Below, one piece after another: positions 1-36,465 of a stretch of DNA of 36,465 nt. A program made the position numbers and the translations under genes. Under the pieces are notes generated by a model. That model searched no databases, was not told where the DNA came from, and saw only the letters and a list, made by a program, of their open reading frames with translations. The first letter of the stretch is position 1, and every line of letters starts with the position of its first letter. The stretch is from Actinomycetota bacterium (GTDB lineage Bacteria; Actinomycetota; Actinomycetes; Streptosporangiales; Streptosporangiaceae), in assembly GCA_021324595.1 (NCBI GenBank), contig JAJPIV010000004.1, positions 1 through 36,465 of the forward strand, in the 5' to 3' direction.

Positions 1-1002
1 GAGGACTCCGGCCCTGAGCCGGGCGAAGGACTCCGCCGCGATCGCCTCCTCGTACCGCTTCGTGGCAAAGTTCCTGCCCGACAGCAACGCGACGAGGTCG
101 CCCAGCTTGCCCCGATGGAACTCGGAGGTGAACGCGACGCGGAGCAAGTCGGTATACGCCGGGTCGTAGATGCCGTCCCTGGAGTCGGCGAGCCACCGCA
201 TCTTCTGGTAGTACTCCGACGCGATGAACGCCGGATCCGCGACCTTGAGGTGGTCGGCGAACTCGGGCGCGATGGCCAGGCGGCAGAAGTAGTCGATGGC
301 TTTTCGCAAGACGTTCCCGCCGTACGCCTCGTCGGCCGCGATCTTGGACATGACGAAATCGGCCTGCGACAACTCGGCGCCGGCGGAGTTGACCCGGATG
401 AAGATCTCGGTAACGGTCTCCACGTCCAGGTCCTCGGCCAAGTCGATCACGCCGACGTGGTTGTGCACGATGCCCTTCACGTTCTCCAGAGCCCGGTGTA
501 CAGCGACGCTGTCGGCATGGGGATTGTTCTCCACGTAGGCGTTGGTGATCGTCAGCAGGCTCGCCGTCGGCGTGAAGAGCTCAGACACGTCCCGGATCCA
601 GGACCTGTCCCTGCCGATGGCCGAGTTGGAGACCTCGAAGCGCTCCGTGCCGGGATGGAACGCGATTGTGATCCGGGTGGTGGCGTAGTCCCTGGTCAGG
701 ACCTGATGGCCGAGCAATGCCGCCATCAGCGCCGTCACCCTCTGCTGGCCGTCGATGAGTATCCGCTTCCCGGCGGACGGCGTGCCATCCTTCAGCCGGA
801 CGGTTGGATTGCGCCAGGCGATGAGGTACCCGACCGGATATCCGCGGTAAAGTGAATCAAGAAGATTACGAACCTTCGCCGCGTCCCAGACGAACGGGCG
901 CTGGATCTCGGGTATCGCTATTTCGCCAGATTTCACCCAGGTGAGCAGGGTCTCGATGGGGTGTGGCGTCACCGAGTAGCGCTGCGTGGGCATGGGCGTC
1001 AT
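1..1002 (-). CDS. DUF262 (GmrSD N-terminal-like) protein, 3' end cut by the window edge
   Basis: The complement of this stretch is open without a stop for 334 codons and runs off the left edge. Seen: near the N-terminus [10 protein letters not shown] (about residues 30-39), then SLYRGYPVG, then [12 protein letters not shown] with the DGQQR signature at 84-88. These are the hallmarks of the DUF262 domain, a ParB/sulfiredoxin-like nucleotidase fold found in GmrS/GmrSD-type restriction and phage-defence proteins. The usual C-terminal DUF1524 HNH nuclease half would lie beyond the edge, so whether it is present is unknown. The start is uncertain: ATG at 1002 is given; 993 and 1020 are in-frame alternatives and none has a strong ribosome site. 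Base composition is lower in GC than the genes to its right (35 of 60 bases in 301-360 against 44 of 60 in 8041-8100), which suggests acquired DNA. The opposite-strand open frames here are shadows. Confidence 0.85.
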
Positions 1003-1119
1003 TCTCACACACCAGGGCATGGGCGGTCAGGCGGACGGCCGAACGGCCTCCGGGGCGGCAGGCGGACCGCCCGCCTCGGCATGGCCCGGCTCCGGTCCGC
1101 GCGGCCTGGCCGTGACCGC

Positions 1120-2337
1120 CTACCGGCCTGAGCCGAGGAACGGCGGCAGCCCGGAGACGATGTGCTCGGCGATCGCCATCGAGGCGGTGGCGGCCGGAGA
1201 GGGGGCGTTGCGCACCGCGGTGACCGCGCCGATCCGGTGGACGCGGAAGTCGTCGACGAGCGAGCCATCGGGATCGACGGCCTGGGCGCGCACCCCTGCC
1301 GGAGCGGGCTCGACATCCGACGGCTCCAGCCAGGGCAGGTAGCCGCGGGCCTGCGCGAGGAACGCGCGGCGGAAGGCCGAGCCGCGCATCTCGGCCAGGC
1401 CCGCCCGCCAGTTCCGCCGGGCCAGGCGGCGGAACGCGGGGGAGCCGGCCAGGCGGGCCAGGTGCCCGGCGGACACGTCCCGCCGGCGGTACCCCTGGCG
1501 GGCGAGCGCCAGCACCGCGTTCGGGCCGAGGTCGACGTCCCCGTCGATGCGCGGCGTGACGTGGATGCCGAGGAACGGGTAGGCCGGGTCGGGCACCGGG
1601 TAGATCAGGTGGCGCACCCGGCCGCGGGCATGCGGCCGCAGGCGCAGGTACTCCCCGCGGAACGGGACGATCTCCGGCGATGGCCCGTCCCCGGCGAGCC
1701 TGGCCACCAGGTCTCCGTGCAGGCCCGCGCAGATGACGAGGTGCGACAGGCGGTGCCGCTCGCCCGGCGTGATCACGTCCACGCCGCCGTCGCTCCGGCG
1801 CCGCACGCCGGTGACCGGCGTGCCGGTCAGCACGCGGCCGCCCGCGGCGGTGACGTCGGCGGCGAAGCTGCGCGCGATCGCGGGAAAATCGGTGATCGCC
1901 GTGGTCGGCGACCAGAGGGCGGCCAGCCCGGTCACCTCGGGCTCCAGCGCCGCTATGCCGCCGGGATCCAGCCAGCGCAACCCGGGCACGCCGTTCGCGA
2001 CCGCCCGCCGCTCGATCTCGCGCAGCCGCGCGACCTCGGCGTCGTTCCGGGCGACGACCAGCTTGCCCCGTTCGTCCCACGGCAGGCCGCGCTCGGCGCA
2101 GTACGCGCGCAGCAGCCCGACGCCGCGCCGGCACAGCACGGCCTTGGCCGACCCGGGCTGATAGTAGATGCCGGCGTGGGCGACCCCGGAGTTGTGCCCG
2201 GTCTGGTGGGCGGCGACGGCGCTCTCCTTCTCGAAGACCAGCACCGGCACGCCCGACCGGGCGAGCAGCCGGGCGACCGCGAGCCCGATGATTCCCGCCC
2301 CGGCCACCCCGGCAGGCAGGCCAGGCTCCCCGCCCAT
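1120..2337 (-). CDS. lhgO: L-2-hydroxyglutarate oxidase/dehydrogenase (LhgO-like)
   Basis: A 405-residue FAD-dependent oxidoreductase of the DAO superfamily, close to the usual LhgO length of about 400-420. The FAD-binding GAGIIG lies at residues 13-18 and the family motif HNSGVAHAGIYY at 48-59, followed by PGSAKAVLCRRG. This motif set is typical of enzymes that oxidise L-2-hydroxyglutarate to 2-oxoglutarate and pass electrons to the membrane quinone pool. The first beta strand before GAGIIG is poorly hydrophobic (GLPAGVAGAG), so the exact N-terminus is less certain than the rest. The gene starts 6 bases after the stop of the upstream MuiA-like gene, so the two are probably co-transcribed. 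The role could be repair of an accidental metabolite or, by context only, oxidation of another 2-hydroxy acid. Confidence 0.88.
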   Translation of the reverse strand: MGGEPGLPAGVAGAGIIGLAVARLLARSGVPVLVFEKESAVAAHQTGHNSGVAHAGIYYQPGSAKAVLCRRGVGLLRAYCAERGLPWDERGKLVVARNDAEVARLREIERRAVANGVPGLRWLDPGGIAALEPEVTGLAALWSPTTAITDFPAIARSFAADVTAAGGRVLTGTPVTGVRRRSDGGVDVITPGERHRLSHLVICAGLHGDLVARLAGDGPSPEIVPFRGEYLRLRPHARGRVRHLIYPVPDPAYPFLGIHVTPRIDGDVDLGPNAVLALARQGYRRRDVSAGHLARLAGSPAFRRLARRNWRAGLAEMRGSAFRRAFLAQARGYLPWLEPSDVEPAPAGVRAQAVDPDGSLVDDFRVHRIGAVTAVRNAPSPAATASMAIAEHIVSGLPPFLGSGR

Positions 2338-2343
2338 CAGGGC

Positions 2344-3942
2344 CTACAGGCCGGCGACGGTGACCGCCGCCGGGTGCTCGACCGTGAACCTGTGCCGGAT
2401 CACTCCCGACCGGCCAGGCGCCAGCGAGCGCGTCCAGCTCAGTTCCCCGAGGTCGGTCTGCTCGGCGGGGGCCCGGCTGGTCTCGCGCAGCCGGACCTTG
2501 ATGTCGCCGTCGGTGGAGACCGGGATGTGGTCGCGGACGGTGACCGTGGCCGGGCCGTTCCGGTGGTTCGACACAGAGATCTCGTGGGCCATGTCGATGG
2601 TGCGGATGGCCCCGAGCACCGCCTTGCTCACCTGGCGCCGCAGCAGCCGCCGCTCGATCCGCACCTGGTCATCAACCCCCAGCCGCAGCTCGAACTCCTC
2701 GCCCGGGGCGACCGTCGCCAGGGTCGTCTCGCCCGTGAACTGCCCGTCGCTGAAGAGCCTGGCGCGGCCGGGAAGGAGCAGCCAGGGCGATGAGTTGGTG
2801 ACGGTGGCGCGCAGGTAGGCCTCGGCGGCCAGGGCCGGGACCGTGAGGTGGCTCACGGCGGCGTGGAGGTCGAACCGGGCGATCGTGGTCGTGCGCGGCG
2901 CCCCGCCCGAGGGCACCGCGACCGGGCGGGTCACCCGGTAGGTCACGCTGGCTCCCGACTCGCCGCGCTCGGTGGTCAGCGGCGCGCCGGCGGTCTCGGG
3001 CACGACCGGCGCACGCGAGGTCCTGGCCGTGAGCGTCCGCTCGGGCGCCGCCCCCGCCGGGGGGCCGCCCGGCATGATCCTGGGCATGGCACCGACCGGC
3101 GGCGACGGCGCCGGCCGCGCCGGGCGGCCGATGTACCAGGGGCGCAGCTCCGGCAGGGCCTGGTGGGCGCCGCGGCGCGTGGTGGAGAGCGTGAGCTCTG
3201 CCTCCGGCCAGTCCTCCCCGGTGCGCTGGGTGACCTCGGCGAGGTAGCCCACGGCGAGCCGTTCCCCGCTCAGGGCGATGTCGTACAGCGGCTGCCAGGA
3301 CGCGTCGGCGACGTGGTAGCTCAGGTCCACCCGGGCGCTGGTCGGCTCGCGCGCCTCGATCGTGGCGCGGATTTCGAGCCGCTGGGCTGGCCCGGGCCGC
3401 TTCTCGGCGTCAGCCAGGCGGCGCTCCGCCGCGTCCAGCTCGCGCTGGGCCGATCTCTTGCGGGCGGTGATCTCGCGCAGGCGTCCCAGAGCCGCGGCCG
3501 TGCTCGCGGACAGGTGGTCGGCCATCGCCGACAGGTCGGCGTGCCCGGCCCGGCCCGCGCTCACCGCCCGGGCCATCGCGGCGGCGGCTGCCTGGGCCAG
3601 GTGGCCGGCGAATCCCAGCCGCGCCTGCTCGGCGGCGGCCTCGTCGTCGAGCTCCTGGACCGCGTCCCGCCAGCGCTCCGCTTCGGACCGCAGGCGAGCG
3701 ATCTCCCCGCGGAGCGGATCCGCGCTGAACTCGCGCCTGGCCTCCACGTCGAGCAGCGCGGCGGCGCCGCCGCGCACGGCCACCCGGACCGAGGCGGGAT
3801 CGGCGGTGGCCGGCAGCCCGCCCGCGACGACCACGCCGAGCCCGGGCGCAAGGCGCACCTCGCCAGAGCGGAGCACCCTCGCGCCGTCCGGGAAGACGGT
3901 CACCGCGCTGACCGGCGCCACGAGCGCGATCTGGTCCGGCAT
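2344..3942 (-). CDS. MuiA-like protein (DUF4140 + DUF4139)
   Basis: About 532 residues. The N-terminus carries VTVFPDGARVLRSGEV, a clear DUF4140 start (roughly residues 5-100). A central helical, probably coiled-coil stretch rich in Glu, Arg and Ala spans about 85-185. The C-terminal half is DUF4139, opening with VDLSYHVADASWQPLYDIAL and containing a Pro/Gly-rich loop near 265-330. Bacterial members are called 'mucoidy inhibitor MuiA family'; the molecular function is unknown. I chose ATG 3942 because it places GGAGCGAGGG just upstream and starts at the conserved domain; a longer open frame reaching further upstream only reads through the preceding gene in another phase. No signal peptide or membrane segment is visible. 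It sits between the His-rich membrane protein and lhgO, all on one strand with short gaps. Confidence 0.85.
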   Translation of the reverse strand: MPDQIALVAPVSAVTVFPDGARVLRSGEVRLAPGLGVVVAGGLPATADPASVRVAVRGGAAALLDVEARREFSADPLRGEIARLRSEAERWRDAVQELDDEAAAEQARLGFAGHLAQAAAAAMARAVSAGRAGHADLSAMADHLSASTAAALGRLREITARKRSAQRELDAAERRLADAEKRPGPAQRLEIRATIEAREPTSARVDLSYHVADASWQPLYDIALSGERLAVGYLAEVTQRTGEDWPEAELTLSTTRRGAHQALPELRPWYIGRPARPAPSPPVGAMPRIMPGGPPAGAAPERTLTARTSRAPVVPETAGAPLTTERGESGASVTYRVTRPVAVPSGGAPRTTTIARFDLHAAVSHLTVPALAAEAYLRATVTNSSPWLLLPGRARLFSDGQFTGETTLATVAPGEEFELRLGVDDQVRIERRLLRRQVSKAVLGAIRTIDMAHEISVSNHRNGPATVTVRDHIPVSTDGDIKVRLRETSRAPAEQTDLGELSWTRSLAPGRSGVIRHRFTVEHPAAVTVAGL

Positions 3943-3958
3943 CCCTCGCTCCCTCGCG

Positions 3959-4789
3959 CTACAGGCCGGGCGGGAACGTGATCCGCACCGGGGCGACCAG
4001 CGGCGCGCCGACCTCCAGCTGGATCTGCGCGTGCGCGGTGAGCGGGATGTCCCGCGGGTTCCCCCGGTAGACCTTGCCGTCGTAGAGCGCCACGACCAGG
4101 CCCTTGACCGGGCCGAGGACCCCCGGGCCGAGCGGCTGGCCCCACTCGTCGAAGAACTCGCCGAGGGTGTACGTCCGCCGCACCGGCGACTCGATGTGGA
4201 TGATCCCATCGGGAGCGTGCGTGTGCAGCCAGTACAGGCACCGCCCGCCGGCCGCGACCGGCCCCTGTGCGGTGTCCTGCGCCCGCGAGCCCGGGATGCC
4301 GATGCCGGCGGGTACCTGGCGGGCCTGGCCGTTCACGAAGATGGTCAGGTGCGCGTGGATGTGGAAGAGCAGCTGCTCGCTGGTCTGGCAGGAGATGTGA
4401 TCCACCGTCCCGCCCGAGGCGCCCGCCGCGGTGCCGGCCAGGGCCGGGGCGGCCGGGATGGGCACCCCCTCGAAGCTGTCGCTGCCCGGGGGCGGCGGGG
4501 ACCGCAGCGGCCCGAGGGCGCTCAGGGGGCTGAGCGGCAGGCGCGGCGGGACGCCGGATCCCGCCGCCCGGCTGCCGGGACTGCCCCGGACGAGCGCCAG
4601 CGCGACCACGGCCACGATCGCCGCGACGGCCACGGCCGTCCCGGCCCCGGCCAGCAGCCTGCGCCGGCGTGCGCGCCGGGCCTGCTCGGCCCGCATCCTC
4701 GCGACCTTCTCCCGGGCGGCGCGCCCCGCGCCAGTGGCGGCGCGCCCGCGCCGCCCGCGTCCGCGCCGGTCTCCTGCCGCCTGTGACAC
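3959..4789 (-). CDS. Membrane-anchored His-rich extracytoplasmic protein
   Basis: 276 residues from GTG 4789, chosen because GAGGAG lies 8 bases upstream and the first residues (MSQAAGDRRGRGRR) resemble the basic cytoplasmic tails of actinobacterial membrane-anchored proteins. A basic tail (1-44), one hydrophobic helix (about 45-67) and a Pro/Gly-rich linker precede a compact domain from about 130. This domain has HIHAHLTIFVNG (His 143, 145, 147), CLYWLHTHAPDGIIHIESP (His 189, 191, 198) and YTLGEFFDEWGQPL, plus Cys 134 and Cys 184. The layout is that of a type II membrane protein with an outside domain. The cluster of His residues suggests a metal site and the two Cys could pair, but both are inference. 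The family is widespread in actinobacteria and I know no assigned function. It precedes the MuiA-like gene by 16 bases, so they form one operon. Confidence 0.75.
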   Translation of the reverse strand: MSQAAGDRRGRGRRGRAATGAGRAAREKVARMRAEQARRARRRRLLAGAGTAVAVAAIVAVVALALVRGSPGSRAAGSGVPPRLPLSPLSALGPLRSPPPPGSDSFEGVPIPAAPALAGTAAGASGGTVDHISCQTSEQLLFHIHAHLTIFVNGQARQVPAGIGIPGSRAQDTAQGPVAAGGRCLYWLHTHAPDGIIHIESPVRRTYTLGEFFDEWGQPLGPGVLGPVKGLVVALYDGKVYRGNPRDIPLTAHAQIQLEVGAPLVAPVRITFPPGL

Positions 4790-4843
4790 GCCGTCATCTC
4801 CTCGCCGACGCGGAAAGCCGATGCCCGGCATCCAGGCTAGGGC

Positions 4844-4887
4844 CTGCCGGCCGCCGGGGCGCCACCTGCCGGCCGCCGGGGCGCCGC
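4844..4887. repeat. Tandem 22-bp GC-rich duplication
   Basis: The unit CTGCCGGCCGCCGGGGCG plus four bases occurs twice back to back (4844-4865 and 4866-4887) with one mismatch, and a degraded third start follows at 4888. It lies in the spacer between the CocE-like gene and the His-rich protein gene. It is one of several 20-22 bp duplications in spacers of this window. Confidence 0.9.
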
Positions 4888-4912
4888 TTGCCGGCGACCG
4901 GCGAGGCCGCGG

Positions 4913-6976
4913 TCAGTGGCCGTCCCGGCGGAACCGCCGCTCCCAGTGGCGCTCGCGGATCAGCACGCCGTCGCGGCGCAGCTGGCGGCGGAACGAGTAG
5001 CGCAGGCACTGCTCGTCCCCGGCCAGCTCGAGCACCGAGGTGAGCTCGAGGATCCGGTCCGCTAGGCGTATCTGGGTGCGGGCCTCGCCCCGGGCGGACG
5101 CGAGCGCCGGCTGGTCGTCGGCGACCCGGTACTCCAGGTGCTCCTCGTCCGTCACGGTGCCCCAGCCGAACTTCGTCCCCGCCGCCCCGCGCCAGCAGGC
5201 CACTGCGGCCCCCGTGCCGTCGCGGGTCACCGACCAGCGGACGGGGAGCATGTCCCCCCATGCCCGAACGCCCGGGGGCCCGTCGGCGGGCTCGGGCGGC
5301 GGGAAACCCGGCCCGGGCCGGCCGGGCGCCGGGGCGGGAGGTACGACGGGCAGCACCAGCCTGGTCGCCCCGGGCCCGAGGCGGACCGTCGCGGTCGCCG
5401 GGCGCGGGGTCGGCCAGATCATCGGCCACAGCGCGTTGGAGATCGCCAGCCGGATCCGGTGGCCCCGGGGGAACACCCAGGACGCCGCGTGCATCTGGAT
5501 CGGCAGCCAGTCGGACGCCGGCCCGGAGCCGGACCCGCCCGGCCCGGAGCCGCCGTTGCCGGCGCCCGGGGCGGGGGCGTCCTGGGCCGGAGCGTCCTGG
5601 GCGGGAGCGGCCGGGTCGCGGGCCGGGTCCGGCCGCCCGGGCCGGCCCGCCCCGGTGACCAGGGTGGACGTGCCGTCCGGCGCGACGTCGCAGATCCGGG
5701 CGAACCAGTTCAGCGGCGTGGCGTCCGCCGTCCCGTACACCTCGGCCAGGGGGAAGCCGAGGATCTCCACATCCTCCGGCAGGGGCGCCGTGTCGAACGT
5801 GAGGCAGAAGGCGTCGGTGCCGCGCTGGTCCGGGGTGAGCTCGCCCCACCAGTGCCCGGCCTCCGTCCCCGCCGAGGGCACGTACCGCAGGCGCGCCGGC
5901 TCCGCCGGCCCGGGCTCGCCGGCCAGCGTGCGGTCCCCGCGGCAGTACAGCACCAGCTGCCTGGACCGGGCGGGGGGCAGTGCGTCCTCGTGCCGCCAGT
6001 GGCCCGGCAGCTCGGCCAGGCCGGGATCGGGCGGGCGCCACCGCTGCACGTAGACGGTGACCGGCGGCTCCGTGAGCAGGCCGGTGTCGATCCCCTTCAG
6101 CCAGTGATCCCACCAGCGGACGGCCTCGGCCCGCCACTCGATCGCCGGCCCCGGCACCGCGTCGTGCGGGAACGAGTGGTTCCACGGCCCGATGAGCGCC
6201 CGGACCGGGGCGGGAACCGCGGCGAGCATCCGGGGCACGGAGTCGCGGTAGCCGTCCCACCAGCCCCCGACCAGGAACGCGGGCACGTGCAGCCGCGAAT
6301 AATCGGGCCGCAGCGAGGCACGCCGCCAGTAGGGGCCGTCCTGCTGGTGGCCCAGCCAGGCCGCCAGCCACGGCTCGGCGTCGAAGCGCCTCCCCAGGAT
6401 GTCCTCTTCCAGCGGGAACTCCGGCGCCGGGGGGAGCGCGTTCAGGTGGTCGATCGTCAGCGCGTACTCGTCCAGGTGGAGCAGCCCGTCGATGTAGTGG
6501 ACGTCGTCGTGGAACAGGTCGTCGGAGGCGTCCACCGCGATGATCGCCCGCAGCGCCGGGGGCTCGCGCATCGCGACCTGGATCGCGTTGAAGCCGCCCC
6601 ATGAGATGCCCCACATGCCGACCGCGCCGCTGCACCATGGCTGATCGGCGAGCCAGGCGATCACCGCCTCCGCGTCGGCCAGCTCCTGCTCGGTGTACTC
6701 CCCGGCGGGCAGGTCGCCCTGGCTGCGCCCGGTGCCCCGGATGTCCACGCGCGCGCCCGCGTACCCGCGCGCGGTGAGGTAGGCGTAGAGCCGGAAGTCG
6801 CGGACGGCCATCTGATCGTCCTTGCGGTACGGCAGGTACTCCAGGATCGCCGGGACCCGCGCGGTGCCGGCGTCCGGCGGCAGGTACAGGGTCGCGGCCA
6901 GCCTCACCCCGTCCGGCATCGGGATCCACGCCTCGCGGACCGTCATGGCCGGGCTCGCCGGAGCGCCCCCGCTCAC
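4913..6976 (-). CDS. CocE/NonD family serine hydrolase (S15-type)
   Basis: 687 residues from GTG 6976, chosen because it overlaps the tetR stop as GTGA and has GGAGGG 8 bases upstream. The alpha/beta-hydrolase domain starts at about residue 12 (REAWIPMPDGVRLAATLYLP). The nucleophile is Ser126 in GISWGG, the acid is probably Asp241 in GGWWDGYRDSVPRM, and the His is probably His267 in GPWNHSFPH. A C-terminal jelly-roll domain typical of X-Pro dipeptidyl-peptidase C domains follows from about 390 (FCLTFDTAPLPEDVEILG). The jelly-roll carries an extra disordered Ala/Pro/Gln/Asp and Gly/Ser loop with repeated PAQDA units. The family hydrolyses esters or amides (cocaine esterase, X-Pro peptidases, acylases); the substrate here is unknown. 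Translational coupling to the TetR regulator suggests control together with the divergent uptake and oxidation operon. Confidence 0.92.
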   Translation of the reverse strand: MSGGAPASPAMTVREAWIPMPDGVRLAATLYLPPDAGTARVPAILEYLPYRKDDQMAVRDFRLYAYLTARGYAGARVDIRGTGRSQGDLPAGEYTEQELADAEAVIAWLADQPWCSGAVGMWGISWGGFNAIQVAMREPPALRAIIAVDASDDLFHDDVHYIDGLLHLDEYALTIDHLNALPPAPEFPLEEDILGRRFDAEPWLAAWLGHQQDGPYWRRASLRPDYSRLHVPAFLVGGWWDGYRDSVPRMLAAVPAPVRALIGPWNHSFPHDAVPGPAIEWRAEAVRWWDHWLKGIDTGLLTEPPVTVYVQRWRPPDPGLAELPGHWRHEDALPPARSRQLVLYCRGDRTLAGEPGPAEPARLRYVPSAGTEAGHWWGELTPDQRGTDAFCLTFDTAPLPEDVEILGFPLAEVYGTADATPLNWFARICDVAPDGTSTLVTGAGRPGRPDPARDPAAPAQDAPAQDAPAPGAGNGGSGPGGSGSGPASDWLPIQMHAASWVFPRGHRIRLAISNALWPMIWPTPRPATATVRLGPGATRLVLPVVPPAPAPGRPGPGFPPPEPADGPPGVRAWGDMLPVRWSVTRDGTGAAVACWRGAAGTKFGWGTVTDEEHLEYRVADDQPALASARGEARTQIRLADRILELTSVLELAGDEQCLRYSFRRQLRRDGVLIRERHWERRFRRDGH

Positions 6977-7761
6977 CGGGCGCCCTCCGGCGCGGGCGGG
7001 GACGGCTCCCGGCCGCCTGGGCCCGGGGCGCCGGGCGGCGGCGAGATGGCGCTGCGCAGCAGCTCCACGAACTGCCGCACCCGGCGCTCGCGCAGCTCGG
7101 CGGACTGGCTGAAGTACCCGAACAGGCCCGGGTCGAGCTCCTCGGTGACGATCGCGTCCTGGCACCGCTCGACCATCCAGTCCACGGCCGAGACGATCAG
7201 GTCGAGCTCGATGTCGCACCTGACCTCGCCGCGCTCCACGCCGAAGCGCACGAAGTCCCGGGTGCCATAGGGATCCTCGCGCTGCATGTACCGGGTGATC
7301 TCGCGCTTGAGCGCCAGGTCGGTGCAGTAGCCGCCGATCAGCGCCACCCGGTACGGCACCCAGTCCTCGCCGATCATGTGCGGCGTCGCGTCCAGCCAGT
7401 ACCGGATCGTCGCGAAGAAGCCCTGGCTGAGCACCTCGGGCGGGGCGTCGAGGTAGCGGCTGAACGACCGGGTGGCCGCCTGGTAGGCGGCCAGGAAGAG
7501 CCCGGCCTTGCTGCCGAAGTACCCGAAGACGGCGCCCTTGGACACCCCGGCCGCGGCCGCGATCTCATCGGCCCGCGTCCCCTCGTAGCCGCGGCTGGCG
7601 AAGTGCTCCATCGCCACGGCGATGATCCGCTCCCGCTTGGCCCGCTGCCGCCCGGCCGCCCGGGCCGGCCGCCATCCGCCCCGCGCCTGCCCCGGCGCCG
7701 CGGCAGGCGCCAGGACGGGCTGGCCCGCCCGGGCCCGAACCGTTGATTGACCGTTGGTCAT
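6973..7761 (-). CDS. TetR family transcriptional regulator
   Basis: 262 residues from ATG 7761. An in-frame ATG at 7788 would add nine residues but has no ribosome site, while 7761 has GGGGA about 10 bases upstream. After a low-complexity N-terminal 40 residues comes the helix-turn-helix domain: RERIIAVAMEHFASRGYEG, then EIAAAAGVSKGAVFGYFGSKAGLF. The ligand-binding domain is helical with no recognisable subfamily. The start codon overlaps an inverted repeat TGACC-GTT-GGTCA that may be its own operator. The gene is divergent from the nine-gene oxidoreductase/ABC operon and coupled by GTGA to the CocE-like hydrolase, so it most likely represses both in the absence of a substrate-related ligand. 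The ligand cannot be predicted. Confidence 0.9.
   Translation of the reverse strand: MTNGQSTVRARAGQPVLAPAAAPGQARGGWRPARAAGRQRAKRERIIAVAMEHFASRGYEGTRADEIAAAAGVSKGAVFGYFGSKAGLFLAAYQAATRSFSRYLDAPPEVLSQGFFATIRYWLDATPHMIGEDWVPYRVALIGGYCTDLALKREITRYMQREDPYGTRDFVRFGVERGEVRCDIELDLIVSAVDWMVERCQDAIVTEELDPGLFGYFSQSAELRERRVRQFVELLRSAISPPPGAPGPGGREPSPPAPEGAR
7748..7760. promoter_or_regulatory. Candidate TetR operator, site 1
   Basis: TGACCGTTGGTCA is a perfect inverted repeat with 5-base arms and a 3-base centre. It overlaps the probable tetR start codon. A near copy lies at 7867-7879. The assignment as an operator is inference from position and repetition. Confidence 0.4.
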
Positions 7762-7781
7762 AAAACTGCCGTCCCCATCGA

Positions 7782-7810
7782 TTGACATACATGGTATCGA
7801 GGCCGATTAT
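7782..7810 (+). promoter_or_regulatory. Promoter for the oxidoreductase/ABC operon
   Basis: TTGACA at 7782-7787 matches the -35 consensus exactly; GATTAT at 7805-7810 matches the -10 at four of six places, with a 17-base spacer. Transcription would start near 7817, leaving about 105 bases of leader before the TTG start at 7923. Confidence 0.5.
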
Positions 7811-7814
7811 CACA
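7806..7814 (-). promoter_or_regulatory. Extended -10 for tetR
   Basis: On the complement the sequence reads TGTGATAAT, an extended -10 with five of six matches to TATAAT. No good -35 is seen. It overlaps the -10 of the divergent promoter, so the two promoters would compete or be controlled together. Confidence 0.4.
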
Positions 7815-7866
7815 AGCTAATACGGAGTGAAGTACCCGTGCGAGGCAACGAGCGGAGGCAACTGGC

Positions 7867-7879
7867 AGACCTTCGGTCA
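7867..7879. promoter_or_regulatory. Candidate TetR operator site 2 / leader hairpin
   Basis: AGACCTTCGGTCA repeats the GACC-N3-GGTC form of site 1, 119 bases away. As RNA it forms a GACC-TTC-GGTC stem, extendable with AACT (7860-7863) pairing to AGTT (7879-7882), followed by TT. It could therefore be an operator, a weak attenuator, or both. Confidence 0.35.
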
Positions 7880-7922
7880 GTTTTGCGGATGCGGGCGCGT
7901 GCCCGGCCAGGGAGGGCGGTCG

Positions 7923-9539
7923 TTGAGCGAGCGGTGGGACGCGATCGTGGTGGGCGCCGGCCACAACGGCCTGGTCGCCGGGGCCCTGCTGGCCCGGGCC
8001 GGGCTGGCGACCCTGGTGCTGGAGCGCCGCGAGCTGATCGGCGGCTGCTGCGTCACCGAGGAGATCGCGCCGGGCTGCCGCGCCTCCACCACGTCCTACA
8101 TCGCGAGCATGCTCCGGCCCGAGGTGATCAGGGCGCTGGACCTGCGCGGCCGGGGGCTGCGGATGATCCCGTGCGAGCCGGCCGTCCAGGTCGCGCTCGA
8201 CGGCGGGGAGGTCGTCGCGGACTGGACCGACCCGGAGCGGACCCGGGCGGAGATCGGGAGGTTCTCGCCGCGGGACGCCCGGGCGTTCGAGGAGGCCACG
8301 GCCGAGCTGCGCCGTCTCGCCGCGTGCCTGCAGCCGCTGCTCACCGAGCTCCCGCCGGACACGAGGGCCGGCTCGTGGCGCGGTGCGGCCGAGCTGGCCC
8401 GCGTGGCCGCGCGGATGCGGGGGCTGCGCGCCGCCGACGTGGAGGGCCTGACCAGGCTGGTCTCGTCCAGCCTGGGCGAGTTCATCGACGCGCGCTTCAC
8501 CTCGCCTCAGGCCAAGGCGCTGCTGCTGGCCAACAACCTGTACGGCAAGCACGGCGGCCCGTACCAGCCCGGCACGCTGCTCGGCCTGGCGTTCCACATG
8601 CTGACCGGCGGGGACGCCGGCCGGCCGGGGTTCTTCGGGCACGTGATCGGCGGCATGGGCGCGATCAGCGAGGCGATCGCCGCGGTCGGCCGCGCGCACG
8701 GCATGCGGGTGCGGACCGGGGCGGAGGTCGGCGCGATCACGGTGCGCAACGGCCGGGCCGCCGGGGTGGCGCTGGCGGACGGCACCGAGCTGGGCGCCAG
8801 GGTCGTGCTCTCCGGAGCCGACCCGCGGCGGACGTTCCTGGGGCTCGTCGGGAAGGCGCATCTGCCGGAGGAGTTCCGCGATGCGGTCGCGGCGATCAAG
8901 ATGGACGGGCCGTGCGCCAAGGTCAACCTGATCCTTGGCGCCGAGCCGCTGGTCCTCGGGATGCCGCCGGACGCCGCGCCGGGGCGGCGGGCGCTGTTCA
9001 CCCTGCCGCCGAGCCTGCCGGTGGCCGACCTGTGCTACGACCGCGCCAAGCGCGGCGAGATCGCCGGGCCGGCTGAGCTGTTCATCGACTGCGTGGTCGC
9101 CTCCGCGGTGGACGACTCGCTGGCGCCGCCCGGCAGGCACGTGATGACCTGCTTCGTTCAGTACGTGCCGTACCGCCTGGCCCACGGCACGTGGGACGAG
9201 CGCCGCGAGGAGCTCGGGGACAAGGTGCTCGCGCGGATCGGGGCGTTCGCGCCGAACGTGCCCAGCGCCGTGGTCGCCCGGCAGGTCCTCACCCCCCTGG
9301 ACCTGGAGCGCACGTACGGCCTGACCGAGGGCAACATCTTCCACGGGGACCCGCGCCTGGACCAGCTCTTCCACATGCGCCCGGTGCCCGGCTGGGCCAG
9401 GTACGCGACCCCGGTGCGCGGGCTGTACCTGTGCGGCGCCGGGGCGCACCCGGGCGGCGGGGTGACCGGCGCGCCCGGCTACAACGCGGCCCGCCAGGTG
9501 CTCGCCGACCTCAGGCACCGCCGGCGGTGGCTGCGGTGA
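7923..9539 (+). CDS. FAD-dependent oxidoreductase, PYROXD2/phytoene-desaturase-like (copy 1)
   Basis: 538 residues from TTG 7923, chosen for the strong GGAGGG at 7911-7916 and because the FAD fold begins at once (WDAIVVGAGHNGLVAG, residues 5-17). An open frame from GTG 7827 adds 32 residues that do not look like the family and lacks a spaced ribosome site. Further motifs are LVLERRELIGGCCVTEEI and the C-terminal FAD segment GLYLCGAGAHPGGGVTGAPG. This matches the PYROXD2-like branch of the CrtI/amine-oxidase superfamily, whose bacterial substrates are largely unknown. It is the first gene of a tightly packed operon and its stop overlaps the next start as GTGA. A second, diverged copy closes the operon at 17736. 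Carotenoid desaturation is unlikely because no other crt gene is present. Confidence 0.9.
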   Translation: MSERWDAIVVGAGHNGLVAGALLARAGLATLVLERRELIGGCCVTEEIAPGCRASTTSYIASMLRPEVIRALDLRGRGLRMIPCEPAVQVALDGGEVVADWTDPERTRAEIGRFSPRDARAFEEATAELRRLAACLQPLLTELPPDTRAGSWRGAAELARVAARMRGLRAADVEGLTRLVSSSLGEFIDARFTSPQAKALLLANNLYGKHGGPYQPGTLLGLAFHMLTGGDAGRPGFFGHVIGGMGAISEAIAAVGRAHGMRVRTGAEVGAITVRNGRAAGVALADGTELGARVVLSGADPRRTFLGLVGKAHLPEEFRDAVAAIKMDGPCAKVNLILGAEPLVLGMPPDAAPGRRALFTLPPSLPVADLCYDRAKRGEIAGPAELFIDCVVASAVDDSLAPPGRHVMTCFVQYVPYRLAHGTWDERREELGDKVLARIGAFAPNVPSAVVARQVLTPLDLERTYGLTEGNIFHGDPRLDQLFHMRPVPGWARYATPVRGLYLCGAGAHPGGGVTGAPGYNAARQVLADLRHRRRWLR

Positions 9540-10708
9540 GCGCGGGGCCCGCCAGTGACGTGCTGGTCGTCGGCGCGGGCGTGATCGGCGCCTCGGCCGC
9601 GTTCTGGCTCGCCGAGCTGGGGGCCGGGCGGGTCACGGTGGTGGACCGCGGCGGCGCGGGCTCGGGGATGTCGGCCAGGTCCTCCGCGCTGGTGCGGATG
9701 CACTACACCTTCCCGCCCGAGGTCGACCTGGCCGTGCTCAGCGACGCGATGTTCGACGCCTGGACCGACCTGACCGGGCGGCCCGCGTGCGTGCGCCGCA
9801 CCGGCTTCGTCCGGCTCGTTCACCCTCATGAGGAGGGGCTGCTGCGCGCGAACGTCGCGATGCAGCGGCGGCGCGGGGCGCGGGCCGAGGTCATCGGCCC
9901 CGCCGAGCTCGCCAGGATCGCGCCCGGCATGCGCGCCGACGGCGTCGGGTGCGCCGCCTGGGAGCCGCGCGGCGGCTACGGCGATGGCGCGGTCGTCGCC
10001 GGCGACCTGCTCGGCGCCGCCCGGGAGCGCGGGGTGCGCTACCTGCCCCGAACGCCGGTCCGGGCGCTGGTCACCGCCCGCGGCCGGGTCACCGGGGCGC
10101 TGACCGGGGCGGGGACACTGCACGCCGGGACCATCCTGCTCGCCTGCGGCGTGTGGACGCCGCCCCTGCTCGCCACGGCCGGGGTCGAGCTGCCGATCGA
10201 GAACGAGCTGCACAAGGTCGCGATCGTCGCCCACCGGCCGGGCGCGGGGGCGAGGGTGGCCTGCATCGACTCGGTCACGGCGACGTACTTCCGCCCGGAG
10301 TCCGGCGGCACGAGGACGCTGATCGGCGCGTTCACCGGGCCCCGGGGCGCCGACCCGGACGCGGTCCCCGAGTCGGCGGCGCCCGGGGAGGTGGCCGGGC
10401 TGGTCGGGGCCGCGGCGCGGCGGGTGCCCGCGCTGGCCGAGGCGGGCATCGCCCGCGGCGTCACCGGGGTCTACGACATGACCCCGGACGCGCGGCCGAT
10501 GCTCGGCCCGGTGCCGGGCGCGGACGGGCTGATCCTCGCGGCCGGGTTCTCCGGCATGGGGTTCAAGATCGCGCCCGCGGTCGGCGAGGCGCTCGCCGGC
10601 CTGATCACCACCGGCAGGGCGTCTCACGTGGACCTGTGGCCGTTCCGGCCAGGCCGGTTCGCCGACGGCGAGCCGATCAGGCCGGAGCACGCCTACTGCG
10701 ACGACTGA
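9536..10708 (+). CDS. DAO-family FAD oxidoreductase (glycine/D-amino acid oxidase-like)
   Basis: 390 residues from GTG 9536, which overlaps the previous stop. The N-terminal Rossmann motif is DVLVVGAGVIGASAAFWLAE (GAGVIG at 13-18), followed by GGAGSGMSARSSALVRMHY. The C-terminal part has GVTGVYDMTPDARPMLGPV and GLILAAGFSGMGFKIAPAVGE, the usual second FAD-binding end of DAO proteins such as sarcosine oxidase beta, dimethylglycine oxidase and proline dehydrogenase-like enzymes. The family removes hydride from a C-N bond of an amine or amino acid, often with oxidative demethylation or deamination. No tetrahydrofolate-binding GcvT domain is fused, so it is a stand-alone flavoprotein. Its place between a PYROXD2-like enzyme and a Rieske oxygenase suggests a step in breakdown of an imported nitrogen compound. 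Confidence 0.9.
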   Translation: MSAGPASDVLVVGAGVIGASAAFWLAELGAGRVTVVDRGGAGSGMSARSSALVRMHYTFPPEVDLAVLSDAMFDAWTDLTGRPACVRRTGFVRLVHPHEEGLLRANVAMQRRRGARAEVIGPAELARIAPGMRADGVGCAAWEPRGGYGDGAVVAGDLLGAARERGVRYLPRTPVRALVTARGRVTGALTGAGTLHAGTILLACGVWTPPLLATAGVELPIENELHKVAIVAHRPGAGARVACIDSVTATYFRPESGGTRTLIGAFTGPRGADPDAVPESAAPGEVAGLVGAAARRVPALAEAGIARGVTGVYDMTPDARPMLGPVPGADGLILAAGFSGMGFKIAPAVGEALAGLITTGRASHVDLWPFRPGRFADGEPIRPEHAYCDD

Positions 10709-10754
10709 ACGCGGACGGGCGGCCTGCCGGCCGGCCGGGCACAGGGAGGACGAG

Positions 10755-11993
10755 GTGCGGGCAACCGAGCGGACGGGCGGCGGGCGGGCGCGCACCGGGG
10801 TGGCCCCGCCGGGCGCAGACGGCGGCGTTCCCCTGGCGCGGAGCCTTCCCGGAGCGAGCTACACCGACGAGGGCCTGTTCCGGCGGGAACGTGAGGCGGT
10901 CCTGTACCGGGACTGGTTCTGCGTCGGGCGCGCCGAAATGCTCGCCGGCCCCGGCGAGTACCTGGTGGCCGACGTCGCCGGGGAGAGCGTGATCGTCGTC
11001 CGCGGCGGCGACGGGCGCCTGCGGTGCTTCTACAACCTGTGCCGGCACCGCGGGTCGCGGCTGGTGCCGCCCGCGGCGGGCGGGCGGCCCGGCGGCGGCC
11101 CGGCGGAGCCGGACGCGACCTGCGGCGCCGGCCGCGCCGGGCACGGCCGCTTCGCCGGCGCGATCCGCTGCCCGTACCACGCCTGGACCTACGGCCTGGA
11201 CGGCAGCCTGCGCTCGGCGCCGTTCCTGCCCGACCTGCGCCAGCACCGCGCCAAGCTGGCCCTGCACCCAGTCGAGGTGGACACCTGGGGCGGGTTCGTG
11301 TTCGCGCGGCTGGAGCCGGGCGCGGGGGGACCACTCGCGGCGCGCCTCGGGCGCATCCCGGCCCGGCTGGCCAGGTACCCCCTCGCCGGCCTGCGGACCG
11401 GCGCCACGCTGCGCTATGAGGTCGCGGCGAACTGGAAGGTGATCGTCGAGAACTACAACGAGTGCTATCACTGCGGCCCGGTCCATCCGGAGCTGTGCGA
11501 CCTCGTGCCCGCGTTCGCGCGCGGCGGCGCCGGGCTGGACTGGGACGCGGGCGTGCCGCACCGGGACGGCGCCTACACGTTCACGGCGACCGGCACCACC
11601 CGGCGCGCGCCGTTCCCCGGCCTGTCGGAGGCCGAGCTGAACCGGCACAAGGGCGAACTCATCCTGCCCAACCTGATGATCAGCCTGTCCGCCGACCACG
11701 TGGCCGCGTTCACGCTCTGGCCCCGCTCGGCCGGGCGCACCACCGTCATCTGCGACTTCCTGTTCCACCCTGACGAGATCGCCAGGCCGGACTTCGACCC
11801 GTCCGACGCCGTCCGCTTCTGGGACCTGGTGAACCGGCAGGACTGGCGGATCTGCGAGCTGGTCCAGGACGGAATGACCTCGCGGAGGTTCGCCGCGGGC
11901 TACCTGGCGCCGATGGAGGAGCCGAGCGCGGACGTCGGCAGGTACGTGGCCCGGCTGCTTGACCCATCTGCTGCCCACGAAGGAGGCGAGTGA
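10755..11993 (+). CDS. Rieske non-heme iron oxygenase, alpha subunit
   Basis: 412 residues from GTG 10755 with GGAGG five bases upstream. The Rieske [2Fe-2S] ligands are Cys96 and His98 (CRHRG) and Cys139 and His142 (CPYHAW). The catalytic iron site reads ENYNECYHCGPVHPEL, with His239 and His244, and Asp363 in RQDWRICELVQDG as probable third ligand. This form resembles the choline/glycine-betaine/carnitine oxygenase-like branch more than aromatic dioxygenases, but substrate assignment is inference. The stretch between the two Rieske ligand pairs is 40 residues, longer than the roughly 15-20 usual, and is filled with Gly/Pro/Ala-rich sequence. No ferredoxin, reductase or beta subunit gene is in the operon, so electrons must come from elsewhere. 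The substrate-binding lipoprotein gene follows after three bases. Confidence 0.92.
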   Translation: MRATERTGGGRARTGVAPPGADGGVPLARSLPGASYTDEGLFRREREAVLYRDWFCVGRAEMLAGPGEYLVADVAGESVIVVRGGDGRLRCFYNLCRHRGSRLVPPAAGGRPGGGPAEPDATCGAGRAGHGRFAGAIRCPYHAWTYGLDGSLRSAPFLPDLRQHRAKLALHPVEVDTWGGFVFARLEPGAGGPLAARLGRIPARLARYPLAGLRTGATLRYEVAANWKVIVENYNECYHCGPVHPELCDLVPAFARGGAGLDWDAGVPHRDGAYTFTATGTTRRAPFPGLSEAELNRHKGELILPNLMISLSADHVAAFTLWPRSAGRTTVICDFLFHPDEIARPDFDPSDAVRFWDLVNRQDWRICELVQDGMTSRRFAAGYLAPMEEPSADVGRYVARLLDPSAAHEGGE

Positions 11994-11996
11994 CCG

Positions 11997-13778
11997 ATGG
12001 CGCGTCGCGGCACAGGCAGGCCGCATGGCGGCCGACCGGGGGGAGGACGGCCCGGGGGGAGCACCGTCGGCCCGGGCGGGCTGGGGCGGCGCGCCTTCCT
12101 CGGCCTCGCCGGGGCGGCGGGCGCGGCCGGGGCGGCGGGCGTCGCCGCCCCGCTGCTGGCGGCCTGCTCGCAGGCGGCTAGCGGCCCGGCCGGGCCGGCC
12201 GGGGGCGGCGTCCGGATCGGGGAGTACGTGCCCGGCCCGCAGCCCGTCTCTGGCGGCCGGCGCGGCGGCACGGTCAACGTGGTCTGGTCCGATCCGCCCG
12301 ACTCGTTCGACCCGGCGGTCGGCTCGAACCTGACCGCCTGGGACTGCATCACCGAGCTGGTCTTCTTCGGCGCCCTGATGGCCTACGACAGGCAGTTCGG
12401 CGGGCCGGTGCCGAACCTGGCAGCGGCGCCGCCGCGGGTGAGCCCGGACGGCACCACGCTGACGTTCCGCATCAAGCCGGACGTGCGGTTCCACAACGGC
12501 CGGGCGATCGTTGCCGGGGACTTCGCCTACTCCTGGCAGCGCCTCCTGGACCCCAAGCTCGCCTCGTGGGGCGCCAGCTACCTGTCCTCCGTGGTCGGCG
12601 CCGACGCGGTGATGGCGGGCAAGGCGGCGCACCTGGACGGAGTCGAGGCTCCCGACGACGCCACGCTCGCCGTGCACCTGACCGCGCCGGACTTCACGAT
12701 CCTCAACGCGCTCGCGCTGCCGATCACCGCCCCGGTGCCGCGGGAGGAGGTCGAGCGGCTCGGGAACGTCAGGTTCGGCCAGACTCCCGTCGGCTACGGG
12801 CCGTTCCGGATCGTCTCCTACGACGGCGCGGGGCAGACCGCGAGGTTCGAGCGGGATCCGCGCTACTTCTACCCGGGCCTGCCGTACCTCAGCGCGGTCG
12901 AGTACCACTGGGGCGCCGACCCTCAGATCCAGCTCCTGCAGCTGGAGCACGGAGTCGCCGACATCATCGGGAGCGGCATCCCGTCCTCCATCGCCGGGCA
13001 GGTGCTCGCCTCCCCGGCGCTGCGCCCGCTCGCCCGGTCCTTCCCCTCGCCCGGCAACATCTGGCTGACCATGTACCCGTCGACCGAGCCGGCGTTCGGC
13101 GACCGCGCGGTCAGGCAGGCGCTGAACTGGGCGGTGGACCGTGCCGCCCTCGGCCGGGTGACCTACGGGACCGCGACTCCGTGGGGGGCGCCGTTCCCCG
13201 CCCACCTGGCCGACTTCACGAGCGTGTTCCAGCCCTACGGCTACGATCCGGCCCGGGCCAGGCGGCTGCTCGCGCAGGCCGGCTACCGCCGCGGGCTGTC
13301 GTTCACCCTGACCGTCTCCTCCGCCGACCCCTTCCCGGCGATCGCCCAGGTCATCCAGGAGCAGTTCGCCGCGGTCGGCGTCGGCGTCACCCTCAACCAG
13401 GTCTCCAGCAACGCGCTGTACAGCCTGGAATCCGCCCAGCAGGGCGGCGCCCGGCGGCTGGCCATGTCCGCCGACGACTGGTACATGGTCCAGCCGACCC
13501 CCGCCGACGAGGTCGACGCGATCTACGTGACCGGCGGGTCGAGCAACTACTGCGGCTATTCCAACCGCGAGGTGGACAGCCTCGCCGGGCGGGCCAGGCG
13601 GACGTTCGACCCCATCGCCCGGAACCGGATCTACGCCCAGATCCAGCGGCTGATCGGGGAGGACGCGCCGTTCGTGTTCCTGGCCTCGACCGACTGGCTG
13701 GCCGGGGTCTCCCGCCGCGTCGGCAACTACCACTACCGGGGCGAGACGTACAGCTACTACGACCGGATGTGGGTGTAG
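11997..13778 (+). CDS. ABC transporter substrate-binding lipoprotein (SBP_bac_5 family)
   Basis: 593 residues from ATG 11997 with AGGAGG at 11981-11986. The N-terminus has a twin-arginine signal (GRRAFLGLAG, Arg31-Arg32), an Ala/Gly-rich hydrophobic stretch and a lipobox LAAC with Cys57, so it is probably exported folded by Tat and lipid-anchored outside. The mature part has the family-5 pattern: GGTVNVVWSDPPDSFDPA, then LTFRIKPDVRFHNGR, and RAVRQALNWAVDRAALG. Members bind oligopeptides, dipeptides, nickel, opines or other small nitrogen compounds, so the ligand is open. Two permeases and two ATPases follow directly, giving a complete importer. Ligand identity would define the pathway of the whole operon. 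Confidence 0.95.
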   Translation: MARRGTGRPHGGRPGGGRPGGSTVGPGGLGRRAFLGLAGAAGAAGAAGVAAPLLAACSQAASGPAGPAGGGVRIGEYVPGPQPVSGGRRGGTVNVVWSDPPDSFDPAVGSNLTAWDCITELVFFGALMAYDRQFGGPVPNLAAAPPRVSPDGTTLTFRIKPDVRFHNGRAIVAGDFAYSWQRLLDPKLASWGASYLSSVVGADAVMAGKAAHLDGVEAPDDATLAVHLTAPDFTILNALALPITAPVPREEVERLGNVRFGQTPVGYGPFRIVSYDGAGQTARFERDPRYFYPGLPYLSAVEYHWGADPQIQLLQLEHGVADIIGSGIPSSIAGQVLASPALRPLARSFPSPGNIWLTMYPSTEPAFGDRAVRQALNWAVDRAALGRVTYGTATPWGAPFPAHLADFTSVFQPYGYDPARARRLLAQAGYRRGLSFTLTVSSADPFPAIAQVIQEQFAAVGVGVTLNQVSSNALYSLESAQQGGARRLAMSADDWYMVQPTPADEVDAIYVTGGSSNYCGYSNREVDSLAGRARRTFDPIARNRIYAQIQRLIGEDAPFVFLASTDWLAGVSRRVGNYHYRGETYSYYDRMWV

Positions 13779-13781
13779 CCG

Positions 13782-14705
13782 GTGGCGGTGACCGCGCCGG
13801 GCCGCCGGCCCGGCCAGGGGGCGAGGCCGGGCCGGGCGGGGGAGGCCGCCGTGGCCGGCCGCCCGGCCGGCCGGCGGCCCTGGCAGCTGCTGGCCGGGAC
13901 GGCGGTGCTGGCCGCGTTCGCGGCGCTCGCCGTGGCGGCGCCGCTGGCCGGCAGCCCGCTGCGCCCGGACCTGACGCGCGGGCTCACCCCGACCGGGCTG
14001 CCGGTCGGGCCGAGCGCGCGCTACCCGCTCGGGACCGACCTGCTCGGCCGGGACGAGCTGGCCAGGCTCGCCTACGGCGTGCGGGTCTCGCTGACCGTCG
14101 CGATCGCGTCCAACATCGCCTCGATCGCGATCGGCGCGGCGGTCGGGCTGGTGGCCGGGTTCTTCCGGGGGCCGGCCGAGCAGGTGCTGATGCGGCTCAC
14201 CGATGTCGGGCTCGCGCTGCCATACACGCTGGCCGGCCTGGTCATCGCGGCGATCATGCCCGCGGGGCTGACCCGCGTGATCGTGATCATCACAGCGCTC
14301 TTCTGGTCCTACCCCGCCAGGCTGGTCTACGGTGAGGTGCTCAGGCTGCGCCGCCGCGGCTTCGTGGAGGCCGGCGAGGCCATGGGGGCGAGCGGGCTGG
14401 CGGTCGTGCGCCGTCACCTCCTCCCGCAGGTCACCTCGCTGATGCTCGCGTACTCGCCGCTCAACGCCGCGTCCGCGGTCGCGTTCGAGGCCACGCTCTC
14501 CTACCTGAACGCGGGGATCAACCCGCCGGCCCCCTCGCTCGGCAACATGATCTCCGACGGCCAGGCCGCGATCACCTACCGGCCGCTGCTCGTGATCGCC
14601 CCGGGCCTGGCGGTCATGGCGCTCACCCTGGCGTTCCTGCTCGTGGGCGAGGGGATGAAGACGCGCGACCCCGACGCCAGGAGGCTGTCATGGCTCGGGC
14701 GATGA
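13782..14705 (+). CDS. ABC transporter permease, DppC-like
   Basis: 307 residues from GTG 13782, three bases after the lipoprotein stop. A basic, Pro/Arg-rich N-terminal tail of about 30 residues precedes the first membrane helix (LLAGTAVLAAFAALAVAA). The periplasmic segment HPLGTDLLGRD-like sequence is present as YPLGTDLLGRDELARLAYG, a hallmark of the DppC/OppC subfamily. The cytoplasmic EAA loop that contacts the ATPase is VEAGEAMGASGLAVVRRHLL. About six helices are visible. The DppC-type gene precedes the DppB-type gene here, the reverse of the usual dppBC order. Its 3' end overlaps the next start by 16 bases, so translation is coupled. Confidence 0.93.
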   Translation: MAVTAPGRRPGQGARPGRAGEAAVAGRPAGRRPWQLLAGTAVLAAFAALAVAAPLAGSPLRPDLTRGLTPTGLPVGPSARYPLGTDLLGRDELARLAYGVRVSLTVAIASNIASIAIGAAVGLVAGFFRGPAEQVLMRLTDVGLALPYTLAGLVIAAIMPAGLTRVIVIITALFWSYPARLVYGEVLRLRRRGFVEAGEAMGASGLAVVRRHLLPQVTSLMLAYSPLNAASAVAFEATLSYLNAGINPPAPSLGNMISDGQAAITYRPLLVIAPGLAVMALTLAFLLVGEGMKTRDPDARRLSWLGR

Positions 14706-15607
14706 TGCGCCGCCTGGTGTTCGGGCTGATCGCCGTGACCGGGGTCGCGGTGCTGGCCTTCCTGCTGGAGTTCGTCGTGCCCGGCGATCCGGCCCGGGCG
14801 ATCGCGCCGCGCGCCCAGAGCGCCGCGGTGCTCGCCAACATCCGCGCCCAGCTCCACCTCAACCAGCCGCTGGTGGTGCAGTTCGCCAGCTACTTCGGGA
14901 ACCTGCTCCACGGTGACCTGGGCATGTCGTACGTGCAGCGCCAGCCGGTCGCGGCGCTGATCGGGCCGAGGCTGGCCGACACGGGCGCGCTGGCGCTGGC
15001 CGGAGTGCTCGCCGAGGTCCTGATCGGGGGCACCCTCGGCGTGCTCGCCGCCCGGCACGACCGGGTCCGGGCCGCTGTCGGCGCGGTCAACCTGGTGCTC
15101 CTCGCCGTGCCGGTGTTCGTCCTCGGCCTGGTCCTGCTGCTGGTGTTCGGATACCAGCTCGGGCTGGCGCCGGTGGCCGGCGGGGCCGGGCCGGCTCAGA
15201 TCGTGCTCCCCGCGCTGACCCTGGGGCTGATCGGAGCGCCCTGGTACGCGCAGATCGTCGCCGACCAGGTGCAGGAGGCGCTCGCCTCGAACTGGGTCCG
15301 CACGGCCGTCGGCAAGGGGCTCCGCGACGGGTACATCCTGCGGCGGCACGTGCTGCGCAACGTCCTCTCGCCGGTCCTCACGATGGCCGGGATGGACCTC
15401 GGCTCCTACCTGTCGGGCGTGGTCACGGTCGAGGTCGTCTTCGTCTGGCCCGGGATCGGCCTGCTCGCCTACAACGCCCTGCAGAACCTGGACCGGCCGG
15501 TGGTGATGGGCACGGTGATCGTCGGCGCCGTCGCCGTCGTGGCCTTCAACCTGCTCGCCGACCTGGCGCGGATGCTGGCCGACCCCCGGGCCAGGGAGGA
15601 GGCGTGA
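14690..15607 (+). CDS. ABC transporter permease, DppB-like
   Basis: 305 residues from ATG 14690, with AGGAGG about six bases upstream inside the preceding gene. The first helix is LVFGLIAVTGVAVLAFLLEF, followed by the DppB-type FVVPGDPARAI and the loop YFGNLLHGDLGMSYVQRQPV. The EAA-type loop is NWVRTAVGKGLRDGYILRRH, and the C-terminal segment VVTVEVVFVWPGIGLLAYNA is strongly conserved in DppB/OppB. Six helices are visible. Together with the DppC-like protein it forms the membrane pore of the importer. Its stop overlaps the GTG/ATG start of the next ATPase gene. Confidence 0.93.
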   Translation: MARAMMRRLVFGLIAVTGVAVLAFLLEFVVPGDPARAIAPRAQSAAVLANIRAQLHLNQPLVVQFASYFGNLLHGDLGMSYVQRQPVAALIGPRLADTGALALAGVLAEVLIGGTLGVLAARHDRVRAAVGAVNLVLLAVPVFVLGLVLLLVFGYQLGLAPVAGGAGPAQIVLPALTLGLIGAPWYAQIVADQVQEALASNWVRTAVGKGLRDGYILRRHVLRNVLSPVLTMAGMDLGSYLSGVVTVEVVFVWPGIGLLAYNALQNLDRPVVMGTVIVGAVAVVAFNLLADLARMLADPRAREEA

Positions 15608-16644
15608 TGCCCGGGGACGCCGGCCGGCCGGCCGCCCTGATGGCCCGGGACGTCAGCGTCCGCTACGGCCCGGTTCGCGCGGTCAGGGAAGCGAGCCTGA
15701 CGGTCGGCGCCGGGCAGGCGGTGGCGCTGATCGGCGAGACGGGCAGCGGGAAGAGCTCGCTGGCGTTCGCGGTGGCCCGGCTGCTGCCCCGGTCGGCGCG
15801 GGTCACCGGCCGGGTGGAGATCGCGGGCACCGACGTGCTGGCGGCGGACTGGCGCCGCTTCCGCGGCGAGCGCGCCCGGCTGCTCGGCTGCGTGGCCCAG
15901 GACGCGATGGCCGCGCTCAACCCGGTGCTGCCGGTGGGCAGGCAGGTCGGCGAGCTGTTCGCGGTGCACGCCGGGATGGGCCGGCGGCAGGCGGCCGCGG
16001 CCGCGTCCGCGGCGCTCGCCTCGGTGCGGATCGACCACCCCGAGGCGGTGGCCAGGCTCTACCCGCACCAGCTGTCCGGCGGGATGCGCCAGCGGGTGAT
16101 GGTCGCGATGGCGCTGGCGCTCCGCCCGCCGCTGGTCGTCGCGGACGAGCCGACCACGGCGCTCGACGTCTCCACCCAGGCGGAGATCCTCGGCCTGGTC
16201 GCCGAGCTGCGGGAGCGGGTGGGCTCCGGCCTGCTGTGGATCACCCACGACATCGGGGTGGTGGCCGAGCTGGCGGACTGGGCGGCGGTGATGTACGCCG
16301 GGCGGATCGTCGAGACCGGGCCGGTCGAGGCGATATTCGACGCCCCCGCCCATCCGTACACCGAAGGGCTGCTGCTGACCAGGCGGGACCTGCGGTCCGG
16401 CGCGCCCGGCTCGCCGCTGTTCCAGATCCCGGGCGCGCCGCCGGCCCGCCCGGACGAGGCGCCCGGCTGCCCCTTCATGCCGCGCTGCCCCCGGGCCACG
16501 GCCGTGTGCGCCGCGCGCGAGCCGCCGCTGCTGCCGCTGGCCGGGCGCGGCGAGGCCGGTCACCAGGCCGCCTGCCACCATCCGGCCCCGCCCGGTGCCC
16601 CCCCGGCCCCGGCCCCGGCGCGGGCACGGACGGCGGCGCCGTGA
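15604..16644 (+). CDS. ABC transporter ATPase, DppD/OppD-like
   Basis: 346 residues from GTG 15604 (ATG 15607 directly follows and is equally possible) with GGGAGGAGG just upstream. Walker A is GETGSGKS at 44-51, the Q-loop is VAQDAMAALNP, the signature is LSGGMRQR, Walker B is LVVADEPT and the switch is ITHD. The C-terminal oligopeptide-transporter extension contains the Cys pattern CPFMPRCPRATAVC plus a later Cys in AACHH. A corresponding Cys-rich end holds an iron-sulphur cluster in the mycobacterial OppD. Translation is coupled at both ends by overlaps. It energises the importer with the DppF-like partner. Confidence 0.94.
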   Translation: MMPGDAGRPAALMARDVSVRYGPVRAVREASLTVGAGQAVALIGETGSGKSSLAFAVARLLPRSARVTGRVEIAGTDVLAADWRRFRGERARLLGCVAQDAMAALNPVLPVGRQVGELFAVHAGMGRRQAAAAASAALASVRIDHPEAVARLYPHQLSGGMRQRVMVAMALALRPPLVVADEPTTALDVSTQAEILGLVAELRERVGSGLLWITHDIGVVAELADWAAVMYAGRIVETGPVEAIFDAPAHPYTEGLLLTRRDLRSGAPGSPLFQIPGAPPARPDEAPGCPFMPRCPRATAVCAAREPPLLPLAGRGEAGHQAACHHPAPPGAPPAPAPARARTAAP

Positions 16645-17633
16645 CCGCGCCGCCTGGGACCCCGGCGGTGATCGGCTTCGAGCACGTGAGCAAGGTCTAC
16701 CGCGGCGGGCGGGTCGCCCTCGACGACGTCACGTTCTCCCTGCCCCCGGGCGGCAGGCTCGGCCTCGTCGGGGAGTCCGGTTCGGGGAAGACGACCTGCG
16801 TGCGGCTGGCCCTCGGGCTGGAGCGGCCGAGCTCGGGCCGGCTGACCTTCCGCAGCGACCCGTACCCGCGCGGCCGTCGCGGGCTGCGCCCGCTGCGCAG
16901 GCAGGTCGGCTTCGTGCTCCAGGATCCCTACGACAGCCTGGACCCCAGGATGCGGCTCGGCGAGATCGTGGCCGAGCCGCTGCGGAGCGCGGGCCGCGCG
17001 GTCCCGGGCCGCGCCCCGGGCGAGGTCGCCGGCCTGGTCGCCGGTCAGCTCGCCGCCGTCGGCCTGCCCGGCGCCGACCTGCGCGCCCACCCGTCCCGTT
17101 ACTCGGGCGGCGGGCGCCAGCGGATCGCGATCGCCCGCGCCCTGATCGGCTCGCCCGCGGTGCTGATCTGCGACGAGCCGACCTCCAGCCTGGACGTCTC
17201 GGTCCAGTCCCAGATCGTCAACCTGCTGCTGGAGGCGAGCCGCGAGCGCGGCCTGGCGCTGCTGTTCGTCAGCCACGACCTGGACCTGATCGGGCGGATC
17301 ACCGAGACCGTCGCGGTGATGTACCGGGGCCGGGTCGTCGAGGCGGGGCCGGCTCAGCTGGTCCGCTCGGCGCCGCGCCACCCCTACACCCGGGCGCTCC
17401 ACGACGCCGTGCCCGCCAGCCACCCCCGCGAGCGCCGCCTCGCGCGGCCGTCGGCGGGCGGCGCGGCGGCGGGCGGCGCGTTGGCGGGCGGCGCGAGCCG
17501 CTCCGGCTGCGTGTTCGCCGGCCGGTGCCCCCGCGCCACGCCGCGGTGCCACTCCGAGCGCCCGCCCACGGTGCGCGAGCAGTCCCCGGAAGGGCCACGG
17601 ACTTATGATTGCTTTCACCCGATTTCCTCGTGA
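16641..17633 (+). CDS. ABC transporter ATPase, DppF/OppF-like
   Basis: 330 residues from GTG 16641, which overlaps the previous stop as GTGA. Walker A is GESGSGKT at 44-51, Q-loop VLQDPYDSLDP, Walker B VLICDEPT and the switch is SHDLDLI. The signature is YSGGGRQRIAIARAL, with Gly where Gln is usual in SGGQ(R/Q), a small deviation in a key loop. A Gly/Ala-rich repeat linker (about 275-290) precedes the Cys-rich end CVFAGRCPRATPRC and a last Cys near the C-terminus. It is the second ATPase of the importer. About 100 bases separate it from the last operon gene. Confidence 0.94.
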   Translation: MTAPPGTPAVIGFEHVSKVYRGGRVALDDVTFSLPPGGRLGLVGESGSGKTTCVRLALGLERPSSGRLTFRSDPYPRGRRGLRPLRRQVGFVLQDPYDSLDPRMRLGEIVAEPLRSAGRAVPGRAPGEVAGLVAGQLAAVGLPGADLRAHPSRYSGGGRQRIAIARALIGSPAVLICDEPTSSLDVSVQSQIVNLLLEASRERGLALLFVSHDLDLIGRITETVAVMYRGRVVEAGPAQLVRSAPRHPYTRALHDAVPASHPRERRLARPSAGGAAAGGALAGGASRSGCVFAGRCPRATPRCHSERPPTVREQSPEGPRTYDCFHPISS

Positions 17634-17690
17634 TCGCGCGAGCCGAGCGGGAACGGCCAGGACGGTGGCCCGGCCCGCCAGGATCGCGGC

Positions 17691-17732
17691 CATGGCGGGG
17701 AGGGAGGCGGTCATGGCGCGGAGGGAGGCGGC
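17691..17732. repeat. Tandem 21-bp duplication carrying two ribosome-site/ATG units
   Basis: CATGGCGSGGAGGGAGGCGG plus one base occurs twice in tandem (17691-17711, 17712-17732) with two mismatches. Each copy holds GGAGGGAGG and an ATG; the second copy supplies the ribosome site of the gene at 17736. The duplication creates extra out-of-frame ATGs ahead of the true start, which might lower its translation. Confidence 0.85.
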
Positions 17733-17735
17733 CGG

Positions 17736-19370
17736 ATGACGCTGCCCTGGGACGTGGTGATCGTCGGCGGCGGGCACAACGGACTCGTCGCCGCCGCGTA
17801 CCTGGCCGGGAAGGGACTGCGCACGCTCGTCTGCGAGCGACGCGACGTCGTCGGCGGGGCGGCGGTCAGCGAGCATCCGTTCGGCCCGCAGTACACGGTC
17901 ACATCCCTCTCCTACGTGGTCTCGCTGCTGCCCGCCAGCATCGTCCGCGACCTGCGCCTGCGCGAGCATGGCTTCCACGTGTACCCGCAGGGCCCTTACT
18001 TCGCGCCGCGCGCCGACGGCCGGTACCTGCGGCTGCCGCACGACCCCGCGGAGCGCCGCGAGCAGATCGCCAGGTTCTCCGCGCGCGACGCGGACAGCTA
18101 TGAGCGCTACGACGCGGAGATGGCGCGGCTCGGGGCGGTCCTCGGGCCGCTGCTGCACCAGATCCCGCCGCGGCTCGGGTCTCGCCGGCCCGGCGACCTG
18201 CTCGGCCAGGCGATGCTCCTGCACCACCTGCGCAAGGTCGACACCAGGCTGGCGGTGGACCTCACGAGGCTGATCAGCGGGAGCATCGCGGACCTCCTGG
18301 AGGAGTACTTCGAAAGCGACGCGCTGCGCGGCGTGCTATCGGTCTCCGGCGTGATCGGCATGTGGGCGGGCCCCCGTTCGCCGGGAACCGGGTACGTGAC
18401 ACTCCACCACCACGTCGGCGACGCCGGGGGCACGCCCGGCGCCTGGGGCTTCCCGCGCGGCGGGATGGGCGCGGTGAGCGAAGCGCTGGCCGCCGCGGCC
18501 CGGGCGGCCGGGGCGCGGATCAGGACCCGCGCGCCGGTCGCCCGGATCACGACCAGGGCGGGCCGGGTGACCGGCGTGGTGCTGGAGGACGGCGAGGAGA
18601 TCGCCTCGGGCACCGTGGTGAGCACGGTCCACCCGCGGATCACGTTCCTGTCGATGCTCGACCCGGGGGCGCTGCCGGGCGATTTCGTGGCCGACATCCG
18701 CCGCTGGCGGTCGCGCAGCGGCACCGTCAAGATCAACCTGGCGCTCGACCGGCTCCCGGTCTTCGCCAGCCACCCTGGCTTCGACCCGCAGGTTCACGGC
18801 GGGACGATCGTGCTCGCCGAGAGCCTGGACGACATCGAGGGCGCGTTCCAGGACGCGGCCGCCGGGCGGGCCTCGGAGCTGCCGTTCGCCGACGTGTGCA
18901 TCCCGAGCGTGTTCGACGACTCGCTGGCGCCGCCGGGCAGGCACGTGATGTCGCTGTTCACCCAGTGGGTCCCGCACACCTGGGCGGACGCGCCGGACGA
19001 GGCTGAGCTCGGCCGCTACGCCGACCGGGTGATCGAGCGGATGGACGTGGTCGCGCCCGGCTTCGCCGGCTCGGTGCTGCACCGCCAGGTCATCGGCCCG
19101 CACCAGATGCAGCGGGAGTACGGCCTGATCGGCGGGAACATCTTCCACGGCGAGCTGACCATGGGCCAGATGTTCCACGCCCGCCCCGCGGCCGGCTACG
19201 CCGACCTGCGCACGCCGGTCGGCGGCCTGTACCAGGCCGGGTCGTCGGTCCACGGCGGCGGGGGAGTGACCGGGATCCCGGGCCGGAACGTGGTCCGGCA
19301 GATCCTCGCCGACCGCCGCGCCGCCCGGTGGCGCCGGGCCCGCCTCACCTCGCGGCGGGCCGCCGCCTGA
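17736..19370 (+). CDS. FAD-dependent oxidoreductase, PYROXD2-like (copy 2)
   Basis: 544 residues from ATG 17736 with GGAGG upstream. It opens with PWDVVIVGGGHNGLVAAAYL (GGGHNG at 11-16) and LVCERRDVVGGAAVSE, and closes with GLYQAGSSVHGGGGVTGIPG. Its family is the same as the enzyme at 7923, and both share DDSLAPPGRHVM and GGNIFHGE/EGNIFHGD-type segments, but the sequences are clearly diverged, so this is not a recent duplication. It ends the operon and its 3' end overlaps the convergent MFS gene by 26 bases. The two paralogues could form a heteromer or act on successive intermediates. The substrate is unknown. Confidence 0.9.
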   Translation: MTLPWDVVIVGGGHNGLVAAAYLAGKGLRTLVCERRDVVGGAAVSEHPFGPQYTVTSLSYVVSLLPASIVRDLRLREHGFHVYPQGPYFAPRADGRYLRLPHDPAERREQIARFSARDADSYERYDAEMARLGAVLGPLLHQIPPRLGSRRPGDLLGQAMLLHHLRKVDTRLAVDLTRLISGSIADLLEEYFESDALRGVLSVSGVIGMWAGPRSPGTGYVTLHHHVGDAGGTPGAWGFPRGGMGAVSEALAAAARAAGARIRTRAPVARITTRAGRVTGVVLEDGEEIASGTVVSTVHPRITFLSMLDPGALPGDFVADIRRWRSRSGTVKINLALDRLPVFASHPGFDPQVHGGTIVLAESLDDIEGAFQDAAAGRASELPFADVCIPSVFDDSLAPPGRHVMSLFTQWVPHTWADAPDEAELGRYADRVIERMDVVAPGFAGSVLHRQVIGPHQMQREYGLIGGNIFHGELTMGQMFHARPAAGYADLRTPVGGLYQAGSSVHGGGGVTGIPGRNVVRQILADRRAARWRRARLTSRRAAA

Positions 19371-20694
19371 CGGCATGGAGCCGCCGCCGGGCGGCCGGAG
19401 CCCGGGCCGCCGTCCGGTGGCCGGCCCCGTCCTCTCGCCCGGCCGCGCCCTCGTGCTCCCCGGGCCCGGCCAGGCTGGCGCGCCGCAGCGCCGGGTTGGC
19501 CGCTCCGAGCAGCAGTGCCCCCGCCACGCACGCCAGGCCGCCGGTCACCACGGAGATCGTGGCGGTGAACAGCTGCGCGACCAGCCCGGCCTCCACGTCG
19601 CCGAGCGCGGGAGCGGTCGTCACCTGGGCGAGGTACAAGCTGGACACCCGCCCGCGCAGCGAGTCGGGCGTGTAGCGCTGCACGAGGGCGTTGCGCAGCA
19701 CTTCCGAGATCAGGTCGGCCATCCCGGCCAGCCCGAGGAACGCCAGGGCCAGCGGCAGGCTGCCGCTCAGCCCGAACCCGGTGACCGCGGCCCCCCAGGC
19801 CAGGCCCGCGCCGATCACGACCATGCCGGGGCGGCGGAGCCGCCCCGTCCAGCCGCTGGTGGCCGCGCCGAGCAGGGCGCCGAGCCCAGGGGCGGCGGCC
19901 AGCAGGCCGAACGTGGCCGAACCCCCGTGGAAGTGCTCCCTGGCCAGCGCCGGGAAGAGCGCGCCCGGCATGCCGAAGATCATCGCGCTCGCGTCGACGG
20001 CCAGCACCCCTCCCACGACGCCGCTGCGCCGGACGAACCGCAGCCCGGCGGCCATGGACCGCAGCCCGGGCCGGCCGGCCCTCCTGGCCGGCGGCAGCGC
20101 CCGGATGAACCACAGCGTCATCCCGAAGGTGGCGTAGCACGCCGCGTCGGCCGCGTAGCAGGAGGCCACGCCGCCCGGCCCGGCGATCAGCTCGCCGGCC
20201 AGCGCCGGCCCGCCCAGGCTGCCGAGCTGGCTGCCCAACGAGGCGAGCGCCGCCGCGGCGGCCAGCCTGGCGGTGCCGACCACCGCCGGGACGGCGGCGG
20301 TGGAGGCCGGCGAGCCGATGCCCGACATCGCCCCGATCAGCAGCACGGTCGCGTACACGGCCCACAGCCGGGGCCGGGGGAGCAGGGCGTTGGCCAGCAG
20401 CAGCGCGGCGAGGACCGCGACCGGCGTCCTGCTGGCCAGCATGAGCGTGCGCCGGTCGTGCCGGTCGGCCAGCATCCCGCCGGCGATCAGCCCGGCGAAC
20501 ATGCCCGCGCTGTCGGTGAGCGTCAGCAGGCCGACCGCGAGCGAGGACCGGGTGAGGGCGTAGACCTGCCAGCTCGCGGCGGCCGTGGCGACCGCGTCAC
20601 CCGCGGACGTCACGAGCCGGCCGGTGAGCAGGAGCCGGAAGTCCCGGCTCTCCCGCAGCGGGGCCAGGTCGATCACGATCGCGCCGATGCGCAT
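19345..20694 (-). CDS. MFS transporter (EntS/MFS_3-like)
   Basis: 449 residues, ATG 20694. It begins LAPLRESRDFRLLLTGRLVTSAGDA, typical of the MFS_3 group, with the loop-2/3 motif GGMLADRHDRRTLML and the second-half equivalent LRNALVQRYTPDSLRGRVSS. About 12 hydrophobic segments can be counted. The C-terminal 40 residues are a Arg/Ala/Gly-rich cytoplasmic tail (GHRTAARAPAARRR) that overlaps the convergent gene. MFS_3 members export siderophores, macrolides and other small molecules; the substrate here is not determined. A weak match to half of an iron-regulator (IdeR/DmdR) box lies upstream at 20742-20751. Its position beside the oxidation operon may be accidental. Confidence 0.9.
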   Translation of the reverse strand: MRIGAIVIDLAPLRESRDFRLLLTGRLVTSAGDAVATAAASWQVYALTRSSLAVGLLTLTDSAGMFAGLIAGGMLADRHDRRTLMLASRTPVAVLAALLLANALLPRPRLWAVYATVLLIGAMSGIGSPASTAAVPAVVGTARLAAAAALASLGSQLGSLGGPALAGELIAGPGGVASCYAADAACYATFGMTLWFIRALPPARRAGRPGLRSMAAGLRFVRRSGVVGGVLAVDASAMIFGMPGALFPALAREHFHGGSATFGLLAAAPGLGALLGAATSGWTGRLRRPGMVVIGAGLAWGAAVTGFGLSGSLPLALAFLGLAGMADLISEVLRNALVQRYTPDSLRGRVSSLYLAQVTTAPALGDVEAGLVAQLFTATISVVTGGLACVAGALLLGAANPALRRASLAGPGEHEGAAGREDGAGHRTAARAPAARRRLHAVRRRPAAR

Positions 20695-20816
20695 CCGGGG
20701 CCGCTCCGTTCACCCTCCGCCCGCCTGTGCCGGGCACGCGGTAGGCTAACCGACCCTGCCTGCTGGCTCCATCCCCTTTCGGGCCGGCCGGTATGGTCGT
20801 GATCAGGAGGTAGACG

Positions 20817-22088
20817 ATGCACCAGCCGCCCATCCCGCATGTCCGCGGTGCCGACCCGCAGATCGCCGACCTGATCGAGTCCGAGGCCAGGCGCCAGTTC
20901 GAGAAGCTGCGCATGATCCCGTCGGAGAACTACGTCTCAGTGGCGGTCCTGGAGGCCAGCGGCTCGGTGCTGACCAACAAGTACTCGGAAGGGTACGCCG
21001 GGCGCCGCTACTACGAGGGTCAGCAGTTCATCGACCCGATCGAGACCCTCGCGGTGCAGCGGGCCAGGGACCTGTTCGGAGTCGAGCACGCGAACGTGCA
21101 GCCCTACTCGGGCTCCCCGGCCAACCTCGCCGTCTACCTCGCCATGGTCAGCCCGGGTGACACGGTGATGGGCATGGCGCTGCCGATGGGCGGGCACCTG
21201 ACCCACGGCTGGCCTGTCTCGGTGACCGGCAAGTGGTTCCGCGCGGTCCAGTACGGGGTGCGTCCCGACACCGGCAGGATCGACCTCGACGAGGTGCGTG
21301 ACCTGGCCCTGCGGGAGCGACCGAAGATCATCTTCTGCGGCGGGACCGCGATCCCGCGCACCATCGACTTCCCGGCGTTCGCGCGAATCGCCGCCGAGGC
21401 GGGCGCGGTCCTGGTGGCGGACATCGCCCACATCGCGGGCCTGGTCGCCGGGGGCGCCCACCCGTCGCCAGTCGGCCACGCCAGCATCATCACCACGACC
21501 ACGCACAAGACGCTGCGCGGGCCGCGCGGCGCGATGATCATGAGCACGGCTGAGCACGCCACGGCGATCGACCGCGCGGTCTTCCCCGGCCTGCAGGGCG
21601 GGCCGCACGACCACACCACCGCGGCGATCGCCGTCGCTCTCAAGGAGGCGGCCACCGGCGAGTTCCGCGCCTACGCGCACCAGGTGGTCGCCAACGCCCG
21701 GGCGCTGGCGTCGGAGCTCTCCGAGCGCGGGTACCGCCTGGTCTCCGGCGGCACCGACAATCACCTGATCCTCATCGACCTGACGCCGCAGGGCATCGGC
21801 GGCAAGCCTGCCGCCCGTGCGCTCGACCGGGCCGGCATCGAGGTGAACTACAACACGGTGCCGTACGACCCGCGCAAGCCATTCGACCCGTCCGGCATCC
21901 GGATCGGCACGCCGGCGATCACCACGCGCGGCCTGGCCCCGGAGCACATGCCGCAGGTGGCGGCGTGGATGGACGCGGCCATCAGCGCCGCGATCAAGGA
22001 CGACGACGCCGCGATCGAGCGCATCGCCGGGCAGGTGCGCGACATGCTCGCCGCCTTCCCGATGACAGGGTTCGCCGCGCAGCCCTGA
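20817..22088 (+). CDS. glyA: Serine hydroxymethyltransferase
   Basis: 423 residues from ATG 20817 with AGGAGG six bases upstream. It interconverts serine and tetrahydrofolate with glycine and methylene-tetrahydrofolate, using PLP. Seen: MIPSENYVS near residue 33, LTNKYSEGYAGRRYY at 52-66, ADIAHIAGLVAGG at 201-213 with the PLP-contacting Asp and His, and the Schiff-base Lys231 in TTTTHKTLRGPRG. The segment GLQGGPHDHTTAAIAVALKE differs from the common GGPLMH form but is known in other SHMTs. Length fits the family. It has its own ribosome site and probably its own promoter, divergent from the MFS gene. It could be the housekeeping copy or could serve glycine and C1 units from the nearby oxidation operon; the sequence does not decide. 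Confidence 0.97.
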   Translation: MHQPPIPHVRGADPQIADLIESEARRQFEKLRMIPSENYVSVAVLEASGSVLTNKYSEGYAGRRYYEGQQFIDPIETLAVQRARDLFGVEHANVQPYSGSPANLAVYLAMVSPGDTVMGMALPMGGHLTHGWPVSVTGKWFRAVQYGVRPDTGRIDLDEVRDLALRERPKIIFCGGTAIPRTIDFPAFARIAAEAGAVLVADIAHIAGLVAGGAHPSPVGHASIITTTTHKTLRGPRGAMIMSTAEHATAIDRAVFPGLQGGPHDHTTAAIAVALKEAATGEFRAYAHQVVANARALASELSERGYRLVSGGTDNHLILIDLTPQGIGGKPAARALDRAGIEVNYNTVPYDPRKPFDPSGIRIGTPAITTRGLAPEHMPQVAAWMDAAISAAIKDDDAAIERIAGQVRDMLAAFPMTGFAAQP

Positions 22089-22109
22089 CCTCGCCGGGCG
22101 CAGGCCCCC

Positions 22110-22129
22110 GCCCCGCTGCCCGGGGCTTT
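22110..22129 (+). terminator. Terminator after glyA
   Basis: GCCCCG, loop CTGCC, CGGGGC, then TTT: a 6-bp GC stem with a short T run, 22 bases after the glyA stop. Confidence 0.55.
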
Positions 22130-22249
22130 GCGCGGTCGGCCCTGCCCGCCGGGGCAGGAGGCGGGCCCGCCGGGCCGGCCCCGGAGCCGGCCGCCTCCTG
22201 CCGCCCGGCCGGCCCGGACCGAAGCGAATACGTTTCTCAAGGCAAGCTC

Positions 22250-22278
22250 TTGTCATAGCCATCGCACGAATATATGTT
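22250..22278 (+). promoter_or_regulatory. Promoter of the DUF6504 gene
   Basis: TTGTCA at 22250-22255 and TATGTT at 22273-22278 are spaced by 17 bases. The -10 lies inside the SOS box, so LexA bound there would block RNA polymerase. Confidence 0.4.
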
Positions 22279-22280
22279 CG
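22267..22280. promoter_or_regulatory. SOS box (LexA-binding site candidate)
   Basis: CGAATATATGTTCG matches the actinobacterial LexA consensus CGAAC-N4-GTTCG at nine of ten fixed bases. A third half-site CGAAC follows at 22284-22288, three bases after the GTTCG. It lies about 115 bases before the DUF6504 start. Confidence 0.65.
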
Positions 22281-22396
22281 ATGCGAACGGCCATCTGCCT
22301 TCCCCACGGTGGCCTCGGGCACGGCGGGCCCGCGCCGCTGCCGCGTCGGCCGACCTGGCCGCCGGCGGGTGCCGGGCGAGCGGGGAGGTGGCGGCG

Positions 22397-22642
22397 GTGA
22401 GCGCGGTGCGACCGGAGCCGGCGCAGGTCTGGCTGAGTGAGGACAAGCCGGCCAGGTTCGTCTGGCGGGGCCGGCGGTACGCGGTGCTGTCAGTCCTCGA
22501 GTCCCCGCAGGAGGAGGCAGCGCAGGCATGGCGATGCTGGCGGGTCACGGCATCGCCGGCGCGCGGCGTCCCGGGCTCGGCCTTCCGGCTGTGCCTGGAT
22601 CTGGAGCGCGGGAACTGGTACCTCTGGCGGGATCAGGCGTAG
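22397..22642 (+). CDS. DUF6504 family small protein
   Basis: 81 residues from GTG 22397, preceded by GGGAGG with eight bases spacing; GTG 22388 is an in-frame alternative. An upstream in-frame ATG at 22274 lies inside the SOS box and is not credible. The protein reads QVWLSEDKPARFVWRGRRYAV-like sequence at about 10-30, then WRCWRVTASP and FRLCLDLERGNWYLWRDQA. The core 'P-x-x-F-x-W-R-G-R-x-Y' and the later 'W-R-V' and 'W-x-L' pattern fit DUF6504, a small actinobacterial domain that I recall near the ImuB/DnaE2 mutagenic repair genes. Function is unknown. Here it stands alone, but the SOS box upstream agrees with a damage-induced role. Confidence 0.75.
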   Translation: MSAVRPEPAQVWLSEDKPARFVWRGRRYAVLSVLESPQEEAAQAWRCWRVTASPARGVPGSAFRLCLDLERGNWYLWRDQA

Positions 22643-23031
22643 GGGCGGCGCCGGGACGGCGCGGGCGTGGCCGCGTCTTTCTCATGCGGGGGTAAAGAAA
22701 CGCGCCAGGGAAGGGCTGCATGGCGCGCCGCGTTCGTGCCGCGCCGGGGCGGCGGCTAATGTCGGTCGGCGCGACGGGAAGGCGCATGTCCGAATGGCAG
22801 CGCGCCGGGCGTGCCGTGCGATCGGCGCCGGGGGGCTGATCGGGCGGCGGCACACGGGGAAGGGCGTTGGGCCACGATGAGCAGCGGGGGGACAGCGGGC
22901 GCGGCCTGGGCGCCCGCGGCGGCCGGGGGCGCGGCCCAAGGTGACGGGGGCGGGCAGGGCCCGGCCCGGGGTGCGGGGAGGCCGGCCCGGGGTGCGGGGA
23001 GGCCGGCCCGGGGTGCCGGGAGGCCGGCCGG
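22643..23031. other. Intergenic region, low-complexity, with imperfect hairpin and triple repeat
   Basis: No convincing gene. An imperfect hairpin pairs CGCGT (22672-22676) with ACGCG (22700-22704) and a few more bases toward a GGGGG-containing loop; it may end the DUF6504 transcript. A frame from ATG 22877 to a TGA at 23087 would encode about 70 Gly/Ala/Arg/Pro residues and touch the TTG at 23086, but it has no ribosome site and no family features. The three 21-bp repeats lie at 22960-23022. Confidence 0.5.
22960..23022. repeat. Three tandem 21-bp repeats
   Basis: Unit GCCGGCCCGGGGTGCGGGGA plus G is present at 22960-22980, 22981-23001 and 23002-23022 with one mismatch in the first and one in the third copy; a partial fourth follows. 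The last copy supplies GGGAGG, the possible ribosome site of the next gene. Confidence 0.92.
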
Positions 23032-25416
23032 GTGGACGGCGGCCGGGCAGCGGCCGGAGGCGCCGCGGCGGCCGGGCATTCCGGATTGAGCGGCGTGCGC
23101 GGTGCCCGGCGGGCCGCGGCGGTGGTGGCGGTGGCGATCGCGGCCTCGGCGGCAGCCGCTGACCTCACGGGCGCGGGAACGCGCGGAGCGCCGGGCACCG
23201 GTGCCCGCGCCCGGCTGGCCGGGACTCCGGCCGCGGGCCAGGTGGCGGCCAGCGCATCCGGGCCGGGGCTCCGGCGGGTCAGCTACCGCGGCTACACCTT
23301 CGCCGTGCCGCACGGCTGGGCGGTGATCGACGAGCGCGCCCGGCCCACCGCGTGCGTGCGGTTCGACCAGCACGCCATCTACCTGGGCAGCGTGAGCCCG
23401 CGGGAGTTCTGCCCGAGCTGGCTCATCGGCACCACGGAGGCGATGCTGGTCCAGCCGGGCCCGGCCGCCGCCCGCCCCGCCGCCGTCCTGGACGCCGTGG
23501 CCCGCCAGGTCGTCGTCCAGGCGCCCGGGGTGCGGATCACCGCCACCTACGACACCAACCTGGCGCTCATCGAACGGGTGCTGCGCGGCGCCTCGCTGCC
23601 CGTGCCGGGGGCCGGCAACGGGGTGGCCGCCACGCGGGGGGCGGCCACCGAGCCTTGGGCAGCCGCGGCGATCGCGTCGGCCAGCGGCGCGTCGGCGAGG
23701 GCGGTGCCGCCGCTGCCCGCCACGGTGGCGAGCTATCAGGGCCTCGGCTTCGACGCCTGCGCAGCGCCGAGCTCCAGCTACATGACCGCCTGGCGGCGCC
23801 GTTCACCGTACCGCGCGATCGGGATCTACATCGGCGGCGCCGACCGGGCCTGCGCGCAGCCCAACCTGACCCCGTCCTGGGTGCGCCAGCAGGCCGCCGC
23901 CGGATGGCGCTTCATCCCGCTCTACGTCGGGCCGCAGGCCGAGTTCGGCGAGGTGCGCGCCCCCGTCTGGCAGGGAACGGCGGCAGCGCGGGACGCGGCC
24001 GCGCAGGCCCGGCGGCTTGGCTTCGGCCCGCGCACCCCGATCTACTACGACATGGAGGCCTACCGGCCCAGGTGGCGGGGCACGGTGCTGCGGCTGCTGT
24101 CCGCGTGGACCACCGAGCTGCACCGGCTCGGCTACCTGTCCGGTGCCTACAGCAGCTCGGACTCCGGGGTCGCCGACCTGGCGGCGAGCTACTTCAGCCG
24201 CGCCTACGCGATGCCCGGCATCATCTACGACGCGCTGTGGAACGGAGTCCGCAGCACCGCCGACCGGCACTTCCGGCCGGGTGAATGGGCGCACCACCAG
24301 CGGATCCACCAGTTCCGCGGGAACGTCACGCGCGAATACGGCGGGGACCGCATCAACGTCGACCTTGACGTGCTCGACGTGCGGATCACCAGCGCGACGG
24401 CGACGATCCAGCCGAGCCAGGCCGTCGCGCTGCCCGGCCAGGCCGCCGACCTGTTCTACCGCGCGCGTGGCGGGATGCTGATGTTCGCCCAGTTCCGGCC
24501 GGGCTCCGGGTGGGGCAGGCCACGGCGCACAGGGCTGGTCGCCCGGTCGGCGCCGTCGGTGGTGCGGACCGGATCGCTGGTGGACGTCGTGTACCAGGGC
24601 GGCTCGGGACGGATCTGGGCCGCCTCGTTCCGGCCCGGCGGCACGCTGGTCAGCCGCAGCCGGCTGACCGCGCTCGGCATTGCCGGCTCGGCGCCGCGCG
24701 CGGTCGCCAGGGGCGGCGTCATCGACGTGTTCTGGCGAGGGTCGGCCGATGATCACCTGTGGCATGGCGAGTACGCGCCCGGTGACGGCTGGAGCGGCCC
24801 TCAGGACCTCGGCGGGAGCCTGGCCTCGCCGCCGTCGCCGGTCGTGGCCGGGTCGGGCCGCATCGACGTGTTCTGGAAGGGCCGGGACGCCAGCCTGTGG
24901 TACACGGCCAGCGCATCCGGCGCCCGCTGGTCCGCCCCGGCCAGCCTGGGCATGGGCCCGCTCGGCGGGCCGCCGATGGCCACCGCCCAGCCGGACGGCG
25001 CGGTCCAGGTCTGCTGGGCGGGGTCGGGGAACCCCCATGTGTGGGAGGGGTTCTACCAGCCGGGCCGCGGCTGGCGCGGGCCGCGGGACCTGGGCGGGGT
25101 GCTCCGGTCCGCGCCCTGGCCGGTGACCGCCGGCGGGGTGGCGCGGGTGCTGTGGCTGGGCCCGGGTCACGCGCTGGACGGCATCGAGCACCGGCCGGGC
25201 GGCGAGTGGAACCGCTCCGGCTGGCGGGTCCAGCCGTCCCTGCGGGGCGCGTGGGTGGCCGCGGCGCCGTTCGCCGCCGCGGGCGGGCGGGGGCAGGTGC
25301 TGCGGGCGTTCTGGCAGGGGCGCGGCGGGTGGCTGTGGGCGGCGGCTCTGGCGAGCGACCGGTGGTCGGCCCCGCGCCGGCTGGCCGCGACGCCGCCGCG
25401 GCGGGGCCAGCGCTAG
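23032..25416 (+). CDS. Secreted DUF1906 (Rv2525c-like, glycoside-hydrolase-like) protein with C-terminal seven-repeat propeller
   Basis: 794 residues from GTG 23032 (GGGAGG eight bases upstream); TTG 23086 and GTG 23095 are alternatives. A basic n-region (RGARR) and an Ala/Val-rich helix form a signal peptide ending near residue 45. A small domain follows at about 80-160 (YRGYTFAVPHGWAVID, CVRFDQHAIYLG). The DUF1906 domain spans about 228-455: SYQGLGFDACAAPSSSYMTAW, YRAIGIYIGGADRAC, GWRFIPLYVGPQA and PIYYDMEAY, whose Asp-x-Glu recalls the GH25-like active site of Rv2525c relatives. From about 465 to the end seven units of roughly 46 residues repeat (IDVFWRGSADDHLWHGEYAP, IDVFWKGRDASLWYT and so on), as in PLL/tectonin-type beta-propeller lectins. 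Probable role: cell-wall glycan binding and cleavage outside the cell. It ends in a 3-base overlap with the convergent gene. Confidence 0.85.
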   Translation: MDGGRAAAGGAAAAGHSGLSGVRGARRAAAVVAVAIAASAAAADLTGAGTRGAPGTGARARLAGTPAAGQVAASASGPGLRRVSYRGYTFAVPHGWAVIDERARPTACVRFDQHAIYLGSVSPREFCPSWLIGTTEAMLVQPGPAAARPAAVLDAVARQVVVQAPGVRITATYDTNLALIERVLRGASLPVPGAGNGVAATRGAATEPWAAAAIASASGASARAVPPLPATVASYQGLGFDACAAPSSSYMTAWRRRSPYRAIGIYIGGADRACAQPNLTPSWVRQQAAAGWRFIPLYVGPQAEFGEVRAPVWQGTAAARDAAAQARRLGFGPRTPIYYDMEAYRPRWRGTVLRLLSAWTTELHRLGYLSGAYSSSDSGVADLAASYFSRAYAMPGIIYDALWNGVRSTADRHFRPGEWAHHQRIHQFRGNVTREYGGDRINVDLDVLDVRITSATATIQPSQAVALPGQAADLFYRARGGMLMFAQFRPGSGWGRPRRTGLVARSAPSVVRTGSLVDVVYQGGSGRIWAASFRPGGTLVSRSRLTALGIAGSAPRAVARGGVIDVFWRGSADDHLWHGEYAPGDGWSGPQDLGGSLASPPSPVVAGSGRIDVFWKGRDASLWYTASASGARWSAPASLGMGPLGGPPMATAQPDGAVQVCWAGSGNPHVWEGFYQPGRGWRGPRDLGGVLRSAPWPVTAGGVARVLWLGPGHALDGIEHRPGGEWNRSGWRVQPSLRGAWVAAAPFAAAGGRGQVLRAFWQGRGGWLWAAALASDRWSAPRRLAATPPRRGQR

Positions 25417-26576
25417 AGGCTGATCGGGCTCGAGGCCCTCCGCCAGTCGACGGTCGGGATCATCGCCTCGGGGCGGACCCGGTGCGCGTACCGCTTGGTG
25501 ATCACCAGCAGTGACTCGATCAGGGTGTCGGAGAGCAGGTGAGGCTCCAGGCCGAGCTCCAGGAGCCCGGAGTGGACGACGTTGTAGTGGTGGCGCTCCT
25601 CCTCCACCCGGGGATTCGCCAGGTGCTCGATCGTCACCTTGTCCGGGCAGACCCGGGCCACGGTCTGGGCCATCTGCATCACCGACAGGGACTGCGTCAT
25701 CTGGTTGAACACCCGGAACTCGCCCCTCGCCGCGGGGTTCTCGCACGCGAGCTGCAGGCAGCGGACCGTGTCCCGGATCTCGATGATGCCCCGGACCTGG
25801 CCGCCGTTGCCGTAGACGGTCAGCGGCAGGCCGAGGACGGCCTGGATGACGAACCGGTTGAGCACCGTGCCGAAGACCGCGTCGTAGTCGTAGCGCGTGG
25901 CGAGGCGGTCGTCGCGGGCGGTCTGGGGCGTCTGCTGCCCGTAGACGATGCCCTGGTTGAGGTCGGTGGCCCGGATCCCCCAGATGCGGCAGGCGAACTC
26001 GATGTTGTGGCTGTCGTGCACCTTGGACAGGTGGTAGAACGACCCGGGGCGCTTCGGGAACAGCACCCGGTCCTTGCGGCCCTTGTGCTCGATCTCGATC
26101 CAGCCCTCCTCGATGTCGATGTTCGGCTCGCCGTAGGCGCCCATCGTGCCGAGCTTGACCAGGTGAATGTCCGGGTTGATCTCGGCGATCGCGTAGAGCA
26201 CGTTGAGCGTGCCGACCACGTTGTTCACCTGGGTGTAGACCGCGTGCTTGCGGTCGACCATCGAGTAGGGCGCCGCGCGCTGCTCGGCGAAGTGCACGAT
26301 CGTGTCCGGTTCGAAGTCACGCACGACGTGATGGGTGAACTCGGCATCGGTCAGGTCGCCCACGTAGCACCCGATGAACTGCCCGGTCAGCTCGTGCCAG
26401 GCCCGGATGCGGACCTGCAGCGGCTCGATGGGGACCAGGCTGCCCGTCCCCATCTCGTGGTCATAGCCGCGGCGCGCGAAGTTGTCCACGACGGCGACGT
26501 CGTGCCCCGCCTCGGACAGGTGCAGGGCCGTCGGCCACCCGAGGTAGCCGTCCCCGCCCAGGATCAGGATCTTCAT
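25413..26576 (-). CDS. sqdB: UDP-sulfoquinovose synthase-type NAD-dependent epimerase (SQD1/SqdB)
   Basis: 387 residues from ATG 26576; an open frame reaching 26642 adds residues that precede the natural Rossmann start MKILILGGDGYLGWPTALHL. Extended SDR enzyme with GGDGYLG at 7-13, FAEQRAAPYSMVDR at 96-109, Thr144, Tyr181 and Lys185 as catalytic set (YHLSK), and TVYGNGGQVRGIIEIRDTV. The whole length parallels plant and cyanobacterial SQD1, which joins UDP-glucose and sulphite into UDP-sulfoquinovose for sulfolipid or sulphonated glycans. The usual TMGEYG is TMGAYG here: Ala147 (codon 26136-26138) replaces a conserved acidic residue. It is divergent from a GtrA flippase gene and close to a GT2 gene. 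No separate sulfolipid transferase is in the window, so the end product is unknown. Confidence 0.88.
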   Translation of the reverse strand: MKILILGGDGYLGWPTALHLSEAGHDVAVVDNFARRGYDHEMGTGSLVPIEPLQVRIRAWHELTGQFIGCYVGDLTDAEFTHHVVRDFEPDTIVHFAEQRAAPYSMVDRKHAVYTQVNNVVGTLNVLYAIAEINPDIHLVKLGTMGAYGEPNIDIEEGWIEIEHKGRKDRVLFPKRPGSFYHLSKVHDSHNIEFACRIWGIRATDLNQGIVYGQQTPQTARDDRLATRYDYDAVFGTVLNRFVIQAVLGLPLTVYGNGGQVRGIIEIRDTVRCLQLACENPAARGEFRVFNQMTQSLSVMQMAQTVARVCPDKVTIEHLANPRVEEERHHYNVVHSGLLELGLEPHLLSDTLIESLLVITKRYAHRVRPEAMIPTVDWRRASSPISL

Positions 26577-26788
26577 GCGCCACCTGCCGCCAGCTTTGCC
26601 GAAGTTATGCGCTACCCATCCCTTTCGCGGCCCGGCGCGCACTAACCTGTGGAGGCGGCACCGGTACCGCGGCCCACAGGCCGGCGGGCCCGGCGCCGCC
26701 CGGGGCGTTCGCGTCCCGGCGCCGCCCGGCTCCCGTACTGTATACGTGTCTGCTCGACCAGCATGTCTCCGTCAGGCTAAGGACAGCA

Positions 26789-27343
26789 ATGCCACAGCTG
26801 CTAGACAAGCTGCCAGATCCCCTGGTGACCTGGCTGCGCACGAGGTTCGGCAAGCACCTGAGCCGGTTCGCCGGAGTGGCGCTCGTCTCGCTGGTCACCA
26901 CGCAGGTCGTCCTCTCGCTGGCGTACCTCGCGGTCGGAACCGGCGGCCTGGCGACCTCGCTCGGCTGGGCGAGCGGCGCGCTGGTCAGCTACGTGCTGAG
27001 CCGCCGGGCGTGGGAGCGTAAGGGCCGCCCGGCGCTGCTCAAGGAGACGCTGCCGTTCTGGATCATCTCCGGCGTCACGGCAGTGGTGCTGATCAGCGTC
27101 GGGCACTTCGCCGGCGTCTACGCCAAGTCGCACCACCTGCCGAAGATTGAGGCGACCGCCGTCGTGGCCGGCGCCGTGCTGCTGGCGAACGTGCTGACGT
27201 TCATCAGCCGGTTCCTGATCTTCCACTACATCTTGTTCGCCGATCGCGGCGCCGCCCAGGGGCCAGTGCCCGCCGAATCGATCTCCCCGGTGCCGGCGAC
27301 CATCCGGACCGGCGATCAGGAGGAGAACGCGCCGCCCGGCTGA
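26789..27343 (+). CDS. GtrA family membrane protein
   Basis: 184 residues from ATG 26789 with AAGGA six bases upstream. Four hydrophobic segments are visible: RFAGVALVSLVTTQVVLSLAY, then LGWASGALVSYVLSRRAWERKG with the GtrA-typical S-Y-x-L-x-R-x-x-x-F/W, then FWIISGVTAVVLISVGHF, and VVAGAVLLANVLTFISRFLI. GtrA proteins are thought to flip polyprenyl-phosphate sugars across the membrane or to support glycosyltransferases. The hydrophilic C-terminal tail has no known domain. A GT2 glycosyltransferase gene lies convergent just downstream, a partner type often found beside GtrA. The opposite divergent gene is the SQD1-type enzyme, 212 bases away. Confidence 0.9.
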   Translation: MPQLLDKLPDPLVTWLRTRFGKHLSRFAGVALVSLVTTQVVLSLAYLAVGTGGLATSLGWASGALVSYVLSRRAWERKGRPALLKETLPFWIISGVTAVVLISVGHFAGVYAKSHHLPKIEATAVVAGAVLLANVLTFISRFLIFHYILFADRGAAQGPVPAESISPVPATIRTGDQEENAPPG

Positions 27344-27420
27344 CCGCGGTCGCCGGCCGAATCCCCTCCGCAGCGCGCGCCGGGCAGAGCGGGCCCGCCC
27401 GGGGAGGCAGCCCCTCCGGG

Positions 27421-27439
27421 GAGCCGCGTCCCGCGGCTT
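27421..27439. terminator. Hairpin between convergent gtrA-like and GT2 genes
   Basis: AGCCGCG, loop TCC, CGCGGCT form a 7-bp perfect stem (extendable by one G-T pair) 80 bases after the GtrA stop and 14 bases before the end of the convergent GT2 gene. There is no T run, as often in GC-rich actinomycetes. Confidence 0.4.
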
Positions 27440-27452
27440 CCGCTCCGCTCGC

Positions 27453-28352
27453 TCAGCCAGCGGAGCGCGCCGTCCGCCGCCGGCGGCGCTCCCGCCGCCA
27501 GGTGCCGACCACCACCTTGGCGACCTGAAGGCCGTAGAAGGCGTTGTGGCCCTTCTTGCTCTGGCCGACGTGACGGCGGTGGATCGTGGCCGGGACCTCC
27601 CGGACCCGGTAGCCGTGCGTGATCACGCCGATCAGCAGTTCCGTCGCCTGGTACTGGCGCTGCTGGAGCTGGACGGCGGCCGTCACCTCGGCCCGCATCG
27701 CCCGCAGCCCGAACGTCGGGTCGGAGATCCGCTGTCCCGTGAGCATGCTGATCAGCAGGGCGAACACCCGCACCCCGAGCTTGCGCACGGGGTCCTTGGT
27801 CTCCTCGCTCCCCTTGGTGCGCGAGCCCGACACGAAGTCGGCCTCGCCGGCCAGGATCGGCGCGAGCAGGGCGGGGATCTCGGCCGGGTTGTACTGCCCG
27901 TCGGCGTCGGTGGTGACGATGTACCGGGCGCCGCCCTCCCGGGCGAGCCGGTAGCCGAGCCGCAGCGCTGCGCCCTGGCCCCGGTTCACGGGAACGTCGC
28001 AGACGAGCGCGCCCGCAGCGTCGGCCTCCTTGGCGGTCGCGTCGGCCGAGCCGTCGGAGACCACGATCGTGGCAGCCTCCAGGTCCGAGATCACCGGCGG
28101 GAGCGCCTCGATGACCGGGCCGATCGCGCCCTGCTCGTTGTAGGCGGCGATCACGATAGCCAGCGGTGGCAGGGCAGTGGCCCGCGCGCCGTACTGGGCA
28201 GTGAACGCCGCCACTGCGGCGTCGTCGATGTCTGCGCTGACGGGTGGCTCTGCGGTGGACGCGGCCGCGGGACCCGCGCCAGGCACCAGCCTGGCCGTGC
28301 CGCTCGCGGCTGCTTGGCTGGCGGCATCGCCGCCCTCTGGACGGGAACTCAC
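27453..28352 (-). CDS. Family 2 glycosyltransferase (polyprenol-phosphate sugar transferase-like)
   Basis: 299 residues from GTG 28352 with GGAG seven bases upstream. After a disordered Ala/Gly/Ser/Pro-rich N-terminus of about 60 residues comes the GT-A domain: LAIVIAAYNEQGAIG at 64-78, TIVVSDGSADAT at 95-106, VNRGQGAALRLGY at 122-134 and the metal-binding DXD as TTDADGQYNPAE (Asp149-Asp151). RISDPTFGLRAMR and VPATIHRRHVGQSKKGH follow, as in DPM1-like and UndP-glycosyl transferases. No membrane helices are present, so it acts as a cytosolic or peripheral enzyme that loads a sugar on a polyprenyl phosphate, which a GtrA protein could then flip. The donor sugar is unknown. Confidence 0.9.
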   Translation of the reverse strand: MSSRPEGGDAASQAAASGTARLVPGAGPAAASTAEPPVSADIDDAAVAAFTAQYGARATALPPLAIVIAAYNEQGAIGPVIEALPPVISDLEAATIVVSDGSADATAKEADAAGALVCDVPVNRGQGAALRLGYRLAREGGARYIVTTDADGQYNPAEIPALLAPILAGEADFVSGSRTKGSEETKDPVRKLGVRVFALLISMLTGQRISDPTFGLRAMRAEVTAAVQLQQRQYQATELLIGVITHGYRVREVPATIHRRHVGQSKKGHNAFYGLQVAKVVVGTWRRERRRRRTARSAG

Positions 28353-28806
28353 TGACAGTCTCCGGGAAGTCGGGCCACGTCGTGGCGATGCCTGCAGTGC
28401 GGTGGTGCCTCCGGCCGCGAAGCCCCGGGCGCGGGCAGCCGCGGCGGACGCGCGCCGCGCGCCCGGCTGGGGTCAAGCGCACCATGCACCATGGTCCGGG
28501 CTCGCCGCGCTGCTCGGTCACGGTCGCCGCAGGCCCGAGCCGGATTTGGCGGGTTGCCATGACTGACCCGCCATGCGGCGAAGATACCCGACTCCGCGTC
28601 ATCGCCGGGCATCGGTCCGGTCAGGGAATAGCGGCGGGTCAGGGGCCGGCCGCCGCCGGCGTTCGCCGTTGCCATCCACGCTCCGCTCGCCGTGGCCGGG
28701 CCTGCCACCGGGGCGCTGCCCGGCGCGGACCCTTGCCGGTGCCGTGCCGGTTGCCCGGTGCGCTGCCGCGGGCGCTGAGTGGCACGCAGTCTAGCCGCCG
28801 ATGCCG

Positions 28807-28840
28807 GTGATCCGGGCCGCTCGCGGGCGGCCCGGATCAC
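28807..28840. other. 14-bp perfect inverted repeat (strong hairpin)
   Basis: GTGATCCGGGCCGC (28807-28820), loop TCGCGG, GCGGCCCGGATCAC (28827-28840). No gene ends next to it, so it is not an obvious terminator; it may be a regulatory RNA element or a protein-binding site ahead of the CbiC-like gene. Confidence 0.85.
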
Positions 28841-28846
28841 GCAGGC

Positions 28847-28906
28847 GCGGCGACCGGGCCCGCCGCCCGGCGAGCGGCCGGAACCGCGGCGACCGGGCCC
28901 GCCGCC
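28847..28906. repeat. 21-bp direct repeat, 39 bases apart
   Basis: GCGGCGACCGGGCCCGCCGC plus C occurs identically at 28847-28867 and 28886-28906, between the strong hairpin and the CbiC-like gene. Confidence 0.9.
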
Positions 28907-28951
28907 ATGCCATGCTGAGGAGGAAATGACGGACGGTAGTGAGGACATCAC

Positions 28952-29650
28952 GTGACGCGGCTTGAAGGGATGCCAGCCGGGCAGGGCTCCGCTGCGGCTG
29001 CCGGGCCCGGGGACCTCAGCGACGACCTGAGCACCCTGCGGTCGAGGGTCGACCTGAGCGGGCTCCCGCCGCTCAGCCGGGTGGTCACCGAGCGGATCAT
29101 CCTGGCCACCGCGGACCTCGGCTACGCCGCCGACCTGGTCTGCCTTGAGCCGGCCCTGGAAGCGGGGGTGGCGGCGCTGGCTGGGGGGGCTCCGGTGGTC
29201 GCCGACTCGCCGATGGCCGCCGCCGGCGTCGAGAGCGCGCACGCCGCGCTGCCCGGCGCCGACGGGTCGGCCCCTCCGACGCTGATCTGCAAGGCGGGCG
29301 AGCCGCTGAGCCTGCGCCTGGCGCGGACCGTCGGCATCGGCCCGGCGGCCGCCGCCGTGCGGCTGGCGTTCGGCGCCGCCGGTCCGTCCGCCGTGTGGGT
29401 GGTGGGAAGCGAGCCCGGCGCGATCGCGGAGATCCTGGCCCGCGGCGTCGAGCCCGCGCTGGTGATCGGCACCCCGGCCGGGTTGACGGCGGCGCAGGAC
29501 GCCAAGCGGGCGCTGCGGATGAGCGGCGTGCCCGCGCTGACCAACATCTCGCCCAGAGGCGGCCCGGTCGTCGCGGTCGCCGCGTGCGCGGCGCTCATGG
29601 CGATGGCCCTGCCGGCCCGGGGATCGGCTGCCAGGAACCGGGGACGCTGA
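28952..29650 (+). CDS. Precorrin-8X methylmutase (CbiC/CobH) homologue lacking the catalytic His
   Basis: 232 residues from GTG 28952, preceded by GAGGA with six bases spacing. The fold-defining segments are VVTERIILATADLGYAADLV at 44-63, GAPVVADSPMAAAGV near 89-103, and GVEPALVIGTPAGLTAAQDA followed by RALRMSGVPALTNISPRGG. These align with CobH/CbiC segments for the cobyrinate methyl-shift enzyme (compare GMPVGFVGAAESK). In true CbiC the RxxHATGD-type segment carries the catalytic His; here it reads R-I-I-L-A-T-A-D, so Leu51 (CTG at 29102-29104) takes its place. The gene stands away from other cobalamin genes. It may have lost isomerase activity and bind a corrin or do something else. The N-terminal 30 residues are low complexity. 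Confidence 0.72.
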   Translation: MTRLEGMPAGQGSAAAAGPGDLSDDLSTLRSRVDLSGLPPLSRVVTERIILATADLGYAADLVCLEPALEAGVAALAGGAPVVADSPMAAAGVESAHAALPGADGSAPPTLICKAGEPLSLRLARTVGIGPAAAAVRLAFGAAGPSAVWVVGSEPGAIAEILARGVEPALVIGTPAGLTAAQDAKRALRMSGVPALTNISPRGGPVVAVAACAALMAMALPARGSAARNRGR

Positions 29651-29893
29651 GTCCACGCCAGCCGGTGCCTCCCGCGGCGCGGCGCGGCGGATGATGCAGG
29701 CAACCGGCGCGGATCCCGGCAGTCCCGTTTTGGTCATTACCGGCGGTACCCTGCGTGGACGGCGCACAATTACGCCAGGGCTGCGTCAGTATGCGGGCTG
29801 GCCTGCGGCGGATGCGCCCTCGGCGGCGCCCGGCGGTGGCCACGCCGGGTCACCGCGCCGGTACGTGACTATGCCAAGCGGAGGCTCGCAGGC

Positions 29894-31912
29894 ATGAACG
29901 AGGGACAGAAGGCGGCGGCCACGTCGGTGCCCTGGGGCGGCTCCGGCGTGACCACGCCAGGTCCTGCGCCCGCGGCCGGGCCGCCCTCCCGCGCGCCGCA
30001 CGCCGGCGGGGAGCCGGGCCACGCGGCGCCTCGGCCCCGGCATGCGGCCGGCCCGCCGGGCGACGTCGGCGGGGAGCCGGAATCTCATGTCCGGGTGGAC
30101 GACCGGAAGCTGGAGGACGCGCTGCTCGGCTTGCGGGCGCCGGTCGTCAGGCTCGCGTTGCTGCTCGATTGCCCGGGCGTCGAGGAAGCCAGGGCCGACC
30201 GTGCCCACCTGCTCGGCCAGATCGATGACTACCTGCTGCCCCGGCTGCGGCAGTCCAGCGCCCCGCTCCTAGTCGCCATGGTGGGCTCGACCGGCGCGGG
30301 CAAGTCGACCCTGCTCAACAGCATCGCCGGAAGCCAGGTGAGCGCGACGGGAATCCGCCGGCCCACCACGAACAGCCCGGTCCTCGCCTGCCATCCCGAC
30401 GACATCGGCTGGTTCGCCGAGAACGTGTTCCTGCCCACGCTGCCGCGGGTGCGGCAGAGCGGGCTGGCGATGCCCGGCCGGGACGGGCTGCTCGTGCTCG
30501 CGGCCAGCGACGGCATGCCCAGGGGCGTGGCCCTGCTCGACACGCCGGACATCGACTCGGTCGTGGCCGCGCACCGGCAGTTCGCGCGCCAGTTCCTGGA
30601 CGCCTCCGACCTGTGGCTGTTCGTTACCACCGCGCGCCGGTACGCCGACGCCGCCGTGTGGGAGCTGCTGAAGGACGCGCGGGACCGGGGCGCGGCGCTT
30701 GGCATCGTGCTGTCTCGCGTCCCGCCCCCGGCATCGGCGCAGCTGACCGCTCATTTCGGCGCGATGCTCGAGGCGAACGGGCTCGGCGAGGTGCAGCGGT
30801 TCGTGATACCCGAGACCACGGTGACCGACGCCCAGCTTCCCGCGGCGGTGTCCGCGCCGGTGCGGGCCTGGCTCCGGGAGACGGCGGTCAGCAGCGAGCG
30901 CAGGATCGCGATCCTGACCCAGACCATGTCCGGCGTGCTCGACAGCCTTCCCGGCCGGGTCGCCGCCCTGGCCGAGCAGGCGCAGGCGCAGGTGGCGGTC
31001 CGCGCCGAGCTGCGGGCCGCCGCCGAGGCCGCCTACGCCGCGGCGCTCGCCGAGCTCGACGAGGCCACCAGGAGCGGCTCGCTGCTCCGCGGCGAGGTGC
31101 TGGCCCGGTGGCAGGACTTCGCCGGGACCGGCGACTTGCTCCGGACGCTCCAGGTGAAGGGGTCACGGCGCCCGGCGCCCAAGGGCAGGCGCCAGGCGCC
31201 GGGCTCGGAGCGGGCACGCGCGCTCAAGGCGGCGCTGCGGACCAGCGTGGAGGCGCTCATCGTCTCGCTGGGCGACCGGGCCGCCGAGGACGCGATCGAG
31301 CGGTGGCGGGCCGCTCCGGCCGGCGCCGGGCTGCTCGCGCAGGCCCAGCAGGCAGCCCGGGAACTGGCCGAGGCGGAGCAGGCGTACGCCTCCCTGCGCC
31401 AGTGGGAAGGCGACCATGACTGGGGCTTCCCGGACGGCCAGGCCGGCCTGGCCGGCAGCCTGCCCGAGGGCGGGCTGGACGCGCTGGGGCGGTCCTCGCC
31501 CGGCCTCCCTGGCCGGGCCGCGCAGGCGGTCGCCGCCTGGCAGGAGCACCTTCTCCGCCTGGTGCAGACCGAGCGGGTGATCCGGCGGTCGATCGCCCGG
31601 GTGGCCGCCTTCGATCCCGAGTCGCTCGCGCTCGTGCTCACGATCGGCGCCCTCGGCTACGGGGCCGGCGACGTCGTCGTGACCGAGGGGGCGAGCGCGG
31701 TACCGCAGCGCCTGCTCGCCTCCCTGTTCGGGGCCGGGCTGATGCGCGACATCGGCGGGCAGGCCAGGCAGGACCTGCACCAGCGGGTCGGCGCGCTGTT
31801 CGCCGAGGAGTCGCTGCGGTTCACCGGGATCATCGACGCCATCGAGCGGGCCGAGGAAGGTTCACCTGCCGACCTGTACGCAGCAAGCAATGCCCTGGAG
31901 TCAGCCCGATGA
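29894..31912 (+). CDS. Dynamin-like GTPase, first of pair (DynA-like)
   Basis: 672 residues from ATG 29894 with CGGAGG nine bases upstream. A Pro/Gly-rich disordered N-terminus of about 65 residues precedes the G domain: P-loop GSTGAGKST at 131-139, switch I RPTTNSPVL around 156-164, and DTPDIDS at 216-222. The usual N/TKxD motif is not evident; the matching strand reads GIVLSRVPPP, so base recognition is unusual. The C-terminal half is long helical, Ala/Glu-rich, probably coiled coil. The stop overlaps the start of a second GTPase gene as ATGA. Paired, overlapping dynamin-like genes are known from Streptomyces (DynA/DynB), where they stabilise FtsZ rings during sporulation septation; equivalence is inference from layout. 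Confidence 0.75.
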   Translation: MNEGQKAAATSVPWGGSGVTTPGPAPAAGPPSRAPHAGGEPGHAAPRPRHAAGPPGDVGGEPESHVRVDDRKLEDALLGLRAPVVRLALLLDCPGVEEARADRAHLLGQIDDYLLPRLRQSSAPLLVAMVGSTGAGKSTLLNSIAGSQVSATGIRRPTTNSPVLACHPDDIGWFAENVFLPTLPRVRQSGLAMPGRDGLLVLAASDGMPRGVALLDTPDIDSVVAAHRQFARQFLDASDLWLFVTTARRYADAAVWELLKDARDRGAALGIVLSRVPPPASAQLTAHFGAMLEANGLGEVQRFVIPETTVTDAQLPAAVSAPVRAWLRETAVSSERRIAILTQTMSGVLDSLPGRVAALAEQAQAQVAVRAELRAAAEAAYAAALAELDEATRSGSLLRGEVLARWQDFAGTGDLLRTLQVKGSRRPAPKGRRQAPGSERARALKAALRTSVEALIVSLGDRAAEDAIERWRAAPAGAGLLAQAQQAARELAEAEQAYASLRQWEGDHDWGFPDGQAGLAGSLPEGGLDALGRSSPGLPGRAAQAVAAWQEHLLRLVQTERVIRRSIARVAAFDPESLALVLTIGALGYGAGDVVVTEGASAVPQRLLASLFGAGLMRDIGGQARQDLHQRVGALFAEESLRFTGIIDAIERAEEGSPADLYAASNALESAR

Positions 31913-33834
31913 CATCCGCGTCCCAGCCAGCAGCCGGCCTTGCCACGCTCCCCGGCGCCGGCCGTGCAGGCCCCGCCGGCGAGAGCCTGGCCGGCCCTCC
32001 CGGTGCGGTGAGGGACGGCGCGGCGGGCGCAGGCACCGGCACCGCGCCCGCCGCCGAGTCCGGCCCCGCGGGGGAGCCCGTGGGCGGCTTCGGTGGCGTG
32101 GCGCCGCCGCCCGGCGCCCTGCCGGCCCGGGAGCGCCGGGCGGGCGGCAGGCCGCGGCGCGAGCCGCGCGACCTCGCGGACGCCGCTGAGCACGCGCCTG
32201 AAGGGCTGTCCGAGCGGCTGCTCGCGCTGGCGAGGATGGTCGAGATCGGCACGGCCCGGTCGGGGCGGGACGCGTTCAGCAAGGATGCGCTCGCTGACGC
32301 CGAGGACGTGCTGGCCAGGGCCGGCGACCGGATGCGCCTGTCGGCGCGCCACACCGTCGTGGCCCTGGCCGGCGGTACCGGCAGCGGAAAGTCGTCGCTG
32401 TTCAACCGGCTCGCCGGAGCAGAGCTCTCCGCCGTCGGGGTGACCCGGCCGGTGACCTCGCAGGCGCACGCCTGCGTCTGGGACGAGCAGGGGTCGGGCG
32501 CGCTGCTCGACTGGCTCGGAGTGCCCGCCAGGCACCGGTACTCCCGCGCCAGCGCGCTGGACGGGGGAGAGCAGGACCTGGCGGGCCTGGTCCTGCTCGA
32601 CCTGCCCGACCACGACTCGGTCATGAGCCACGCCAGCGACCTGGCCGACCGGTTCGTGAGCCTAGCCGACGTGCTCGTCTGGGTGCTCGACCCGCAGAAG
32701 TACGCCGACGCCGCCGTCCACGACCGGTTCCTGGTGCCCCTGGCCAGCCACTCCGGCGTCCTTGTCGTGGTGCTCAACCAGGCCGACCTGCTCGACGGCG
32801 GCCAGCTCGACGACTGCGTCGCGGACCTGCGCCGCCTGCTCGACGCGGAGGGCCTGCACGACGTGCCGGTCATGGTCACCTCGGCGGTGACCGGATACGG
32901 CCTTGCCGAGCTTCGCGCGCTCCTGGCCGACGGCGTCGCCGCCCGGCAGGCTGCCGTGGCCAGGATCGCCGCGGACGTCGACCGCGCGGCCGCAGGCTTG
33001 CTCCCCTATGCGGGGAATCTGGGCGCCCCGGTGACCGGCATCCCGCCGCAGGCGCCGGGCCTGCTGACCGACACGTTCTGCGCCGCGGCCGGCGTGGCCG
33101 CGATCGGCGACGCGCTGCTCAGTGCCAGGGAGCTGCGTGCCGCCGACTTCGTCGGCTGGCCGGCCGCCTGGCTCGCCCTCCGGCTCGCCGGCCGGGACCC
33201 GCTCCGCAAGGTGCGGCTCGGGATGCTCTGGAACGATCTGCGCTCGGTCACCGCCGGACCGTCCGGAGCCCAGCAGGCCGAAATCGACAACGCCCTCACC
33301 CACCTGGGCGACCAGGTAGCCGGACCGCTGCCCAGGCCGTGGGCGCAGACGGTGCGGGCGGCCGTGCGCTCCCGGGCCGACCAGATACCCGCTGCCATCG
33401 GCGCCGCCATCGGCAAGTCGCTGCCAGCCGAGAAGACCGCCCAGTGGTGGTGGTGGCTCGGGGACCTGTGGCAGGGGCTGCTCGCCGGCGCGGCGGGGCT
33501 CGGGGTGCTGTGGATCGCCATGATCGGGGTCCTGCACGGGCTCGGCGCGCATCCGGCCGGCCTCGCGGAGGTTGACCCCCTCGCGCTGACGCCGTGGCTG
33601 ACGCTCGGGACCGTCCTGGCGCTGGTGCTCGGGTGGCTGACCGAGACGATCGGGCTGCGCGTCGTGCGGCGCCGCGCACGACGCGAGCATGCCCGCGTCG
33701 CGGCGGCGGCGCGGCAGCACATCGCCGAGGTCGTCAACTCCATGGTGATCGATCCCGCCGAGCGGGAGCTGTCGGAGCTGGCGCGGTACCGGGACGAGGT
33801 CACCATCGCCATGGGCGGCCCGCACGCGGGGTAG
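31909..33834 (+). CDS. Dynamin-like membrane GTPase, second of pair (DynB-like)
   Basis: 641 residues from ATG 31909, coupled to the previous gene by ATGA. A Gly/Pro/Ala-rich N-terminus of about 90 residues precedes the GTPase domain: GGTGSGKS at 155-162, a switch I Thr in VTRPVTSQAH, DLPDHDS at 231-237 and a G4-like LNQADLL with Asn290-Gln-Ala-Asp293 instead of NKxD. Two hydrophobic helices follow near 520-545 and 560-580 (LLAGAAGLGVLWIAMIGVLH and LTLGTVLALVLGWL), then a basic C-terminal helix (RRRARREHARVAAAARQH). It is thus an integral membrane GTPase that could recruit the soluble partner to the membrane. Some databases mislabel this type as an ABC transporter because of the P-loop. Confidence 0.8.
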   Translation: MTSASQPAAGLATLPGAGRAGPAGESLAGPPGAVRDGAAGAGTGTAPAAESGPAGEPVGGFGGVAPPPGALPARERRAGGRPRREPRDLADAAEHAPEGLSERLLALARMVEIGTARSGRDAFSKDALADAEDVLARAGDRMRLSARHTVVALAGGTGSGKSSLFNRLAGAELSAVGVTRPVTSQAHACVWDEQGSGALLDWLGVPARHRYSRASALDGGEQDLAGLVLLDLPDHDSVMSHASDLADRFVSLADVLVWVLDPQKYADAAVHDRFLVPLASHSGVLVVVLNQADLLDGGQLDDCVADLRRLLDAEGLHDVPVMVTSAVTGYGLAELRALLADGVAARQAAVARIAADVDRAAAGLLPYAGNLGAPVTGIPPQAPGLLTDTFCAAAGVAAIGDALLSARELRAADFVGWPAAWLALRLAGRDPLRKVRLGMLWNDLRSVTAGPSGAQQAEIDNALTHLGDQVAGPLPRPWAQTVRAAVRSRADQIPAAIGAAIGKSLPAEKTAQWWWWLGDLWQGLLAGAAGLGVLWIAMIGVLHGLGAHPAGLAEVDPLALTPWLTLGTVLALVLGWLTETIGLRVVRRRARREHARVAAAARQHIAEVVNSMVIDPAERELSELARYRDEVTIAMGGPHAG

Positions 33835-33941
33835 CCGCGCGGGGCGGCCCGGCCAGGCGGTCGCCGCTTCGCGCGCGCCGCGGGCCTGCCTCACGGGGCC
33901 TGCAGCCGCCACTACCACCTTGCGCGGCCGCCGGCGCGTGC

Positions 33942-33981
33942 GCGTCCACAGGACAGTGTGCTCCGCTGGTCGTTGTCCACA
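33942..33981 (+). promoter_or_regulatory. DnaA boxes upstream of ssb
   Basis: TTGTCCACA at 33973-33981 equals the actinobacterial DnaA-box consensus. GCGTCCACA at 33942-33950 matches seven of nine, in the same orientation, 31 bases upstream (about three helical turns). They lie about 100 bases before the ssb start. DnaA control of ssb is inference. Confidence 0.5.
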
Positions 33982-34082
33982 GCCTGCGCGCCGGGCGCCC
34001 GCGACCGCCCGATGACGGGGATCGTGAGACGCGCGCGAGCCACTCGCGCGTCGAGCGAGCCAGCGGGCGAAGGAGGATCAGG

Positions 34083-34760
34083 ATGATCAACGAGGCTCAC
34101 ATCAGCCTTGCGGGGTTCATCGCCACCCAGCCGGTCGCCAAGACGATCAAGCCGGGCGTGGTGAACCTCACCATGCGGGTCGCGTGGACCCCGAGGTGGC
34201 AGGACAGGGTGACGGGCGAGTGGGTGGATGGCGTCACCTCCTACCTCACCGTCATCTGCTGGCGCAAGCTGGCCAGCAACGCCGCGGTCTGCCTGCGCAA
34301 GGGCGACCCGGTGGTGGTCAAGGGCAGGCTCACCGTGCGGCCGTACGAGAAGGACGGGATCACCAGGCAGGCTGTCGAGGTGGACGCGAGCGCGATCGGG
34401 CACGACCTGTCCCACGGCATCGCAGGGTTCCAGCGGGTCAGGCCGCAGACCGGGCTGACGGCCTCGGAGTACGCGGCATCCAAGGCCGCGGGCGGCACGC
34501 CGGGCGCGGATCCCGGTGGCGGCGGCGCCGTGCCGGGGCTGCCGGATGGCTCCGCCGCGGCTTGCCAGCCCGGTGCCTTCGGCTCGCCATGGGCCGCGGT
34601 CGCGGACGCCGGGGGCTGTGACGCCCAGCCCGGGGACGACGACCTGCTCGAGGACGAGGCGTTCTTCGACGAGCGCGCGATCTCCGGTCCGCCGCCCGAG
34701 GAAGAGGACGGGCCGACGGGCGGGGCGGAGCAGGAGGAGATGGCCGCCCCGGCCAGGTGA
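34083..34760 (+). CDS. ssb: Single-stranded DNA-binding protein (second-type, SsbB-like)
   Basis: 225 residues from ATG 34083 with AGGAGG six bases upstream; the longer open frame before it is a shadow. The OB-fold occupies residues 1-110: NEAHISLAGFIATQPVAKT, then LTMRVAWTPRWQDRVTGEW, then SYLTVICWRKLASNAAVCL, KGDPVVVKGRLTVRPYEKDG and AVEVDASAIGHDLSHG. The tail is acidic and Gly/Pro-rich but ends EEMAAPAR, without the Asp-Asp-x-Pro-Phe tip that recruits repair proteins in housekeeping SSBs. This suggests the second SSB of actinomycetes (SsbB of Streptomyces, linked to chromosome segregation during sporulation) rather than the replication SSB. It lies between the GTPase pair and ettA. Confidence 0.9.
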   Translation: MINEAHISLAGFIATQPVAKTIKPGVVNLTMRVAWTPRWQDRVTGEWVDGVTSYLTVICWRKLASNAAVCLRKGDPVVVKGRLTVRPYEKDGITRQAVEVDASAIGHDLSHGIAGFQRVRPQTGLTASEYAASKAAGGTPGADPGGGGAVPGLPDGSAAACQPGAFGSPWAAVADAGGCDAQPGDDDLLEDEAFFDERAISGPPPEEEDGPTGGAEQEEMAAPAR

Positions 34761-34833
34761 GCGCCCCCGCGAGGCGGCGGCTCCGGCGCGGCGAGCGCCC
34801 GGGCGGGCAGGCCCGGCCCGCGTCGGCCGCGCC

Positions 34834-34873
34834 GGGCCGCGCGGTGCCCGGCGGGGCCGCGCGGTGCCCGGCG
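34834..34873. repeat. Tandem 20-bp duplication
   Basis: GGGCCGCGCGGTGCCCGGCG occurs twice back to back (34834-34853, 34854-34873) without mismatch in the spacer before ettA. Confidence 0.95.
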
Positions 34874-34926
34874 GGCGTGGCCGCGCCCGGGTGGCTGCCT
34901 GGTGCCGAGTGCCTGCCCTGTGCCCC

Positions 34927-34932
34927 TACGCT
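34927..34932 (+). promoter_or_regulatory. -10 element for a leaderless ettA transcript
   Basis: TACGCT fits the actinobacterial TANNNT -10. Transcription seven bases downstream would begin on the A of the ATG at 34939. No ribosome site precedes that ATG, which fits a leaderless mRNA. Confidence 0.5.
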
Positions 34933-34938
34933 TGGTAC

Positions 34939-36465
<1,527 letters not shown>

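Follow-up and report, generated by a model that had tools for sequence, protein, structure and literature searches.

A probable LexA-controlled gene for a stand-alone ImuB-C (DUF6504) protein, separated from dnaE2 in an actinobacterial genome

Does a small gene that commonly accompanies dnaE2, the gene of an error-prone polymerase, remain part of the SOS response where it stands alone, and with what would its product then work? The question is raised by a DUF6504 gene in a stretch of 36,465 nucleotides (the window; contig JAJPIV010000004.1 of assembly GCA_021324595.1) from a member of the Streptosporangiaceae. An earlier note on this DNA had placed a LexA-type SOS box over the promoter of the gene, had linked the family to the mutasome genes imuB and dnaE2, and had suggested that a stand-alone, SOS-controlled copy would support a direct role in the damage response. 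The sequence comparisons described here support this reading in its three parts (SOS box, mutasome link, stand-alone gene). We put the probability at roughly 80% that LexA represses this locus as an SOS gene encoding a stand-alone ImuB-C protein, which is linked to dnaE2 in relatives and would here be a separate, boxed subunit acting in trans.

Results

The gene lies on the forward strand at 22397–22642 and spans 81 codons from a GTG at 22397. A longer frame of 122 residues begins at an ATG at 22274, which sits inside the SOS box and is not conserved; orthologues align only from the GTG, which is preceded at a distance of 8 bases by GGGGAGG (22382–22388, forward strand), a probable ribosome-binding site read from the sequence. 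Judged by the orthologues, the true start is probably the GTG, about 120 bases past the start of the long frame in the box, which gives a product of 81 residues and a leader of about 100 bases. The sole Pfam match of the long frame was PF20114 (DUF6504), which scored 23.3 bits where the curated cut-off is 24.2. Within the genus, the model matched the genes of genomes G001 and G003 above the cut-off (26 and 25.2 bits) and gave no match in G002 and G004, whose DUF6504 genes were recovered by protein search (the G004 copy is a fragment at a contig end). The window copy shares 63% identity with that of G002 and 61% with that of G003, and it has lost an HW...WW segment. These comparisons indicate that the DUF6504 domain of the window gene is real but diverged.

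The gene had been described as isolated, which was borne out here and, by eye, in two sister species. It stands between the serine hydroxymethyltransferase gene glyA (20817–22088; Pfam SHMT) and an Rv2525c-like glycoside-hydrolase-like gene (23032–25416; PF08924; start uncertain), both on the forward strand; by eye, G002 and G003 show this gene order too, with a similar downstream gene. The genome yielded a single copy of DUF6504. Tandem-like GGCCGGCCCGGGGTGCGGGGA repeats occupy 22960–23030, just 5′ of the Rv2525c-like gene.

Upstream of the DUF6504 gene, CGAATATATGTTCG (22267–22280) differs from CGAAC-N4-GTTCG by one base, as the earlier note had it; the 16-mer ACGAATATATGTTCGA (22266–22281, forward strand), which includes the flanks, scores 10/12 against TCGAAC-N4-GTTCGA. 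The hexamers TTGTCA (−35-like, 22250–22255) and TATGTT (−10-like, 22273–22278), on the same strand and 17 bases apart, form the sole promoter-like site in 22090–22420 (mean of 0.0 in 50 shuffles). The −10-like hexamer falls within the box, confirming the overlap proposed before. We aligned the promoter with those of four relatives, three from the window genus and one from the same family: the box, the TTG and the distance between them are kept in all four amid much altered upstream DNA (the G001 box scores 9/12). The extra CGAAC half-site that had been noted three bases further on is present in the window (22284–22288, forward strand), but it is missing in the four aligned relatives and is not conserved.

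By itself the box match is weak, and within the window alone it is not above chance: the window holds five one-mismatch sites (at 10049, 13085, 17870, 22267 and 27710) and 26 sites with at most two mismatches versus 18.6 expected, a number reached in 4 of 100 shuffles. We judge the box to be beyond chance because it is conserved in orthologues and has twin sites elsewhere in the genome. Among 93 DUF6504 genes from 73 of 100 genomes (the window genome and 99 relatives; the G004 copy, cut by the contig end, excluded), 83 carry a box scoring at least 10/12 in the 450 bases that precede the conserved F.W motif; in 60 of the 93 genes it scores 11 or more, and in 26 it is perfect. In the controls, 4.0% of 4,194 same-locus windows and 1.8% of 2,790 shuffles reached at least 10/12, and none of either reached 11. 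For named genomes, many of them of Actinomadura, Nonomuraea, Sphaerisporangium and Actinoallomurus, a box of at least 10/12 was found within 350 bases upstream in 78 of 80 DUF6504 loci, and at 11 or more in 60 (controls, 3.3% and 15 of 3,768, respectively); the two sets share at least two contigs, as loci L202 and L252 look like ones already in the 93-gene set. The orthologous promoters thus largely keep the box, the genes without one of at least 10/12 being ten in the first set (G001 among them) and two in the second. Five one-mismatch matches in a single window could suggest that the palindrome arose by chance and that the gene lies outside SOS control; the retention of the box in both sets, at a fixed place on the promoter, makes this extremely improbable.

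The twin sites were sought in the whole genome of the window (168 contigs, 97% complete). The pattern CGAAY-N4-GTTCG occurs at nine places (13 strand hits versus 2 for the reversed pattern). Five of these precede genes, namely recA, ruvC, imuA'-imuB, a SAV_6107-like HEPN gene and the DUF6504 gene (recA, ruvC and imuB were named by eye from translations, ImuA' and HEPN by model matches), and the remaining four fall inside long coding-like frames. T at the sixth place of the 16-mer is found in three of the five pre-gene boxes, the DUF6504 box included, and in 11 of the 83 boxes of the 93-gene set; the 'mismatch' is, therefore, a recurrent variant. The genome also has lexA, with two 11/12 boxes upstream. 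The gene thus shows the sequence features of actinobacterial LexA-controlled SOS genes: a box near consensus, placed on the promoter and conserved, in a genome with boxed lexA and recA. The LexA regulon described for Streptomyces venezuelae (PMC9380542) is alike in its tCGAAC-N4-GNNCGa motif and in the boxes on recA, lexA and dnaE2; unlike here, 'imuB' and 'DUF' appear nowhere in the main text of that paper.

The boxed HEPN gene was followed further. SAV_6107-like HEPN genes (PF18726) are found in 76 of the 100 genomes, and in 16 genomes, none of the window's family, the HEPN match lies just 3′ of DUF6504 in the same orientation; in G090 and G093, for instance, it is flanked by DUF6504 and dnaE2. 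We examined the best 30 of 78 HEPN places (loci in relatives: L283–L312, L153 and L155), seven of them DUF6504-linked and 23 not. Twenty of the 23 non-linked loci carry an SOS box of at least 10, and 14 one of 11 or more (controls, 4.5% and 21 of 846), and none of the seven linked loci has a box above 10. The HEPN gene of the window genome is on its own, next to a gene that by eye is metF-like, on contig C21 (L043, 3688–4191), with the box ACGAATCTATGTTCGA at 3610–3623. From these boxes, the SAV_6107-like HEPN gene looks like an unrecognised SOS gene. In the literature searched, the term SAV_6107 occurs in PMC3710099 alone, which lists it without gene context in the passage covered.

The name DUF6504 was not met in the literature searched. 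In Deinococcus deserti, an 80-residue gene between a Y-family gene and dnaE (plasmid 1, found by its place) carries the annotation DUF6504 and matches PF20114 with 30 bits; a Deinococcus review (PMC8072749, as far as covered) names the 80-residue gene between imuY and dnaE2 of this species ImuB-C. Because the D. deserti ImuB-C gene matches PF20114 and bears that name in the literature, DUF6504 and stand-alone ImuB-C are, by this comparison, one family, at least in Deinococcus and Abditibacteriota. We also sought proof within the sequences: a Trp-rich stretch and a final GxW can be seen by eye in both DUF6504 and the ImuB C-terminus, but an hhalign comparison of the DUF6504 profile with the ImuB C-terminus scored 14.5, and column shuffles reached 15.3. 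This candidate proof was, thus, rejected, and since the profile comparison is not significant, it is the Deinococcus gene, together with the literature, that supports the identity.

In size, predicted fold class and conserved residues, what has been written of the ImuB C-terminal domain fits the window protein. According to the parts covered of the papers concerned, the domain also occurs alone and is found beside Ku/ligase and SplB-like genes (Aravind and colleagues, PMC3765255), stand-alone ImuB-C is found in operons with dnaE2 and Y-family genes (Timinskas and Venclovas, PMC6511836), and ImuB-C binds the PHP domain of DnaE2 in an AlphaFold model of Mycobacterium tuberculosis ImuB (PMC12926913). 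The window product is likewise small (81 residues, with no polymerase domain) and mainly beta in its predicted model: AlphaFold2 gave six strands and no helix (pLDDT 87.9, pTM 0.78), and seven strands for a typical relative (pLDDT 86.4, pTM 0.76). W74 and R78 are invariant and R24 and R26 nearly so in 42 sequences, which fits the C-terminal Trp and basic residues described in the covered part of PMC3765255. The family described in these three papers, as far as covered, is thus alike in being small, all-beta, SOS-linked and, in relatives, often directly before dnaE2. It is unlike the window gene in that the latter has glyA and an Rv2525c-like gene as neighbours, no polymerase or repair gene, and a full-length ImuB-like gene in the same genome. 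The Deinococcus system, in the accounts covered, shares the DUF6504 family and SOS control with the window gene, but its parts all sit in one operon. The family has, therefore, already been named and linked to SOS in print, and the idea of a direct role is not new. The less known part is the orphan, polymerase-free and still LexA-boxed form; the literature on stand-alone ImuB-C, in the parts covered, describes no such isolated form in Actinobacteria.

Structure searches added no homologue. The window model had no confident match in PDB/BFVD (best E 0.89), nor had that of the relative (best E 0.046; Z up to 7.0, a range that the tool calls common). A PDB sequence search with the DUF6504 profile gave nothing at E up to 1, and one with the ImuB-like protein gave two Y-family hits, none over its C-terminus; PMC12926913, as far as covered, likewise reports no closely related PDB structure for ImuB-C.

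The earlier note was right that DUF6504 genes lie near imuB and dnaE2. We split the dnaE2-like matches listed in the 100 genomes by hand, by gene company and by identity to one DUF6504-linked polymerase, into a DnaE2B-like group (about 48–77% identity; named for the gene company given in PMC12926913) and a DnaE2A-like group (about 34–38%, often beside ImuB); the labels were given without a tree, and weak or fragmentary copies may be missed. Among the matches listed, DUF6504 is present in 47 of the 49 genomes with a DnaE2B-like gene versus 27 of the 51 without (Fisher p 5e-7, kinship ignored). In 35 loci the DnaE2B-like match lies 3′ of DUF6504 in the same orientation and no more than about 1.1 kb away, and in 20 of these the gap is within 100 bases (distances between match ends). 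The 80 named loci comprise 69 with a DnaE2B-like gene in the flank, one with ImuB and DnaE2A, and ten with neither, two of which (L206 and L260) are near contig ends. In G061 the order is DUF6504-imuB-dnaE2A, and in Abditibacteriota and Deinococcus DUF6504 stands between a Y-family gene and dnaE2; an Abditibacteriota plasmid reads lexA, a small gene, a Y-family gene, DUF6504 and dnaE2. A place beside dnaE2, a Y-family polymerase gene or another repair gene is the usual context of the family and not a defining one. DUF6504 was found in three plasmid records and in no phage record in searches of the two; on the plasmid of Thermaerobacter sp. FW80 (L196, 5995–6246), no polymerase is annotated within 12 kb, and toxin-antitoxin-like and transposase genes lie nearby.

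The arrangement of the 35 loci, where DUF6504 and then a DnaE2B-like gene are in some cases followed by a dinB-type gene (one checked with Pfam), resembles the actinobacterial DnaE2B-[ImuB-C] and DnaE2B-[ImuB-C]-PolY-RecA modules of PMC12926913, except that the window genus yielded no DnaE2B-like gene among the matches listed. According to the covered part of that paper, DnaE2B occurs in genomes without ImuA or ImuB. Four genomes (G017, G024, G041 and G052) depart from this pattern, holding a DnaE2B-like gene as well as ImuB and DnaE2A-like genes; contamination, estimated at 7, 5, 1 and 2%, may account for the presence of both types.

This neighbourhood bears on a proposal of Aravind and colleagues, by which ImuB-C itself would bind damaged DNA and recruit repair enzymes, needing no particular polymerase. 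Its occurrence without DnaE2B-like neighbours, and beside Ku/ligase and SplB-like genes in the report cited above, agrees with the proposal; the strong operon link to dnaE2 speaks against it, as does the lack of a confident fold match, hence of any to a DNA-binding fold (best E 0.89 for the window model, Z up to 7.0). We regard such a role as doubtful.

We found genes for all three members of the ImuA'-ImuB-DnaE2 mutasome in the window genome. ImuA' scores 136 bits to NF058630, above its cut-off. For the adjoining ImuB-like gene, Pfam gave nothing at E 0.1 and Pol IV models matched only below their cut-offs; its protein is 50% identical to the ImuB of G061, which matches PF00817. A DnaE2A-like gene, whose match spans one TGA, lies on the same contig, and the two C-family matches listed for the genome are this gene and the presumed DnaE1. 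With these genes present besides a lone ImuB-C, the latter might compete with the C-terminal domain of ImuB for DnaE2A and so damp the mutasome. We think this unlikely, since DUF6504 occurs in 13 genomes that lack ImuB and both DnaE2 types (hand picks, among the matches listed); at E up to 1e-60, eleven of these show just one C-family match, and a second is present in G009 and G056.

Neither the window genome nor its four congeners, two of them no more than 81% complete, showed a DnaE2B-like gene among the matches listed. Such uncoupling is seen repeatedly: a box of at least 10 is kept in 32 of 35 DUF6504 genes of genomes without a DnaE2B-like gene versus 51 of 58 with one. In a tree of the short domain (84 columns, with many weakly supported nodes), the unlinked genes are spread over several positions: they form a clade of the window genes with G028 (0.98), a clade of 16 genes (0.999) and a paralogue clade of 20 (0.87), and others occur singly among operon-linked genes. 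A divergent kinase gene that flanks the operon of G030, a genome of the window's family, is still present at 17 of 23 unlinked loci examined, and dnaE2 is present in none of the 23 within the stretches examined. The kinase alone is soft evidence, as it belongs to a large family; firmer are G025 and G012, where both flanks match G030, dnaE2 is gone from between them and a DnaE2B-like gene lies elsewhere in the genome. In G025, transposon-like frames separate the kinase gene from DUF6504. A second DUF6504 paralogue group (SLYNERIDVRSTTGGHP...; L132–L148 and L150, for example L134 and L137) has no adjoining polymerase in six loci viewed by eye, and its box, where present, is mostly about 88 bases before the conserved motif, near the start codon.

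An orphan of this kind could be a leftover of the loss of a neighbouring dnaE2, with the SOS promoter and the reading frame functionless and decaying. The window copy is indeed diverged, with the HW...WW segment lost, and dN within the genus is high (0.30–0.38). However, dN/dS is 0.19–0.44 in six in-genus pairs (dS 0.8–1.6, near saturation) and the fold model is confident. Moreover, box and gene are kept in several separate clades, and the 32 boxed genes without a DnaE2B-like gene include several from assemblies with between one and four contigs (G016, G022 and G027). Decay is, thus, quite improbable. The same 32 of 35 genes point to a probable role of ImuB-C in the damage response that is independent of a neighbouring polymerase.

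The leader contains CTTCCCC (22299–22305, forward strand), which can pair with the GGGGAGG at 22382–22388. CTTCCC follows the box in 45 of 83 leaders, whereas the commonest hexamer in 100 base shuffles occurred at most 22 times, and of the 22 folded leaders containing it, 11 show it paired to the ribosome-binding region. Leader folding energy was, however, ordinary (mean z −0.3 in 31 leaders), and pairing with the leader's own ribosome-binding region exceeded that of swapped leaders by only about 2 s.d. (22 leaders, 200 permutations). The hairpin is, therefore, kept as no more than an observation.

Discussion

LexA bound over a −10 element represses transcription, and RecA-driven cleavage of LexA releases it. 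By this mechanism, LexA on the observed box would cover the −10 of the DUF6504 promoter and block transcription, and DNA damage would free the promoter through RecA-induced LexA cleavage. The 81-residue, six-stranded product would most likely dock on translesion polymerases. With no DnaE2B-like gene found in the genus, the protein may have been left as a separate, still SOS-boxed subunit, probably working in trans with ImuA'-ImuB-DnaE2A or with a Y-family polymerase and RecA. ImuB-C lies on the DnaE2 PHP domain in the model of PMC12926913 (as far as covered), and ImuA'-ImuB-DnaE2A would, therefore, be the nearest client in the window genome. The 13 genomes that, by the hand picks, have DUF6504 and no ImuB or DnaE2 of either type make a Y-family polymerase with RecA, or damaged DNA, candidate clients as well.

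A wider reading, to which we give somewhat less than even odds, is that ImuB-C became an independent SOS effector after repeated loss or movement of dnaE2 in actinobacteria, serving another client (one of the three candidates just named), and that it forms with the HEPN gene a scattered, co-regulated remnant of a DUF6504-HEPN-dnaE2-dinB operon.

If the locus is indeed an SOS gene for a separate ImuB-C subunit, strains that hold only the boxed ImuB-C gene, with the adjoining polymerase gone, would be natural experiments separating its role from that of DnaE2, and the SAV_6107-like HEPN protein may be an added candidate for the same damage-response set.
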